A DNA stretch of 64,000 nt from Colwellia sp. (GTDB lineage: Bacteria > Pseudomonadota > Gammaproteobacteria > Enterobacterales > Alteromonadaceae), in assembly GCA_020630795.1 (NCBI GenBank), contig JAHDIK010000013.1, forward strand, positions 1 through 64,000. Reading direction: 5' to 3'. The number at the start of each line of letters is the position of its first letter. Position 1 is the first letter of the stretch. Below, piece after piece: positions 1-64,000 of the stretch. Under the pieces are notes generated by a model. It was not told where the DNA came from. It saw only the letters and a program-made list of their open reading frames with translations, and made no database searches. The translations under genes were made by a program, and so were the position numbers.

Positions 1-253
1 ATATCATTTATTTTTATAATTCTTTATATGTTATTTATTTATTAACTTATAATTATTTCACCTATTAATGTAATAGTGGCATGAAAAATAACTAAAAAAC
101 TGAATTTTACTACCTTGTAATGAACAAATGGCTGTTCTATAAAGAAGTAAGCTTAAAAAATGTTAATAGCATTATAAAAAGCTTACATAATTAAAAAAAC
201 ACATAAAAATTCAATAATAAGAATTTAGTTTTCAAAACTAGGAAGGGAAAAAT

Positions 254-2833
254 ATGTCTATTAAATTTAAAAGTGCTACCTTAGCCATTGCAGTTGGAAT
301 GGCACTAGGATCTGTGCCAGCGTTTGCTGCTGAAAGCGATGCTAACGCAACGGATCAAGAAGTTGAACGTATTGCTGTTGTTGGCTCTCGTGCGGCTCCT
401 CGATCTGTAGCCGACTCACCAGTACCCGTTGATATTGTTGGAGGTGATGAGCTTGGGAAAAATGCCTCAAGTGATATGCTTGATCAGCTACAAGCATCAG
501 TACCTTCTTTTAATGTTCGCCAACAACCTATTTCAGATGCGGCTTCATTTATACGACCTGTAAATTTACGTGGATTATCGTCAGACTCTACACTCATTTT
601 ATTAAATGGTAAGCGTCGTCATCGTGCTTCTGTAATTGCATTCCAAGGTGGGGGTGTTAATGATGGTGCTCAAGGGCCTGATATTTCAGTTATTCCTAGC
701 GTAGCGTTGAAGCAAGTCGAAGTGCTACGTGACGGTGCTGCAGCACAGTACGGCTCAGATGCAATTGCGGGTGTAATGAACTTTGTATTAAAAGATGCAT
801 CAGATGGTGGTTCTGTATCTGTTCGCCGTGGTGAATACTACGAAGGTGATGGTGGTTCTACGGTTATCGATGGTAACGTGGGTATGCCGTTTACAAAAGA
901 TGGTTTTGCTAACCTAAGTTTTCAATATAAAAATGCAGATGCGACAAGTCGAAGTGTTCAACGCCCCGATGCTCAAGGGCTAATTGATGCTGGAAATAAC
1001 CACGTAGCGAGCCCTGCAATGACTTGGGGTAACCCTGATATTGATGAAGACATCACATTGTTTGGTAATGTAGGTCTTGATTTAGGCGACGATAAAGAAT
1101 TCTACATGTTTGGTAACTATTCTGATCGTACGGCTACAGGTGGTTATTATTATCGTAATCCTCAAAATCGTGGCGGCGTATTTACTGATGGTAACGGTGA
1201 TTTATTAGTTGGTGCTATGGATGGAAATGCTGCTGATTGTCCTAATATTGCAATTACAGCCGCTGACGTTAGAAATCAGCAAAACTATATCGATGGTGTC
1301 GCTAATAACGATAATTGTTGGGCTTTCAATGAGTTGCTTCCTGGTGGTTATACACCGCAGTTTACAGGAGTTATTAATGATACGTCATTAACCATGGGAA
1401 CGCGTGGAGAAATTAAAGGCGGCTTCTTAAAAGAGTTTTACTATGATATCAGTGGCTCGGTAGGGCGAAATAAATCGAGTTATACACTAGCAAATACCGT
1501 TAATCCGTCTTTAGGAGCATTGAATGCCAACCAACCTAATAACGCTTTTGATGTAGGGGCTTATACTCAATTAGAAAAATCATTGAATGTTGATTTGACT
1601 AAAGGTATTGATATGGGTTTAGAGGATCTAGTTAATTTTGCTACTGGTTTTGAGTGGCGTCAAGAAAGCTTTGAGATTACGGCCGGCGAACAAGCGTCTT
1701 GGGAAGCTGGTCCTCTATCTACTCAAGGTTTTAGTGTTGGATCTCATGGTTTTGCTGGCTTTTCACCCGAATCACAAGGTATAAATAAGCGTCAAAGTAT
1801 CGCCGCTTACGTCGATGTAGAAGCATATCTAACAGAAGATTTCTTAGTTGGTGCAGCACTACGTTATGAAGATTTTTCTTCTTTTGGTAATTCGACCAAT
1901 TATAAATTGACAGCGCAATACACACTCAATGACGAAATTTCATTTAGAGCGTCTCACAGTACTGGTTTCCGAGCTCCAACAGTTGGTCAGGCTAATGTTG
2001 TAAACACGCAAACATCATTAGTTAACGGTGAGCTTGTCCAATCAGCAACGTTCCCTCCAACACACCCTGTTTCAGTGCAAAAAGGTGGTTTAGAACTTCA
2101 GCCAGAAGAGTCAACAAGTTATGCGTTAGGAATGGTTTATCAGAGTGGAGATTTCTTCCTGACGATTGACGCATATAATATTGAAGTTACCGATCGCGTA
2201 GCACAAACAGATAAGCTGGATATTTTACAAAGCGACGTTGATGCTTTACAAGGTAAGTACCCTAGTCCTGAGTTATTATTGGGAGGTAAAGTTACTTTCT
2301 TCGCTAATGACTTTGATACTAAAACTCAAGGTGTGGATATAGTAGCCAATTACGGAATGGAATTAATGGGGGGTGATAGTAAGTTTAGTTTAGCTTACAA
2401 TTACAACTCAACAGATGTTGAAGATGCTGGTGATTACACGTCTGGTTTTAAAGTTCGTCGTTTAGAAGAAGGTATCCCAGAGCATAGAGCTACATTAACG
2501 TTCGCCCAAAATTGGGAAAACGTGAGTATGTTTGTGCGCGGTAACTACTTTGGTGAATGGTTTGCAACACACGCAGATGAGCCTGATGAGTTTAGTTCGT
2601 ATGGTTGGTCAGAAACTGCAGGATCATCTTATACCGTTGATGCTCAAGTGAGTTACTTTGTAAATGATAGTTGGACAGTTTCTGCAGGTGCTAACAATAT
2701 CTTTGATAACGAAGCTCAAGAACTTCAAAAGAATGGCGGTGCGTATGGCGTAGTGAGTGCGAAGTACTACGAAAGTGGGCCATTTGATTACAATGGCGGT
2801 TTCTACTACGTGAAAGCTACTTACAACTTTTAA
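254..2833 (+). CDS. TonB-dependent outer-membrane receptor
   Basis: An 859-residue outer-membrane receptor that would import an unidentified ligand using TonB energy. Residues 1-25 form a signal peptide ending in VPAFA. A TonB-box-like stretch (VERIAVVGSR) follows, then a plug domain with the LRGL and LLNGKRRHRAS motifs and DGAAAQYGSDAIAGVMNFV. A long beta-barrel ends in aromatic YNF, as expected for outer-membrane insertion. There is no N-terminal STN signalling domain. A strong Shine-Dalgarno (AGGAAGGG) lies just before the ATG. The plug resembles that of the receptor at 53431-56313, so the two are paralogues. No transporter or catabolic gene is adjacent, so the substrate cannot be inferred. 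Family certain, ligand unknown. Confidence 0.93.
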   Translation: MSIKFKSATLAIAVGMALGSVPAFAAESDANATDQEVERIAVVGSRAAPRSVADSPVPVDIVGGDELGKNASSDMLDQLQASVPSFNVRQQPISDAASFIRPVNLRGLSSDSTLILLNGKRRHRASVIAFQGGGVNDGAQGPDISVIPSVALKQVEVLRDGAAAQYGSDAIAGVMNFVLKDASDGGSVSVRRGEYYEGDGGSTVIDGNVGMPFTKDGFANLSFQYKNADATSRSVQRPDAQGLIDAGNNHVASPAMTWGNPDIDEDITLFGNVGLDLGDDKEFYMFGNYSDRTATGGYYYRNPQNRGGVFTDGNGDLLVGAMDGNAADCPNIAITAADVRNQQNYIDGVANNDNCWAFNELLPGGYTPQFTGVINDTSLTMGTRGEIKGGFLKEFYYDISGSVGRNKSSYTLANTVNPSLGALNANQPNNAFDVGAYTQLEKSLNVDLTKGIDMGLEDLVNFATGFEWRQESFEITAGEQASWEAGPLSTQGFSVGSHGFAGFSPESQGINKRQSIAAYVDVEAYLTEDFLVGAALRYEDFSSFGNSTNYKLTAQYTLNDEISFRASHSTGFRAPTVGQANVVNTQTSLVNGELVQSATFPPTHPVSVQKGGLELQPEESTSYALGMVYQSGDFFLTIDAYNIEVTDRVAQTDKLDILQSDVDALQGKYPSPELLLGGKVTFFANDFDTKTQGVDIVANYGMELMGGDSKFSLAYNYNSTDVEDAGDYTSGFKVRRLEEGIPEHRATLTFAQNWENVSMFVRGNYFGEWFATHADEPDEFSSYGWSETAGSSYTVDAQVSYFVNDSWTVSAGANNIFDNEAQELQKNGGAYGVVSAKYYESGPFDYNGGFYYVKATYNF

Positions 2834-2877
2834 GTTAGCTTATTAGTTGCCTTGAGAAATTAAGGCAACCTTAGTAA

Positions 2878-2910
2878 ATAAAAGTCAGCTATTTCTTAGC
2901 TGACTTTTTT
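2878..2910. terminator. Hairpin terminator overlapping the 3' end of cca
   Basis: An 11-bp perfect stem, AAAGTCAGCTA (2881-2891) with TAGCTGACTTT (2897-2907), has a 5-nt loop and a T-run on the plus strand. It would stop transcription from the TonB receptor. The left arm lies over the cca stop codon, so the same bases encode the last residues of cca. A second, weaker hairpin (GTTGCCTT/AAGGCAAC) is at 2846-2869. Confidence 0.8.
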
Positions 2911-4163
2911 ATTGTTTCAATAACTCTAATACGTTCTTTATCAATAGCGTTTTTAATATCTATGCCTTTTAAGCCTAATTCTACAAAGGGTTTCGCGTTT
3001 ACTTCACGTGTTTTACTAGCGATGGTTCTAAGGTAGTCTGCTTGCGGATATTCATTATCTTCAAATCCAGTTCTGCCTCTCATGTCTGCAGTACACGCTA
3101 AAAGAAAGTTTTCGAATATTTCAGGCTTTCGCCACAAATCTAAAGCGTTTAATACTTTTAAAATGGTGCTAGGCTTTAATTCAAACGCGGTATGACAATG
3201 CAAATGAAACTCACATACTTTTAATGAAAGTTGCTCGTAGCTTGTCGGCACTTTTAAACGCTTACATACGTTTTTGACTAACGGTAGGCCTGACTTTTCA
3301 TGCCCGTGATGTTTTGGCCATTTATCTTTAGGTGATAAAGCTTTGCCTAGATCGTGTAGCAGGGCTGCAAAACGAACTTCATTGTTTGTTGATAACTTAA
3401 CGGCTTGTTGTAATACCAACATAGTATGAACACCAGAGCATATTTCTGGATGCCACTGTGCGGGATTAGGTATACCCCAAAGTGTATCTAATTCAGGCAA
3501 TAAAACCTTTAGCGCACCACAACTGCGTAATGTTTCAAAAAAAACGTTGGGGTGTTCACATGCGAGGCTTTTATCTAATTCAATAAAAACGCGCTCAGCG
3601 CTTAACGCTTGTAGTTCTTGGTTACGAGTAATTTCAGCCATTAATTCTAGGGTTTCAGGCGCTACAGTAAAACCATAGGAGTGATAGCGTGCTGCGAAAC
3701 GTGCCACTCTCAATACACGTAGCGGATCTTCTACAAATGCGTCAGAAACATGCCTGAGTACTTTATTTTTAATATCATCTTGACCATTGTATGGGTCGAT
3801 AATCGTACCGTCAGGCTTTAATGCCATAGCATTTACTGTTAAATCTCTTCTTAGTAGATCCTCTTCAATAGTTACCGATTCTGACGCGTCGCATGTGAAG
3901 CCTGTATATCCGGAATCTATTTTCTTTTCTATTCTGGCGAGGGCGTATTCTTCTTTGGTATGAGGGTGGAGGAATACAGGGAAGTCTTTACCAACTTGTG
4001 TAAAACCTAGAGATAACATTTCGTCTACACTTGAGCCAACTACAACAAAATCACGATCTGTAATAGACCTTTGCAGTAATTTATCCCTTACGGCGCCACC
4101 AACTAAATAGCTGGTAATTTGGTCGGCAGGGTTTGGTGGTATAGATGTTGTAAAGTTAGGCAT
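2889..4163 (-). CDS. cca: CCA-adding tRNA nucleotidyltransferase with HD domain
   Basis: Adds or repairs the 3' CCA end of tRNAs. The 424 residues match the long, multifunctional enterobacterial type (about 410). The nucleotidyltransferase head shows GGAVRD (22-27), the metal-binding D-R-D (36-38), and RRDLTVNAMAL followed by the RVARFAARY neck. The C-terminal half carries an HD phosphohydrolase signature (LLHDLGK followed by HHGHEKSG), associated in this family with 2',3'-cyclic phosphodiesterase and phosphatase activities. No strong Shine-Dalgarno is visible before the ATG. In E. coli cca lies beside ygiM; here ygiM is 11 kb away, with the leu operon and surface genes between. Confidence 0.95.
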   Translation of the reverse strand: MPNFTTSIPPNPADQITSYLVGGAVRDKLLQRSITDRDFVVVGSSVDEMLSLGFTQVGKDFPVFLHPHTKEEYALARIEKKIDSGYTGFTCDASESVTIEEDLLRRDLTVNAMALKPDGTIIDPYNGQDDIKNKVLRHVSDAFVEDPLRVLRVARFAARYHSYGFTVAPETLELMAEITRNQELQALSAERVFIELDKSLACEHPNVFFETLRSCGALKVLLPELDTLWGIPNPAQWHPEICSGVHTMLVLQQAVKLSTNNEVRFAALLHDLGKALSPKDKWPKHHGHEKSGLPLVKNVCKRLKVPTSYEQLSLKVCEFHLHCHTAFELKPSTILKVLNALDLWRKPEIFENFLLACTADMRGRTGFEDNEYPQADYLRTIASKTREVNAKPFVELGLKGIDIKNAIDKERIRVIETIKKSAKK

Positions 4164-4279
4164 AAATCTAAGTATTCTTTGTTAAATTCGTATTTAGTTT
4201 ACCATAAAATATGGCATGTTTTGACTTATGGCTAGCTTCGGGTTAATTTCAGAGCGTTGATTTATTTTGAAGTTTTAGT

Positions 4280-5911
4280 ATGTATACAGCGTATTTCGGA
4301 TTAAAAGAAAAACCCTTCTCTATAGCGCCCGACCCACAATACTTATTTATGAGTGATCGTCATCGAGAAGCTCTCGCTCATCTAACATATGGGCTGGGAG
4401 ATGCGGGTGGTTTTGTTTTATTAACAGGAGAAGTTGGAACTGGAAAAACAACAGTAAGCCGTTGTTTAATGGAACGGTTACCCGAAAACACACAAGCGGC
4501 TTTTATTTTAAATCCCACGTTGTCTAGTCACGAACTATTAGCGACTATTTGCGATGAACTTAAAATAAGATATCGAAAAACAGGCGCAACGCTTAAAACC
4601 CTAACAGATAAGATTCAAGACAAGTTACTGAAAAATCATAAAGAAGGAGTTAATACCCTTTTAATTATTGATGAAGCTCAGCATTTACAGCCTGAAGTGC
4701 TTGAACAGTTAAGATTATTAACCAACTTAGAAACCAACACCAAAAAGTTGCTACAGGTTATTTTAATTGGGCAACCTGAGTTACAAACGTTGCTAAAACG
4801 AAGAGATTTACGACAGTTAGCTCAGCGTATTACGGCTCGTTACCATCTTATGCCTTTAAATCGCGAAGAGGTTGCACAGTACATAAAACACCGCTTGTCA
4901 ATAGCAGAATGTATTAGAGCGGTTTTTTCTAAAAGTGCGATGAATACAATTCACGATATTTGTGGTGGTATTCCCCGATTAATCAATTTAGTTTGTGAGC
5001 GAGCGTTGTTAAACGCATACAGCAGTAATGTAGCGACTGTTGATAAAAAAATTGTATTGATTTCCGCTCGGGAAGCGCTTGGTGACGAATATCAAGTACA
5101 TTACTGGTGGCAGCATCGGTCTATCAAATGGCTTTGTGGATTGTTATTGGTGAGTGCTGTCGCGGCTGGCGCATACTTTACCGGTAGTAATAAAGAGAAT
5201 ATTAGTTTTTTTGAAGAAAAGCCTAAAAATGAGACTTCGAAAGCTTCTGTAAAGCCTGTTACGAAAGTAGTGGTAGAAAAGACTAATAATAGTGAAACTC
5301 TTACCGAATATGAAGCAGCCGAACATGTAGCCGTCGAACAAGAAACAGCCGAACAAGAAACTGTAGAGCCTGCTCCGAAAGAAGAAACAATTGATGAAAA
5401 TCCTACACCAAAAATAATTGAAGAAAAAACTCAAGAAGTTGTAAAAAACGAACCTGAAGCAGAAACAAAAAACGATGTTAGTGTTGCCAACGAAGAAGTA
5501 ACAAACCAACAAGTTAACACTGTTGTTGCAGCTAAAAAGGTACAGCAACCTAAGAAATTAAGTGTTGAGAATGTTGAAGGCGTGTCTAGTGAGCTACTAG
5601 ACAAGTTTAAAAAAGCACTAAATGAAGTGGATACTATGAGTGATACTGAAGAATTGAGTTCTTCTACATCTGAAGATATTTCTCCAATAGAAAAGATGCC
5701 TACATGGGTGCAAAACGGCGTACCAAAACTACAGTTTGAACAGCATATATATGCTAGTGATGGGCAAGGTTGGGTTAAGGTGAATGGAAGAGATCGATAC
5801 GAAGGAGATAATATCGCTAGAGAGTTGATTCTTGTTCGAATTCTCCCTCAAAAAGTTGTATTAAACTTTCGAGGGGAGAAGTTTAGTATGCCCGCATTAT
5901 CTTCTTGGTAG
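4280..5911 (+). CDS. GspA/ExeA-type ATPase fused to a GspB-like C-terminal domain
   Basis: An inner-membrane ATPase of the ExeA/MshM family. It begins with the family's typical N-terminus (YFGLKEKPFSIAPDP). Walker A is GEVGTGKTT (50-58) and Walker B LLIIDEAQ (127-134). A single transmembrane helix lies at about 284-302, followed by a long, low-complexity Glu/Val/Lys stretch that probably spans the periplasm. The last about 70 residues (471-543, with WVQNGVPKLQF, HIYAS and GWVKVNGRDRYEGD) resemble the C-terminal domain of GspB/ExeB. In Aeromonas ExeA and ExeB are separate proteins that together help the type II secretin assemble across peptidoglycan; here both appear in one chain. No other gsp genes are nearby. 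The GspB assignment is from pattern memory. Confidence 0.82.
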   Translation: MYTAYFGLKEKPFSIAPDPQYLFMSDRHREALAHLTYGLGDAGGFVLLTGEVGTGKTTVSRCLMERLPENTQAAFILNPTLSSHELLATICDELKIRYRKTGATLKTLTDKIQDKLLKNHKEGVNTLLIIDEAQHLQPEVLEQLRLLTNLETNTKKLLQVILIGQPELQTLLKRRDLRQLAQRITARYHLMPLNREEVAQYIKHRLSIAECIRAVFSKSAMNTIHDICGGIPRLINLVCERALLNAYSSNVATVDKKIVLISAREALGDEYQVHYWWQHRSIKWLCGLLLVSAVAAGAYFTGSNKENISFFEEKPKNETSKASVKPVTKVVVEKTNNSETLTEYEAAEHVAVEQETAEQETVEPAPKEETIDENPTPKIIEEKTQEVVKNEPEAETKNDVSVANEEVTNQQVNTVVAAKKVQQPKKLSVENVEGVSSELLDKFKKALNEVDTMSDTEELSSSTSEDISPIEKMPTWVQNGVPKLQFEQHIYASDGQGWVKVNGRDRYEGDNIARELILVRILPQKVVLNFRGEKFSMPALSSW

Positions 5912-5918
5912 TGCTTAG

Positions 5919-7148
5919 CTAGTCAACAAAAGCACTTTTGAAAAACTTAAGTAAATCTAAATTAAATTCTTCCGGCTTAATACAGCTTTCAATTTGATCG
6001 TTGTATTTGGCTTTGCTTAGGTCAATTTCTTCCATTGCAATAACTTGGCTCAGCCTAGCGTTATAAAAAACACGAACAAAAGGCTTTAAGGGTTTGCTTT
6101 TGTTGAGTTGGCTAATTAACCCTATTTTCCCACTGGCTAGTTTTACTAAAGTTCCTACAGGGTAAATACCTAAGCATTGAATAAACTGTTCAACTAACTC
6201 AGCGTCATAACTTGTAGGTGACTCACTAATGAGTATTTTAAAGGCTTTTATAGGGTGCATACCTGCCTTGTAAACACGTTCAGCAGTCATAGCGTCGTAA
6301 CTATCTACTATTGCTATCATTCGCCCATATTGTGATATTTTTTCGCTAGAAAGCTGATTAGGGTAGCCCTTACCATCAATACGTTCATGATGCTCGCTTA
6401 CTACTTTCATCACAATATCAGGAATATTTGGTGTTTCTTTTAATGCTTCAACGCCAAAATTTACATGCATTTTCATCACTGTGTATTCTTCGTCAGTAAA
6501 GCGCCCAGGTTTATTGAGCACTTTATCTGGGATACGAACTTTACCAATGTCATGTAAAAAAGCGCCGAGCGCTAAGTCTTCCATAACGTTACGTTCAATA
6601 CCCAAGTGTTTACAAAAAATCGTCATCAATATTGATACGTTAAGCGAGTGTTCGACAAGGTAGTCATCTTTTATACGTAAACGAGACATGCACGATAACG
6701 CGTCTTGATTTCTAAAAATAGAATCAACAATAGCGTTAGTGCTTTCTTGAACGGCCTCAGTATCAATAACTTTATTAGATGTTATATCGTGTAATATTTT
6801 TTTCTGGAGAACTTTGGCGTTGTTATATAACTTATTGGCCTTTTTCATTTCACTATCAAGTGAAACTTTTGGTTCTTTGTTATCCGGTATTTCTGGCTCT
6901 TCTACAGTAGGCGTAACGTCTGTTGGTTCATTGGATTTGGTGCGAGAAGGATCGATAATGACATGCGTAACATTAGATTTTCGTAATTGAGTTATATTCG
7001 CTTCCTTTAAAATATAACCTTCAGATTTGATGCCAACGCCTTTTTTTTTGGTAATAAGCGAAAGTACATACATACCAATTTTTAGTTCACTTAATGTGAT
7101 TTTTTTCGAAGTTTCAGATTCTTTATTATTTGTTTTTGATACTGACAT
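5919..7148 (-). CDS. HD-GYP cyclic-di-GMP phosphodiesterase with DUF3391-type N-terminus
   Basis: A soluble 409-residue protein. The N-terminal segment (about 18-70, KITLSELKIGMYVLSL) looks like the DUF3391 domain that often precedes HD-GYP. The HD-GYP domain has H167, the H199-D200 pair in FLHDIGKVRIPDKVLNKPG, H253-H254 and the complete GYP triplet (261-263) in the sequence IDGKGYP. All key residues are present, so hydrolysis of cyclic di-GMP is expected. The stop lies 7 bases from the stop of the convergent GspAB-like gene. No sensory domain is visible. Confidence 0.9.
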   Translation of the reverse strand: MSVSKTNNKESETSKKITLSELKIGMYVLSLITKKKGVGIKSEGYILKEANITQLRKSNVTHVIIDPSRTKSNEPTDVTPTVEEPEIPDNKEPKVSLDSEMKKANKLYNNAKVLQKKILHDITSNKVIDTEAVQESTNAIVDSIFRNQDALSCMSRLRIKDDYLVEHSLNVSILMTIFCKHLGIERNVMEDLALGAFLHDIGKVRIPDKVLNKPGRFTDEEYTVMKMHVNFGVEALKETPNIPDIVMKVVSEHHERIDGKGYPNQLSSEKISQYGRMIAIVDSYDAMTAERVYKAGMHPIKAFKILISESPTSYDAELVEQFIQCLGIYPVGTLVKLASGKIGLISQLNKSKPLKPFVRVFYNARLSQVIAMEEIDLSKAKYNDQIESCIKPEEFNLDLLKFFKSAFVD

Positions 7149-7321
7149 TTATAATTCACTATTGTTGTTACGCGAAACAAGTTTCCATGTTTATTTACCC
7201 TTACTCAAAGTAGGGTATTACTTTAAATTATAGACAGAATTTACGGTGTTGCCACGAGAATATTTCGTGTTTTTCCAGACTTTCTTAGTATAAGTATATG
7301 GTAAGTTATTCATGTATAGAT

Positions 7322-7350
7322 ATAAAAAAGGGTAACCTAAGTTACCCTTT
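7322..7350 (-). terminator. Terminator of the leu operon
   Basis: A 10-bp perfect stem, AAAGGGTAAC (7327-7336) with GTTACCCTTT (7341-7350), and a CTAA loop. Read on the minus strand it is followed by a run of T, directly after leuD. Nearly the same stem recurs at 33283-33311 beyond tolC. Confidence 0.85.
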
Positions 7351-7367
7351 GTGACTAAATTTATGTG

Positions 7368-7964
7368 TTACGCCCAACTAGGTCGTTTAGCCTCATAGGC
7401 TTCAATTAAATCAATTTTGTTTAATGTCCAGCCTACGCTATCTACCCCTTCTGCCAAGCAATATTTGTGAAAATCGTTAAGTGGAAAACTAAATGTTAAG
7501 TCACCACATGATACCGTTTGAGTAGGTAAATCAACTGTAATGCTAATGTCGCTCTTTGAAGACGCTTCAAATAGCTGCTGCACTTCATCATCTGTTAGTT
7601 TTACAGGAACAATACCTATGTTTATACAGTTACCGTAGAAAATATCAGCGAAGCTTGGCGCGATTATTACAGTAAAACCGAATTCTTGAAGTGCCCACGG
7701 AGCATGCTCTCGGCTTGAACCGCAGCCAAAGTTTTCGCGTGTTAGTAAAATCGTTGCGCCTTGGTATTGAGGGTAGTTTAATACAAACTCTGGGTTGTCT
7801 TGTGTACCTTCAAAGTCTAAGTAGCGCCAGTCATGAAACAAGTGTTGTCCAAAACCTACGCGTTCAGTTTTTTGTAAAAACTGCTTAGGAATAATTTGGT
7901 CAGTGTCAACGTTAGCAAAATCTAACGGAGCAACTAACCCTGTGTGAGTAGTAAATTTTTCCAT
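7368..7964 (-). CDS. leuD: 3-isopropylmalate dehydratase small subunit
   Basis: The small (swivel-domain) subunit of isopropylmalate isomerase, which with LeuC converts 2-isopropylmalate to 3-isopropylmalate in leucine synthesis. The 198 residues match the bacterial LeuD length. Diagnostic stretches are [13 protein letters not shown] near the N-terminus and [15 protein letters not shown], the aconitase-family swivel signature. It is the last gene of leuABCD, starting 11 bases after leuC and followed by a strong terminator. Confidence 0.98.
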
Positions 7965-7975
7965 GGTTACATCTC

Positions 7976-9397
7976 CTATGCGTTAGATTTAGCGTTTAAG
8001 TCAACAAAGCGTGCTTCAATTGCTGCCGCTGCAGCAACTTCAGGGCTTACTAAGTGTGTACGACTACCGCGACCTTGACGGCCTTCGAAGTTTCGGTTTG
8101 ATGTAGAGGCACAACGGTCGCCTTCTTCTAAGCGGTCATCGTTCATGCCTAAACACATTGAACAACCCGGTAAACGCCATTCAAAGCCAGCGTCTATAAA
8201 TATTTGTGATAAACCTTCTTCTTCCGCTTGTGTTTTTACACGGTAAGATCCCGGAACTACGATGGCGTCTACATCTTTTGAAACTGTTTTACCTTGTTTA
8301 GCATAGTCGCTAACAACGCTCGCCGCAGCACGTAAATCTTCAATTCTAGAGTTAGTACAAGAACCAATAAATACTTTATTAACCGGCACTTCAGTTAATT
8401 TAGTGCCTGCTGTTAGCCCCATGTACTCTAATGCTTTAACACAAGACTCTTTCTCAACAGGGTCTGAAAAATCGTCAGGAGAAGGTACAACAGAGTCTAT
8501 CGAGGTTACTTGACCTGGTGTTGTTCCCCATGTCATTTGCGCTTTGATGTCTTCACCTTTAAGTGTTAACACTTCGTCAAACGTTGCGCCATCATCTGTT
8601 TTTAATGTTTTCCATTGTGCAACAGCTGCATCCCAGTCGTCTAATTTAGGCGCGTATTCTTTGTGTTGTAGGTAATCAAACGTTGTTTGGTCTGGTGCAA
8701 CTAAACCAGCTTTAGCACCAAACTCTATACTCATGTTACAAATGGTCATGCGTTCTTCCATGGTTAACGCTTCAATAGCTTCACCACAATATTCAACAAC
8801 AAAACCTGTTGCGCCAGCGCTACCTGTTTTACCGATAATCGCTAAAATAATATCTTTAGCGCTAATGCCTGTGCCAACTTTACCCGTAACTTCAATCTTC
8901 ATGGTTTTAGCTTTGTTTTGGCGCAACGTTTGTGTTGCAAGTACATGCTCAACTTCGGATGTACCAATACCAAATGCTAATGCACCAAATGCACCATGTG
9001 TAGCTGTATGAGAGTCACCACATACGATAATTTGACCTGGTTGAGTAATACCTAATTCAGGTCCCATTACGTGAACAATACCTTGGTTTTTGTGGCCCAT
9101 GCCAAACAATTTGATACCAAACTCTTCACAGTTCTTTTCTAGTGTACGAAGCTGATTTGCAGCGCCTTCACCAGCAGCATCTATTTCAACTGAACGTGTT
9201 GAAATATTATGATCCATTGTCGCAATAGTTTGCGCTGGTTTACGAACAGGGCGATTGTGAAACTTTAAGTTTGCAAATGCCTGTGGAGATGTCACTTCAT
9301 GTATTAAGTGACGATCAACATACAATAAAGGTGTTTCACCTTCTTTTTCTTCAACTAAATGCTGTTGGTATAATTTTTCGTATAAGGTAGTAGCCAT
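7976..9397 (-). CDS. leuC: 3-isopropylmalate dehydratase large subunit
   Basis: The 4Fe-4S-containing large subunit of isopropylmalate isomerase (473 residues, normal length). Cluster ligands are visible as the cysteine in [12 protein letters not shown] and the pair in [27 protein letters not shown] and [20 protein letters not shown] are further aconitase-family hallmarks. It lies 67 bases downstream of leuB and 11 upstream of leuD, consistent with one transcript from the attenuated leu promoter. Confidence 0.98.
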
Positions 9398-9464
9398 TAT
9401 TTAATCCTTACTATCTAATCTCACCGTGGAGTCTTGCCACACGATGATTTTAATCTGTTGAGTA

Positions 9465-10574
<1,110 letters not shown>

Positions 10575-10636
10575 CTATTCGTTCATTCGTATGGCGTTTC
10601 TACTTATTGGTGAAAAGCCAACGGTTGTTTTCGTTG

Positions 10637-12190
10637 TTATGGCTGAGTTGCCATCACTTCTTTTTTTAATTCGCTAATGGTGATAGCGCGGTGAATACTA
10701 TTTAATGTGTGTATTAACGCTTGGCCTGAAGCTTCAATTACGTCTGTTGCTAAACCATACCCATGGAAATTTCTACCTTCCCACGTAACAACAATATCTG
10801 CTTTGCCTAGCCCATCTTCACCAGAGCCTTTATTTGAAATTTTGTAATCAGTTACTTCAAATTCAATATCAACCGCTTTTTTAATTGCGCGATATAAAGA
10901 ATCAACAGGACCGTTACCTGTTTCTGATACAATTTTGCTTTCATCGCCTAGTACAAGTTTGATACTTGATGTTGCAAAGTCACCGCCACCACACTGAACA
11001 TTCGATGTTTCTAATCGATAGTAGTCTTGTGTGTCTTGCTGTTGAATGTTGAACAACAAGGCTTCTAAATCATCATCAAATACTTGGCCTTTTTTATCTG
11101 CTAAGGCTAAGAAATCAGCATAAAGCGCTTCTAATTCATAATCACTGTCTTGGTAGCCTAAGCTTTCCATACGATGTTTGATAACGTGTCGACCACTGCG
11201 TGAGGTAAGGTTAAGTTTAGTTTTAGCAATACCGACACTTTCAGGAGTCATAATTTCGTATGTGTTGCTCGCTTTTAACATGCCGTCTTGGTGAATTCCT
11301 GAAGAATGACTAAACGCATTACCACCAACAATAGCTTTATTTAATTGCACAGGCATATTACAAAGTTGACTAACTAACTTTGAGGTACGGGCAATTTCTT
11401 GGTGATTAATGTTTGTATGAACACCTAGTAACTCTTGGCGCGTTTTCATAATCATCGCCACTTCTTCTAACGAACAATTACCCGCGCGTTCGCCTATACC
11501 ATTGATGGTACACTCTATTTGTCGAACACCTGCTTGAACGGCTGAAATTGAATTCGCTACCGCTAACCCTAAGTCGTTGTGACAGTGAACAGAGATAACG
11601 GCTTTATCAATATTAGGTACTCTATTAAACAAGTTTGTAATTATACCGTTGAATTCATGTGGTAGCGTGTAGCCAACCGTGTCTGGAATATTCACCGTTG
11701 TGGCTCCAGCATTAATGGCGCTTTCAACCATTCGACATAAATTATCGATTGGTGTTCTACCTGCATCTTCACACGAAAACTCAACGTCATCAGTAAATTG
11801 CTTTGCGTATTTAACCGCTTTAACTGCCATTGCTTCTACGTCAGAAAACTCTTTACGTAACTTTTGTTGTACGTGTACATCTGACGTTGAAATGAAGGTG
11901 TGAATTCTAAAGTTTTCAGCAGGCTTTAACGCATCAGCACAGGCCTTAATATCAGCTTCTACTGCTCTGGCTAAAGCACAAACGGTAGAGTTTTTAACTG
12001 TTTTAGCTATTTGCTGAACCGACTCAAAATCACCAGGAGATGAAACAGGAAAACCAACTTCCATTACATCAACACCTAAGCGTTCAATGGCGAGTGCAAT
12101 TTGTAATTTCTCATGTACTGACAGGCTGGCGTTCAATGCCTGTTCGCCGTCTCTTAATGTCGTATCAAAAATAATTACGTTGTTATCCAT
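10637..12190 (-). CDS. leuA: 2-isopropylmalate synthase
   Basis: Condenses acetyl-CoA with 2-oxoisovalerate, the committed and normally leucine-inhibited step of leucine synthesis. I start it at the ATG of [17 protein letters not shown] (517 residues), which has AAAGGA 6-8 bases upstream. The reading frame is open to 12313, but that extension runs through the attenuator and leader region. The HMGL-like catalytic domain contains [17 protein letters not shown] and [14 protein letters not shown]. The C-terminal regulatory (LeuA dimer) domain starts at about residue 390, with the [15 protein letters not shown] region. First structural gene after the leader peptide. Confidence 0.97.
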
Positions 12191-12237
12191 GATCTTTCCT
12201 TTGTTAAATTGAACCCTGATGACTAAAATACAGGCAT

Positions 12238-12269
12238 AAAAAAACCCGCGATGAATCAGTGCGGGTTTT
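12238..12269 (-). terminator. Leucine attenuator (rho-independent terminator before leuA)
   Basis: On the minus strand AAAACCCGC (12269-12261) pairs with GCGGGTTTT (12249-12241), followed by an uninterrupted T-run. It lies between the leucine leader peptide and leuA. The upstream arm contains CCGCAC (12264-12259), complementary to GTGCGG (12313-12308) at the end of the leader peptide. That gives an alternative antiterminator, while GTGCG can also pair with CGCAC (12325-12321) inside the leader. This is the standard arrangement for amino-acid attenuation. Confidence 0.9.
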
Positions 12270-12303
12270 AAGTGATTTCTATTTAGTTTAAGTAATAAAA
12301 AGC

Positions 12304-12354
12304 TTATCCGCACACGTTAAGTGCGAGGAGGAGGTTAGTTGCTGTTTTATTCAT
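12304..12354 (-). CDS. leuL: leu operon leader peptide
   Basis: A 16-codon [19 protein letters not shown], with four leucine codons among codons 8-12 (CTC CTC CTC GCA CTT). It ends 34 bases before the attenuator hairpin and 113 bases before leuA. Ribosome stalling at the leucine codons when charged leucyl-tRNA is scarce would leave the last three codons free to pair with the 5' arm of the terminator, letting transcription continue into leuABCD. The rare CTC codons, unlike the TTA-rich usage of neighbouring genes, fit a sensing role. The Shine-Dalgarno is weak. Confidence 0.88.
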
Positions 12355-12467
12355 TAAATTGGTCATAAATCTTAAAAATTCTGATTAACATTTCATCGTG
12401 AAATGCTTTAGTGATGTAAAAATAACGTATTTACTCGAATTAAGTCAAATAAAAATTCATTATATTT

Positions 12468-12484
12468 GAATATAAATTATATTC
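12468..12484. promoter_or_regulatory. Perfect 8-1-8 inverted repeat between leu leader and a glycosyltransferase gene
   Basis: GAATATAA-A-TTATATTC is a perfect inverted repeat in the 222-bp space between the leu leader and the divergent gene at 12577. It could be an operator for either gene. The region is very AT-rich, so chance is a real alternative. A TTGACT -35-like hexamer for leu lies nearby on the minus strand (12448-12443). Confidence 0.3.
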
Positions 12485-12576
12485 TATTTGTATTGTTAAT
12501 TGGTTACGCAAACATCAATTGATTTTCATAAATTATCACGTAAGAAAGTTAGGTTTACTAGACGTTTTACGATAAA

Positions 12577-13650
12577 ATGTATAAATCATTGAATAGTATG
12601 AGTAAAGTTGTGCTTCGTTATTTATTTTATATATCTCAAAACTATAGCTTTTCTATATTAAGGCCTCTTCAAGAAGCGATTTTACGGCGTGGCGGTGAGG
12701 TAGCATGGTTTGTTGAAGGTAGTGACATAAACCAGCTCTACTTTAAATCAAATGAAAAAGTACTTAAGTCGATAGATGCAGTAAAATTGTATGAACCTGT
12801 AGCAACTTTTGCTCCTGGAAATGTCATTCCTTCATTTATCCCTGGTATTAAAGTTGCCGTATTCCATGGTTTTAATGCAGGAAAAAGAAATAGAAAAGGA
12901 AAAGAAGATCATTTTACAATAAGAGGGTGTTTTGATTTATATTGTACTCAAGGGCCTAATACAACTGAACGTTTCCAGTTACTTGCAAACAAGCATTTAT
13001 ATTTTAAAGCTATAGAAACGGGCTGGCCTGCGATTGACCCCCTATACTTAAAAAGTGAAGTGAAAACAGAAAATTACAAGCCTACAATTTTGTATTGTTC
13101 AACGTTCTCTAGAAACCTAACTAGTGCACCGCACTTGTTTGATGAAATAAAAAGATTAAGTCAAATAAATAAATGGAATTGGATAATTCAGTTTCACCCC
13201 AAAATGCCTACAGAAGTAGTCGAACGTTATAAAGCATTGGAGAATGATAATTTAACATTTATTGAAACGGATAATGTTATTCCTTTATTGCAAGAAGCTG
13301 ATTTGATGGTATGTGATACATCTTCAGTTCTTTTAATGTTCTTATTGTTAAATAAACCGGTAGTAACTTATAACAATATAACTCCATCAGATTATTTGAT
13401 TAATATTTCCGAACCATCGCTGTTGGAAGAGTCAATTATGAAAGGTTTGTCAAGACCTCAGGAGTTAATGGAGTCTATAAAGCACTTTATTGAACAAACA
13501 CATCCATATAATGACGGAAATTCATCTGAGAGAGTGTTAGACGCTGTTGATTATGTCCTACGTGAAGGTCATAAATTAAAACCAAAGCCATATAACATTA
13601 TTAGACAGCTTAAAATGCGGAATAAACTTAAGTATTGGAAGTTTTCGTAG
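12577..13650 (+). CDS. CDP-glycerol glycerophosphotransferase (TagB/TagF) family protein
   Basis: A 357-residue protein resembling the CDP-glycerol:polyglycerophosphate glycerophosphotransferase family, GT-B-fold enzymes that build teichoic-acid-like or capsular polymers. Supporting stretches are VAVFHGFNAGKRN, ETGWPAIDPLYL, WIIQFHPKMP and MVCDTSSVLLMFLLLNKPVVTYNN, the conserved HP and D-SS regions of the nucleotide-binding half. A second possible start (MSKVVLRY, 12598) is seven codons in; neither has a clear Shine-Dalgarno. It faces a Wzi-like gene, suggesting a role in surface polysaccharide. The actual donor in this Gram-negative host is not known. Confidence 0.72.
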   Translation: MYKSLNSMSKVVLRYLFYISQNYSFSILRPLQEAILRRGGEVAWFVEGSDINQLYFKSNEKVLKSIDAVKLYEPVATFAPGNVIPSFIPGIKVAVFHGFNAGKRNRKGKEDHFTIRGCFDLYCTQGPNTTERFQLLANKHLYFKAIETGWPAIDPLYLKSEVKTENYKPTILYCSTFSRNLTSAPHLFDEIKRLSQINKWNWIIQFHPKMPTEVVERYKALENDNLTFIETDNVIPLLQEADLMVCDTSSVLLMFLLLNKPVVTYNNITPSDYLINISEPSLLEESIMKGLSRPQELMESIKHFIEQTHPYNDGNSSERVLDAVDYVLREGHKLKPKPYNIIRQLKMRNKLKYWKFS

Positions 13651-13699
13651 GCCTAATTTGTTATTGGCCGATAAGGCTTAGATCATATAATGTCGGTTT

Positions 13700-15229
13700 T
13701 TATAAATTGTATTCAATATTTAGATATGCATTAAAATCGCGTTTATCATGTTGAGACGTCTGAAATTGAGAATAACTGTATTCACTACCTAAAGTTAAGC
13801 GCCAGTTTTTATGACTATGTTGAACTTTAGCTGACACCATGAGTATATCTTCTTTTATTGCTGTCAAAGGATTACCTATTATGGGGTTGTTGGGAGCTTT
13901 GTCAGAATTATCGAAATTGAGTTTTAGTTTTCTCAATTTTATTTCTAAGTTTGTGTCTACTTGTAATTCAGACACCATTCCAAGAGTTATTGCTTTACTG
14001 TCATTATCATACAAATTTCCTATTGCTCTTCTGTTGTAACGCATACCAGAAGCATAAGTATGATGTTCGTTGAAACAATTACCTGTATCAATACCGTTTG
14101 TATCGCTGCAGTCAGCATAAGTATCGCTGTATTCTACATATAAAGTTGAGGCTTTGTTGAGTGGGAAAATATGCGTACTTACCCCTGCTAAGATTACAGG
14201 CTCTGTTAAGAAACTAAATGAAGAAGTATTATCCCCATCTTCAGCATAATATTGCCCATATAGTGAGAACATTACTTTATTCAAACTGAAAGTGTATTTT
14301 ATATCATAGCCTGCTTGTTGATTCCCCGGTTCCAATTCTTTATTTGGCCCACAATCTATTCCTTTTAAGCCTGTTGGGTCACAGTTGTCTTTACCCAGCA
14401 GTACATTTTTAAATGTGCTGAAATCTTGTGGGCGTCCATCTCCTCCCCATTGGGCTAAACGTGTTATGCCTACCTCTAAGCTATCGAACGGCTTAAAGTT
14501 TAATCTAAAACCCCAAAGTAGTGTGTCGTTTACAATACGGTTATCGTTCATCTTTCCCATGAAAGACGTGACAGTCCATGGAATACCATATTCAGTAAAA
14601 GGTATAACAAAAGGTTCAGCAGAGCGTCTAGAAATCGATATAGCTGGCATTGGTCTTGCGTTATTTGATAGCGCTAAATTACTGTCCCAACCTGGGCCCC
14701 ACCAACGGTCTTGCATGCCAATTGAAAGACTCCAGTTACCTAAATAACCCGCGATATAACTGCCATCGTATCTAACTTTTTCATCATCTATTGGTGAAGG
14801 GTTATAGCTAGTCGCAACTTTCATGGCAAATGAATTAGTCATCCACGTGGTTTTGATGCCTATATTGTTCTTATCTCTAAAATTATCACCAAAGCTAGTA
14901 AAGCGTTTATCTGTTATTGCGGCGTTTACCTCAATTGTTTTTTGGTTACGCTTGGCGAGCTTTAATTGGTGCATTACGTAAAAGTATGCACTTTGGCTAT
15001 GAGAGTTTAGAGATTTAACAGAAACGTTTTTTAAGTCATTTGCGATATCGTGCCACATTAAAGGGTAGGTTGTTATCGGTGTTTTTATGTAACCTGTGGC
15101 TGATAAATATTGGATCTGAGATTTTAAGTATACGTTTGATGTATCAATCCATGGTTCAGCAAATGATAGTGAAGAACTTAGCATTAACGCTTTTACTAGC
15201 AGAGATTTTTTCAAAACTGAATTTATCAT
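13700..15229 (-). CDS. Capsule-assembly Wzi-family outer-membrane protein
   Basis: A 509-residue secreted protein with a signal peptide (MINSVLKKSLLVKALMLSS to SFA). The pattern of alternating polar and hydrophobic strands ending in an aromatic-rich stretch (NAYLNIEYNL) indicates an outer-membrane beta-barrel. The segment WSLSIGMQDRWWGPGWDSNL, then NARPMPAISISR, is typical of Wzi, the lectin-like barrel that ties capsule to the cell surface. It converges with the CDP-glycerol-transferase-like gene, and together they look like part of a surface-glycan function. No wza/wzc export genes are in the window. Confidence 0.8.
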   Translation of the reverse strand: MINSVLKKSLLVKALMLSSSLSFAEPWIDTSNVYLKSQIQYLSATGYIKTPITTYPLMWHDIANDLKNVSVKSLNSHSQSAYFYVMHQLKLAKRNQKTIEVNAAITDKRFTSFGDNFRDKNNIGIKTTWMTNSFAMKVATSYNPSPIDDEKVRYDGSYIAGYLGNWSLSIGMQDRWWGPGWDSNLALSNNARPMPAISISRRSAEPFVIPFTEYGIPWTVTSFMGKMNDNRIVNDTLLWGFRLNFKPFDSLEVGITRLAQWGGDGRPQDFSTFKNVLLGKDNCDPTGLKGIDCGPNKELEPGNQQAGYDIKYTFSLNKVMFSLYGQYYAEDGDNTSSFSFLTEPVILAGVSTHIFPLNKASTLYVEYSDTYADCSDTNGIDTGNCFNEHHTYASGMRYNRRAIGNLYDNDSKAITLGMVSELQVDTNLEIKLRKLKLNFDNSDKAPNNPIIGNPLTAIKEDILMVSAKVQHSHKNWRLTLGSEYSYSQFQTSQHDKRDFNAYLNIEYNL

Positions 15230-15275
15230 TGAGTTTGGTAAACCGTGTAAGTGGATAGTATTTATCTAACGTGTA

Positions 15276-15314
15276 AAAGAACGCATTAATTGTAATAGTG
15301 TTAATGCGTTCTTT
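15276..15314. terminator. Long hairpin downstream of ygiM
   Basis: A 14-bp perfect stem, AAAGAACGCATTAA (15276-15289) with TTAATGCGTTCTTT (15301-15314), and an 11-nt loop. It sits after the minus-strand ygiM gene and before the wzi-like gene. A short T-rich tail follows on both strands, so it probably ends ygiM transcripts. Confidence 0.65.
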
Positions 15315-15355
15315 GTTTAGCTTCTGTAGGTGAGAGTGATTATTAGTGAGGAATT

Positions 15356-15958
15356 TTACTTCCAGCTATTCATATTGCTTTTCTTGTTTGAAGAAAGGCG
15401 AGGAATAATTAAACCTAACAGTAAACCTAAACCAAGCACTATTGCTCCATTAAAAAACCATTCTTTTTTAATATTGGTATCTTGATCTTTAATCTTTAAT
15501 TTTAATTCGCTTAATGTTTTATTAAGGGAAGATATTTCGTTGTTTAATTGAATTTTTTCGCTGCTTAATCTGTTTACATTTTTGTTAGCGCGCATTAAGC
15601 GTTCAGACACTTCACTTGAGTTACCTTCAAGGTCTGCTAATTTAGTATTTAGCTGTGCAATAACTACACGTAATCCAGGCTTTTTAGATACGTATTTGCT
15701 TTCTACCCAAACCGTACGGCCTTTAGTGTTAATTATTTCAGCGTAGTCGTTTTGTGTTTTACCTGTAATTTGAATCTCAGAGCCTGAGTTTACGGTTCCA
15801 ACAATGCGGTAATTTTTACCCGGTCCAGAATGAACAAATGTAGGTAAAGTATCAGAAATATATCCTTGTGCATTCTGTGCAAAAGCACTTTTTTGTACCG
15901 TTAAAGTTAGCGTGATAAAGAGTACGAATAAGGAGAAAAGTAATTTTGAAAATTTCAT
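15356..15958 (-). CDS. ygiM: SH3-domain membrane protein, YgiM/TIGR04211 type
   Basis: A 200-residue protein with a signal peptide (1-27, ending KSAFA) and a bacterial SH3 domain at about 30-92 (GYISDTLPTFVHSGPGKNYRIVG through GRTVWVESKYVS). A coiled coil follows (about 95-165), then a C-terminal transmembrane anchor (about 169-190) and basic tail. This order is diagnostic of YgiM-like proteins. SH3b domains usually bind cell-wall peptides; the exact function is unknown. It is divergent from ygiF, as expected from the E. coli neighbourhood of ygiM, ygiF, glnE and cca, which is here interrupted. Confidence 0.85.
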   Translation of the reverse strand: MKFSKLLFSLFVLFITLTLTVQKSAFAQNAQGYISDTLPTFVHSGPGKNYRIVGTVNSGSEIQITGKTQNDYAEIINTKGRTVWVESKYVSKKPGLRVVIAQLNTKLADLEGNSSEVSERLMRANKNVNRLSSEKIQLNNEISSLNKTLSELKLKIKDQDTNIKKEWFFNGAIVLGLGLLLGLIIPRLSSNKKSNMNSWK

Positions 15959-16181
15959 GTGGTAACCAAAACGTTAATAATCTAAAAAGAAGCGAAAATA
16001 TTAGGTCTTTAGCGTAATGATATCAAGGATAAAGGGAATTATTTTCATATATAAGGTCAAATTGAAATATATTGCCTATAAAGGCGAGCTTTTGTATTGT
16101 AGTTGTATAGAATACTCTTTTTAAAAATAAGCAGAGTAAGTTTATTAAACGAGTCGTTAAAATACGTCAACTTGGGACATC

Positions 16182-17684
16182 ATGGCCACAGAGATAGAGC
16201 TTAAATATTTAGTTTTTAGTGAAAATACCGCTGAAAAAATCACATCAATTTTATCGAATGAAAAAATCGAGTTTTTAGAGTCTTGCCATCAATTAAGTAA
16301 TTGTTATTTTGATACTCCTGATCTTAATTTACGCCAACACGATATGGGGTTGCGCATTCGTGAAAAAGATCAACGATTAGAGCAAACTATTAAAACGGCA
16401 GGGAAGATTGTAGGTGGTTTACATCAACGACCTGAATTTAATGTATCGATTGATTGTAAAAATCCTGATTTATCTCTTTTCCCAAGTGACATTTGGGAAA
16501 GCTCCCAAAATGTAAAAAATATTCAAGAACAATTAGTTTCGTTATTCTCTACCGATTTTCAAAGACATACATGGTTAATTAACACGCCAAAAGGTGGCGT
16601 GGTGGAAGTGGTTTTTGATCAAGGCAATGTTTCAAGTCAAGGTTTGCAAGATCCTATTTGTGAAATTGAGCTTGAGTTAGTTAGAGGGGAAGTGTCAGAT
16701 CTTTTTTTCTTAGCGAAGCTCTTTTTTAGTTATTTAACGTTACGACCCGGATCAAAAAGTAAAGCTGCACGCGGATATGCCTTGTGGAACAACACAGAGA
16801 GCAAAAGTGCAAAGCTAGATTTAGGTTTAATACCTGTACAGGAGTCTGATTCTCTAAGTGGGTCGTTTACTCATGGAATTACCTGTTTATTGGATAGGTT
16901 ACAAAAAGGAATTGATAGTTATATAGAAACCCCAAAACTATCAACATTAGCATTTATTAAAGAAGTACTAACTTTGATGGATCATGGATTTGCCATGTAT
17001 GACTCATATTTGTCAGATGAGGTAAAGTCGATACGTAGTGAATTAGAGCATTATATCGACGCATTTGAATGGGTTGATAACGCTATTTATCTAAAAGAAA
17101 CAACCAATAAAACGGGAAATTATCGACGTAAACTTGATTATTCTGAAGCACTTATTGAGCAGCTTAAACTCGAAAAAAGACGTTTTCCTGATGCCGAGAG
17201 TGTTATAAATATATTTAACACCGAACGTTTTAACTTGCTTCTATTATCGCTACTTGAAATCTTAATGCCCAATGGTGATAAATTTATTGAAAATGCCGAT
17301 GACACTAACTTGCGTGCATTTGCAATTCACCGCTTAACCACAAGCCTTGATGAATTAACGACAGTTATGCCTGAAGCGCTGTCACTTACCAGCGAACAAT
17401 ATTTAGAGCAAAGCTCTTTGTTAAACGCGAGTTTACATACCGGCAAATGGTTAGGAAATTTATTTGATCGGGAAGAGCGTAACAAATACCGTGCGCCTTG
17501 GTTAGATATACGAGAAGGCATTTCAGAGTTACAAGTATTATGGATTATTCAGCAGCAACTTCAAATGCTGCCTGAGCAACCCAAAAAACTGGTTAATTGG
17601 CAAAATAGTAAGGTTGAAAACTTATTACTAGCACTTGACCATTCTCGTCAAAGTGCAATGTCGATTGTACCTTACTGGGTTTAA
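16182..17684 (+). CDS. ygiF: CYTH-CHAD protein, inorganic triphosphatase type
   Basis: A 500-residue cytoplasmic protein. The N-terminal CYTH domain (about 1-200) has the metal-binding EIELK signature at residues 4-8, then GLRIREKDQRLEQTIK and an acidic EIELEL strand. The C-terminal CHAD domain (about 220-490) is helical with conserved basic positions. E. coli YgiF, with the same domain order, is an inorganic triphosphatase. In E. coli ygiF lies directly before glnE; here about nine kilobases of other genes separate them. The start has weak Shine-Dalgarno support. Confidence 0.88.
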   Translation: MATEIELKYLVFSENTAEKITSILSNEKIEFLESCHQLSNCYFDTPDLNLRQHDMGLRIREKDQRLEQTIKTAGKIVGGLHQRPEFNVSIDCKNPDLSLFPSDIWESSQNVKNIQEQLVSLFSTDFQRHTWLINTPKGGVVEVVFDQGNVSSQGLQDPICEIELELVRGEVSDLFFLAKLFFSYLTLRPGSKSKAARGYALWNNTESKSAKLDLGLIPVQESDSLSGSFTHGITCLLDRLQKGIDSYIETPKLSTLAFIKEVLTLMDHGFAMYDSYLSDEVKSIRSELEHYIDAFEWVDNAIYLKETTNKTGNYRRKLDYSEALIEQLKLEKRRFPDAESVINIFNTERFNLLLLSLLEILMPNGDKFIENADDTNLRAFAIHRLTTSLDELTTVMPEALSLTSEQYLEQSSLLNASLHTGKWLGNLFDREERNKYRAPWLDIREGISELQVLWIIQQQLQMLPEQPKKLVNWQNSKVENLLLALDHSRQSAMSIVPYWV

Positions 17685-17713
17685 TGTTATTCATTTTTTA
17701 GTTTGAGATAAAT

Positions 17714-18199
17714 ATGTCTACGATATTAATACGTGAAGCATCTGTCGCTGATAGTGCGCTTATTTTGGGTTTTATTACTGACCTTGCGATATATGAAAAA
17801 GCTGACCATGAAGTGCTTGCAACAGAAGAGGCTATCGCTCAATCAATTTTCGACAGTAATGGACGAGTGAACGCGTTGATTTGTGAGAGTGACGGTGAGC
17901 CTATTGGCATGGCTATTTATTTTTACAACTACTCTACATGGTTGGCCAAACCCGGACTCTATTTAGAAGACTTGTATGTATCTCAAAAACATCGCGGAAA
18001 AGGTGCGGGTAAGTTACTACTTAAAAAGCTTGCAAACATTGCTTTGAACAATGGCTGCGGTCGTTTTGAATGGAGTTGCCTTGATTGGAATAAACCTTCT
18101 CGTGATTTTTACGAATCAATTGGCGCAGAGTCACAAGATGAATGGGTAGGGTATCGTATGTCTGGTAATACCCTAATTCAATTCGCTCAAGAAGATTAA
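17714..18199 (+). CDS. GNAT N-acetyltransferase, spermidine/thialysine acetyltransferase-like
   Basis: A 161-residue single-domain GNAT enzyme. The acetyl-CoA-binding motif is visible as LYVSQKHRGKGAGKLLLKKLANIA (R/Q-x-x-G-x-G/A type), preceded by the LYLEDLYV strand. FEWSCLDWNKPSRDFYESIGA is the conserved C-terminal region. N-terminal IREASVADSALILGFI and the YEKADHEVLATEEAI segment resemble the SAT1/SAT2 diamine or thialysine acetyltransferases. It starts 29 bases after ygiF and is likely co-transcribed. A polyamine substrate would fit the spermidine-synthase-like gene at 23550, but that is inference. Confidence 0.8.
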   Translation: MSTILIREASVADSALILGFITDLAIYEKADHEVLATEEAIAQSIFDSNGRVNALICESDGEPIGMAIYFYNYSTWLAKPGLYLEDLYVSQKHRGKGAGKLLLKKLANIALNNGCGRFEWSCLDWNKPSRDFYESIGAESQDEWVGYRMSGNTLIQFAQED

Positions 18200-18260
18200 T
18201 GTCCAATTTGAAAATGGGAATATTCAAGAGAGATATTTAGTGTGCATTATTTAGTGTGCA

Positions 18261-19232
18261 CTAAGAATCTACAGGTAAAATCGACTGAATATGTTTAGTA
18301 AAGCTCTCAAAGTCAATATTCCCACCACTTAGAATAACGCTCACGTTTTTGTTTTTCATCAATTCCTTCTCCTTAACTAAACCTGCAAGTGGCACTGCAC
18401 CAGCCCCTTCTGCTAAATTGTGCGTTGTTTGATAATACAAATACATGGCTTGTGCAATTTCCTTATCAGATACGGTTATTATGCGTTCGGCACCTTGTTT
18501 TATTATATCGAAAGCTTCTGGTAGTGGTGTGCTGGTAGCTACACCATCCGCGATTGTATTTGCGTAGTTTGTGGGAATTATTCGCCCTGCGGAAAAAGAT
18601 TGATAGAAGGTAGGGGCACCTTCAGAAATCACACCCACTATTTTGGTTTTTAACTTTAATAAATCACGCGTTTTAATTAACCCGCAAATGCCCGAGCCCA
18701 TTCCAATAGGAACGTAAACTGTATCTAATGATTTTAAGTGTGTAAAAAGCTCTAATGCATACGTAGCAACACCTTGAACTAGCAAAGGCTCGAATGGTGC
18801 AACAGCATAAAAATTTGATTGACTGGCAAGTGAAGTACTATGCTGTCTGGCTGCTTCAAAGTCTTCACCATGAACAACTAGGTTTGCCCCAAAGCTCTCT
18901 ATGAGTTTATTTTGATCAGGGTTGTTACACGTAGGTACCACTATTGTTACTGGTAGTTGCGCTCGTTTACCTGAAAATGAAAGGCTTTGACCATGATTAC
19001 CTCGCGTTGCGGATATGAGTCCTTCGGGTTTATTGGCGCTTTGCATCAGGTGGTCTACCAATACAATGCCACCTCTAACCTTAAATGCTGTTGTAGGAGT
19101 ATGATTTTCGTGTTTTACCCACAGGTTACAACCTACTTTTTTTGACAATAAAGGCCAGTTATATTGAGGTGTTGGCGGCATCACTTGGTGAACCTTTTCT
19201 GCTGACTGGTGTAGTTCCTCTAGGGTAAACAT
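18261..19232 (-). CDS. PLP-dependent threonine-dehydratase-family enzyme
   Basis: A fold-type II PLP enzyme of the serine/threonine dehydratase family. I start it at the ATG with AGAAGGA upstream (323 residues); the frame is open 12 codons further. The PLP-binding lysine is K51 in HTPTTAFKVRGG, and the phosphate-binding glycine loop is GMGSGICG. SATRGNHGQSLSFSGK is the conserved substrate-loop region, and VILSGGNID the C-terminal PLP-ring contact. There is no ACT regulatory domain, so it resembles catabolic rather than biosynthetic threonine deaminases. It could instead act on another hydroxy-amino acid. It is divergent from a MocR regulator, probably its controller. Confidence 0.82.
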   Translation of the reverse strand: MFTLEELHQSAEKVHQVMPPTPQYNWPLLSKKVGCNLWVKHENHTPTTAFKVRGGIVLVDHLMQSANKPEGLISATRGNHGQSLSFSGKRAQLPVTIVVPTCNNPDQNKLIESFGANLVVHGEDFEAARQHSTSLASQSNFYAVAPFEPLLVQGVATYALELFTHLKSLDTVYVPIGMGSGICGLIKTRDLLKLKTKIVGVISEGAPTFYQSFSAGRIIPTNYANTIADGVATSTPLPEAFDIIKQGAERIITVSDKEIAQAMYLYYQTTHNLAEGAGAVPLAGLVKEKELMKNKNVSVILSGGNIDFESFTKHIQSILPVDS

Positions 19233-19311
19233 AAGCTTTCCTTCTCGTTCACTTTTGTTGGTTGACAAATATCCTATCTTGCTAGATTGTATGGCTCAAT
19301 AAATATATTGT

Positions 19312-20697
19312 ATGGCGGATAATATAATGTGGACACCAAAGCTAACGGATAATGGCGAGCCACTTTATTTACAGATAGTTGAAGCAATGGTGAGGGATAT
19401 TGCTAGCGGTACACTTGCCGTTGGGGAGAAACTACCACCTCAACGTCAACTCGCATGGCATTTAGACGTGAATTTAAGCACGGTAACCAAAGCTTTTACA
19501 GTTGCGACCAAGCGCCACCTTATTGCTGGTGAAGTTGGGCGAGGCACTTATATTTTGGGTCAAAGCAGCGAAGCCGAATTGTATAAGCTGAAACATAATC
19601 AAGCTTATGGATACAAAAATAGTTTCATCGATTTGAGTACACATATTCCTGCAACAAAGCCGAATGATAATGACTTAGACAACACGTTACAGGAGCTAAT
19701 GAAACGACCAACAGGGTTGTCTTCATGCCTTGAGTATTTATCGCCTCTTTCATTAAAAACCACTCAAATATCAGCGGCTAAATGGCTTGGTGAATTTGGC
19801 TATTTTATTCCTAGTGAAAATTGTTTAGTGACATCTACGGCTCAAAATGCACTTTTAGTGACTTTGCTCGCTACATGTAATCAAGATGATGTGGTTTTAG
19901 TAAGCGAACTCACTTTTCCTGGCATAAAAACCGTCGCAAAACAGCTTCGTTTAAAGTTGTACGGCGTTAAGTGTGACGAACAGGGGATTTTACCTGATGC
20001 ATTAGATTTAGCTATTCGCTCAACTGGAGCCACTGTATTAGTATTCGATCCATTACTACAAAACCCTACAGCGTCAATAATGGGAAAAGAGCGCGGCGCT
20101 AAAATTATAGAAGTAATACAAAAATATAAACTGTTGTTTATAGAAGAATATGTATTAGGGACTTTAACGAACTTTCCGCCTATCAGTACGAGTATTAAAG
20201 ACCAGTCCATTTTAATTACGAGTTTTGCAAAAGCCGTAAGCCCTGGAATTAGGTTTGCAGTTATTGCGAGTGAACACCCTGTAATTAACATGATTGCAAA
20301 AGATACTCATGCAACTAGTTGGCAGCTCAGTCCGCTAATGGCTGGAGTTGCGACTCACTGGATTTGTGGTGGTACAACAACCGAGCGTACGCATTGGCAA
20401 CGAGAGGAAATAAAAATAAGATTTGATTTGTTTGAACAAATATTTCCGGCGAGGCAATACCAACGAAATAAAGGGATTACACCGCATGTATGGTTGCCTG
20501 TAAATTGTGATGCTATGGAAGCTGCAGATACGTTAAGCGAGTTAGGCGTAGAAGTTGTGCCGTCGGCGTTCTTTGCGGTTAATCACCACTTCTCAGCTTT
20601 TATTCGTGTGAGTTTAACGGCAGCTGCTTCGAATAATCAGCTAAAAATTGCTTTGCAGATTATAAAAAATTCAGGGGTTGTGAGTAAAAAAGGTTAG
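19312..20697 (+). CDS. MocR-type GntR/aminotransferase transcriptional regulator
   Basis: A 461-residue fusion of an N-terminal GntR winged helix (about 15-85: GEPLYLQIVEAMVRDIASG, LPPQRQLAWHLDVNLSTVTKAF, GRGTYI) to a class-I aminotransferase-like domain. The PLP-binding lysine is present (K307 in SFAKAVSPGIRF). MocR proteins use bound PLP or PLP-amino acid adducts as signals and often regulate the adjacent divergent gene, here a PLP-dependent dehydratase 79 bases away. An alternative start is five codons in (MWTPKL). Its stop codon overlaps that of the convergent channel gene. Confidence 0.88.
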   Translation: MADNIMWTPKLTDNGEPLYLQIVEAMVRDIASGTLAVGEKLPPQRQLAWHLDVNLSTVTKAFTVATKRHLIAGEVGRGTYILGQSSEAELYKLKHNQAYGYKNSFIDLSTHIPATKPNDNDLDNTLQELMKRPTGLSSCLEYLSPLSLKTTQISAAKWLGEFGYFIPSENCLVTSTAQNALLVTLLATCNQDDVVLVSELTFPGIKTVAKQLRLKLYGVKCDEQGILPDALDLAIRSTGATVLVFDPLLQNPTASIMGKERGAKIIEVIQKYKLLFIEEYVLGTLTNFPPISTSIKDQSILITSFAKAVSPGIRFAVIASEHPVINMIAKDTHATSWQLSPLMAGVATHWICGGTTTERTHWQREEIKIRFDLFEQIFPARQYQRNKGITPHVWLPVNCDAMEAADTLSELGVEVVPSAFFAVNHHFSAFIRVSLTAAASNNQLKIALQIIKNSGVVSKKG

Positions 20698-21152
20698 TCT
20701 TTTTTTAACTCGTCAATTTTCTTTTCAAGCTCTAACAGTTTTGCGTAAATATTGGCATTTTGTTTACGCAATTCACGATTCTTAATATTTGTGTCTGCAA
20801 AACCGAAGAGTTTATTAGCAAATACTGCCCCTAATGTACCAAGTGTACCAACACCGAGAAGGAACATAGTATATACGGATATGCGACCCATTAAGGTTAC
20901 TGGGTATACATCACCAAAGCCTATGGTTGAAGCCGACATGACCATTAGCCATACCGCATCGCTATAAGTTTTTACTGGCGAATTACTGTGCTCTATTTCG
21001 AATATGTAAGCTACATGGCCTAATGACATTGTTAGAAATGTCATAACGAGGAGGAGAAAGAAAGATAATACAAAAAAGTTGTAATTTTTCACGCCATATT
21101 GGTCAATCGTATATAGGCGTGTTTTTTCCATAACTGATTCGATAACTAACAA
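20694..21152 (-). CDS. Two-TM potassium-channel-like protein with C-terminal coiled coil
   Basis: A 152-residue membrane protein with two hydrophobic helices (about 25-52 and 89-113) around a pore loop carrying the K+ selectivity filter TIGFGD (76-81). A charged coiled coil (about 122-152) follows instead of an RCK domain. The best start is a TTG with AGAGGA eight bases upstream; the first ATG is seven codons later and lacks a Shine-Dalgarno. It is the last gene of the PspA-type cluster. Channels of this kind recur near pspA/DUF350/polyamine genes in other bacteria, by my recollection. Stop codon overlaps that of the convergent MocR gene. Confidence 0.85.
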   Translation of the reverse strand: MLVIESVMEKTRLYTIDQYGVKNYNFFVLSFFLLLVMTFLTMSLGHVAYIFEIEHSNSPVKTYSDAVWLMVMSASTIGFGDVYPVTLMGRISVYTMFLLGVGTLGTLGAVFANKLFGFADTNIKNRELRKQNANIYAKLLELEKKIDELKKD

Positions 21153-21192
21153 ACTTTGTATCCTCTTAACTTATACTCTGGTATTGCTTTAT

Positions 21193-21516
21193 TTAATCTT
21201 CTATATGCACGTGATTAATCAGCTCATCCATTAGTTTCTTTTTAATTTCTAACTGTTGATCTGGTTGTAAACTGTATTTTTTCGCAAGTACTTCATAATC
21301 TGCTGGCGCTAAGCTAACGGTTAAGCGAGGGCGCTTAGGACGTTTACTTGTGGGTAAACCCAGTATGTCTCGTATTTGATCAGATGGACTTAAACCTGCT
21401 TCAAGCGCTTGTTTGCGAATAGCTAACTGAACTTTTTCATCCATATCAAACGCAACTTGAACAGCTTTAACAGCTTTAACAGAGGATTCCCATTTTTCAG
21501 GTATTTTACGTGTCAC
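21193..21516 (-). CDS. Small conserved basic protein in the PspA cluster
   Basis: A 107-residue protein I do not recognise by name. The middle (VAFDMDEKVQLAIRKQALEAG, then LSPSDQIRDILGLP) looks like a ribbon-helix-helix-type strand plus two helices. A basic linker (SKRPKRPR) and a second similar unit (LTVSLAPADYEVLAKKYSL) follow. This suggests possible DNA binding, and it would be a candidate regulator for the palindromes found upstream in the cluster, but that is speculation. It starts three bases after the YjfK-like gene, so translation is probably coupled. Confidence 0.6.
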   Translation of the reverse strand: MTRKIPEKWESSVKAVKAVQVAFDMDEKVQLAIRKQALEAGLSPSDQIRDILGLPTSKRPKRPRLTVSLAPADYEVLAKKYSLQPDQQLEIKKKLMDELINHVHIED

Positions 21517-21519
21517 GAG

Positions 21520-22158
21520 TTAGCTTCCTGGATACATGTCGATAATATCTGTGGTTGGTCTAAATAGCGTTAAAAACACATCAGTATCGCCGTCAGGCCA
21601 TACTTCTATATCTATGCCTCTAGTATCGTCCTTATCAAATAACGCGTAAAGTTCGAACTGCTCGCCTGCGTCTGTTCCTTCATATGCTGATAGCGATTCT
21701 ACGCGATTATCTTTTCGGTGAAAATAGCCAACCTGAGCAAATGTTTGTTGTTGATATTGGTCGCTACTCCAGCCAGAAGTGTTTTCAACTTCTGATACTT
21801 TTTCAATAAAAGCATTACCAGGTTCGTCAAATATCGTGGAGAAACTCTCTAAATCAAACAAGCTTTCTACTTGGTGCTGTTCAACTTTTAGTGAAAATTT
21901 GAGGTAGGTTTCATCGTCAATATCCAGTGTTAAATATATTTGAATATTATTTGTGCTTTGTAAAACCCATTCTGTTTCGGTTTTATTTTCGTATTCATAA
22001 CAGTTAATTGCAGATACTTGAAATTCCTGTCCTCGCAATGTTTCGGGTAAACCAAAGCTGTCGCTAAGTACAATAATGTCATTCTTTTTAAGTTGATGAG
22101 CTTGCGTTAAAGAACGTTGCTTTTCTTCTTTTTTAAAAATGCTTTTCAAAAATCCCAT
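21520..22158 (-). CDS. YjfK-like cytoplasmic protein (DUF2491/DUF4178 type)
   Basis: About 212 residues from the ATG of MGFLKSIFKKEEK; the open frame extends 13 codons upstream but GGTGG lies just before this ATG. Position and length match yjfK in the E. coli yjfI-yjfJ-yjfK order (DUF2170, PspA, DUF2491). The N-terminal part (ECQ-poor, with TEWVLQS and IYLTLDIDDE) also resembles DUF4178 domains that are associated with PspA and spermidine-synthase genes. No catalytic motif or membrane segment is visible. I cannot separate these two family names without a profile search. Confidence 0.6.
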   Translation of the reverse strand: MGFLKSIFKKEEKQRSLTQAHQLKKNDIIVLSDSFGLPETLRGQEFQVSAINCYEYENKTETEWVLQSTNNIQIYLTLDIDDETYLKFSLKVEQHQVESLFDLESFSTIFDEPGNAFIEKVSEVENTSGWSSDQYQQQTFAQVGYFHRKDNRVESLSAYEGTDAGEQFELYALFDKDDTRGIDIEVWPDGDTDVFLTLFRPTTDIIDMYPGS

Positions 22159-22242
22159 TTTACCACCATGAAAATCGCTTGCTACAATAGGCAACAAGCG
22201 ATTTATTCTTTAATTAATTAGTTATTATGTTTGAGCAAACGC

Positions 22243-22932
22243 TTATTTTTGTTTAGCTTTCAAACGGTCTAACACTGAACTTGCGCTTGCATCACTAGCA
22301 CCGATACCAGCTTCTTTAAGCTTAGCTTCTAGTGAGTTATCAGAGTTTTCAGACTCTAAAACTTCAGCTGCTTTCATTTGATCATCAAACTTTTGTTGCT
22401 TAGCTTTAATACGCTCTAAAGAGTCTTTAGCGCTAAGTAGCTTAGAGTTACTTGATGAAAAGTTATCAGTAATAGCAGACGTTGCTTTTTGAACGCTGTC
22501 AGTCGTTTTAACCATTGATAACTGACGTTTGTATTCTGCAACTTGACGCTCACTCTTCTTAACAAGATCTTTTAAGCGGTTCGCGCTGCCTTCAAAGCTA
22601 TCTAATGATTGCTGAGAAGTCGCTAATTCACTTTCAAGTGCTGCAATTTTTTCTGCTACAGCAAGTGCTAACGCTTCATCACCTTTTTCTAAGGCTTGAA
22701 CGGCATACCCTTCATGTTCAGCGATTTCACGTTTAACGCGGTCTACTTCACGGCTTGAAGACATTTGTTGTGCCATTACGCCTGTAAGGTCACGTTTTGC
22801 TTTTGTTAGGTGGTTTTCTGCGTCTCGGATCTCTTGTTCAAAAATGCGTGTTGCATTTGAATCAACAATTGATTCGCCAACTTCAGATGCGCCACCACGA
22901 ATAGCGGTCATTATCTTTTTGAAAATACTCAT
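22243..22932 (-). CDS. PspA/IM30 family protein (YjfJ-like)
   Basis: A 229-residue, almost entirely helical coiled-coil protein starting MSIFKKIMTAIRGGASEVGES, the usual amphipathic helix of PspA/IM30. It continues into long heptad-rich helices (IFEQEIRDAENHLTKAKRDLTGVMAQ and beyond). PspA/IM30 proteins are ESCRT-III-related and coat damaged inner membranes. The neighbours (DUF2170 and a YjfK-like gene rather than pspBC) place it with YjfJ, not the classical phage-shock operon. Good Shine-Dalgarno (TAGGAG). Co-transcribed with the DUF2170 gene, 27 bases upstream. Confidence 0.9.
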   Translation of the reverse strand: MSIFKKIMTAIRGGASEVGESIVDSNATRIFEQEIRDAENHLTKAKRDLTGVMAQQMSSSREVDRVKREIAEHEGYAVQALEKGDEALALAVAEKIAALESELATSQQSLDSFEGSANRLKDLVKKSERQVAEYKRQLSMVKTTDSVQKATSAITDNFSSSNSKLLSAKDSLERIKAKQQKFDDQMKAAEVLESENSDNSLEAKLKEAGIGASDASASSVLDRLKAKQK

Positions 22933-22959
22933 ATTATTACTCCTAAGTAAGGTGGTCGC

Positions 22960-23373
22960 TTAAATTAAATAGTCACTCATGTCATCGATAATTTCGATGG
23001 CGTTATTACTAAGAACAGCAAGTTCATGTTCTATGTCGTCGTATGTTGAATTGATAGATAATGCGCCAAAAATAACGTATTTATCACCAATTTTTGAAAA
23101 CGAAGATAGTGGCATTGGTATGTTCATTTCAAGCATGCTTTCATGCATGTCATGTACCTTGTCTGCTTTAACTTCTTCTGCACCCCATAAGTAGGTAATG
23201 CATAAAATTTGGTCATCAGTAACAGACACAAAAATAGGTAATTCTTCACGGTCTATTACAGAAATTTGTAACACGTCAACTTCACCTGAAATCGGTTGGC
23301 AATCAAAAACCATTCCCGTTTCTGAATTGTCTGCCATTGCATTCAAGTGGTTTGCTATCGTATGAATATTCAT
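22960..23373 (-). CDS. DUF2170 protein (YjfI-like)
   Basis: About 137 residues from the ATG of MNIHTIANHLN, which has AGGA five bases upstream; the frame is open four codons further, but that stretch contains the Shine-Dalgarno itself. Sequence and position immediately before pspA match YjfI (DUF2170), a small acidic cytoplasmic protein of unknown function. The alternating strand/helix pattern (VDVLQISVIDREELPIFVSV) suggests a compact alpha/beta fold. It is the first gene of a unit whose promoter region carries two copies of a perfect palindrome. Confidence 0.8.
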   Translation of the reverse strand: MNIHTIANHLNAMADNSETGMVFDCQPISGEVDVLQISVIDREELPIFVSVTDDQILCITYLWGAEEVKADKVHDMHESMLEMNIPMPLSSFSKIGDKYVIFGALSINSTYDDIEHELAVLSNNAIEIIDDMSDYLI

Positions 23374-23430
23374 GTTGTTCCTCATTCATGTTAATTCTTA
23401 GTAATCAGGCTTTTGGCCTTTTTGCTAATC

Positions 23431-23443
23431 GACATATTATGTC
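23431..23443. promoter_or_regulatory. Palindrome copy 1 (GACATATTATGTC)
   Basis: A perfect 13-bp inverted repeat between the DUF2170 gene (start 23373) and the candidate transcription start. It is the exact reverse complement of the sites at 23466 and 27310. Its centre is 35 bp from copy 2. Placed just downstream of the predicted start point, it fits a repressor site. Confidence 0.7.
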
Positions 23444-23452
23444 ACTGGGGTT

Positions 23453-23480
23453 AATTTAACATCTAGACATAATATGTCAA
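23453..23480 (-). promoter_or_regulatory. Candidate promoter of DUF2170-pspA unit
   Basis: On the minus strand TTGACA (23480-23475), a 16-bp spacer and TAAATT (23458-23453). The -35 hexamer is part of palindrome copy 2, so bound regulator would compete with or contact RNA polymerase. It is read by eye, not scored. Confidence 0.45.
23466..23478. promoter_or_regulatory. Palindrome copy 2 (GACATAATATGTC)
   Basis: A perfect 13-bp palindrome overlapping the candidate -35 box of the DUF2170-pspA promoter. It is identical to the copy at 27310-27322 upstream of the other half of the same cluster. Confidence 0.75.
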
Positions 23481-23549
23481 GTGCTGTTTTTGTTATTTTT
23501 TCATTAATATCGTTTTTAGTGTTTCAATATCCACTTAAAACTACTTACA

Positions 23550-25259
23550 TCATTGTAGATGAGAATTGTTAAGCCCTTGTTGATCTCGCCACGCTTCTTG
23601 ATGTAATTGATAAATGGCGTGACTGCCTAAGTAATTAACAGGGATATCTTCTTTGTCTTCATAAAAATTGTTTGGAAACTCAAAAGCATTTTTAATCATA
23701 GGTAGCGTTAACCAAAAATGCTCTACTGGTAAACGTTCTAATTTTTTGAGGCGATTAAGCGGGCTTGATCCCATTTTGCTGGCAATAGTCCAGCCCCATT
23801 CTCCGAAGCTCGGCACGTTATCGTGATATTGTTCAACAGAGGAAAATCCTGCCGCTTCCATGGTTTTTTGTACTGAAATAAACGAATCTTTCGCGTGGTA
23901 GGGGCTTGTCGATTGAATACCAATTAACCCGTCGCCTGCCAGAAGTTGTTTTAATCGTGCGTAAAAATTAACAGAATATAATTTGTTAAGATCAGGGTGG
24001 CTTGGGTCAGGTAAGTCGACAATAATAGCGTCGTAAACATCGCCTTTGGCTAGCAAGCTATCTATGGTTAGAAAGGCATCGCTTTTTAGTACGCTGACAC
24101 TTTTGTGAGTTAAACTTTGTTGGTTTAATTGTGTTATTTGTTTTGCCAGTGCTGTGGGAAGTTTTTCGTGGGGCTGAGTAAATATTTCAATAAGCTCTGC
24201 GTCTAAATCTATCAGCGTGACTTGTTCAGGCGACCACTGCAATACGTCTCGTAACGCTAAGCCGTCACCACCACCGATAATTAACACATTTTCTTGTCGA
24301 GCTGAACCTGCTAAAACAGGTGTTACAAGATAACTGTGATAAATAAATTCGTCAGATGATGAAAACTGTAAACGGCCATTAAGGTAAAAACTAATAACGT
24401 TAGCTTGATCGATTCCCATATGGCGTTGCGTAAAAGTTAAGTGTTGATATTTGGTTTTATCGGTGTAAACCACTTTGTCTAGATACAACAAGTTATTCAT
24501 GTTGTTTAGCCATGAATTACCTTGTTGGTAAATAACACTGATTAGTATAAAAAATCCTACGTGAATACCAACTAAGGTTTTTTTCCACGAGAGCCTGTCC
24601 CAGTAATAAGCAATAAAAATACTACCAACCACAAGGTTTAATGCTGCTGTTAACGCACTGGCTTTACTAATATCAATAGTTAATAGAAAGAGTACCCATA
24701 TTGCTGCGCCACAACCGGCTCCTACATAGTCTGCACCGTAAATTGTGCCTAAGTTATTTTTGAGATGTTTTTGATGTATTTCTTCTCGAATACGAGCAAT
24801 TAACGGAATTTCCATACCGATGAAAAAACCGAGTAATAAGCCAAAAAAGTAGGGGCTGTTAAACGCTAAAAAACTGAGTGTTTTAAAAATACCACCACGG
24901 GGAAGGGCATCTGGTGGTAATGAAAACATGTCAGAAAGTATATAAGGAAAGGTTTGAGTTAGCGCTATTAAGCCACCAATAATCAAAATTGACGTACTAC
25001 CCAATAACGCAATAATGAGCTCTAGCCACACAAAACCATTAAACGCGCAGGTAATTTTACGCGCGGCAAAGGCACCTAGCCCCATGGCAACAATCATTAG
25101 GCCGATCATTGCATAAATGGTGCTTTCCATCACACCTAATACTCTGCCAGCGTAATGTGACAGTAAATATTCGTATACCAAGCCACAGCCAGCAAGTATT
25201 GCCATGGTGAGTATGAGCAATACGTCGTTTACGAACAAAGAGCGTTTGGTTGATGTCAT
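23550..25259 (-). CDS. Membrane-embedded spermidine/spermine-synthase-like protein
   Basis: A 569-residue protein with an N-terminal membrane domain of about seven hydrophobic helices (residues 10-255) and a C-terminal SAM-binding Rossmann domain. The latter shows VLIIGGGDGLALRDVL (motif I), LIDLDAELIEIF, and YDAIIVDLPDPSHPDLNKLYS, the loop typical of polyamine aminopropyltransferases. Similar fused proteins accompany PspA and DUF350 genes in other bacteria. The reaction may be aminopropyl transfer, but the substrate is unproven. It is preceded by a terminator-like hairpin, so it may be partly uncoupled from the DUF350 gene upstream. Confidence 0.82.
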   Translation of the reverse strand: MTSTKRSLFVNDVLLILTMAILAGCGLVYEYLLSHYAGRVLGVMESTIYAMIGLMIVAMGLGAFAARKITCAFNGFVWLELIIALLGSTSILIIGGLIALTQTFPYILSDMFSLPPDALPRGGIFKTLSFLAFNSPYFFGLLLGFFIGMEIPLIARIREEIHQKHLKNNLGTIYGADYVGAGCGAAIWVLFLLTIDISKASALTAALNLVVGSIFIAYYWDRLSWKKTLVGIHVGFFILISVIYQQGNSWLNNMNNLLYLDKVVYTDKTKYQHLTFTQRHMGIDQANVISFYLNGRLQFSSSDEFIYHSYLVTPVLAGSARQENVLIIGGGDGLALRDVLQWSPEQVTLIDLDAELIEIFTQPHEKLPTALAKQITQLNQQSLTHKSVSVLKSDAFLTIDSLLAKGDVYDAIIVDLPDPSHPDLNKLYSVNFYARLKQLLAGDGLIGIQSTSPYHAKDSFISVQKTMEAAGFSSVEQYHDNVPSFGEWGWTIASKMGSSPLNRLKKLERLPVEHFWLTLPMIKNAFEFPNNFYEDKEDIPVNYLGSHAIYQLHQEAWRDQQGLNNSHLQ

Positions 25260-25290
25260 TAGGTAAAGTAACTTAATTGAGGGTATTGTG

Positions 25291-25333
25291 AAAAAAGCTG
25301 CTAAACAAATGAATTGAAGTGTTCAGCAGCTTT
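25291..25333 (-). terminator. Terminator-like hairpin between DUF350 and spermidine-synthase-like genes
   Basis: On the minus strand AAAGCTGCT (25333-25325) pairs with AGCAGCTTT (25302-25294) around a 22-nt loop, followed by six T. It lies within the cluster, 32 bases before the next gene. It may reduce read-through from the lipoprotein-DUF350 unit rather than end it fully. Confidence 0.55.
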
Positions 25334-25347
25334 GTCGATATGAAGTG

Positions 25348-26250
25348 TTAAGCCATTAAGCCCGTTAAAATTAATGCGATAGAAATACTGATAGCCATTT
25401 CTACACTTGCAACACCAATATTATGTTGCTGATCTACTTCTTCAACGAGGTTGATACCCATTAAAATAAGTTTCTTTGCGATCGTTGTTAGTAACCATAC
25501 TAAAACCGTCATGATTACACTAAACACTAACCAGCCCACTAGGTTAACAACTAAAGTATCAGGGTTGTAGGTTAAAAAGTAACTTGCCGCTGTAACAGCT
25601 AGGGCAGTACTTATTGCTTGTCCTGCGTAGCGAATTGCCAAAGCAACTTGCCCATCGGCAAAGGCCTCTTGCATGCAGTCACCCTGATTATTTTTCGCAT
25701 ATTGTTTTTCTTTTAGGCGAGTAACAAGTACTAACATGGCTTGCGATACAATAAAGCCAGCAGCAATGGCAACGAATGTACTGATGCTTAACCCATTCAC
25801 CCACAGTAAAACCGCACGAATAATTATTGCGGTAGCAATAGCTCCAGCCGCATCAACAATACCGACTGAAATATTATGTGCTTTAATTTGTTCTGTTTTG
25901 TTAATTTGGTTGAGTGCTATTCGGTCGTGAACCATACGACCAATTTTAATTAAAATTAAACCAAATAAACCGTAAGAAAGCATACCTATTGCTTCCATCA
26001 CGTAACTGTCAGCGGCTTCACCCGTTATTGCCCCTGTAAGCACAATCCCCATAGCGGCAACACTACCCGCTACGCTTACACCAAACGCAAAGTTGTCTTC
26101 TTTAGACAGCTCCTCAGTCGAGTTAACTTGAGCGGTAAAGCCTGAAATAAAACGCATTGCTCCCAGTAACAAAATGGCAATGGTAATATCGATGGCCAAA
26201 TAGATGAGTAAATCTTGGTTTAAGTGTGTTATGTCTATTATTGTATTCAT
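25348..26250 (-). CDS. Duplicated DUF350 membrane protein (YjfL-like)
   Basis: A 300-residue membrane protein with about eight hydrophobic helices, made of two similar halves. Each half has a helix pair around a conserved polar stretch (FAFGVSVAGSVAAMGIVLTG; ALAIRYAGQAISTALAVTAA), the signature of DUF350. E. coli YjfL carries a single DUF350 unit, so this is the double form. Function unknown; the family travels with PspA and polyamine-type enzymes. Good Shine-Dalgarno (AGGAA). It begins 23 bases after the lipoprotein gene. Confidence 0.82.
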   Translation of the reverse strand: MNTIIDITHLNQDLLIYLAIDITIAILLLGAMRFISGFTAQVNSTEELSKEDNFAFGVSVAGSVAAMGIVLTGAITGEAADSYVMEAIGMLSYGLFGLILIKIGRMVHDRIALNQINKTEQIKAHNISVGIVDAAGAIATAIIIRAVLLWVNGLSISTFVAIAAGFIVSQAMLVLVTRLKEKQYAKNNQGDCMQEAFADGQVALAIRYAGQAISTALAVTAASYFLTYNPDTLVVNLVGWLVFSVIMTVLVWLLTTIAKKLILMGINLVEEVDQQHNIGVASVEMAISISIALILTGLMA

Positions 26251-26273
26251 TATTATTCCTATTCTGCTACTCG

Positions 26274-27263
26274 TTATTTGCCGCGTTTAAAGCCACGAGA
26301 AGTAGAGCTTGAGCTATTTCTGAAACTGGCGTTTTTTGATGAATTTTTTGCGTACGAACTTTTTGTGGGGCTAGTAGGTTTGAACTTACTGGCCTTAGTA
26401 AACTTATTAGCACTTGCTTGTGCAGTTCTACTTTGACTTGAAAGTGAAGAAGAACCTGTACGATTTTTACTGTAAGCGCTAGTAAATTTTTGCCCTCTGC
26501 TTTGAAACGACTTTCGTGTTCGATTTTCAAGCGTGGTTTGTTTTTTAAGCTGCGATGGCGAGCTGTAACGCTTTCGTCCGTAGTCGTTGTAATAACTATA
26601 ATTTCGGTATCGTCCCCAGTCATTATAGTAAACTCTACGTGACCCAAATAAGTCACCCATTAGCGAATACATACCATACCAAGCCCAGAACGACATGCCA
26701 TTGCTACCCGTAGACCATTGACCATAATTGGGGTTGCCGATAAGTTGTTCGCCTGTGCCAAAATCTTGAGCGTTATTTACTTGCGCACTTTGGCTTTTAG
26801 ACATGGCATTGATACGAGGCAGCAGCCCGTCAGACATATCGGCGAGTACATTTAGCGGATCGCTTAATGCGTCTGAATACAATACAGGATCAGCAGCTTG
26901 GTAAATGTTAAGTAATTCGTCATATCGTGCCTGTGAATCAGCAAACATATTCGGCTGAGTTTTAACGGTATTAATTCGGTCTAGTAGCGCTAGGTACATA
27001 GGCCCACTAGTGGTTGCGTCTTTTTTAAACTCATTGACTAATGGCGCAAGATCAGGTTTTAAATCAATAACTTTTGTTGCGTATTGATTAATAAGTGTAG
27101 CGTTTCTTATTTGACCCGCGTTAAGTCCGTTACCGAGTTGTTCAACACGTTGTTCGGATATTTGAATTTGCTGTTCGATTTGATCTTGTAACGGATCGCC
27201 ACAGCCGATCAAGATCAAACTTACGAGAATTAGTATTACTTTTAAGTGGTGCATTCCTGCCAT
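26274..27263 (-). CDS. Lipoprotein with low-complexity Ser/Lys-rich tail
   Basis: About 329 residues, starting at the ATG with GAGGA four to five bases upstream; the frame is open 17 codons further. The signal peptide ends in a lipobox (LIGC) with the lipidated cysteine at residue 21. The next about 150 residues are helical. A Tyr/Arg/Asn-rich segment (about 205-235) follows, and the last about 95 residues are almost only S, T, K, A, R and N, giving a highly basic tail. I recognise no domain. It is the first gene of the cluster and is divergent from glnE, with a palindrome in its promoter region. Confidence 0.75.
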   Translation of the reverse strand: MAGMHHLKVILILVSLILIGCGDPLQDQIEQQIQISEQRVEQLGNGLNAGQIRNATLINQYATKVIDLKPDLAPLVNEFKKDATTSGPMYLALLDRINTVKTQPNMFADSQARYDELLNIYQAADPVLYSDALSDPLNVLADMSDGLLPRINAMSKSQSAQVNNAQDFGTGEQLIGNPNYGQWSTGSNGMSFWAWYGMYSLMGDLFGSRRVYYNDWGRYRNYSYYNDYGRKRYSSPSQLKKQTTLENRTRKSFQSRGQKFTSAYSKNRTGSSSLSSQSRTAQASANKFTKASKFKPTSPTKSSYAKNSSKNASFRNSSSSTSRGFKRGK

Positions 27264-27295
27264 AGTGTCCTCAAAAATGCTATGGTTATCATTTA

Positions 27296-27325
27296 TTAAT
27301 ATCATTCTTGACATAATATGTCCAA
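27296..27325 (-). promoter_or_regulatory. Candidate promoter of the lipoprotein-DUF350 unit
   Basis: On the minus strand TTGGAC (27325-27320), an 18-bp spacer and TATTAA (27301-27296), 33 bases before the lipoprotein start codon. The -35 hexamer overlaps the palindrome. On the plus strand TTGACA (27309-27314) could in the same way serve glnE. Confidence 0.4.
27310..27322. promoter_or_regulatory. Palindrome copy 3 (GACATAATATGTC)
   Basis: A perfect 13-bp palindrome in the 127-bp space between the divergent lipoprotein gene and glnE. It is identical to the site at 23466-23478. The flanks extend the symmetry slightly (TTGACA...TGTCCAA). It overlaps candidate -35 boxes on both strands. Confidence 0.75.
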
Positions 27326-27390
27326 CGATTTAATAGCTAATTTTGTAAAAAGCACTCGTTTAAACATGCCATTTAATGATGGAGTATATG

Positions 27391-30264
27391 ATGCATAGCC
27401 ATGTAAAAGAAGTAACTTCTCCCTGTTTAATTGAACATCAAGAAAAAAGTTTGTTTCAATTCTTTTCACAATACCCAAATGCCGCTGAATCATTATCAGC
27501 TTCGCAGCTAGCTGACTTTAAACGAGCAGTTGCGTTAAGTGACTTTGTATTGACGAGCGCACTTCAAGCGCCAGATATTGTGATTGATGTTTTTGCGTCA
27601 GACTACGTCTATCAAGAACAAACGCCTGACTATGCTCAATTACTGCAAGATCGCCTTGATTCTTGTACTAGTGAAGATGAATTACATAAAACTCTACGCT
27701 TATTTCGCTTACGTGAAATGGTAAGTATTGCGGTTGCTGATTTAGTTCTGAATATTCCATTGAAAGAGTCGTTGAATCGGTTATCAACACTAGCCGACCA
27801 GCTCGTATTAGGGGCGTTAGCATGGTTAAGTCATTTTTGCTATACAAAATGGGGAGAGCCCAAGAATAGTGAAGGCGAAACAATTCCTCTGCTTGTTTAT
27901 GGTATGGGAAAGTTAGGCGGTAAAGAGCTAAATTTTTCTTCCGATATCGATCTTATTTTTGTGTATCCCGAAGCTGGTGAAACTCAAGGGGTAAGGCGAA
28001 CCGTTGATAATCAGCAGTTTTTTACGCGCTTAGGACAAAAGCTGATCACAGCGTTAAATCAAAAAACGGCGGATGGATTTGTTTATCGCGTTGATATGCG
28101 TTTACGTCCGTTTGGCGAAAGTGGTCCATTAGTTTTAACGTTTAACGCGATGGAAGATTATTACCAAGAACAGGGGAGAGACTGGGAACGTTACGCCATG
28201 CTTAAAGCAAGGTTAATTGGTGATGGAAAGTATCACGGACAGTTATCTCGTTTACTTAAACCCTTTGTTTATCGTAGATACATCGATTTTAGTGTTATCG
28301 AAAGTTTGCGCCGAATGAAAATGATGATTGCGCAAGAAGTTAGGCGCAAGCAGTTAACCAATAATATCAAGCTTGGCGCGGGCGGTATTCGAGAAGTAGA
28401 GTTTATTGTACAAGTTTTTCAATTAATTCGTGGTGGCAGAGTTAGTGTGCTGCAAGAACGAAATTTAATGACTGTATTGCCTATTTTGGTGAGCGAAGGT
28501 GAAATTTCTCAAGATAGTATGCAAGTTTTGCATGATGCCTATGTGTTTTTACGTCGAGTAGAAAACATTATCCAAGCACTTGGCGATCAACAAACGCAAA
28601 CTCTGCCTGACACAGTGTTAGACCAAGAACGTATTCTTCACGCATTACATAGAGACGACTTAACGTCGTGGTCTGAGTTCTTAACGTGCTTAGCGAAACA
28701 CATGGAAGGAGTGCATCAAGAATTTATAGCGCTGATTGGAGAAGAGAGCCCAAACCATACGGTGAAAGACTCTCATTGGGTTACCTTGTGGGATAGTGAT
28801 TGGGGACATGAAGAAAGTTGTGAGTGGATCGCACAGGTAAACAAAGAATGGAAAGTAGAAAATATATGGAGCCAGTTGAGTGACTTTAGACAAGAGCTAA
28901 CCAAAAAAAGTATTGGTACTCGAGGACGACAAACGCTAGACAAACTTATGCCATTATTGTTGTTTCATTTAAATGAACAAAATGTAGAAGAAACTACGCT
29001 TGAAAGAGTATTGTCGGTATTCAAAAAAATACACACCCGTACAGCATACTTAGAATTATTGTTTGAAAATGAGGGGGCGTTAAATCATCTCATTAAGCTG
29101 TGTCGCTCAAGTTTATGGGTTACTGAACATATTGCTAAATACCCTATATTGTTAGATGAACTGATTGATCCAAAGTTACTGCACAATCCACCGTCAGAAG
29201 AATCGTATGCGGCAGAATTAAGAGAAATTATGCTACGTATTCCAGAAGATGATTTAGAAGCCCAAATGAATACGTTACGTCAATTCAAGCAAGCTCAGCA
29301 TTTAAGGTTAGCAGCAGCAGATATTTCAAATGTATTACCTATAACTAAAGTCAGTGATCACCTTACTGCTATTGCTGAAGCCATTGTTACTGAAGTTGTA
29401 AATTTAGCGTGGTTAAACGTGACTCAGCGTTTTGGACAACCCTTGTCAACGGTAGGGCGAGACCATAAAGGCTTTGCCGTTATCGGTTATGGAAAAGTAG
29501 GAGGAATAGAGCTTGGGTATGGCTCTGATCTTGATTTAGTTTTTCTGCATAAAAGTGCGGCAAACGATATGACTAATGGCCCGAAAGAAATTTCGGCAGG
29601 TCATTTTTATGTGAAGTTAGCTCAGCGAATTATGCATATTTTCAATACTAATATGTCGAGCGGAATGCTTTATGAGTTAGACATGCGTTTAAGGCCATCG
29701 GGTAATTCAGGATTACTGGTAGTGCACATTGACACGTTTGAAGATTATCAACACAAAGAAGCGTGGACGTGGGAACATCAAGCGCTAGTAAGAACACGTT
29801 GTATTTATGGTGACGAAGCATTTGTTGCGCGATTCAATGAGATAAAACTCAATATATTATCGACAAAACGTAACTGTACAGAGCTGCATGAAGAAATTGT
29901 AAAAATGCGGAATAAAATGCAGAACCATTTAGACAAGTCTACAACTGACGTTATTGATATTAAACAAGGAGATGGTGGTCTTGTTGATATTGAGTTTCTA
30001 GTACAGTTTTTAGTGTTATCTCACGCGAATACACACCCAAGCTTAGGTGAGTTTTCAGACAACATTAGAATATTGGGAGAGCTCTGTCGATTGGGTATTA
30101 TCTCTAAGGACGATAGAAACATATTGGTAGAATGCTATTGTCAGCTTCGGGACTTTGGTCACAAAGCAACACTTCAAGGTAACAAAGCGCTAATTAATGT
30201 TACTGATTTTGAAAAAATGGCGAATGATGTGATTGAGATTAAAGATAGTCTATTGACGTGTTAA
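27391..30264 (+). CDS. glnE: Bifunctional glutamine synthetase adenylyltransferase/deadenylylase
   Basis: Adenylylates glutamine synthetase when nitrogen is plentiful and removes AMP when it is scarce, under PII control. I start it at MHSHVKEV (957 residues), with GGAG six bases upstream; the frame is open five codons earlier. Two nucleotidyltransferase domains carry their signatures: YGMGKLGGKELNFSSDIDLIFVY in the N-terminal deadenylylase half and IGYGKVGGIELGYGSDLDLVFLH in the C-terminal adenylylase half, each followed by R-x-x-G regions. Both active sites look intact. In E. coli it follows ygiF; here the PspA-type cluster and others are inserted between. Confidence 0.96.
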   Translation: MHSHVKEVTSPCLIEHQEKSLFQFFSQYPNAAESLSASQLADFKRAVALSDFVLTSALQAPDIVIDVFASDYVYQEQTPDYAQLLQDRLDSCTSEDELHKTLRLFRLREMVSIAVADLVLNIPLKESLNRLSTLADQLVLGALAWLSHFCYTKWGEPKNSEGETIPLLVYGMGKLGGKELNFSSDIDLIFVYPEAGETQGVRRTVDNQQFFTRLGQKLITALNQKTADGFVYRVDMRLRPFGESGPLVLTFNAMEDYYQEQGRDWERYAMLKARLIGDGKYHGQLSRLLKPFVYRRYIDFSVIESLRRMKMMIAQEVRRKQLTNNIKLGAGGIREVEFIVQVFQLIRGGRVSVLQERNLMTVLPILVSEGEISQDSMQVLHDAYVFLRRVENIIQALGDQQTQTLPDTVLDQERILHALHRDDLTSWSEFLTCLAKHMEGVHQEFIALIGEESPNHTVKDSHWVTLWDSDWGHEESCEWIAQVNKEWKVENIWSQLSDFRQELTKKSIGTRGRQTLDKLMPLLLFHLNEQNVEETTLERVLSVFKKIHTRTAYLELLFENEGALNHLIKLCRSSLWVTEHIAKYPILLDELIDPKLLHNPPSEESYAAELREIMLRIPEDDLEAQMNTLRQFKQAQHLRLAAADISNVLPITKVSDHLTAIAEAIVTEVVNLAWLNVTQRFGQPLSTVGRDHKGFAVIGYGKVGGIELGYGSDLDLVFLHKSAANDMTNGPKEISAGHFYVKLAQRIMHIFNTNMSSGMLYELDMRLRPSGNSGLLVVHIDTFEDYQHKEAWTWEHQALVRTRCIYGDEAFVARFNEIKLNILSTKRNCTELHEEIVKMRNKMQNHLDKSTTDVIDIKQGDGGLVDIEFLVQFLVLSHANTHPSLGEFSDNIRILGELCRLGIISKDDRNILVECYCQLRDFGHKATLQGNKALINVTDFEKMANDVIEIKDSLLTC

Positions 30265-30323
30265 TCAGAGCGTAACTGCTTAAGATGCCGTGCGAGTTTT
30301 ATAGAGTATAAAAATGTGAAGTG

Positions 30324-30356
30324 AAGGCTGTTGAATGATGTAAAAACAACAGCCTT
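30324..30356. terminator. Bidirectional hairpin between glnE and the TcpQ-like gene
   Basis: A 10-bp stem, AAGGCTGTTG (30324-30333) with CAACAGCCTT (30347-30356), lies between the convergent ends of glnE and the gene at 30364. An AT-rich tail follows on both sides. Confidence 0.7.
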
Positions 30357-30363
30357 TATATAT

Positions 30364-31041
30364 TTAGTAGTTACGTTTAGGTTGTATTAACGTACAACGC
30401 TCATCTAGATACGATTTAGTACCTTCAATGAAAACGATTGAACGAGATTTATAACAGAAGTATACCGAAACACCTTCTTGGAAATGTCCGTCAATGCCTT
30501 GACCCAGTTGAAGAGCGGTTTTTAGTATATTTTTATTTATGCGAAATGCGTCTTTAACAACAAAATCTTTGTTTAATCGCCAGAACACTTCAAGTTTGTC
30601 TTTTTTTGCAAATTCAGCCAGCTTTTGGAAAATGGTTTCATCTTTTCTAAAAGGGCGAGACTCTGTCGTGCCACTCCAGCGTTTTGGGTAGGCACGAACA
30701 GTTTGCATTCTATTGTTTAACAGCAGTTCTAAGTCGTTTGTTTGCTCAGGTAAGTAAACAATGTTGTTTCTTATTGTGGGTCCATTCTCTCCTAGTTCAC
30801 CTAGGATATTCGCGTAAAAAGATGAAATGCCTTTTGCCGCTTTATTTTGTTTTTCTTCTTCTTTTTTAGGAGCTGGTTTTGGTGCCGCAACTGTGTCTAT
30901 TTTTTCGGCTTGCTCTGTTGTTGGCGCCTCTTGCATAGCGTCTTGTTCTATAGAGTTCATTAGATCTTGACTTGTGAAAAAATAGGCCGCTAAGCCTATT
31001 AGAATACAACCAAAAATAATGTTTCGTACCCAAAATCCCAT
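30364..31041 (-). CDS. Membrane-anchored protein with TcpQ/STN-like C-terminal domain
   Basis: A 225-residue protein with one N-terminal transmembrane helix (about 6-24), a Pro/Lys/Glu-rich linker (about 40-70), and a C-terminal periplasmic domain. The latter (about 125-215) contains TIFQKLAEFAKKDKLEVFWRLNKDFVV and resembles TcpQ or secretin-N-like folds that touch secretin complexes. The resemblance is from pattern memory and moderate. The gene starts 53 bases after an LpxL-type acyltransferase and may share its transcript. No pilus operon is adjacent. Confidence 0.55.
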   Translation of the reverse strand: MGFWVRNIIFGCILIGLAAYFFTSQDLMNSIEQDAMQEAPTTEQAEKIDTVAAPKPAPKKEEEKQNKAAKGISSFYANILGELGENGPTIRNNIVYLPEQTNDLELLLNNRMQTVRAYPKRWSGTTESRPFRKDETIFQKLAEFAKKDKLEVFWRLNKDFVVKDAFRINKNILKTALQLGQGIDGHFQEGVSVYFCYKSRSIVFIEGTKSYLDERCTLIQPKRNY

Positions 31042-31094
31042 AATTTACCTGATCAAAATATTTAACTGAATGATATAACCATACTTAACAATAG

Positions 31095-32033
31095 CTACTT
31101 ATACAAACTTGCATCCGTTTCGTTTGGTCTTGTTTTGAATCGTCTATGTAACCACATGTATTGCTCTGGTTTACGTAACACCGCTTTTTCAACTTCTTGG
31201 TTAATACGTGTTACATCGGTAACATCATCGTTAGTAGGGAAGTTGTCTAAGGGAGGCGTAATTTCAACGGTGTAACCACTACCATCATCGTTACGCTTCG
31301 GTATCATCATCATTGTTTTAGTATTGCTTTGGCGAGCGAATATTAACGTACCTGTAGTGCTTGCAGTTTCTTTTACGTCAAAAAATGGTACAAATATACT
31401 GCGGTTTCTTCCGTAGTCTTGGTCGGGTAAGTATAAACATGACTCACCAGTTCTTATTGCTTTAATTAATCCTTTTACGTCTTTTTTACCGAGCATGTAT
31501 TCATTGGAGCGTCCACGGCCTCTAAATTGGAAAAATTCCATAAGTTGGTTGTTATGAGGTCTATAAAAAATAACAAGTGGGTGAGCATGACCAAAGCCAC
31601 GACCAATAATTTCTGCACAAAGGTAATGCATAGCTAAAATAAGGACACCTTGCCCTTCAGCTTTTGCCTTTTCTATATGCTCAAGGCCCGTTACTGTAAA
31701 TTTACGTTTTACTCGCCAGTCTGGCCACCACCAGCCCATGCCCGTTTCAAATAACGCGATGCCTGTGCTTTCAAAATTCTTCTTCAGAAGCTCAAGTCGT
31801 TCTTCTTCAGGCATATCAGGAAAACATAATTCTAGGTTACGCAGAGCTACTTTTTTTCTGCTGGACCCTATTTTCATTAATAGTCTGCCAATCATTCGAC
31901 CAAGGAATAGCTGAAACTTGTATGGCAACCATGAAATTGAATACATGATAAATACGCCAACCCAAGTTAACCAATACTTAGGTAATAAAAAGGATAGTTT
32001 GAAATTAGGTTGTAAAACTTTATTTTTGCTCAC
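31095..32033 (-). CDS. Lipid A late acyltransferase (LpxL/LpxM family)
   Basis: Transfers a secondary acyl chain to Kdo2-lipid IVA at the inner membrane. The 312 residues match the family length. An N-terminal hydrophobic helix (about 18-37) precedes the catalytic HX4E motif at H136-E141 (HYLCAE). FYRPHNNQLMEF, SCLYLPDQDYG and VFVPFF-type strands are also conserved. Whether it places laurate or myristate, or is one of several paralogues, cannot be told here. It is divergent from a glycosyltransferase that may act on the LPS core. Confidence 0.88.
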   Translation of the reverse strand: MSKNKVLQPNFKLSFLLPKYWLTWVGVFIMYSISWLPYKFQLFLGRMIGRLLMKIGSSRKKVALRNLELCFPDMPEEERLELLKKNFESTGIALFETGMGWWWPDWRVKRKFTVTGLEHIEKAKAEGQGVLILAMHYLCAEIIGRGFGHAHPLVIFYRPHNNQLMEFFQFRGRGRSNEYMLGKKDVKGLIKAIRTGESCLYLPDQDYGRNRSIFVPFFDVKETASTTGTLIFARQSNTKTMMMIPKRNDDGSGYTVEITPPLDNFPTNDDVTDVTRINQEVEKAVLRKPEQYMWLHRRFKTRPNETDASLYK

Positions 32034-32185
32034 GATAAGGGTCTTTAATTGTAAACGTTATAGGCGAAACAGATTATACCCAAGATACTTTGGAATAGGT
32101 AACCAATTGCAATATAAGTTATTTAATCAGCGTAGGCTTTAACGTAGAATACGTTCATATTTTAGTGAGTTGGTTTATACCGTTA

Positions 32186-33280
32186 ATGAGTTCAAACGTA
32201 AAAATGCAAAGTAATAGCGATGAGGTAGAGTTAATTATTGGTAACTCAAATCCTAATTTTTCAGGTGTAACTTCAACCATGCTTCAAGTGCTTTCTGAAC
32301 AAAAAAAATTGATTAATTTACGTGTGATGGGAAAGCATCACCTTGACGATGAATCGCTAAACATTAGTTTTTGGCAAGTTGTTAAAATGTGTAGAAAGCC
32401 ATTGAGTGACGGGAGCTTTCGTATTTTTCACGCACGCCGTGTTGATGAAATGATTCAAGGATTGTTGCTCAAGCATGTATTTGGCGCAAAAATCAAACTG
32501 ATTTTTAGTTCTGCAGCGCAAAGAAAACGTTCAGGTTCAACTAAATGGTTAACCGAAAAAATGGATGCGGTACTTGCAATGTGTAAAGCCTCGGCAAGTT
32601 ATTTACATAAAGAGCCCGACGCAATTATTTATCATGGCGTGAAAACCGATGTGTATACGCCGCCAGAAAATAAACAAGAAGCCTGGAATAGTTTGAGCCT
32701 TTTGCCTGAGTCTGCAAAGAAAGGAAAATACGGCATCGCTATTTTAGGGCGCGTTAGAAAACAAAAAGGGGTACATTTGTTTGTTGAATCTTGCATTCAA
32801 GTGTTGAACAAACACCCTGAATATACGGCGGTTGTAGTTGGTGCTATTAGTAGTAGTAACGAAGCGCTTGTATCTTCTTTGAAAGAAAAAATAGCAGAAG
32901 CAGGGCTTAGTGATCGTATTGTTTTTGCTGGCGAACAAAACTTTGCTGATATTCCCAATATATTCCGTTCATTGTCCGTCGTTGTCGCTTTGAGTGACAA
33001 TGAAGGTTTTGGTTTAACGGTGTTAGAAGCAATGAGTAGTGGTGCAGCAGTTCTTGCGAGTGAAGCTGGAGCTTGGCCTGAGGTTGTTGAACAAGGGCAG
33101 CAAGGATACGTAGTGCCTACAAATGATTTACCAGCAGTTGTAGAGAAGATGGACTTGTTACTCAGTGATCCTGAGAAATTGGCAGAGATGGGAGCCTCAG
33201 GTCGAGAACGTATTTTACAGCACTATTCAGTAGAGCGTGAAGCCAAAGAGTTGATTGCATTCTATCGAACGCTTATGTAA
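32186..33280 (+). CDS. GT4-family glycosyltransferase
   Basis: A GT-B-fold enzyme of about 364 residues. The N-terminal domain starts at VELIIGNSNPNFSGVTSTML; the C-terminal domain has AILGRVRKQKGVHLFVESC, FAGEQNFADIPNIFRSL and VALSDNEGFGLTVLEAMSSGAAVLASEAGAWPE (the E-x7-E donor-binding motif). I use the ATG at 32186; a GTG at 32165 and an ATG at 32204 are also possible and none has a clear Shine-Dalgarno. Placement opposite an LpxL-type gene suggests LPS core or other surface glycan synthesis. Sugar unknown. Confidence 0.85.
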   Translation: MSSNVKMQSNSDEVELIIGNSNPNFSGVTSTMLQVLSEQKKLINLRVMGKHHLDDESLNISFWQVVKMCRKPLSDGSFRIFHARRVDEMIQGLLLKHVFGAKIKLIFSSAAQRKRSGSTKWLTEKMDAVLAMCKASASYLHKEPDAIIYHGVKTDVYTPPENKQEAWNSLSLLPESAKKGKYGIAILGRVRKQKGVHLFVESCIQVLNKHPEYTAVVVGAISSSNEALVSSLKEKIAEAGLSDRIVFAGEQNFADIPNIFRSLSVVVALSDNEGFGLTVLEAMSSGAAVLASEAGAWPEVVEQGQQGYVVPTNDLPAVVEKMDLLLSDPEKLAEMGASGRERILQHYSVEREAKELIAFYRTLM

Positions 33281-33313
33281 AAAAAGGGTAACTTAGCGAA
33301 AGTTACCCTTTGA
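33279..33313. terminator. Strong bidirectional terminator between GT4 gene and tolC
   Basis: A 12-bp perfect stem, AAAGGGTAACTT (33283-33294) with AAGTTACCCTTT (33300-33311), and a 5-nt loop. The tail is seven T on the minus strand (for tolC) and T-rich on the plus strand. The core matches the leu terminator at 7327-7350. Confidence 0.88.
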
Positions 33314-33333
33314 TTTTATTATGTAATATTGGT

Positions 33334-34659
33334 TTAAACTGACGGTAATAAACCTTTGTTAATATCAATAAGGTCTTTTTCGCTAATGGTTCCTGCAGAA
33401 AACTTAAGTAATAAAATCGCTTGAATGTAATCGTAACGAGTAGAGCTTAAGTTACGTTTTGCATTGTATAAGTTTCTGGTGCTTTCTAATACATCAACAA
33501 TAGTTCTTATACCAACTTCCATACCTGCCTCTGTAGCACTTAATGCACTTTGTGCACTAACAACCGATTGTTCAAGTGATTTAATTGCCGATACCGCTGC
33601 AATAACTGTGTTGTAAGCATTTCGAGTACTACGAACAACATTACGATGCGTTTGCGCTAAATCTTGGCTACTCGCTACATAATTACTTTGTGCTTTACGT
33701 ACAGAACTTGTAATAGCACCACCTGTGTATAATGGCACACTTACTTCAATACCAATTGATTGGCTGTCTATATCAACATTGTAAGGTGATATAAAAGGGT
33801 CGTCATTATCTGTTTTAGTGTAGCGACCAGTTAAATCAACTGTAGGGTAGTGGCCAGAGCGTGCAATGTTAATTTGCTCCTTTGCTATATCAACACTAAT
33901 TTTTTGTGCGATTAAATTTAAATTTTTCGCTTCAGCGGTTTGTTGCCATTCATTAGCACTATCAGGAACTGGTCTTGAAGCACTAAATCTTTCAGTATTT
34001 AGCGTGTTTAAATTACGAGGGTAAACATTTGTTATTTCGCGAAGGGCTTCTTCCGCATTAAACACGTTGTTTTCTGCTCTAATTTCCGCAGTAACCGTAT
34101 TATCGTATTGAGCTTGTGCTTCATGTACGTCGGTAATTGCTGTTAATCCTACTTTAAAACGTTGCTTAGTTTGATCAAGTTGACGAGTAATGGCTTTCTT
34201 TTCCGCTTTAGCGAATTCTAAATCGTCTTTAGCACTTAATACATTAAAGTAAGCTTCTGTAACACGTAAAATTAACTGCTGCTGAGCAACTTGAAAGGCG
34301 ATATCGCGTTGATGAGCGCCTTTTTTAGCTGAGTTTAGGTTTAACCAAGAGCTGTGGTGATAAATTTCCATGCTCAAGTTTGCACCGAGTGACTTTGATT
34401 TTGAATCTTCAGTTTTGTTGCCGTCTACTTCGCGATCACTCAGTGTATAGCTACCGAATGCTGACAATTTTGGTAATAGTACAGACCTTGCTTGAACAAT
34501 ATCTTCTTTAGATGCCATATATTGAGCGTGAGCTTTCAATACCACAGGATCATTCGCTTGAGCTTGTTGGTATACGTCAAGAAGGTTTTCAGCATGAGAC
34601 AAATGAGTTGTCGCCATTGCAGAAAGACCTATTAGGAGAGAAATAATTTTTATTTTCAT
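33334..34659 (-). CDS. tolC: TolC family outer-membrane channel
   Basis: A trimeric outer-membrane exit duct for type I secretion and RND/MFS efflux. It has a signal peptide (1-23, ending HLSHA) and 441 residues in all. The two helical repeats of the family are recognisable (DVYQQAQANDPVVLKAHAQ; AEAKNLNLIAQKISVDIAKEQINIARSGHYPTVDL), and so is the terminal VDVLESTRNLYNAKRNL segment. It is divergent from nudF-yqiB-cpdA-yqiA-parE, the same arrangement as in E. coli, which supports the assignment as the housekeeping TolC. Confidence 0.95.
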   Translation of the reverse strand: MKIKIISLLIGLSAMATTHLSHAENLLDVYQQAQANDPVVLKAHAQYMASKEDIVQARSVLLPKLSAFGSYTLSDREVDGNKTEDSKSKSLGANLSMEIYHHSSWLNLNSAKKGAHQRDIAFQVAQQQLILRVTEAYFNVLSAKDDLEFAKAEKKAITRQLDQTKQRFKVGLTAITDVHEAQAQYDNTVTAEIRAENNVFNAEEALREITNVYPRNLNTLNTERFSASRPVPDSANEWQQTAEAKNLNLIAQKISVDIAKEQINIARSGHYPTVDLTGRYTKTDNDDPFISPYNVDIDSQSIGIEVSVPLYTGGAITSSVRKAQSNYVASSQDLAQTHRNVVRSTRNAYNTVIAAVSAIKSLEQSVVSAQSALSATEAGMEVGIRTIVDVLESTRNLYNAKRNLSSTRYDYIQAILLLKFSAGTISEKDLIDINKGLLPSV

Positions 34660-34927
34660 GTGTAAGCAATCCCTGTGAGTGTTTTAATTGCTTGTGAATA
34701 CTATGTTCACAAGCACACAATTCTATATCGAGTATACTACATAGCTTAAATTATTAGCTAAACATAATAAGTGTATAAGAATGTAGTCTAGTGTAACAAA
34801 ATGTTTAGTTTATAGTTAGATACTTAACGTGTGTTACATTAATTTTGCACGAGATATTAATAATTGTATTTTGTATACCTCGTGTTAAAAAGCGTTTTAT
34901 GGATATTAAATAATAAGGTTTATTGAA

Positions 34928-35566
34928 ATGAATGATAAAAAAACTTCCCCACCAATTCTGCGCTTTAGCCATGCTGATACCGTTATTTCAGAGCCTAAAC
35001 GCAAATTTAAAGGTTTTTTTACCATTAATGAATTTGAAGTAAAGCATCGATTATTCGAAGGTGGATACAGTAATACGTTAACACGTGAAATATTTGAACG
35101 TGGTGATGCTGTTGTTTTAATGCCCTATGACCCAATAAACGATACGGTAGTGCTCATCGAACAATTTAGATTAGGGGCTATTCGTTCCGAAACTCCGTGG
35201 CAATTGGAGTTTATTGCAGGAATGTTTGGTAAAAACGAACAACCGATTGATGTTGCGATTAGAGAAGCAAAAGAAGAAGCAAACTTGCATGTTGAAGAAC
35301 GTAACATTATTGAAATAACTAAGTTTTTCCCTAGCCCTGGCGGAACAAGTGAATGCATTTATTTATATGCAGCGAAAGTAGACTCTACTCATGTTGGTGG
35401 GGTGTACGGGTTAGAAGAAGAGGGAGAAGATATTCTTGTGCATGTATTACCTCGAAATGATGCAATGGATTTAGTGAAACAAGGAAAAATTAGCAATGCG
35501 TCATCCATTATTGGGTTACAATGGCTAGAGTTGAACTACGTATCTTTACAGGAAAATTGGCAATAA
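34928..35566 (+). CDS. nudF: ADP-ribose pyrophosphatase (Nudix)
   Basis: Hydrolyses ADP-ribose to AMP and ribose-5-phosphate. The 212 residues match E. coli NudF. The Nudix box runs from GMFGKNEQ to REAKEEANL: the G-x5-E-x7-RE-x2-EE spacing is exact, but the usual glycine before the last hydrophobic residue is asparagine. The N-terminal dimerisation strands (FKGFFTINEFEVKHRLFEGG) and SPGGTSECIYLYAAKV are typical. First gene of a five-gene operon with very short gaps. Confidence 0.94.
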   Translation: MNDKKTSPPILRFSHADTVISEPKRKFKGFFTINEFEVKHRLFEGGYSNTLTREIFERGDAVVLMPYDPINDTVVLIEQFRLGAIRSETPWQLEFIAGMFGKNEQPIDVAIREAKEEANLHVEERNIIEITKFFPSPGGTSECIYLYAAKVDSTHVGGVYGLEEEGEDILVHVLPRNDAMDLVKQGKISNASSIIGLQWLELNYVSLQENWQ

Positions 35567-35568
35567 AA

Positions 35569-36030
35569 ATGAACTTAACTGCTCGCAAATATCAACCTAG
35601 GTTATCAACACTCATGAATTTATGTGATGTTAACTATATGTTGTTATTAAAGTTGCTAGGCGACAAAGAAGAGGTGGGCGAAATTCGTCAGTTTTTTATT
35701 TCTGATTTTTTATCGTATTCGGTTGCAGTGAACGAAGTTACTCGGTACACCACCTTAATTACCATGAGTCAAAATGCCGTTGTTATGGGCGAAAATTTGT
35801 CTCAGTTGTTTCGACCTAAAATGATTATTCGTTTATATCATGATGCGAGAATGGCAGAGGTTATTAGCTCTCAAGATATTCGTTATGTAAAACCTCGTTA
35901 CGATTACCCTAATATCCATATGCATTTACCTGATGAAAAAGAGCAAATTAATATGTTTTTAAAAGAATGGTTACAGCTTTGTCATCAGCTTGGCCAAGTT
36001 AATGTTCCGCTTTTTGATAAAACCAAGTAA
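35569..36030 (+). CDS. yqiB: DUF1249 protein YqiB
   Basis: A 153-residue conserved cytoplasmic protein of unknown function. The start is taken at MNLTARKYQPRLSTLMNLCDVNY, two bases after the nudF stop; the frame is open 16 codons into nudF. RFYHDARMAEV-like and KPRYDYPNIHMHLPDEK segments are characteristic of the DUF1249 family. Its place between nudF and cpdA matches E. coli. Confidence 0.9.
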   Translation: MNLTARKYQPRLSTLMNLCDVNYMLLLKLLGDKEEVGEIRQFFISDFLSYSVAVNEVTRYTTLITMSQNAVVMGENLSQLFRPKMIIRLYHDARMAEVISSQDIRYVKPRYDYPNIHMHLPDEKEQINMFLKEWLQLCHQLGQVNVPLFDKTK

Positions 36031-36053
36031 TACTCACGTTTTAGTTAAAACTT

Positions 36054-36839
36054 ATGAAAACTTCTTTTAAAATTGCACAGGTTTCTGACTCTCATTTGTT
36101 TGCTCAAAAGAACTCAGAGCATTGCGGTGCTAACGTTTATCTGCATTTGTATGATGTATTAGAACACATCAATAGCGTAACTAAACCAGATCTTATTGTT
36201 TTTACAGGTGACTTAACACAAGACCATACTGATGAATCATACATAAATTTTGCTCAACTTTTTGCTGAGAAAAAAATAGATATTCCTGTTTATTATCTCG
36301 CAGGTAATCACGATGAATTTCAGCATTTAGATCAGCATCTATCAGGTTTTCCCTTTTCTAGTGCTAAATCGATCGAATTGAACAATTGGCAAATTATCCT
36401 TGTGCAGAGTAAGAGTGAACGCCCCTCAGGTATTGTTAGCGAAAATGAACTCATAAAAATGGATGAGGCAATTAATCCAGCGCTTAATCAGTTGTTAATG
36501 ATGCATCATCACCCAGTTGATGTGGGTTACTTTATTGATAAACATGGGTTAAAGAACAAAGATGAATTTTGGAGCTTAATCAATAAACATGCATCGATTA
36601 GTGCTATCGCATGTGGGCATATTCACCAAGCGCTTACATTAACACCAGAACAAACAGGTTATTCTAAGCCTGTTTATACTTGCCCTGCGACTTCAATTCA
36701 GTTTGATACACAATGCCAAACATCGGCATGTAATGGGCAAGGAGCCGGATACCGAATTTTCGAACTGTCTGATGATGGTCAGTTGAATACTCAACCAATA
36801 TTTTTGTTAAACGAACCTCGGAATATATCTATTGATTAA
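36054..36839 (+). CDS. cpdA: 3',5'-cyclic-AMP phosphodiesterase
   Basis: A metallophosphoesterase that lowers cAMP. The 261 residues contain the five metal-binding blocks in order: QVSDSHLF, FTGDLTQD, LAGNHDE, LMMHHHPVDVG and ACGHIHQ. Length and neighbours equal those of E. coli cpdA. Its last eight bases overlap the TTG start of yqiA, indicating translational coupling. Confidence 0.93.
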   Translation: MKTSFKIAQVSDSHLFAQKNSEHCGANVYLHLYDVLEHINSVTKPDLIVFTGDLTQDHTDESYINFAQLFAEKKIDIPVYYLAGNHDEFQHLDQHLSGFPFSSAKSIELNNWQIILVQSKSERPSGIVSENELIKMDEAINPALNQLLMMHHHPVDVGYFIDKHGLKNKDEFWSLINKHASISAIACGHIHQALTLTPEQTGYSKPVYTCPATSIQFDTQCQTSACNGQGAGYRIFELSDDGQLNTQPIFLLNEPRNISID

Positions 36840-37407
36840 TGTACTTTATATACACGGTTTTAATTCTTCACCTCAATCTCATAAGGCTGTGATCACGCAA
36901 GAATATATAGCGTTGAACTTCCCACACGTTAAATTTCATTGTCCTCAAATAGCGTCTACACCTAAAAAAGCGATTAAGCAGTTAGAAAGCTTTTTTGAAT
37001 CAGCGCCCACCGAACAATGGTGTTTAATCGGTTCTTCATTAGGTGGCTATTTCTCAACGTATTTGAGTGAAGCGTTTGGTATAAAGGCGGTGTTAGTTAA
37101 CCCTGCGATTAAACCTTATGAACTACTTGAGGACTACGTTGGTGAACAAGTAAATCCGTATACAAATGAGTCATATATGGTTGAAAAATCATACCTCGAA
37201 GATTTAATCTCAATTGAGCAGCAAAAAATTCAAAAAAATAACTACTTGGTCATGGTACAAACAGGTGATGAAGTGTTAGATTACAAGCTGGCTGTTGAAA
37301 AATTTCAACAAAGCAGTTTAATTGTACAAGAGGGTGGAGATCATAGCTTCACTGACTTTGAAAACATGTTGCCAAAGATAGCAGAGTTTCTACAATTAGC
37401 TGAATAA
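36832..37407 (+). CDS. yqiA: YqiA-type alpha/beta-hydrolase esterase
   Basis: A 191-residue UPF0227-family esterase. Diagnostic residues are YIHGFNSSPQSHKA at the N-terminus, the nucleophile elbow GSSLGG, and the catalytic histidine in EGGDHSF. The start is a TTG, eight bases inside cpdA; no in-frame ATG is near. It precedes parE, as in E. coli, though its physiological substrate is unknown. Confidence 0.9.
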   Translation: MINVLYIHGFNSSPQSHKAVITQEYIALNFPHVKFHCPQIASTPKKAIKQLESFFESAPTEQWCLIGSSLGGYFSTYLSEAFGIKAVLVNPAIKPYELLEDYVGEQVNPYTNESYMVEKSYLEDLISIEQQKIQKNNYLVMVQTGDEVLDYKLAVEKFQQSSLIVQEGGDHSFTDFENMLPKIAEFLQLAE

Positions 37408-37463
37408 GTGGCAAACAGCCTTTTTACCTATTTTCTAATAATAACAACGATCAGATTATTCAA

Positions 37464-39350
37464 ATGAGCGAACAATATAATTCAGATTCCATCGAAGTTC
37501 TTAGTGGTTTAGATCCAGTAAGGCACCGTCCGGGTATGTATACCGATACCGCACGACCAAATCATTTAGGTCAAGAGGTTATTGATAACTCGGTTGACGA
37601 AGCGTTGGCTGGGTATGCACAGAATATTACGGTAATTCTAGATAAAGATCAGTCGCTTGAGGTGATTGACGATGGTCGTGGTATGCCAATAGACATTCAC
37701 CCAGAAGAAGGTGTGTCAGGTGTAGAACTTATTTTTTGTAAACTACATGCCGGTGGTAAGTTTTCAAGTAAAAACTATCAATTTTCCGGTGGTTTGCACG
37801 GTGTAGGTATCTCTGTTGTAAATGCGCTTTCGACGCGTGTTGATGTTGCCGTTAGACGCGACAGCAAAGTTTATGAAATGGCATTTGAAAATGGTGAAAA
37901 GGTAGAAGAGCTGCGTGAAACAGGTACAGTTGGTCGACGTAATACAGGTAGCCGCGTAAAGTTTTGGCCAGATGCTAATTATTTTGACTCTCCAAAGTTT
38001 TCAGCTCGAAGACTTGCTCATAATTTAAAAGCTAAAGCAGTTCTATGCCCTGGATTAACAATAAAATTTCATGATAAAAATGAAGATAAAAAATACCAGT
38101 GGTGTTACGAAGACGGCTTAGTAGATTATTTACGAGATTCAGTTAAAGAATATGAGTCTTTACCTAAAGACCCGTTCGTAGGTACTTTTACTGCGCAAAC
38201 TGAAGCTGCTGATTGGGCTGTAACATGGTTGCCCGAAGGTGGCGAAGGAATTGGCGAAAGTTATGTAAACCTTATTCCTACTATTCAAGGTGGAACCCAC
38301 GTAAATGGTTTGCGACAAGGTTTACTTGAAGCAATGCGTGAATTCTGTGAGTTTAGAAATTTAATTCCACGTGGCGTTAAACTTACACCAGACGATGTGT
38401 GGGATAAATGTTCTTATGTGTTGTCGGTTAAAATGCAGGATCCTCAATTTGCCGGGCAAACTAAAGAACGCCTTTCATCTCGTCAGTGTGCAGCATTCGT
38501 AGCAGGTGTTGTTAAAGATGCGTTTAGTCTTTGGTTGAATGAACATACAGAAATTGCTGAATCGCTTGCAGAGTTTTGTATTTCTAATGCTCAACGTCGG
38601 TTACGTGCGAGTAAAAAAATCGTACGAAAAAAAGTTACGCAAGGGCCTGCTTTACCGGGCAAGCTAACAGATTGTGGTAGTCAAGACATAGAAAGAACCG
38701 AGCTGTTTTTGGTGGAGGGTGACTCTGCTGGTGGTAGCGCTAAACAAGCGAGAGATCGTGAGTTTCAAGCTATTATGCCTTTACGCGGAAAAATACTTAA
38801 CACGTGGGAAGTAGAGTCAGGGCAAATTTTAGCGTCACAAGAAGTACATGACATTTCAGTAGCATTGGGGATTGATCCTGCTTCTGAAGACTTGTCTGAG
38901 TTACGTTACGGAAAAATATGTATATTGGCCGATGCTGACTCTGACGGACTTCACATTGCCACTTTACTTTGCGCTTTGTTTACCCAACACTTTTTACCCT
39001 TAGTTCAAGCTGGCCATGTATATGTTGCTATGCCACCTTTATATCGTGTTGATATTGGTAAAGAGGTTTACTATGCTTTAGACGAAGCTGAAAAAGACGG
39101 CATATTAGCGAGAATTGAAGCGGAGAAAAAGCGCGGTAAAGTAAATGTGCAACGCTTTAAAGGGTTAGGCGAAATGAACCCTTTACAACTTCGAGAAACA
39201 ACAATGGATCCTAATACCCGAAGGCTTGTTCAGCTAACGGTAGATGAATTTGATACCACAATGGAATTGATGGATATGCTTCTTTCTAAAAAGCGCAGTG
39301 GCGATAGAAAGGAATGGCTGCAAGACAAAGGAAATATGGTTGAATTATAA
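37464..39350 (+). CDS. parE: DNA topoisomerase IV subunit B
   Basis: The ATPase subunit of topoisomerase IV, which decatenates daughter chromosomes. The 628 residues match ParE, with the GHKL ATP site (EVIDNSVDEALAGYA, DDGRGMPIDIH, GGLHGVGISVVNA), the transducer, and the TOPRIM region (ELFLVEGDSAGGSAKQARDREFQAIMPLRGKILN, DADSDGLHIATLL). Typing as ParE rather than GyrB rests on the PGMYTDT start region and the shorter length. Partner parC is at 49247. Confidence 0.97.
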   Translation: MSEQYNSDSIEVLSGLDPVRHRPGMYTDTARPNHLGQEVIDNSVDEALAGYAQNITVILDKDQSLEVIDDGRGMPIDIHPEEGVSGVELIFCKLHAGGKFSSKNYQFSGGLHGVGISVVNALSTRVDVAVRRDSKVYEMAFENGEKVEELRETGTVGRRNTGSRVKFWPDANYFDSPKFSARRLAHNLKAKAVLCPGLTIKFHDKNEDKKYQWCYEDGLVDYLRDSVKEYESLPKDPFVGTFTAQTEAADWAVTWLPEGGEGIGESYVNLIPTIQGGTHVNGLRQGLLEAMREFCEFRNLIPRGVKLTPDDVWDKCSYVLSVKMQDPQFAGQTKERLSSRQCAAFVAGVVKDAFSLWLNEHTEIAESLAEFCISNAQRRLRASKKIVRKKVTQGPALPGKLTDCGSQDIERTELFLVEGDSAGGSAKQARDREFQAIMPLRGKILNTWEVESGQILASQEVHDISVALGIDPASEDLSELRYGKICILADADSDGLHIATLLCALFTQHFLPLVQAGHVYVAMPPLYRVDIGKEVYYALDEAEKDGILARIEAEKKRGKVNVQRFKGLGEMNPLQLRETTMDPNTRRLVQLTVDEFDTTMELMDMLLSKKRSGDRKEWLQDKGNMVEL

Positions 39351-39844
39351 TGAGAAAAACATTGAATAAAGGTTTTACGCTTATAGAGCTCGTTGTCGTT
39401 ATCGTGATTTTAGGTATTTTATCTGTTGTAGCTTTACCTAAATTTGTAAATTTAACTGACGATAGTCGTAAAGCCGTTATGGAAGGTTTGGCGGCAAGTA
39501 TAAAAAGTGCTTCAACCATGGTGCACTCAAAAGCATTAATTCAAAACAAAGTTGAAGGTGCTGATGTTATTGAGGCGGATGGTTTGTTTTTCTCTATTGT
39601 GAATAGTTACCCTGATACTCACCAAATAGGTAATGGTAGTGGAGACTCAGCTGCAAATGCCGCTGGAATTATTGGTGCGATTGATAAAACCGTACCGTTA
39701 ATTCAAGTTCAATTAACGGCAAATGGATTAAAAAGTACTACATTTTCTTATAGTGGTTTAGGCGCTACATGCCAGATTATTTATCGAGAAGCGCTTTCAT
39801 CAACAGAGCCACCAGAAATTCTAACTGATTATTCTGGTTGTTAA
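39350..39844 (+). CDS. MshA-like type IV pilin
   Basis: A 164-residue pilin precursor. The short basic leader and the prepilin-peptidase site are clear: KG|FTLIELVVVIVILGILSVVALPKFVNL, followed by the long N-terminal helix. Two cysteines near the C-terminus (GATCQII and the terminal DYSGC) probably form the usual disulfide loop. The start ATG overlaps the parE stop (TAATG), an unusual place for a pilin gene. No pilus assembly gene is near, so it would need machinery coded elsewhere (for example an MSHA system). Confidence 0.88.
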   Translation: MRKTLNKGFTLIELVVVIVILGILSVVALPKFVNLTDDSRKAVMEGLAASIKSASTMVHSKALIQNKVEGADVIEADGLFFSIVNSYPDTHQIGNGSGDSAANAAGIIGAIDKTVPLIQVQLTANGLKSTTFSYSGLGATCQIIYREALSSTEPPEILTDYSGC

Positions 39845-39845
39845 C

Positions 39846-39877
39846 GAGTTAACTAACGTGCACTAAGTAGTTAACTC
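39846..39877. terminator. Weak hairpin between pilin and YdeP-like genes
   Basis: A 10-bp stem, GAGTTAACTA (39846-39855) with TAGTTAACTC (39868-39877), lies between the convergent pilin and molybdoenzyme genes. The T-run is poor, so termination would be partial. Confidence 0.45.
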
Positions 39878-39902
39878 TTGAATTGATATTGTTCAAAACG
39901 TT

Positions 39903-42200
39903 TTAAATAATTCTTGTTGATTGTTCACACGCTTCAATAACAACCGCAATAGATTTAGACGTGGGTGTACTGCTTAAATCCCCAATACTAGCAAGCGGTA
40001 CTAAAGGGTTGGCTTCAGGAAAATAAGCGGCAACATTACCTTTGGGTATATCATATGAAACAAGTTTAAACCCTTCAATCTTCCGTTCAACGTTATCTGC
40101 CCATAAACTTGTTACATTAACTAAACTCTCATGTTTCAAGCCCAAGTCGTTCATATCTTCAGGGTTTATTAAAATAATATTTCGTTCACCACTAATGCCA
40201 CGATACCTGTCTTCAAACCCGTAAACTGTCGTGTTGTACTGGTCATGCGAACGTAACGTTTGCATAACTAATATGCGATTATTAGTGAGGGCTCTAATCG
40301 ATGCAGGAACAATACTTTCAGGTAATGAGTGTGTATAAAGGCACGCTTTTTTCGATGAAGTATTCCATTGATGTTGCGCAGCGCTGTTACCTAAGTAAAA
40401 GCCGCCCGCTTTTTCCAATCTTTCATTCATTTGATAAAAATCAGGTAGTGTTTGAGCAATTAGATCTCGAATTAAATCGTAATTTGAAACAAGTGCTAGC
40501 CAATCTACAGGTTCTTTATCCAATGTCGCGTTTGCTATGCCCGCGATAATTGCAGGTTCTGAGCGCATATCATGAGTACTTGACTGAACAACGCCTTTAG
40601 ATTTATGTACCATAGAAAATGAGTCTTCAACGGTAACTGATTGTTCTCCTGACGCTTGTATATCAACATCAGTGCGACCCAAGCAAGGTAAGAGTATAGA
40701 TATTTTTCCTGGGTATAAATGCGTTTTATTGAGTTTAGTGGCAATATTGACCGTTAAATCGCAGTTCGACAATGCTTGTTCTGTGAGTGGTGTGTCTGGA
40801 GTTGCAGAGATAAAATTTCCACCTAATGCGATAAATGCCTTACTTTTACCTGATAGCATTGCTTCTATCGCTTCGACGGTATTATGACCGTTGTTAGATG
40901 GTGGGGTAAAAGAAAATACACTTTCGAGTGATTTTAAAAATGTCGCGTCTGGCTTTTCGTTAATCCCCATGGTTCTGTCGCCTTGTACATTTGAATGTCC
41001 TCTAACGGGGCAAAGGCCAGAACCGGGTTTACCTATTTGACCAAACAATAGCTGTAAGTTGGTGATTTCTTGAATAGTAGCAACAGAGTGTTTGTGCTGT
41101 GTGATCCCCATCGCCCATGTAACAATAACGTTGTTAGCACTCTGATAAATCGTAGCTGCTTGAGATATCTCATTTTTAGATAATCCAGATTGCTCAATAA
41201 TGTGTTCCCACGATGTGCTTTCAACAGCGTTTAAATATTGAGTTAAGCCCTCCGTATGCTTTTCGATAAAAGCTAAATTAAACACCGATTGATTAGTTTT
41301 TAATGCTTCTTTATGACGCTCAAGAAGTATTTTAACCATCCCTCTTACGCAGGCCATATCGCCACCTAAATTAGGTGTAAAGTATTGTTGAGTAATTTTT
41401 GTAGCAGTGCCTGTTAGCATTTCAACGGGTGATTGTGGATTAGCAAAGCGCTCTAAGCCACGTTCTTTTAACGTATTAAACGTAACAATATTAGCACCAC
41501 GCCGTGCAGAATGGCTTAAAGAGTCAAGCATGCGAGGGTGGTTTGTTCCGGGATTTTGACCAAACACAAAAATAGCATCTGCTTTTTCGAAATCATCAAT
41601 TTTTATTGTGCCTTTACCAATACCTATTGCCTGTTTTAATGCGACTCCACTCGCTTCATGGCACATATTGGAACAATCAGGGAAGTTATTGGTGCCATAT
41701 TTTCTGACAAAAAGTTGATACAAAAATGCGGCTTCATTGCTTGCTCTACCTGATGTGTAAAATTCTGCTTGATTTGGATCCTCAAGCTGATTGAGTTGTG
41801 CAGCTATGGTTGAAAAGGCATCGTCCCATGAAATAGGCTCGTAATGATCAGTTTTAGCGTTGTAAATAACAGGTTCAGATAGTCGACCTTGGTATTCTAA
41901 AAAATAGCCACTTTGTTTTCTTAAAAAACTCACGCTATTTTCTTTAAAGAACGTTTCGCCAATACGTCGAGATGTCGCTTCCCAGTTAACAGCCTTAGCG
42001 CCATTTTCGCAAAACCGAAATCGACCCGGTTCATCTTTTTCTCCCCAAGCACACCCAGGGCAGTCAAAACCATGATCTTGGTTTGTTTTTAACAGTGTTT
42101 TAATATTTTTAGCGATGTTTTCACTTTTTATAAGGTGTGTCGCTGTGCTTTTTAATGCGCCCCAACCACCAGCATGACCACTATATTTTTTGACTGACAT
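39903..42200 (-). CDS. FdhF/YdeP-family molybdopterin oxidoreductase
   Basis: About 765 residues from MSVKKYSGHAGGWGALKS; the frame is open 13 codons upstream. AAGG lies eight bases before this ATG. The N-terminal DCPGCAWGEKDEPGRFRFCENGAKAVNWE and FYTSGRASNEAAFLYQLFVRKYGTNNFPDCSNMCHEASG are typical of YdeP-like proteins. These are DMSO-reductase-family molybdoenzymes related to formate dehydrogenase H, with a reduced N-terminal metal-binding region. In E. coli YdeP is linked to acid resistance, but its reaction is unproven. It is followed in transcription order after fdhD, 16 bases away, which fits its need for sulfurated cofactor. Confidence 0.88.
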   Translation of the reverse strand: MSVKKYSGHAGGWGALKSTATHLIKSENIAKNIKTLLKTNQDHGFDCPGCAWGEKDEPGRFRFCENGAKAVNWEATSRRIGETFFKENSVSFLRKQSGYFLEYQGRLSEPVIYNAKTDHYEPISWDDAFSTIAAQLNQLEDPNQAEFYTSGRASNEAAFLYQLFVRKYGTNNFPDCSNMCHEASGVALKQAIGIGKGTIKIDDFEKADAIFVFGQNPGTNHPRMLDSLSHSARRGANIVTFNTLKERGLERFANPQSPVEMLTGTATKITQQYFTPNLGGDMACVRGMVKILLERHKEALKTNQSVFNLAFIEKHTEGLTQYLNAVESTSWEHIIEQSGLSKNEISQAATIYQSANNVIVTWAMGITQHKHSVATIQEITNLQLLFGQIGKPGSGLCPVRGHSNVQGDRTMGINEKPDATFLKSLESVFSFTPPSNNGHNTVEAIEAMLSGKSKAFIALGGNFISATPDTPLTEQALSNCDLTVNIATKLNKTHLYPGKISILLPCLGRTDVDIQASGEQSVTVEDSFSMVHKSKGVVQSSTHDMRSEPAIIAGIANATLDKEPVDWLALVSNYDLIRDLIAQTLPDFYQMNERLEKAGGFYLGNSAAQHQWNTSSKKACLYTHSLPESIVPASIRALTNNRILVMQTLRSHDQYNTTVYGFEDRYRGISGERNIILINPEDMNDLGLKHESLVNVTSLWADNVERKIEGFKLVSYDIPKGNVAAYFPEANPLVPLASIGDLSSTPTSKSIAVVIEACEQSTRII

Positions 42201-42216
42201 ATTTGAAACCTTAGTT

Positions 42217-43053
42217 TTAGCTGATTCGGTGATTGCCACTGTAAACGTTAAATTGGCGTGCTTTTGTAAAGCCGATGAGCGTTATATTGAATTGTTGTGC
42301 TGCGGAAATGGCGAGACTCGACGGGGCACCAACAGCAATAACAATGGGAATACTTGCCATAATTGCTTTTTGCATGAGTTCAAAGCTAACACGTCCGCTT
42401 AATATTAAAACTGCTTTGTTATAAAACTTTTGTTGTGAAAGTAGCTCGCCAATAACTTTGTCGACTGCATTATGCCTTCCCACATCTTCATGTACGCTAA
42501 GCCATTTGTTATTAGCCCAATATCCTGCGCCGTGAACGGCACCTGTTGATTCAAACAAAGGCTGATGTAGCTTTAAATCGTCAATTAATGCAGAAACATG
42601 AGTTGATGTTAACCAGTTGGAGCTATTTTCAACGGGATGGTTAGATTTTAGTGAAAGTGCTTTTAATGAGTTTTTTCCGCAAATTCCGCAACTTGACTGG
42701 CTGGTAAAATGTCTAGATACACTGTCCCAAGGCACAGATACGTGTGGTTTTAGTGTTACCTCAATATGATTTTCTGAAGCATCGTCTTCTTGAATCGTTA
42801 TGTCATCAACATCATCCGTTGTTTTTATAATGCCTTCGCTAAAAAGGAGTCCTAATACCAATATTTTGTCATTGCCAGGAGTTCTCATCACAAGTGTTAA
42901 TTTACTACTTGTCATTAATTGCGTGCATTCATCGTAGTAAGTGAGTGAAATAAGCAACGGCTCTTCAGTGATTACCAAGTCATGCGCTGCCTTTGGTGAT
43001 GGCAGTTCGGTAGCATACTGGAGCTGATTTATAGTTTTTATTGCTGTATTCAT
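42217..43053 (-). CDS. fdhD: Formate dehydrogenase accessory sulfurtransferase
   Basis: FdhD passes sulfur from IscS to the molybdenum cofactor of formate-dehydrogenase-type enzymes. About 278 residues from the ATG of MNTAIKTINQ; the frame is open 13 codons further. The reactive pair is the CxxC of SSCGICGKNSLKAL. LSVHEDVGRHNAVDKVIGEL and ILSGRVSFELMQKAIMASIPIV are conserved. It is immediately upstream of the YdeP-like gene, making a two-gene unit. Confidence 0.94.
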   Translation of the reverse strand: MNTAIKTINQLQYATELPSPKAAHDLVITEEPLLISLTYYDECTQLMTSSKLTLVMRTPGNDKILVLGLLFSEGIIKTTDDVDDITIQEDDASENHIEVTLKPHVSVPWDSVSRHFTSQSSCGICGKNSLKALSLKSNHPVENSSNWLTSTHVSALIDDLKLHQPLFESTGAVHGAGYWANNKWLSVHEDVGRHNAVDKVIGELLSQQKFYNKAVLILSGRVSFELMQKAIMASIPIVIAVGAPSSLAISAAQQFNITLIGFTKARQFNVYSGNHRIS

Positions 43054-43179
43054 GAAAAACTTACTATGCGATAGCCGTAATAATTTAATCATTATACATA
43101 GAATTGAAACACTTGAATGGTAATACTGGCGCGTAAAATATCAAAATAATGTTTGTTTAATGTTGAGGTGTTTTATAAT

Positions 43180-43198
43180 ATATATGATATTTCATATG
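43180..43198. promoter_or_regulatory. Candidate ArsR operator and promoter region
   Basis: ATATGA-TATT-TCATAT is an inverted repeat 14-30 bases before the arsR start. TATAAT (43174-43179) with TTGTTT about 15 bases upstream gives a likely promoter, so the repeat covers the probable start point. Repression by ArsR is expected from the family. Confidence 0.5.
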
Positions 43199-43211
43199 TG
43201 TTGAGTAAATA

Positions 43212-43556
43212 ATGACGCCAGTTACCTTTTATAAAAACTTAGCCGAAGAAACGCGACTGAAAATATTAATGCTAACGATTGAAGAAGCTGAGTTATGTGT
43301 TTGTGAATACGTGAATGCATTAGGCTTGTCGCAACCTAAGATATCGAGGCATTTAGCACAGTTGCGAAGCTTTGGGCTATTAACTGATAGGAAAGAGGGG
43401 AAATGGGTCTTTTATTCGCTATCTAAAAGTTTATTGGCATGGGAGCGCGAATCTATACTTTCATGTGTTCATAACAATCAAGACTTTATTCAAACAGCTA
43501 AAGATAACTTGTCGGCATTTGGGGATAGACCCAAACGACAATCTCAATGTTGCTAG
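43212..43556 (+). CDS. arsR: ArsR-family arsenic-responsive repressor
   Basis: A 114-residue winged-helix repressor. The DNA-reading helix lies in LGLSQPKISRHLAQLRSFGLL. ELCVCEYV places C29 and C31 in the recognition-helix region, the classical metalloid-binding site of ArsR; two more cysteines end the protein. Binding of arsenite should release the repressor and induce the downstream gapdh and arsJ genes. Confidence 0.92.
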   Translation: MTPVTFYKNLAEETRLKILMLTIEEAELCVCEYVNALGLSQPKISRHLAQLRSFGLLTDRKEGKWVFYSLSKSLLAWERESILSCVHNNQDFIQTAKDNLSAFGDRPKRQSQCC

Positions 43557-43599
43557 TTAACGTAATTTGCAATCAATGTAATCATAAATAAGGTGAAGC

Positions 43600-44613
43600 A
43601 TGACTATTAAAGTAGGAATTAATGGGTTTGGCAGAATGGGCAGACTTGCTTTTAGAGCAGGATGGGATAACCCTGAAATTGAGTTTATTCAAATTAACGA
43701 TCCGGCGGGCGACGCTGAGTGTTTAGCACATTTAATTAACTATGATTCTGTTCATGGTCGTTGGTCACACACTGCAACAGCTCGTGACGACAAAATGGTG
43801 GTTGATGGTGAATCTACTTTATTGATGACGCAAAACTACGAAATTTCTGCGACTGATTGGTCGGAATGTGACGTAGTTATAGATGCATCGGGCGTAATGA
43901 AATCAAAAGAAAAACTTCAAGCGTATATTGATCAAAACGTAAAACGTATTGTTGTAACTGCGCCCGTTAAAGAAGACGGTGTGTTAAATATTGTGATGGG
44001 AGTTAACCATCAACTTTACAATGCTGATGAACATCAAATTGTTACGGCTGCGTCTTGTACAACCAACTGCCTAGCGCCGGTTGTTAAAGTATTACAAGAC
44101 CAAATAGGCATTAAGCATGGTAGTATGACAACGATTCATAATATTACGAATACACAAACTATTATTGACGCGCCGCATAAAGATTTAAGACGAGCACGTT
44201 CGTGTGGTCAAAGCTTAATTCCTACCACTACCGGTTCCGCTACGGCAATCACACACATATTTCCTGAATTAAAGGGCAAATTAAATGGTCATGCGGTTAG
44301 AGTGCCGTTAACTAACTCTTCAATCACCGACTGTGTTTTTGAGCTGAATAAACCAACAACCGAAGAAGAAATAAACCAGTGGATGAAAGAAGCATCTGAA
44401 ACGTCTTTAAAGAATATTTTAGGGTACGAGGAAGCGCCATTAGTATCTATTGATTACAAAACGGATCCAAGATCTTCGATTGTAGACGCTCCATCAACTA
44501 TGGTTGTTAATAATACTCAAGTGAAAATGTATTTATGGTACGACAATGAGTGGGGGTACGCTAATCGTGTTGCTGAGCTTGTTGAAATGGTTGGCTTAAG
44601 CGATCGCACGTAA
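43600..44613 (+). CDS. ArsJ-associated glyceraldehyde-3-phosphate dehydrogenase
   Basis: A 337-residue GAPDH with the NAD-binding [11 protein letters not shown] start and the catalytic cysteine C153 in [10 protein letters not shown]. Its position between arsR and arsJ identifies it as the arsenate-dedicated paralogue. With arsenate in place of phosphate it makes 1-arseno-3-phosphoglycerate, which ArsJ exports; the compound then breaks down outside. This pathway is established in other proteobacteria. A good AAGGTGA lies before the ATG. The housekeeping GAPDH is presumably elsewhere. Confidence 0.93.
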
Positions 44614-44636
44614 GTTGGTTAATTGAGTAAAACACC

Positions 44637-45848
44637 ATGAACTTAAATAGCATTAAGCAATTATCAACAGCAACTAAGCAATACTTACTGGTTACATTCA
44701 ATTATTGGGCGTTTACATTAACTGATGGCGCTTTACGAATGTTGATAGTGTTGTATTTCTATCAGTTAGGGTACTCCCCAATAGAGTTAGCGTTGTTGTT
44801 TGTGTTTTATGAATTATTTGGTGTTGTTACCAATTTAGTTGGCGGCTGGTTAGGCGCTCGAATAGGGTTAAACCGAACGATGAATATTGGTTTAACCTTG
44901 CAAGTTGCAGCACTACTTATGCTAACGGTTCCTCAAGATTATCTCAGTGTAATTTGGGTTATGTTGGCCCAGGCTCTTTCCGGAATCGCGAAAGACCTTA
45001 ATAAAATGTCTGCTAAAAGCAGTATAAAAACCTTAGTGCCAGCAGGCGAAAAGTCTGGGTTATTTAAGTGGGTAGCGTTATTAACAGGGTCTAAAAACGC
45101 ATTAAAAGGCATTGGCTTTTTTATGGGAGCCTTATTGTTATCTACAGTAGGATTTTCAGGTGCTATGTTGTTGATGGCTGGCGTGCTTTGTATTGTGGTA
45201 TTGTTAAGTGTCAACCTACTTCAAAGTGATATGGGTAAAGCGAGTTTTAAACCTAAATTTACGCACTTTTTCTCTAATTCATCTTCACTAAATAATCTTG
45301 CTATTTCTCGTTTGGCGTTATTTGCCGCTCGAGATGTGTGGTTTGTTGTTGCACTGCCTGTTTTTTTAGCTGAAACGCTGGCTTGGAAACATGAATTTAT
45401 CGGCGTTTTTATGGCTTGCTGGATTGTGCTGTATGGAATTGTTCAAACACTAGCCCCTAAAATAACAGCTAACAAAGCCAAATCACTGCCAAGCGGTGAC
45501 AGTTTGTCAAAGTGGGCATACGCATTAGTAACTGTAGTTGGTTTATTAGCAGGTTTTTTGTATGTACTAGGCGCATCGAGTATTACTATTGTTATAGGTT
45601 TATTGTGTTTTGGTGCCGTATTCGCTGTTAATTCCTCATTACATAGTTATGTGATTGTTGCGTTAGCAAAAAGTGACGGTGTTTCAATGGATGTAGGTTT
45701 TTATTACATGGCCAATGCATCAGGAAGATTACTAGGAACCGTGTTGTCAGGTGTGGTGTTTCAAATGATGGGGCTGAATGCTTGTTTACTTATTTCAGCG
45801 ATACTGGCATTGATATCTGGCGTATTCATTAAAAAAGTTTACGTTTAG
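44637..45848 (+). CDS. arsJ: Organoarsenical efflux MFS transporter
   Basis: A 403-residue, 12-helix major-facilitator protein. It begins YLLVTFNYWAFTLTDGALRMLIVLYFYQLGYSPIELALLF, a start I recognise from ArsJ. It exports 1-arseno-3-phosphoglycerate made by the preceding GAPDH. The three ars genes lie within 2.7 kb, with 23-43-base gaps. No arsC, arsB, acr3 or arsA is present, so arsenite resistance would have to come from elsewhere. Confidence 0.92.
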   Translation: MNLNSIKQLSTATKQYLLVTFNYWAFTLTDGALRMLIVLYFYQLGYSPIELALLFVFYELFGVVTNLVGGWLGARIGLNRTMNIGLTLQVAALLMLTVPQDYLSVIWVMLAQALSGIAKDLNKMSAKSSIKTLVPAGEKSGLFKWVALLTGSKNALKGIGFFMGALLLSTVGFSGAMLLMAGVLCIVVLLSVNLLQSDMGKASFKPKFTHFFSNSSSLNNLAISRLALFAARDVWFVVALPVFLAETLAWKHEFIGVFMACWIVLYGIVQTLAPKITANKAKSLPSGDSLSKWAYALVTVVGLLAGFLYVLGASSITIVIGLLCFGAVFAVNSSLHSYVIVALAKSDGVSMDVGFYYMANASGRLLGTVLSGVVFQMMGLNACLLISAILALISGVFIKKVYV

Positions 45849-45943
45849 TTTGTTGGTTTACTCATCTATTTTAAAACAGTTATGTTTACTAACCTATATT
45901 GTGCTTTATACTATAAAGCCCGGGCGAAATTTTTGGTAGATTC

Positions 45944-47866
45944 TTGTTAATTCTTGATAATAAATGGAAAGAAACAGTATTTTCTTACATGCATATCATC
46001 GTGATGGTATTCATGTTGTTTCTATTGCCTATCAAAAGTTATGCAGTTGAAAACGCTCCACTTCAAATTTCAGACGTATTAAAACAAGCTGAAGCGCTTC
46101 AACGTGAAGATATCCTTTCAGCGATTAAGCTAATCCAGTCGCATGACAGAAAAATTCACCGCTATTCTATTGAAGATCAAATAAAGTTCAGAAAGCTCCA
46201 AGCTGAGCTTTTTAATAAGAAAACAGACTATTCTTTAGCTGAACAAGCCGCTAACACAGGGATTACTCTGACGAAGCAGTTAGCTAGACCAAGTATCATT
46301 ATGGCAGAACTCTTCAACTTAAGAGGTTTTGCCGTAGAAAGTATGGGAAATTTTGATACGGCACTTGAAGACTACATGTCAGCTCTAGAGATTGCTGAGT
46401 CGTTAACCAATAATAAAACAGTTGTTTCAACCTTAGCGAATATTGGTGCAATTTATTACATAACCGAGCAGTTTAAGCGCTCACTCATTATTTTGAATGA
46501 TGCATTGTCTCTCGCTCAAGATATTGGTGACGAAGAGCTGTTAGGTGTTGTTAAATCGGAATTAGGAATACTCTATACCTACTTAAAGCAAGAGGATAAA
46601 GCCAAAGAATTTCATGAAAGTGCTTACCAACACTTAACCAAAGCTAATAGACCCTACATGGCTTTTGTGAGTTTGCAAAATATTGCAATCAATCACGCGT
46701 CAAATAATCGTTATAACCAAGCCATTAACCTTTATAAACAGATTATTGTTAAAGCCAAAAAATTTGATAATTACACCGCTATTGCCAACACTTACACGGT
46801 GATGGCAGAAGCCTACATTAAAAAGAAATATAACGACCCCCATACCGCTTACCACTATATTTTAATTGCCGAGAAGTATTTAAAGTCAGTCGAAGGCGCT
46901 AATGTTGAAATGATATTTTTAGTCAATAAAGCTGACGTGTTAAGCCATTTAGAAAAGTATGATGAAGCGCTTGAAACTATTGCCTATGCTGAAAGCATTA
47001 TGTCTCAGCAAGCAGATATTATTAGTACCTATTCTTTACCCGAAATACTGCGTATAAAATCAGAAGTTTATTTCTCTCGCGGTCAATACAAAGAAGCCTA
47101 TAAAACGCAAAAGAGCTTTCACGACAATACGTTAAAAATTAATAAGCGTAATAACTTACAAGCAATAGAAGGCCTGCGTGTTGAATATGAAAGTGAACAA
47201 CATGAAATTCAAGCTAATGTTTTAGAAAAAAAACAGTTGGTTCAAAACCTTGAATTACGTGAAGTAAGTAAACAGCATCAAAGCAGAAATTTTTATATTG
47301 TCATTGGTTTACTCACTGTTTTGGGGTTGGCTTGGTTTTATTTAGTTAACCTAAAACATCAGAAAAAACTTCTCAATAGCCGAGAAACTGATCATTTAAC
47401 TGATTTACAAAATAGACAAACTATATTGCCTAAAGCGTCTTACGAATTTAATAAAGCTCAGAAATCTAAAAAGTATTACAGTGTTTTGCTAATTCAGGTA
47501 GACAACTTTAAAAATATTAACCAAGTAAGAGGGTATGAAACGGGTAATAACATATTAATTGAAATATCGCTTATTATTCAAAATGCTATCGGCAAAAATT
47601 TGGTGTGTGGGAAGTACTCAAGTAAAGAGTTTATCGTGTTGTTACCTGAGCACAATACTCAACAAACTGAAAAAATAGCAGAGCAAGTTCATAATGATAT
47701 TTACAATAAGTCTTGGGAAAAATATGGCTTAAAAGTGGTTTCGGTAAGCATTGGGGCCGCGATTAATGATACACACGACGTAACTTCTTTTGACGAATTA
47801 ATTCAAAAAGCAAGTCGCTTAAAAGATCAAGCGATTAAGGTTGGGGGGAATACAATATGCGTGTAG
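45944..47866 (+). CDS. TPR membrane protein with degenerate GGDEF domain (copy 1)
   Basis: A 640-residue protein with a probable N-terminal signal segment (about 15-35) and periplasmic tetratricopeptide repeats over about 50-400 (for example FNLRGFAVESMGNFDTALEDYMSALEIAE). A coiled coil, a transmembrane helix (about 447-468) and a C-terminal GGDEF-type domain follow. The active-site loop reads CGKYSSKEF, so GGDEF is replaced by SSKEF, and cyclase activity is unlikely. The start is TTG; an ATG 15 codons on is an alternative. Its stop overlaps the start of the next, similar gene by ten bases. Confidence 0.85.
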   Translation: MLILDNKWKETVFSYMHIIVMVFMLFLLPIKSYAVENAPLQISDVLKQAEALQREDILSAIKLIQSHDRKIHRYSIEDQIKFRKLQAELFNKKTDYSLAEQAANTGITLTKQLARPSIIMAELFNLRGFAVESMGNFDTALEDYMSALEIAESLTNNKTVVSTLANIGAIYYITEQFKRSLIILNDALSLAQDIGDEELLGVVKSELGILYTYLKQEDKAKEFHESAYQHLTKANRPYMAFVSLQNIAINHASNNRYNQAINLYKQIIVKAKKFDNYTAIANTYTVMAEAYIKKKYNDPHTAYHYILIAEKYLKSVEGANVEMIFLVNKADVLSHLEKYDEALETIAYAESIMSQQADIISTYSLPEILRIKSEVYFSRGQYKEAYKTQKSFHDNTLKINKRNNLQAIEGLRVEYESEQHEIQANVLEKKQLVQNLELREVSKQHQSRNFYIVIGLLTVLGLAWFYLVNLKHQKKLLNSRETDHLTDLQNRQTILPKASYEFNKAQKSKKYYSVLLIQVDNFKNINQVRGYETGNNILIEISLIIQNAIGKNLVCGKYSSKEFIVLLPEHNTQQTEKIAEQVHNDIYNKSWEKYGLKVVSVSIGAAINDTHDVTSFDELIQKASRLKDQAIKVGGNTICV

Positions 47867-49044
47867 CTATATATATTCTTGTTTATCTATTGATATCACT
47901 CCCTTTGTTCAGTTTCGCTAACTTGCCTACTACAAATACGTATATTCCCTTCTTTTCGATAGATGAACGTATAACGGCGCTACTTGAAAAAAGTGAAGGC
48001 AAAACAGCAAACAAAGATTTAATTCTTGAAAATGTCGCGCTGCTGTTAAAAACGTCTAATCCTGCTGAACAATATGTGCTTTATATTATTCAGGCAAACT
48101 TATCTGCTGGGCTTAAAAAGCATCACAATATCATTAGTATTTTAGATAACGTTAATGCGCTAGAAAGCCAGATGAACCCAGAACAATTAGATACTTTACC
48201 GTTTATTGATGTGTATAAAAAACGTGCGGAAAGTTACGCCTCAATTGGCCAATTTAAACAGGCTTACGAAGCAAAGCAGCGCTTTATCGAAAAATACAAT
48301 ACGTTTCTATTGTATGAAAAAAATAAACATATATTTGAATTGGAAACGAAGTACGAAACCAAAAAAAAGCGAGATATTAATAAACTATTAAACAACCAAA
48401 CCATTTTAAAAGAGATGGAAATCAATGAAACGTTAAGCGATGAAGTTACGCAAAAACGTAATTTGTATATTCTGAGTGCCGTTGGTGTGTTGTTCGTGTT
48501 TTTGTTGGTTCGCCTATCAGTAATTAATAGACGTACAAGAAACCTGTCAAAACAAGATATGTTAACGGGATTGTATAATCGTAAAACACTTTTTCGTGAG
48601 GGTGAACGTGTAATCCAGCGATGTGTTACCAACAAGGAAAACTTATGTTTGTTAGCTATTCATATAGACGATTTTAAATCGGTTAATCATCAATACGGTG
48701 ATTACATTGGCGATGAAATATTGAAGAAGCTTGCAGCGATAGGTACAGAGTCGATGAGAACTCGAGATATTTTCGCACGTCTAGAAGATGCGACGTTCAT
48801 TGCTGTATTGCCTCAATCAACAGTTGGTGAAGTTAAGGCAATAGCACAACATTTAAAAGAAAAATTTAATTCCACGAACTTTAGTTATGTCGGAATTGCT
48901 CAAGCTATACACCTAAGCTTGGGGATTGTTGAAATGAAGGAGTCGAGCCAATCTTTTGAAACATTGCTAAATGCTGGAATGGACACTCTATACGATTTGA
49001 AAGACGGTAAAGGTAATTCAATTAGTATTTATCAAGATCACTAA
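47857..49044 (+). CDS. Membrane protein with degenerate GGDEF domain (copy 2)
   Basis: A 395-residue shorter relative of the preceding gene: signal peptide (about 1-22), a reduced helical-repeat region, coiled coil, transmembrane helix (about 208-226) and GGDEF-type domain (SKQDMLTGLYNRKTLF onward). The signature loop is FARLEDATF, so GGDEF is EDATF and catalytic residues are lost. The first metal-site region (HIDDFKSVNHQYGDYIGDEIL) is better kept than in copy 1. The two genes overlap and are likely co-translated; they may form a pair that senses rather than makes cyclic di-GMP. Confidence 0.82.
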   Translation: MRVAIYILVYLLISLPLFSFANLPTTNTYIPFFSIDERITALLEKSEGKTANKDLILENVALLLKTSNPAEQYVLYIIQANLSAGLKKHHNIISILDNVNALESQMNPEQLDTLPFIDVYKKRAESYASIGQFKQAYEAKQRFIEKYNTFLLYEKNKHIFELETKYETKKKRDINKLLNNQTILKEMEINETLSDEVTQKRNLYILSAVGVLFVFLLVRLSVINRRTRNLSKQDMLTGLYNRKTLFREGERVIQRCVTNKENLCLLAIHIDDFKSVNHQYGDYIGDEILKKLAAIGTESMRTRDIFARLEDATFIAVLPQSTVGEVKAIAQHLKEKFNSTNFSYVGIAQAIHLSLGIVEMKESSQSFETLLNAGMDTLYDLKDGKGNSISIYQDH

Positions 49045-49246
49045 TTATTTATTAGTTTTTTGGCAGTAAAACATACAATCAAATTCGAAATTTCTACTTT
49101 AATTCCTCTGAAGTATTTTCCCTATGCTCATAATCATATAAGCTATCGTGTAGCGATATATCTCGCTTGATCCATAGCTCAAATAATAACAAATAAAGTA
49201 TGTTTATCGTTTACCTGATCAAATGTGCTGTTAGGAAAATTAATCC

Positions 49247-51556
49247 ATGTCTGATGCGCTCGAATATAGCCTAGATGGTGTAGAACAAAAGCCACTTAGA
49301 GAATTTACTGAAGAAGCTTATTTAAATTATTCCATGTATGTAATCATGGATAGAGCACTTCCACATATAGGTGACGGTTTAAAGCCTGTTCAACGTAGAA
49401 TCGTATATGCAATGTCTGAGCTAGGGCTTTCTGCGGTAGCTAAATATAAAAAATCAGCGCGTACCGTTGGTGATGTATTAGGTAAGTTTCATCCTCACGG
49501 TGATTCAGCGTGTTATGAAGCTATGGTGTTAATGGCACAGCCGTTTTCATACCGTTACCCGCTAGTTGACGGTCAAGGAAACTGGGGAGCACCAGATGAT
49601 CCAAAATCATTTGCTGCAATGCGATATACCGAAGCACGTTTATCAAAGTTTAGTGAAGTATTATTAAGTGAGCTTGGGCAAGGAACGGTTGATTGGATCC
49701 CTAACTTTGACGGCACAATGCGCGAGCCGAAAACATTACCTGCTAGGTTACCGCATATTATGCTTAACGGTATTACAGGTATTGCTGTTGGTATGGCAAC
49801 AGATATTCCTCCTCATAATGTGCGAGAAATCGCATCGGCATGTGTTCATTTAATTGATAAACCTAAAGCAGAAACGACAGATTTACTCGAATTTGTTCAA
49901 GGGCCTGATTACCCAACAGACGCTGAAATTATTACCCCGAAAAAAGAGATCGAAAAAATTTACCAAACAGGGCGCGGTAGTATCAAAATGCGTGCTGTTT
50001 ATGAGATAGAACAGGGAGATATTGTTATATCTTCACTGCCACACCAAGCGTCAGGCGGCAAAATACTTGAGCAAATTGCGAGTCAAATGCAGGCTAAAAA
50101 GCTGCCAATGGTTGTTGATTTACGTGATGAGTCAGATCACGAAAACCCAACACGTTTAGTGGTAGTTCCGCGCTCAAATCGTGTTGATGTTGAGCAGTTA
50201 ATGCAGCATTTATTTGCGACAACAGATTTAGAAAAGAATTACCGTGTTAATTTAAACATGATTGGTTTGGACAACAAACCTGCTGTTAAAGATTTAGGCT
50301 CAATTCTAAAAGAGTGGATTGAATACCGCCGCGAAACGATTAGACGCAAACTTCAGTTTAGATTAGATAAAGTTTTAGCGCGTCTACATATTTTAGACGG
50401 CTTATTAATCGCCTACTTAAATATTGATGAAGTTATAGAAATTATTAGAACGTACGACGATCCAAAAGCGGAACTAATGTCTCGCTTTGAGCTATCTGAA
50501 CGTCAAGCGGAAGCTATTCTTGAAATTAAACTTCGTCAACTTGCAAAACTTGAAGAAATTAAAATCAGGGCAGAGCAAGACGAGCTGAATAAAGAAAGAG
50601 AATATTTAGAGAAAACCCTAAACTCTAAAGCGCGCATGAACACGCTAATGAAAAAAGAAATTTTGGAAGCGGCTGAAAAATATGGTGATGACAGACGTTC
50701 AATACTAGTTGAGCGAGAAGAGTCAAAAGCGTTATCAGAAAAAGATCTTGTACCAAGCGAGCCTGTTACCGTTATTGTATCGGAAAAAGGTTGGGCAAGA
50801 TGTGGTAAAGGGCATGATATTGACCCGCTAACGCTTAACTATAAAGCGGGCGATGAATACTTATGTTCGGCAAAAGGGCGAAGTAATCGACCTGTTGTAT
50901 TTATTGATTCTACCGGTAGGGCTTATTCTACAGAAGCTCATAGCTTGCCAACCGCTAGAAGCCAAGGAGAGCCGTTAACAGGGCGCTTTAATTTGTCAGC
51001 TGGCGATGTGTTTGAACATACAATAATGGCTGAGGACGAATGTAAGTACTTACTAAGTAGTGACGCAGGGTATGGTTTTGTGGGTAAATTTGACGATATG
51101 GTAAGTCGAAACAAAAACGGTAAGGCGTTATTAAATTTACCAAGTGCTGCTAAAGTGTTACCCCCTAAAGAAGTTAATAATATAGATACATCGTTGGTAT
51201 TGGCCATTACAAGTGAAGGTCGAATGTTAATATTCCCAATCAAAGATTTACCGATATTAAGCAAAGGTAAAGGAAATAAAATTATCAATATACCGTCAGC
51301 GAGAGCTAAGGCTCGCGAAGAATTTGTGACTATTGCTGAAGTACTTGAGCCAACAAGTTCTGTTACGCTTCATGCCGGAAAACGAAAATTAACGCTTAAA
51401 CCGAGCGATGTTGAACATTATCGAGGTGAAAGAGGCCGACGTGGAAGTAAGCTTCCTAGAGGTTTGCAGCGTGTAGATAGAGTGGAGATTGAAAAGGTTA
51501 TTGTAGAGCCTGAAGTGGTTTCTGATACATCTTACACGCCAGAAGAAAATAGTTAA
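49247..51556 (+). CDS. parC: DNA topoisomerase IV subunit A
   Basis: The DNA-cleaving subunit of topoisomerase IV. The 769 residues show the winged-helix catalytic region with [13 protein letters not shown] and the catalytic tyrosine Y127 in [11 protein letters not shown]. The C-terminal beta-pinwheel region starts at about 500. The quinolone-target positions matching E. coli Ser80 and Glu84 are the susceptible Ser87 and Glu91. AGGA lies about 11 bases before the ATG. It is 10 kb from parE. Confidence 0.97.
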
Positions 51557-51569
51557 TGTCGGTCAATTT

Positions 51570-52121
51570 TTAGTTTTTTAAATCATCTTTTTGGAGTTGC
51601 TTGATCAGTTGGACTAGTTGAGTGATTTTGATATTGGAGAGTTGCCGATAATCAAAATAAGGGCAAACGATTAGTTTCTTAGCTTCATTAATGGCAAAAC
51701 TCTCAGATAACCAATAACAGGAAGTGTCTACACCTAGCTTTTTTGCGTAAGTTTTTCCCATCACTATATGAATGTTTTTAGATTGATATGTTGGGCTTGA
51801 AGGAGAGATTTCGTCTACCGTTAATTTTGAAAATATAAGACGCTGATCGCTGTTTTCTTGCAACAAGTAATCATCTCTTAAGGTTTGCCAAGTGTTATAG
51901 TTTTTTGAATGTAATTCGTGTACTAGCTTGGCATACACATTAAAAATTTTTCGCCAATGATTACCGGTTAGTGTTGCAATAGTTGATATGTCGTGTGGAT
52001 TGAGAGGCTTAAATGAGTTTAACGATTCATATTCTGGTAGCGGCGGTCTATTTTCAATATAAACGTTTATAGAGGCATTTTGTGAGCCTAAGCCTATAAG
52101 AGTGTTTGTTGGTGTGGGCAT
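51570..52121 (-). CDS. Conserved hypothetical protein
   Basis: A 183-residue soluble protein with no signal peptide or membrane segment. It has NTLIGLGSQNASINVYIENRPPLPEYESL at the N-terminus and IHIVMGKTYAKKLGVD later. From memory it resembles a family seen in Shewanella, Colwellia and relatives (possibly DUF6942), unverified. It converges with parC, with stops 13 bases apart. No function can be proposed. Confidence 0.65.
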   Translation of the reverse strand: MPTPTNTLIGLGSQNASINVYIENRPPLPEYESLNSFKPLNPHDISTIATLTGNHWRKIFNVYAKLVHELHSKNYNTWQTLRDDYLLQENSDQRLIFSKLTVDEISPSSPTYQSKNIHIVMGKTYAKKLGVDTSCYWLSESFAINEAKKLIVCPYFDYRQLSNIKITQLVQLIKQLQKDDLKN

Positions 52122-52144
52122 ATTTTGTCATTTATTTTAATGAA

Positions 52145-52175
52145 TAAAAAACCCGGTAAACCGGGCTTTTTCTTT
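52145..52175. terminator. GC-rich terminator after the DUF3545 gene
   Basis: CCCGG-TAAA-CCGGG with A-rich and T-rich flanks gives a symmetric hairpin that can act on both strands. It lies between the DUF3545 gene and the conserved gene at 51570, so these two minus-strand genes are probably separate units. Confidence 0.85.
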
Positions 52176-52199
52176 AGTGTTTATGTTTAGTAAATAGAA

Positions 52200-52370
52200 T
52201 TAATAATCATCAAACATATATTCTAAAGAGTCGTCGAACGCTTTAAGTTCTTTTTCTAGTTGGTGTTGTTCTTTTAACTGTTCAATTTCACGCCATTTTC
52301 TTTTTTTATTGCTTTGACTCGATTTTGGTTGTGTTTCCAATGAGCCCAATTTTTTTTGAAATGTATCCAT
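52200..52370 (-). CDS. DUF3545 small protein
   Basis: A 56-residue ORF starting MDTFQKKLGSLETQPKSSQ and ending EYMFDDY. The core (KKRKWREIEQLKEQHQLEKEL) is the characteristic basic helix of the DUF3545 family, short proteins of unknown function in Vibrio, Shewanella and relatives. AGGGG lies seven bases before the ATG and a clear terminator follows within 60 bases. It is a self-contained one-gene unit. Confidence 0.8.
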   Translation of the reverse strand: MDTFQKKLGSLETQPKSSQSNKKRKWREIEQLKEQHQLEKELKAFDDSLEYMFDDY

Positions 52371-52641
52371 GGAATGCCCCTTTTTAGTTAAAACAGCAGT
52401 TATTAAATATCATATGTGTTTTTATATTTAAATACTTTTATCTAGCTTTATATTTAACCAATTGAAATATCGTTATATTTTTTATCGAATGTTTTTTCAT
52501 TTTATTTGTTTAATTCGTCAATAATTATGGAGTAACTTTAATTGCCGTTAAGTTTTTAATTTTTGTAAAAAAGAGCAGAACCAAACAAAGTAGCCATGAT
52601 ATAGTTAGTACAAGTTAATTCTTTAAAACCATGGTGTTAGC

Positions 52642-53415
52642 ATGTTAATTGTTGTTTCTCCTGCAAAAAAATTAGATTTTGAATCTCCCGTTGCCACAAA
52701 TAAATTTACTCAACCTTTGTTACTTGAACATAGTCAAGAACTTATCGAGCGATGTGTAAAGCTTACTCCTGCAGACTTGTCTTCTTTAATGGGTATTAGT
52801 GATCAGCTTGCGGGTCTTAATGCCGCACGTTTTGGTGAGTGGTCGCTTCCTTTTACGCCAGAAAATGCGCGCCAAGCAGTTTTAGCATTCAGCGGTGACG
52901 TATATACAGGCCTTCAAGCATCGAGCTTCAATGAAGGTGCATTTGACTTTGCACAGCAGCATTTACGCATATTGTCTGGCCTGTATGGCTTATTAAAGCC
53001 TTTAGATCTTATCCAAGCCTATCGTTTAGAAATGGGAACCAAGTTAGATAACGAGCGTGGAAGTAATTTATATCAATTTTGGGGAGATATTATTACTGAT
53101 CATTTAAATGAAGCGATTGCTGCCCAAGGCGATGATATTTTAATTAACTTAGCGTCAAACGAATATTTTAAATCGGTTAAGAAAAAGAACTTAAATGCTA
53201 CAGTTATTACACCAGCGTTTAAAGATTGGAAAAATGGTCAATACAAAATGATTAGCTTTTTCGCCAAAAAGGCGAGGGGATTAATGGCTAATTACGTGAT
53301 TGAGAACGGTATTACAGATTTAGAGCAGTTGAAACAGTTTAACGCTGCTGGCTATGAGTATAATAGTGAATTCTCTAAAGGAAATGATTGGGTATTCACT
53401 CGAAAAGAAGCATAG
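52642..53415 (+). CDS. yaaA: Peroxide stress protein YaaA
   Basis: A 257-residue DUF328 protein that limits free iron during hydrogen peroxide stress in E. coli. It starts [16 protein letters not shown], and [23 protein letters not shown] and [30 protein letters not shown] are family hallmarks. Length is the same as E. coli YaaA (258). It has its own AT-rich upstream region of 271 bases, in which I see no gene. Confidence 0.95.
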
Positions 53416-53430
53416 TCATTCGCTTCAGCG

Positions 53431-56313
53431 TTAGAATTGATAATCAATTCCTGCGTAATAATAGGCACCGTTATAACCAAATGGTGCCGATCTTCTTGAG
53501 TATTTAAAAACCCCTGCACTTTCTACAATTACGTTGCCATTATTATCAACAATAGTACCTGCTCGTGAATTGCCAATCGTATTTTTGTCGGGTGCTACAT
53601 CGAAAAGGTTATTACTGCCAACGAAAATGTATGTTGCGTTAGTTAGCTTATAGCTGAGCTTGATGTCTGTCACTAGTTTTGGGCTATACGTTTGGCGCTC
53701 TCCATCGGTAATCGTGTATTTACCGTAGTGGTTAAAAGCTAGGTTCATTTCCCAGTCATTTTTTTGATACAAAGACGATAGGTGAAAGCGACTTTTGGGC
53801 TGCCATTCTTCAATAATGGCAATGTCTTCTGCAGAATACAGCTGGTTGATTGAAATATACCCTTGTTCATCACTATAAAGAGGGTAAAGGTGGTTAACGT
53901 TAGTTTTTGTAACGTTACCCGCCATTGTAATTGTTAAATTATCGGCCTGTAAGGCGGTAGATTTCCAAGTAGCGACTAAATCTATTCCTTCAGTTGTTGA
54001 TTCAGCGCCATTTAAAAAGAATTGCCCTTTTGTGATTTGGTTGTTTGCTAAGGTTCTATGTTTACTTAAACGAGTATTACTTATTTTGGTCGACATAACT
54101 ATGCGATTTTTAATATTTACATGATAGTAATCTAGAGCGACATTGAGAGAGTTATATGGTTGATAAATAACGCCAAGGCTGAAGTTTTTCGCGTCTTCAG
54201 GTGTTAACGTTTTAATCCCTAAAGATTGGGCAACTTCACTATCATTTCGGTATGTTTTAACAACTTCAGGTACTAAAACATTGTCATTATTTACGATAAA
54301 TTGAGTGCTGTTATTATTAAAGTACAACTGCTGCATTGATGGAGCTCTGAAGCCTGTACTGATATTTCCTCGAAAGGTCAGCACTTCTGAACCTTCCCAG
54401 TTTGCTGCCAGCTTTACGTTATTGGCGTGCCCAAAAGATTGTGAGTTATCATACCTTAGCGCACCAATAATATTGATGTTGTCGGTAACATTAGCGTTTA
54501 ATTCTGCGTAAAGTGATGTTGTGCGTCTGCGTTCATCTACAGAAAGCTCCGGAGGAATCCCAGGAAAACCTTGTATACCCCCGACAAAATCAGTATTGAA
54601 AAGATTGTTACCGGTGATCGTATCATAGTCAGCATAGGCATATTCGTCGCCAGGTATTACACAATAATGGTCAATTCTGTGCTCTAAACCTAATGATAAT
54701 GAGGTATTTTGAAAGTGCTGAGTGTAATTTAAATTTAAGGTTTCTAAAGATAACTTTAATCCATAAGCATTTGCGTTTAACGGCAGGTCTTGTCTTATCG
54801 TTTCCGCTGTTTTATCGGTTTGATGCAACCAAGCATTGACATAAGATGAGTTAATTGAATCTTTAACGTGATAGTCAATATTGTTTTTTCCAAAGGTATA
54901 AGACAAATCAAGAAGAGCATCGTTTGGTAGCTTAATGTCGGTTCCTAAATTAAAGGAAATATCTGAAATTTTGGATTCTATTTTCGGGAGAAATCCTTGA
55001 GGAATAGTCGCATCACCGTCTTGAAGCATCACGTTAGCGTTAATGTCTGCGTTGTGTCTGAAAAATGCTGCTGACTCGTTTTCTCTGTTTGAATATGTAA
55101 AAAAGCTATATAGTTTTCCATAGCTCGTTTTATGTTCACCATTGGCTGTAAATGCTACTTGATTGTAAAAAGCATCCCCCACATTAAATGTGTTTCTCGA
55201 CGCATTTATTTCTCTAGGATCTGTTGCTAAGAAATCGCCGTTAGGTAATTCAACACATCCCTGGTATTGACACGTTCCATGCCTACCCGATCGATTAGTG
55301 CCGTTGTGTTCTTTGATGCTCAACGTTGTATTAATAAAAGTGTCATCGCTAATGATTAACCCTTTTGATATACCAAGCTTAATTGTTTCTCCGTCCCCTC
55401 TAGAGTATGTGCCTGCTGAAAGCGATACTTTACCTGTATCATGCTTTCCTTTTAGAACAATATTGATTACACCGGCAATAGCATCTGAGCCATACTGTGC
55501 GGCTGCGCCATCTCTTAGTACTTCAATATAGGCGATAGACTCTAATGGAATCGCATTCATATCAACACCAGCAGTACCTCTGCCGACAGAATTATTAATA
55601 TGTATTAAGCTTGCTTGATGTCTACGCTTTCCATTTACAAGAACAAGTGTTTGGTCTGGCCCTAAGCCTCTTAGTGTTGCAGGTTGAAGTACATCTGAGC
55701 CATCGCTGATTGCTGATGTTGAAATATTGAATGAGGGGGCGAGTGTTTGTAAAATTTTTCCAACTTCATAGTGTCCTGTAGAGTTTAACGCTTCATTTGA
55801 AAATACGTCTACGGGCACTGGGAGTGAATCTATAGTTCGTGTTACACCTCTGCTGCCGAGTACTGATATTTTTTCAATATTATTTTGGAGAACAGGCGGT
55901 TCTGTTTTTTGAGCTCGCTCGATGTATTGAGTCGTTGCATTAGCTTTAACTTTTTTGGAAGATATTTGTGCGCTTTTTTCAACTTTAATCTGTCCGTTTT
56001 TAGACACTGTAGCGACAAGCCCTGAGTTTCGTAAAAGCTTAGTTAACGCATAATCTTTAGGGTAAAAACCTACTAATTTATTCGCACTGTATTCTTTCGT
56101 TAAGTTAAATGAAAATATAATCGTAGTGTCGGCTTGCTCAGCGTAGCTAATCAGTGCTGTATTTGCGGCTTGTTTGGGAATGTTAAATGAAGTTAATTCT
56201 TCCGCAAAAGTCGTTGTACTTAATGCGCATATGAAGAAAGGAGTAAGTAAAAACACGATAATGTTTTTAATACTAAAAGTTGGTAAGGAGAGTAATATTT
56301 TTTGCGTAAACAT
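53431..56313 (-). CDS. TonB-dependent transducer with STN domain
   Basis: A 960-residue outer-membrane receptor. After the signal peptide (1-37) comes a short STN domain (about 40-115: FNIPKQAANTALISYAEQADTTIIF to ATVSKNGQIKVEK), which signals to a FecR anti-sigma protein, here encoded directly upstream. Plug motifs (TLRGLGPDQTLVLVNGKRRHQAS, LRDGAAAQYGSDAIAGVINIVLKG) resemble the receptor at 254-2833. The barrel ends in YAGIDYQF. Such proteins regulate their own synthesis when ligand binds. The cargo is not identifiable. Confidence 0.92.
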   Translation of the reverse strand: MFTQKILLSLPTFSIKNIIVFLLTPFFICALSTTTFAEELTSFNIPKQAANTALISYAEQADTTIIFSFNLTKEYSANKLVGFYPKDYALTKLLRNSGLVATVSKNGQIKVEKSAQISSKKVKANATTQYIERAQKTEPPVLQNNIEKISVLGSRGVTRTIDSLPVPVDVFSNEALNSTGHYEVGKILQTLAPSFNISTSAISDGSDVLQPATLRGLGPDQTLVLVNGKRRHQASLIHINNSVGRGTAGVDMNAIPLESIAYIEVLRDGAAAQYGSDAIAGVINIVLKGKHDTGKVSLSAGTYSRGDGETIKLGISKGLIISDDTFINTTLSIKEHNGTNRSGRHGTCQYQGCVELPNGDFLATDPREINASRNTFNVGDAFYNQVAFTANGEHKTSYGKLYSFFTYSNRENESAAFFRHNADINANVMLQDGDATIPQGFLPKIESKISDISFNLGTDIKLPNDALLDLSYTFGKNNIDYHVKDSINSSYVNAWLHQTDKTAETIRQDLPLNANAYGLKLSLETLNLNYTQHFQNTSLSLGLEHRIDHYCVIPGDEYAYADYDTITGNNLFNTDFVGGIQGFPGIPPELSVDERRRTTSLYAELNANVTDNINIIGALRYDNSQSFGHANNVKLAANWEGSEVLTFRGNISTGFRAPSMQQLYFNNNSTQFIVNNDNVLVPEVVKTYRNDSEVAQSLGIKTLTPEDAKNFSLGVIYQPYNSLNVALDYYHVNIKNRIVMSTKISNTRLSKHRTLANNQITKGQFFLNGAESTTEGIDLVATWKSTALQADNLTITMAGNVTKTNVNHLYPLYSDEQGYISINQLYSAEDIAIIEEWQPKSRFHLSSLYQKNDWEMNLAFNHYGKYTITDGERQTYSPKLVTDIKLSYKLTNATYIFVGSNNLFDVAPDKNTIGNSRAGTIVDNNGNVIVESAGVFKYSRRSAPFGYNGAYYYAGIDYQF

Positions 56314-56357
56314 AGTGGCTCTAAATACTTACTGAAAAATGATAGCGTGAATTGTTA

Positions 56358-57416
56358 TTACTTAGGCTCTACCATGAGTTGTATATTTTGAGCGCTTGCT
56401 TGCTTATAGTGAATATCGAAGTTGTAATACAATGACTGCAGCAGCCCTTCAATATCATCAGTTTTAAAGTACCCTGATATTTTTAAATCACTAAGTTCAT
56501 TATCCATGATGGTAAAATTCGCGTTAGTGTATCGACTTACTTCATCTAAAGCGCTGTTTAATGGTTCACCATCAAATATAAGAATGCCTTTTTGCCACGC
56601 TAAATCTTGCTTTAGTTGGGCTTCGGTTAGCTTTTGAATTGGGTAATGAATATTGTTTTCTATTTTAGTTTTTTCACCTTGATGCAAAATTACTTCATCT
56701 AAAACGTGATAACTTTCCGTCGAAATCTTATCAATAAGTTGATTAATTTCGGTTGTAGCGTCAGAAACTAATACACGACCTTCCGTTACTAACAATTCGA
56801 TATTTTTGTCATTCGCTTTTTCAACATTAAAGATTGTACCTAATGCGGTAAATGAATTTTCGCCGGTTATTACAGTAAAAGGTCTAGTATGGTCTTTTGA
56901 CACGTTAAATTTAGCTTCGCCTTTTACCAACGTTAACTTTCGATGAGTTTGGGTGTAGTTTATTTCTAAAACGGTATCTGTATTGAGCGTGGCAGTAGAA
57001 CCGTCGGGCAGCTCAATATTATTTTTTTGGCCTATGCGTGTTTCAAATCTTTGATTAACTTCGTTGTTTGCATAAGCTTTAATATTGTTATAAATCCGTT
57101 TTGGATCAGCGTCGAATACATGGCTTGAAATAAGTAGGAAACAAATAAAAACAAAAAACAAAGATACATACAAAAAAAGCTTACTGGAGTGATGAGGGAG
57201 CTTTTTCTCTAGAGGAAATAATCCGTTTAAGTCATTAAGAATACTTAAGTCAGTCCATACATTGCCTAATTTTAATAACGCTTTGTGGTGATCTTCATTT
57301 TGGTTGCACCATGCAACTAATTCAGACTTTTCAGATGAAGACAAGCCTCTCTCGATCTTGGAATACCATCGATTAGCTTGTTCTTTTACTGTTAATGTTG
57401 AATGTTGTTGCGTCAT
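56358..57416 (-). CDS. FecR-type anti-sigma factor
   Basis: A 352-residue inner-membrane protein. The N-terminal cytoplasmic domain (QANRWYSKIERGLSSSEKSELVAWC; DUF4880 type) binds ECF sigma factors. A transmembrane helix (about 80-98) leads to the periplasmic FecR domain (ETRIGQKNNIELPDGSTATLNTDTVLEI, GEAKFNV) and a C-terminal STN-like portion (LNSALDEVSRYTNANFTIMDN). It should relay the signal of the adjacent STN receptor. The partner sigma-factor gene normally lies just upstream; here the upstream gene, 36 bases away, is an RNA helicase. Confidence 0.92.
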   Translation of the reverse strand: MTQQHSTLTVKEQANRWYSKIERGLSSSEKSELVAWCNQNEDHHKALLKLGNVWTDLSILNDLNGLFPLEKKLPHHSSKLFLYVSLFFVFICFLLISSHVFDADPKRIYNNIKAYANNEVNQRFETRIGQKNNIELPDGSTATLNTDTVLEINYTQTHRKLTLVKGEAKFNVSKDHTRPFTVITGENSFTALGTIFNVEKANDKNIELLVTEGRVLVSDATTEINQLIDKISTESYHVLDEVILHQGEKTKIENNIHYPIQKLTEAQLKQDLAWQKGILIFDGEPLNSALDEVSRYTNANFTIMDNELSDLKISGYFKTDDIEGLLQSLYYNFDIHYKQASAQNIQLMVEPK

Positions 57417-57452
57417 TAAAAGTAACCTTTAGATTTACTTGTAAGAGTTTCG

Positions 57453-58691
57453 TTATTTTTTCTTGTTACGCTTAGCTACTTTTTTAGCTTTTGCTTTTTT
57501 CTGAGCCGTAGTCTTTTTAACTTTTGGCTTTTTAATTGATACACGCGCTTCTTTATGTTTTGGGCGAAGTTCGTCAATAACTCTTCGCTGTAATCTATCG
57601 CCCATATAGCGTTCAATTTTCCCTATAACTGGCATATCGTGCGCTTCAACTAGTGAGATCGCAGTGCCTTTATTTCCTGCTCTGCCTGTTCTGCCAATGC
57701 GATGAACATATATATCGGCTTTGCGCGGCATATCAAAATTAATAACATGCGTAATATCATCAATATCTAATCCACGCGCAGCAACATCAGTTGCTACTAA
57801 TATATTGACCCTGCCATTTCGTAATCGTTCAACCGCAGTGTTTCTTTTATCTTGCGGCATTTTGCCTTCTAACCAAACACACGGTAACTCATCAGCATAT
57901 AATTTTCCTGATAAGTACTGAACCGTTTCGCGCTTATTAGCAAAAACAACAACACGCTCTACGTCGTCTTGTTTTAAAATGTTTTCGAGTAATTTGTATT
58001 TGTGTTGAGCGTCGTCAGCAATATGAATCCACTGATGTATTTTGGCTTTTTCTTTACGAGATGGGTTTGATTCTAAATAAACGGGCTCAGTTAATACTTC
58101 TTTCGCGCAGCGTATTACTCCAGCACCTTCTAGGGTAGCTGAAAACAACATGGTTTGTTTTCGCCATCTTGCTTCGGCAATAATTCGGTTAATCACGTCA
58201 GAAAAGCCCATGTCGAGCATACGATCTGCTTCATCGAGAATTAAAATTTCAATTTCTCTCGCGTCAAATTGCTCACTTTCAATGTATTCCATTAAGCGAC
58301 CAGGTGTCGCGATAAGCATATCCGTATTTGTAGTTAGCAGTTCTTTATGGCTGCCATAGTTAACACCGCCTGTGATTACACCTGTTTTAATATTGGTTAT
58401 CGCAGTAAGTAATTCTGCTTGTTCGTTTATTTGTAGTGCTAGTTCACGTGTAGGCGATAAAACTAAAACTCTTGGAAATCCAGGTTTATTTCTAGGGTAA
58501 TCAAGTAAGTGTTGAGCAGCAGGAAGTAAAAACGCAGCGGTTTTGCCTGTGCCAGTAGGAGCTGATGCTAAAACATCTTTGCCTTCCATTGCTACAGGTA
58601 TAACAAGTTCTTGAATTGAAGTGGGTTTTTTAAACCCAGCGTTTTTAATACCACCTAGTAATTCTGAATCTAGGTCAAACTGCTCAAACAT
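57453..58691 (-). CDS. srmB: DEAD-box RNA helicase SrmB
   Basis: An RNA helicase acting in early 50S ribosome assembly. The 412 residues show the Q motif (FKKPTSIQ), ASAPTGTGKT, PTRELALQ, TPGRL, DEAD (ILDEADRMLDMGF), SAT and HRIGRTGRAG, then the basic tail rich in K. The stretches RWRKQTMLFSATLEG, HQWIHIADD and VIDELRPKHK are close to E. coli SrmB, which sets it apart from RhlE, DeaD or DbpA. AGAG precedes the start. The fecR gene follows at 36 bases. Confidence 0.92.
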   Translation of the reverse strand: MFEQFDLDSELLGGIKNAGFKKPTSIQELVIPVAMEGKDVLASAPTGTGKTAAFLLPAAQHLLDYPRNKPGFPRVLVLSPTRELALQINEQAELLTAITNIKTGVITGGVNYGSHKELLTTNTDMLIATPGRLMEYIESEQFDAREIEILILDEADRMLDMGFSDVINRIIAEARWRKQTMLFSATLEGAGVIRCAKEVLTEPVYLESNPSRKEKAKIHQWIHIADDAQHKYKLLENILKQDDVERVVVFANKRETVQYLSGKLYADELPCVWLEGKMPQDKRNTAVERLRNGRVNILVATDVAARGLDIDDITHVINFDMPRKADIYVHRIGRTGRAGNKGTAISLVEAHDMPVIGKIERYMGDRLQRRVIDELRPKHKEARVSIKKPKVKKTTAQKKAKAKKVAKRNKKK

Positions 58692-58785
58692 GCGTACTCT
58701 TTAATATTAATGAATATAGTGTGATTATAATCTTAAATGGCTTTAGATCCTAAAGATCTTGTTAATAAGTCTCTAATTTTTGTTT

Positions 58786-59316
58786 TTATTCTGAATCAAA
58801 AATCTCTTGTAGCTCTAAATCTATTTGAGAGCACCATGTTGTAATACGCTCATCTGATAAATCGTACTGGTTGTCTTCGTCTAATGAAAGCCCAACAAAT
58901 TGGCTTTTATCTTCTGTTAGTCCTTTAGAGTGAGCAAATTCATATCCTTCATTTGGCCAGTACCCTATGGTGTGAGCCCCAACCGATGTTACTTGCTCAT
59001 GTAACATGCCTAATGCATCTTGAAACCAGTCAGTGTAACCTATTTGGTCACCCATTCCGTACAAAGCAACGATGGTGCTATCTAACTGAAGTGTTGATAT
59101 ATCTTCCCATTTCGATTCCCAATCTTCCTGAAGCTCGCCGTAATCCCAGGTAGAAATACCAAGAATTACAATATCGAAATTATGAATGTCAGATAGTGGC
59201 GTATCTTTGATATTAAATAGTTCAACAGTATATTTGTGTTTTAAAGCTTCTTGAATTTTTTCAGCAGCAATCTCTGTGTAACACGTTGTTGAACCGTAAA
59301 ATAAACCAATTTTCAT
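58786..59316 (-). CDS. fldB: Flavodoxin FldB
   Basis: An FMN electron carrier of the long-chain class. It is taken from MKIGLFYGSTTCYTE (176 residues), with AAGGCGAG just upstream; the frame is open eight codons earlier. The FMN-phosphate loop is GSTTCYTE; GISTWDYGELQEDWE and ALYGMGDQIGYTDWFQDALG flank the isoalloxazine. FldB rather than FldA is favoured by its position beside dsbC-recJ-prfB-lysS, as in E. coli. Confidence 0.88.
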   Translation of the reverse strand: MKIGLFYGSTTCYTEIAAEKIQEALKHKYTVELFNIKDTPLSDIHNFDIVILGISTWDYGELQEDWESKWEDISTLQLDSTIVALYGMGDQIGYTDWFQDALGMLHEQVTSVGAHTIGYWPNEGYEFAHSKGLTEDKSQFVGLSLDEDNQYDLSDERITTWCSQIDLELQEIFDSE

Positions 59317-59639
59317 AAACTCGCCTTTGCACTTGTGCATCTGGTAATGGTTGGTTATACATGTTTGGCCGCAGAGTCGATAACGTTCGAAACAACTGAC
59401 TCGTTACGTGAAAGGCAAACAAATTAACCATCTAAAAAATTCCGCGTAGTTTACCAGAAAAGTCGATTTCTTCGACATTGGAATTTACTTTTATTCGCTT
59501 GAATAAAGCCTTTCATGCTTTTTTATGGAGTTTGCTACTTAACAAATTGCAAATTTTAGTGATTCCTAGTAAGTTTCATGTGCAATTTTAGGCGCTTTAT
59601 CACGGTCTAATAGGTGAATTTTATTATTGGAAAACATAA
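59317..59639. other. 323-bp gene-free region between fldB and dsbC
   Basis: No ORF longer than about a dozen codons with start and ribosome-binding site is seen on either strand. It contains two short inverted repeats, GTCGA/TCGAC (59462-59476) and TTTATTC-GCTT-GAATAAA (59490-59507). In E. coli and many relatives xerD sits at this point, but no remnant of it is visible. It probably holds the divergent promoters of fldB and dsbC. Confidence 0.7.
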
Positions 59640-60425
59640 ATGAACATAATTAAACCCGCTTTAGTTTCCTTGCTTTTACTCTCGGTAGGCGGTTCAGCAA
59701 TCGCTTTAGGTATTAATGATTCAAAGCCTGTAAAAAGTGCTACTTCAACAACTGCTTTTAACAAAACAGCAATTCAGAACAAATTATCACAAAACCTAGG
59801 GCTAACCGCTGAAAGTATTAAACCGTCGGAATTGGCGGGCTTAGCTGAAGTACTTACAGAGCAAGGTTTGTTTTATGTAAGTTTTGATGGAGACTATATC
59901 CTACAAGGTAAATTGTATGGCTTAGCAAATAATAATGTTGTTAATCATACTGAAGAAAGCTTGGCGAAAGTTAGAGTTGAGGGTATTAAGAAGTTTGAAA
60001 AAAATATGATTGTTTACCCTGCTAAAAATGAAAAACATGTTGTGACGGTATTTACTGACATTACGTGTGGTTATTGTCGTAAGCTTCATGAACAAATGGA
60101 CGCTTACAATGAACTTGGAATAACCATTAAGTATTTAGCATACCCGCGTGAAGGTATTCGCAACAATAGAACAGGTGAATATACTCAAGGTTTTAAAGAT
60201 TTACGTTCAGTTTGGTGTCATGAAAACCCAGAAGAAGCATTAACTAAAGCTAAAAGCGGCGGTAGTGTTGCCAATCGTATATGTGAATCCCCAATCGCTG
60301 AAGAGTTTACGTTTGGTCGTCAAATAGGGGTAAGTGGTACGCCAGCAATTATATTTGATAATGGCATGATGCTTCCAGGCTATAGACCTCCACATGATCT
60401 TGCGCAAATACTAAATAATATTTAA
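59640..60425 (+). CDS. dsbC: Thiol:disulfide interchange protein DsbC
   Basis: A periplasmic disulfide isomerase of 261 residues with a signal peptide (1-22, ending SAIA) and an N-terminal dimerisation domain. The thioredoxin fold has the active site CGYC (143-146) in FTDITCGYCRKLH. A second cysteine pair (VWCHE and NRICESP) and the cis-proline GTPAII are as in DsbC. It is followed by recJ after 92 bases, as in the E. coli operon. Confidence 0.95.
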   Translation: MNIIKPALVSLLLLSVGGSAIALGINDSKPVKSATSTTAFNKTAIQNKLSQNLGLTAESIKPSELAGLAEVLTEQGLFYVSFDGDYILQGKLYGLANNNVVNHTEESLAKVRVEGIKKFEKNMIVYPAKNEKHVVTVFTDITCGYCRKLHEQMDAYNELGITIKYLAYPREGIRNNRTGEYTQGFKDLRSVWCHENPEEALTKAKSGGSVANRICESPIAEEFTFGRQIGVSGTPAIIFDNGMMLPGYRPPHDLAQILNNI

Positions 60426-60517
60426 TTTATCCCTTCATTTTTAATAAAAAGTAACAGTTGGGTAACAAGATGCTCAACTGTTATTCATCGCTCACTTTCC
60501 AATAAATAGGTTCCGTA

Positions 60518-62251
60518 ATGCAAAAGAAAATCGTTCGTCGCCCAGTGGTTTCTGATGCAGGGTTACCTCAATCATTACACCCTATTATCAAACAAATATA
60601 TGCTAGTCGAGGGATTGAGAATGATACTGAACTGTCGCTTACTGTTGGACAATTGGCACCTGTAGACTCATTAAAAGGTGTTACGCAAGCGGCTGAAATA
60701 ATACATGACGCATTTGTGCAACAGCTTTGCATTTGTATTGTTGGTGATTTTGACGCAGATGGTGCTACAAGTACTGCATTAATGACCGAAGCGTTTAATT
60801 TAATGGGGTATCAAAATCACCAATTTATAGTACCTAACCGTTTTGAATTTGGTTACGGACTTACTCCTGAGATAGTTGATATTGCGGCTGAGCAAGGTGC
60901 TCAAGTACTGATTACTGTAGACAATGGAATTAGTTGTTTAGCTGGCGTAAAGCGAGCAAAACAACTTGGTATAAAAGTGATTGTTACAGACCATCATTTG
61001 CCCGGCAACACGTTGCCAGAGGCGGATGCAATTGTTAACCCTAATCAACCTGGTTGTACATTTGTTAGTAAATCAATCGCAGGTGTAGGTGTAGCTTTTT
61101 ACGTGATGTTAGCCTTGCGTAAAGTGTTACGCGAAAAACAATGGTTTAGTCAATTAAATATCACAGAGCCGAATATTGCTCAGCTGTTAGATTTAGTCGC
61201 ATTAGGGACTGTAGCCGACGTTGTTTCTTTGGATACAAATAATAGAATACTCGTTTCTCAAGGACTTAAACGTATTAGATCAGGGCAAACTCGACCGGGT
61301 ATTCAAGCGTTGTTAGAAATTGCTGGGAAGAATCAACAACGAATCGTAGCAAGTGACTTTGGTTTTGCATTAGGTCCTAGAATTAATGCGGCAGGCCGTT
61401 TAGACGATATGTCGTTCGGTATTAACTGTTTGCTAGCTAAAGACATTATGACTGCTCGTAGCATGGCTTCAGAATTAGACGACCTTAATAAGTCGAGACG
61501 TTCTATTGAACAGGGAATGCAAATAGAAGCCGAAAAAATTATGGCGGCACTAAACTACCAAAGTGAGCAGTTGCCTAATGCCATATCCCTCTTTCAACAA
61601 GACTGGCATCAAGGCGTAATTGGCATAGTTGCAGGGCGTTTAAAAGAAAAATTTCATCGCCCGAGTATTGTATTTGCCGCGGTAGACATTGATCTGCCAA
61701 ATGGTGAAATTAAAGGCTCTGCTCGTTCTATACCTGGGTTGCATATTCGAGATCTATTAGAGCATATTGATTCGCAGCACCCTGAGTTAATTATAAAATT
61801 TGGTGGGCATGCAATGGCAGCAGGTTTATCGATATATTTACAAAATTTTGAACAATTTCAAAACTTGTTTAATCAGTATGCAGGTGAATGGATCGCAAAA
61901 GAAGATTTGCAAGGTACATTATTATCTGACGGTGCATTAGAAGCAGAGCAGCTAACACTTGGTTTTGCTGAGTTACTCAGAGAATCTGGACCTTGGGGGC
62001 AAAATTTTCCTGAGCCTTTATTTGACGATACATTCGAGCTAATTCAACAGCGTATTGTTGGTGGAAAACACTTAAAAGTAGTACTGCAAAAAAACGGTAA
62101 AGCATTCGATGGTATCGCCTTTAATATTGATGTTAATGAATGGCCAAATAATAAAACTTCGCTTGTTCACGTTGCTTATAAGCTCGATGTAAATGAGTTT
62201 AGAGGCAAACAAACTGTTCAGCTTTTAATTGAAGACTTAAGCGCTGTATAA
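60518..62251 (+). CDS. recJ: Single-stranded-DNA-specific exonuclease RecJ
   Basis: A 5'-3' exonuclease for recombination and mismatch repair. The 577 residues match E. coli RecJ. DHH-phosphodiesterase motifs are visible: VGDFDADGATSTALM, VDNGISC, VTDHHLPG and LDLVALGTVADVVSLD. The DHHA1 region contains GSARSIPGLHIRDLLEHI and FGGHAMAAGLSI. AGGT lies a few bases before the ATG. It belongs to the dsbC-recJ-prfB-lysS series. Confidence 0.96.
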   Translation: MQKKIVRRPVVSDAGLPQSLHPIIKQIYASRGIENDTELSLTVGQLAPVDSLKGVTQAAEIIHDAFVQQLCICIVGDFDADGATSTALMTEAFNLMGYQNHQFIVPNRFEFGYGLTPEIVDIAAEQGAQVLITVDNGISCLAGVKRAKQLGIKVIVTDHHLPGNTLPEADAIVNPNQPGCTFVSKSIAGVGVAFYVMLALRKVLREKQWFSQLNITEPNIAQLLDLVALGTVADVVSLDTNNRILVSQGLKRIRSGQTRPGIQALLEIAGKNQQRIVASDFGFALGPRINAAGRLDDMSFGINCLLAKDIMTARSMASELDDLNKSRRSIEQGMQIEAEKIMAALNYQSEQLPNAISLFQQDWHQGVIGIVAGRLKEKFHRPSIVFAAVDIDLPNGEIKGSARSIPGLHIRDLLEHIDSQHPELIIKFGGHAMAAGLSIYLQNFEQFQNLFNQYAGEWIAKEDLQGTLLSDGALEAEQLTLGFAELLRESGPWGQNFPEPLFDDTFELIQQRIVGGKHLKVVLQKNGKAFDGIAFNIDVNEWPNNKTSLVHVAYKLDVNEFRGKQTVQLLIEDLSAV

Positions 62252-62292
62252 CAATATTCCTTTATCGTATAAATTCTTCTCAACTAATCTCT

Positions 62293-62342
62293 AAAACCTA
62301 GGCCAAATGCCATAAAACTGGCGTTTATTTACCCTAGGTTTT
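62293..62342. terminator. Long inverted repeat between recJ and prfB
   Basis: AAAACCTAGG (62293-62302) pairs with CCTAGGTTTT (62333-62342), enclosing an inner hairpin GCCA/TGGC (62309-62322). Termination after recJ is possible, though the structure is unusually long and could also shape the prfB 5' leader. Confidence 0.5.
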
Positions 62343-62406
62343 ACGTTACAATGCGCGACTATTTTTAAATTTTCAGTTCCACTAATTGTTAAGTGCACAA
62401 ATACTC

Positions 62407-63505
62407 ATGTTAGAAGTAAATCCCGTATTAAATAAGATAAAAGAAATTAGAGAACGTACCGCATTACTACGGGGGTATCTTTGACTACGATTTGAAGTCA
62501 GAAAGATTAGTTGAAGTTACGCGAGAATTAGAATTACCGGATGTTTGGAATGAAGCAGAACGGGCACAGGCTCTAGGTAAAGAGCGCTCATCTCTTGAAA
62601 CAGTGGTAAACACTATAGATGATTTAGAAGCCGGCTGTGACGACATTGAGGGTTTAGTTGAGCTTGCCGTTGAAGAGTCAGACGAAGACACCTTCAACGA
62701 CGCTGAAGCTGAGGCGAAGGAACTTGACGAAAAGTTAGAGAAACTCGAATTTCGTCGAATGTTTTCAGGTGCACAAGATGAAAACGACTGTTATTTAGAT
62801 ATTCAGTCAGGCTCTGGCGGTACTGAAGCGCAAGACTGGGCAGAAATGCTAATGCGTATGTACTTACGTTGGGGGGAAGCTCACGGCTTTAAAACTGAAG
62901 TTATTGAAGTTACCGATGGTGATGTAGCGGGTATTAAGGGCTGCACAATCAAGTACTCTGGCGAGTATGCGTTTGGTTGGTTGAGAACAGAAACAGGCGT
63001 ACACCGTTTAGTTCGAAAGTCGCCTTTTGACTCTAGTGGTCGCCGTCATACGTCATTTGCTTCTGCGTTTATATATCCTGAAATTGATGACAATATAGAA
63101 ATTGACATTAATCCGGCAGATTTACGTATCGACACGTTTAGGGCGTCAGGAGCTGGTGGGCAACACGTAAATAAAACAGACTCTGCAATTCGTATTACAC
63201 ATGAGCCTACAGGCGCGGTTGTTGCGTGTCAGGCAGATCGTTCTCAGCATAAAAACCGTGCAACAGCGATGAAACTGTTAAAAGCTAAGCTTTATGAAAT
63301 GGAGATTCAAAAGCAGAATGAAGACAAGCAAGTATTAGAAGAAGGCAAGTCAGACATAGGATGGGGGAGTCAAATACGCTCTTACGTTTTAGATGACAGC
63401 CGCATTAAAGACTTAAGAACAGGTGTTGAAAACCGTAATACACAAGCTGTGTTAGACGGAGACCTAGATAAGTTTTTAGAAGCAAGTTTAAAGTCTGGTT
63501 TATAA
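62407..63505 (+). CDS. prfB: Peptide chain release factor 2 (programmed +1 frameshift)
   Basis: RF2 ends translation at UGA and UAA. It is encoded in two frames: codons 1-25 from the ATG at 62407 (starting [13 protein letters not shown]) reach an in-frame TGA at 62482. A +1 shift at CTT TGA C continues as GAC TAC GAT to 63505, giving 365 residues as in E. coli. The SPF anticodon-like motif is in [11 protein letters not shown], and GGQ in [12 protein letters not shown]. Alanine stands where E. coli K-12 has the activity-lowering Thr246. A single-frame reading gives only 337 residues and misses the N-terminus. Confidence 0.97.
62471..62485 (+). promoter_or_regulatory. RF2 autoregulatory frameshift site
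   Basis: GGGGGTATCTTTGAC: a Shine-Dalgarno-like G-run three bases before CTT, then the in-frame TGA followed by C, the weak stop context. When RF2 is scarce the ribosome slips +1 and completes RF2. Identical in layout to the E. coli site. Confidence 0.97.
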
Positions 63506-63590
63506 CCAGCGCAATCGTTAAGTAATTCATAATAATTTCCTTAACTCGGTAATTATTACGTTAATATTTTAAAGTTAATGAGACCATAAA

Positions 63591-64000
63591 ATGACAAACC
63601 AAGTAAAACCAGCACAAGACGAAAACAAGCTGATTGCTGAAAGAAGAGGGAAGTTAGCCAATATTCGTGAAAACTGTCCTGCAAATGGACACCCGAACGA
63701 TTTCGACCGTGATCATTATGCTGCAGATATTCAAGCAGAACATGGCGATAAAACTAAAGAAGAGCTAGAAGCACTTCAACTAACCTACTCAGTTGCTGGT
63801 CGTGTAATGGCTAAACGTGGGCCGTTTCTTGTTTTACAAGACATGTCTGGTCGTATTCAATCTTACGCAGAAAAAGCCGTTCAAAAAGATATTAAAGAAC
63901 GTTGGGGCTTACTTGATATTGGTGACATTGTTGGCGTTAAAGGTATTCTACATAAATCAGGTAAGGGTGATCTTTACGTGAATATGGACGAGTACCAATT
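63591..64000 (+). CDS. lysS: Lysyl-tRNA synthetase (5' part)
   Basis: The first 136 codons of class II lysyl-tRNA synthetase, cut by the window end. The N-terminal helix ([22 protein letters not shown]) and OB-fold anticodon-binding domain are visible: [44 protein letters not shown] and [20 protein letters not shown]. The catalytic domain lies beyond 64000. It follows prfB by 85 bases, as in E. coli. Confidence 0.95.

Follow-up and report, generated by a model that had tools for sequence, protein, structure and literature searches.

Ravi et al. (2024; PMC11237479) described operons that join PspA, DUF2170 (CesT/Tir) and polyamine genes, in some cases with a ribbon-helix-helix (RHH) transcription factor as the final gene. 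As far as the accessible parts of that report extend, the cluster analysed here belongs to the same operon class, with DUF2170, PspA, DUF4178, DUF350, lipoprotein and aminopropyltransferase genes; the difference is that those parts give no DNA site, target list or function for the RHH factor. Ravi et al. also suppose that scattered flotillin-YqiJ operons may act together with PspA encoded at another place. In Bacillus subtilis, sigma-W co-controls pspA-ydjGHI, yuaF-floT-yuaI and yqeZ-yqfA-yqfB (PMC3498285, accessible parts). To the extent that this source describes it, the sigma-W regulon resembles the gene set reported here in that one regulator stands over PspA and NfeD/flotillin operons. 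However, sigma-W is an ECF sigma factor, whereas here we find a palindromic operator and a predicted RHH protein. Unlike those of sigma-W, the targets here include NhaA, HtpX, DUF350 and polyamine genes, and the promoters of the window (the whole 64-kb stretch of DNA analysed) show TTGACA-type -35 and extended -10 elements in contrast to the ECF promoters of sigma-W. We take yuaF, yqeZ and yqfA of B. subtilis to be NfeD/flotillin genes.

The PspF-sigma-54 regulon likewise controls pspA, and a sigma-54-like promoter lies close to the palindrome at the pspA-pspC unit here; the regulon differs in that pspF is found elsewhere in the genome, on a palindrome-free contig, and in that the occurrence of PspF does not follow the motif. 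With the RHH repressors MetJ, Arc and CopG and the tandem RHH proteins TraY and AvtR, a 107-aa protein of the cluster shares a predicted double strand-helix-helix chain, but it matches no curated family at cut-off. The arm centres of met boxes are 8 bp apart, as are those of the palindrome, GACATAWTATGTC. We know of no tandem RHH protein that governs a wide membrane-stress regulon on the chromosome. In the open-access literature, GACATAWTATGTC, its complement and two consensus spellings occurred in one plant paper only, and, so far as listed records and the openings of abstracts reveal, that literature contains no report of the site or regulon.

The palindrome and the promoters of the window

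Exact copies of GACATAWTATGTC lie at 23431-23443, 23466-23478 and 27310-27322; the dinucleotide composition of the window predicts 0.002 copies in 64 kb. A scan of the window found no fourth exact copy. The next-closest matches, at 25868 and 52117, have two mismatches, and matches with up to three mismatches are at chance level (24 against 21.9 expected). The three copies and their isolation in the window agree with the original prediction, as does the 35-bp separation of the pair before DUF2170-pspA, measured start to start. Its description of a perfect 13-bp palindrome holds for the arms and not for the whole word, which has an odd length of 13, with two 6-base arms flanking a central A/T. 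The genes, promoter elements and putative operators of the cluster are as follows.

20694-21152, minus strand: ion channel (PF07885), probably the last operon gene, judging from strand and spacing
21193-21516, minus strand: 107-aa tandem RHH protein, the proposed regulator, from its predicted fold and co-occurrence with the motif
21520-22197, minus strand: DUF4178-like gene (PF13785, 21.1 bits, below the cut-off of 25)
22243-22932, minus strand: PspA of the yjfJ type (PF04012, 142.8 bits; far under the canonical PspA cut-off)
22960-23385, minus strand: DUF2170 gene (PF09938, 132.8 bits), start probably at 23373
23431-23443, no strand assigned: operator b, an exact 13-mer between the promoter and the DUF2170 start
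23453-23458, minus strand: hexamer TAAATT of the extended -10 TGTTAAATT, 16 bp from the -35, read from the sequence
23466-23478, no strand assigned: operator a of the DUF2170-pspA operon, an exact 13-mer, in the same place in the 75 named loci with three exact sites
23475-23480, minus strand: -35 TTGACA, read from the sequence, overlapping operator a
23550-25259, minus strand: membrane-bound polyamine aminopropyltransferase (PF01564; NF002956, 585 bits, over cut-off)
25348-26250, minus strand: DUF350 membrane protein (PF03994)
26274-27314, minus strand: lipoprotein gene with no Pfam match, real start probably 27263 (lipobox and start judged by eye)
27296-27301, minus strand: hexamer TATTAA of the extended -10 TGATATTAA, 17 bp from the -35, read from the sequence
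27310-27322, no strand assigned: operator of the lipoprotein-DUF350-aminopropyltransferase operon, an exact 13-mer
27319-27324, minus strand: -35-like TGGACA, read from the sequence, overlapping that operator

The longest lipoprotein ORF begins within the operator at 27310-27322. The hexamer over this copy can also be read as TTGGAC.

A -35 candidate had been predicted to overlap a copy in each promoter. This is so for the copies at 23466 (TTGACA) and 27310 (TGGACA/TTGGAC); the copy at 23431 (operator b) overlaps no -35 of the DUF2170 operon. Conservation was followed in the 80 named loci listed from 301 relatives, 75 of which have three exact sites. Among these 75 listed loci, TT precedes operator a in every case, TG.TAAATT is kept at the promoter of the DUF2170 operon, and the operator covers the -35, with the extended -10 conserved as well. 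The spacing of the operator pair is 35-39 bp in 79 of the 80 listed. For the lipoprotein operon, the consensus over the 75 listed loci is TAGACATAWTATGTCa..aaTG.TAtTAaT, the lipoprotein site being defined as the first of the three sites in each locus, which lies nearer in a few Thalassotalea/Thalassomonas loci. These conserved promoter elements face the lipoprotein operon. Towards glnE there is no comparable conservation; glnE, once suggested to share the 27310 site, was rejected as a target.

Copies in the genome and in relatives

The whole genome (3.9 Mb) contains 10 exact copies of GACATAWTATGTC against 0.13 expected, and one single-mismatch copy against about 5.4 expected. The seven copies outside the window mark six further promoters, those of pspA-pspC, NfeD-SPFH, NfeD/flotillin-like, nhaA, YidC-like (two copies) and DUF2059 genes. 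When 40 relatives were searched, 17 carried the motif, and 82 of their 101 copies lie in front of genes from ten recurrent groups, most of which concern membrane stress; HtpX is among the targets in relatives. The remaining 19 stand before other genes, and the two exact copies of genome G039 adjoin unrelated genes. Target groups are single-linkage BLAST clusters, and ORFs near sites come from a simple longest-first script that misses small genes and places some starts too far upstream. The names lipoprotein, flotillin-like and NfeD/YqiJ-like were given by eye or from weak matches; the flotillin-like protein scores 22 bits of 700 with NCBIfam FloT. A TetR-type gene, recognised by eye, lies near the flotillin-like unit (L017:4929-5519).

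These counts bear out the expectations that other copies would be few and non-random and that sites would be conserved in relatives (75 listed loci retain all three exactly). The proposal that one regulator joins both halves of the cluster likewise gains support from the seven copies at six further promoters, the majority of which serve membrane-stress genes, and from the presence of such sites in many genera.

It is extremely unlikely that the copies arose by chance or are left over from a mobile repeat. A longer inverted repeat does enclose the palindrome at the NfeD/flotillin-like sites (3 sites, with on average 9.3 additional paired bases in a row). However, the flanks of the core are not common to the sites, and in most groups the outer symmetry is near the roughly 4 of 15 that our own arithmetic leads us to expect. 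Copy numbers are far above chance, the reversed word is absent from all 40 genomes, and the same gene groups bear the site in different families.

These sequence data support a regulon in which GACATAWTATGTC ties scattered membrane-protection genes together. PspA, NfeD/SPFH scaffolds, flotillin-like proteins, HtpX and polyamine/DUF350 modules have been studied separately, and a shared operator would link them; it would also make the supposed cooperation of flotillin-YqiJ with PspA directly testable. The YidC-like insertase, the DUF2059 protein, NhaA and ion channels are new candidate members. If this is true, the scattered membrane-protection genes of marine bacteria form one network.

The predicted tandem RHH protein as candidate regulator

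The original prediction left its dimeric regulator unnamed. One such regulator is supported by the sequence comparison, and the cluster itself holds a strong candidate, the 107-aa protein at 21193-21516. Its structural model has strand-helix-helix twice in one chain, with middling confidence (pLDDT 70.4). RHH proteins head the structural matches (best Z 7.4, under 8), the best being F-relaxosome chains, single-chain Arc and AvtR; we take the F-relaxosome chains to be TraY. Foldseek alone returned no match at E 0.001 or better, and a PDB sequence search gave four weak matches with no RHH protein among them. Sub-threshold family matches include NikA-like, RHH_1, FitA-like_RHH and RelB/DinJ, together with weak unrelated families. 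The alignment (A2) was built from the protein of the window together with 36 of the 80 named loci, with L255 (stop codon) and L234 omitted. Residues of the strands that do not vary include Q20, R62 and R64. The protein is predicted, from its model, to be a tandem RHH protein.

Its gene accompanies the motif. Among the 40 relatives it is present in 17 of 17 motif-bearing genomes and 1 of 23 motif-free ones, and among 247 genomes at least two copies occur in 56 of 77 with the gene and 2 of 170 without it, counts that overstate independence because the genomes are related. The sole motif-free relative with the RHH gene has variant sites in place. In one of the two RHH-free genomes with at least two copies (G131), the contig ends where the gene is due. 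Genomes with DUF2170 and no RHH gene lack the motif (0 of 9). Genome G045 has the RHH gene and no site near it at up to two mismatches. Genome G142, the only member of family f7 in the sample with both the RHH gene and the exact pair, has them in an operon whose other genes differ and include NfeD- and flotillin-like ones.

That the RHH protein merely travels with the operon, and that another DNA-binding protein encoded elsewhere binds GACATAWTATGTC, we consider quite unlikely. P0001 (L015:6217-6915), a membrane-anchored XRE-type protein encoded beside NfeD-SPFH and directly before one site, pairs an HTH domain (PF01381) with hydrophobic stretches and was first favoured for its location, but relatives spanning at least 200 of its residues occur in 4 of 17 motif-bearing genomes and 2 of 23 others, which does not track the motif. 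PspF is present in 15 of the 17 motif-bearing genomes; it is also over cut-off in 17 of the 23 motif-free ones and not in motif-bearing G024 and G039, and we rejected it as the binder on this occurrence. In G142, moreover, the RHH gene and the sites stay together while the neighbours differ.

Probable repression, possible activation and the place of PspF

We consider it likely that GACATAWTATGTC serves as operator in a membrane-stress regulon and that the RHH protein is its repressor-type regulator. Binding of the protein to the site, repression and a releasing signal are what we infer. Repression is proposed because many operators overlap the -35 or -10 of sigma-70-type promoters: 58 of the 101 sites overlap core-promoter-like elements, which probably reflects repression. 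Two RHH molecules, each an internal RHH pseudo-dimer, would occupy the two arms of GACATAWTATGTC, and the bound protein would block RNA polymerase at the targets and at its own operon. The protein may then come off when the membrane is damaged or when polyamines or ions change. Release would raise expression of the DUF2170-PspA and DUF350-polyamine units and of NfeD/SPFH and flotillin-like scaffolds, NhaA and the YidC-like insertase, and in relatives HtpX. The RHH gene would give the membrane-stress network a named regulator.

A less favoured reading, which we regard as improbable, is that the RHH protein binds the site but activates, or at some promoters assists PspF/sigma-54 as a co-factor, and so switches the regulon on. 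At all nine pspA-pspC sites the palindrome lies enhancer-like, 81-84 bp upstream of a sigma-54-like promoter, and 43 of the 101 sites show no promoter overlap by our criteria. Against activation, TTGACA or the -10 lies under the site at the promoter of the operon itself and at further ones, promoters close to consensus do not require an activator, and operator b lies downstream of its promoter.

Under repression by the RHH protein, the operator at canonical pspA-pspC could gate control by PspF. We further suggest, tentatively and with some doubt, a second phage-shock network in which the RHH repressor senses membrane state via its operon partners (DUF2170, PspA and the polyamine/ion products) and merges with the classical PspF-sigma-54 network at the pspA-pspC promoter, where it would occupy the enhancer region. 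Starting as a self-regulating operon (1-2 sites, as in families f2 and f11), this network would have expanded in evolution into a global regulon with 5-10 sites, whose operators hardly vary; the step from genomes with the self-regulating operon only to those with 5-10 sites would show a local repressor becoming global.

None of the 65 other target sites examined has a sigma-54-like promoter, no match within two mismatches lies near 20-28 kb of the window, and a profile search found no pspF-type gene in the window cluster. A sigma-54-like promoter is present at the pspA-pspC unit on contig C12. The only match over the PspF cut-off in the genome is on contig C22, which has no palindrome, beside its own pspA; this pspF-pspA locus is missed at two mismatches of the sigma-54 consensus and has one candidate at three.

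Palindrome copies and targets within the genome

Three exact copies of the palindrome lie at 23431-23443, 23466-23478 and 27310-27322, with no fourth in the window, as the original prediction stated. The dinucleotide make-up of the window predicts 0.002 exact copies for 64 kb and 0.13 for the genome of 3.91 Mb. Many random copies elsewhere would have spoken against the prediction; the genome-wide count was 10, and the reversed control word had no exact copy and three places at ≤1 mismatch. The palindrome itself had a single one-mismatch copy, versus ~5.4 expected. These data indicate that the palindrome is a real, sharply defined putative operator, with a broad putative membrane-stress regulon. 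We found no report of this site in the literature searched.

Palindrome targets in the genome. Names ending in "-like" denote weak matches or assignment by eye.
23431-23443 and 23466-23478: before the DUF2170-pspA operon
27310-27322: before the lipoprotein-DUF350-aminopropyltransferase operon
Pair 32 bp apart: before a YidC/Oxa1-family gene (PF02096)
One copy (locus L013, around 7011, contig C8): before a DUF2059 gene
One copy: before a 97-aa ORF, then genes for canonical PspA (TIGR02977 above cut-off) and PspC (PF04024)
One copy: before an NfeD-like gene (26.5 bits against a cut-off of 29.1) and two genes of SPFH type
One copy: before nhaA (PF06965)
One copy: before an NfeD/YqiJ-like and flotillin-like pair; a Zn_ribbon_TFIIB gene (PF13453) lies on its opposite side

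Band_7 was found in the one SPFH-type gene scanned from the NfeD-SPFH unit. The DUF2059 protein is without a known membrane-stress link, and its gene could be a new regulon member. The NfeD-SPFH unit and its palindrome are immediately preceded (L015:6217-6915, contig C14) by a gene whose 232-aa product combines an XRE-type HTH with hydrophobic stretches and is possibly a membrane-bound regulator; long relatives were found in 6 of the 40 genomes. The Zn-ribbon TFIIB-type gene (L017:6178-6726) stands back to back with the NfeD/flotillin-like genes (7022-9710), with one operator between them, likewise at L112 around 5120. In both loci a long inverted repeat extends the operator, which looks common to two mirrored promoters.

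Conservation and target groups in relatives

Among the 40 nearest genomes, own included, the exact palindrome is all-or-none, with 2-10 copies in 17 and zero in 23; the reversed word is absent from all 40. The expected conservation in related species extends to 80 listed named loci (of 301 relatives of the candidate regulator discussed below) from Colwellia, Thalassotalea, Cognaticolwellia, Litorilituus and others. Three exact sites occur in 75 of these, two in 4 and none in 1 (Zobellella), and the reversed form in none of the 80.

We examined the surroundings of each of the 101 sites in the 17 motif-bearing genomes. Ten recurrent gene groups stand behind 82 of them, as listed below.

Recurrent target groups among the 101 sites.
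DUF2170-pspA: 30 sites, 16 genomes
Lipoprotein-DUF350: 10 sites, 10 genomes
pspA-pspC: 9 sites, 9 genomes
NfeD-SPFH: 8 sites, 8 genomes
nhaA: 8 sites, 8 genomes
htpX: 6 sites, 6 genomes
YidC-like: 4 sites, 2 genomes
NfeD/flotillin-like: 3 sites, 3 genomes
Another SPFH: 2 sites, 2 genomes
SPFH without NfeD: 2 sites, 2 genomes

Family models bore out one htpX and one SPFH target. The remaining 19 sites, spread over 7 genomes, precede assorted genes, including one for an ion channel (PF00520); those named by eye include a carbonic anhydrase gene and one for an efflux subunit. Exact sites before genes belonging to no recurrent group occur at L341 (G115), L083, L086 and L087 (G038) and L074-L081 (G034), where the possible targets by eye encode peptidase-like, hydrolase-like and large lipoprotein-like proteins and an efflux subunit. 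In a later test set of five genomes outside the 17, loci were available for 12 site places, each pair counting as one place, and not for 4 further sites. Of the 12 places, 11 adjoin a recurrent group, one of them by a weak match (28% identity), and the twelfth adjoins none.

The operon class was described by Ravi et al. 2024, with an RHH factor as the final gene in some cases; they surmise that flotillin-YqiJ operons found scattered may cooperate with PspA from other loci (PMC11237479). Section 19 of that paper gives no DNA site or regulon for the class. The closest functioning parallel is the B. subtilis factor sigma-W, which jointly controls pspA-ydjGHI, yuaF-yuaG(floT)-yuaI and yqeZ-yqfA-yqfB (PMC3498285); a physical PspA-SPFH link there runs via YdjI (PMC8581546).

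A candidate ribbon-helix-helix regulator

For the one regulator, as yet unknown, of the original prediction, a candidate can now be named. Of all products encoded by the two operons of the window, only one has a recognised or predicted DNA-binding fold:
21193-21516, minus strand: 107-aa predicted tandem ribbon-helix-helix (RHH) protein

The RHH gene is present in 18 of the 40 nearest genomes: all 17 motif-bearing ones and G033, which has two variant palindromes in the corresponding place. DUF2170 is found in 27; 9 of these lack the RHH gene, and all 9 lack the motif. Across 247 genomes of the order, 77 encode the RHH gene and 74 hold at least one exact copy. At least two copies occur in 56/77 genomes with the gene versus 2/170 without (Fisher p 3e-35, descriptive only because the genomes are related), and copies sum to 286 versus 17. 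A single copy occurs in 11 genomes without the gene; where DUF2170 is present and the RHH gene absent, 1 of 29 has at least two. The RHH protein is a well-supported candidate regulator.

Fewer than two exact copies accompany the RHH gene in 21 genomes, 17 of family f11 and 4 of f25. All 17 f11 genomes carry the variant pair TTGACATATAATGnC and GACATTWAATGTC before DUF2170, with the -10 unchanged; in GACATTWAATGTC the inner bases of both arms are altered jointly. GACATTWAATGTC occurs once in 7 and twice in 1 of 8 scanned f11 genomes, and in none of 7 other genomes. The regulator therefore looks local in f11. In the four f25 genomes and Zobellella (L261), GACTTATTATGTC or its complement lies directly before DUF2170; the one f25 genome examined for its single exact copy, G047, has it before htpX. 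G047, G106 and G121 of f25 each have two DUF2170 genes, one adjoining the RHH gene.

Two genomes carry at least two copies without the RHH gene. In G131 (88% complete) the contig stops within the DUF4178-like gene, which the RHH gene follows in the window. In G104 neither of two site places adjoins a recurrent group, and its copies look like chance. G045 and G039 count against the RHH protein as regulator. The RHH gene of G045 belongs to a different operon, and the surrounding 11 kb hold no site at ≤2 mismatches, though a palindrome pair precedes pspA elsewhere in this genome; in G039 both exact copies lie by unrelated genes, with DUF2170 at a contig edge.

Within family f7 of the sample, the RHH gene and exact copies are confined to G142. 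Its operon (L331:2457-6935), preceded by an exact operator pair, reads DUF2170, PspA, RHH, NfeD/YqiJ-like, flotillin-like; DUF350, aminopropyltransferase and DUF4178 are absent from this stretch by eye. G142 is a natural swap, in which separate targets of the own genome are joined with the candidate regulator gene in one operon.

The RHH protein matches no curated family at its cut-off. AlphaFold2 (37 rows) predicts strand-helix-helix twice in a single chain (pLDDT 70.4). Foldseek gave no match to this model at E 0.001 or better; the realigned list is led by F-plasmid relaxosome chains, presumably TraY (Z 7.4), then by single-chain Arc (6.9) and AvtR (6.3), followed by DndE, with CopG and FitA lower. 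Z scores below 8 are modest, and the modelled fold is judged by its top-ranked rows, which are RHH proteins. Q20, R62 and R64, invariant in the 18 relatives of the RHH-protein alignment (A1), lie on or beside the two predicted strands. The kind of regulator is already known, its RHH fold here being predicted; the putative regulon is new.

Promoter layout and proposed mechanism

The paired operators of the listed named loci are spaced 36 bp apart in 53, 35 in 21, 37 in 4 and 39 in 1. The predicted overlap with a -35 hexamer before DUF2170-pspA recurs in 75 loci, where the upstream site reads cTTGACATAWTATGTCa.g.TG.TAAATT: a -35 (TTGACA) within the operator, 16 bp and an extended -10. In 75 loci the site on the lipoprotein side has the form TAGACATAWTATGTCa..aaTG.TAtTAaT, and each promoter is directed at its own operon. 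Among the 101 sites, 48 form TTGACA toward the gene (a mirrored pair in 18) and 12 hold a -10-like hexamer with a TTG -35 at 16-18 bp; 58 show either overlap and 43 neither. At many promoters the overlap fits a repressor, but it is no rule for all.

A sigma-54-like promoter (TTGGCACGTAGCTTGTA in the own genome) starts 81-84 bp past the palindrome at 9/9 pspA-pspC sites and was found within 350 bp at 0/65 sites of six other groups. A separate pspF-pspA locus lies on an own-genome contig without the palindrome. With both elements present, the pspA-pspC unit may therefore answer to both the palindrome and the PspF/sigma-54 systems.

Taking the observed sites, their constancy, target groups, layout and co-occurrence together with the predicted fold, we propose that two RHH pseudo-dimers would sit on the palindrome arms, 8 bp apart. 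The RHH protein would repress by covering core promoters, would feed back negatively on its own operon and would be released by membrane stress. In Pseudomonas aeruginosa, partner proteins rise on loss of the DUF2170 protein BacA (PMC10948618), which by analogy suggests that the RHH regulator may be linked to its operon partners; the passages there on the BacA system mention no RHH protein.

In the pspA-pspC unit with the palindrome, pspA is preceded by a short ORF of ~93-114 aa whose product looks secreted (L014:1685-1978; similar in G003, G005, G009, G010, G015 and G023), and the one such ORF scanned had no Pfam match. For the lipoprotein gene, the longest ORF (26274-27314) begins within the operator. 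The gene's true start is probably 27263, and an automatic annotation may therefore be off by ~50 bp.
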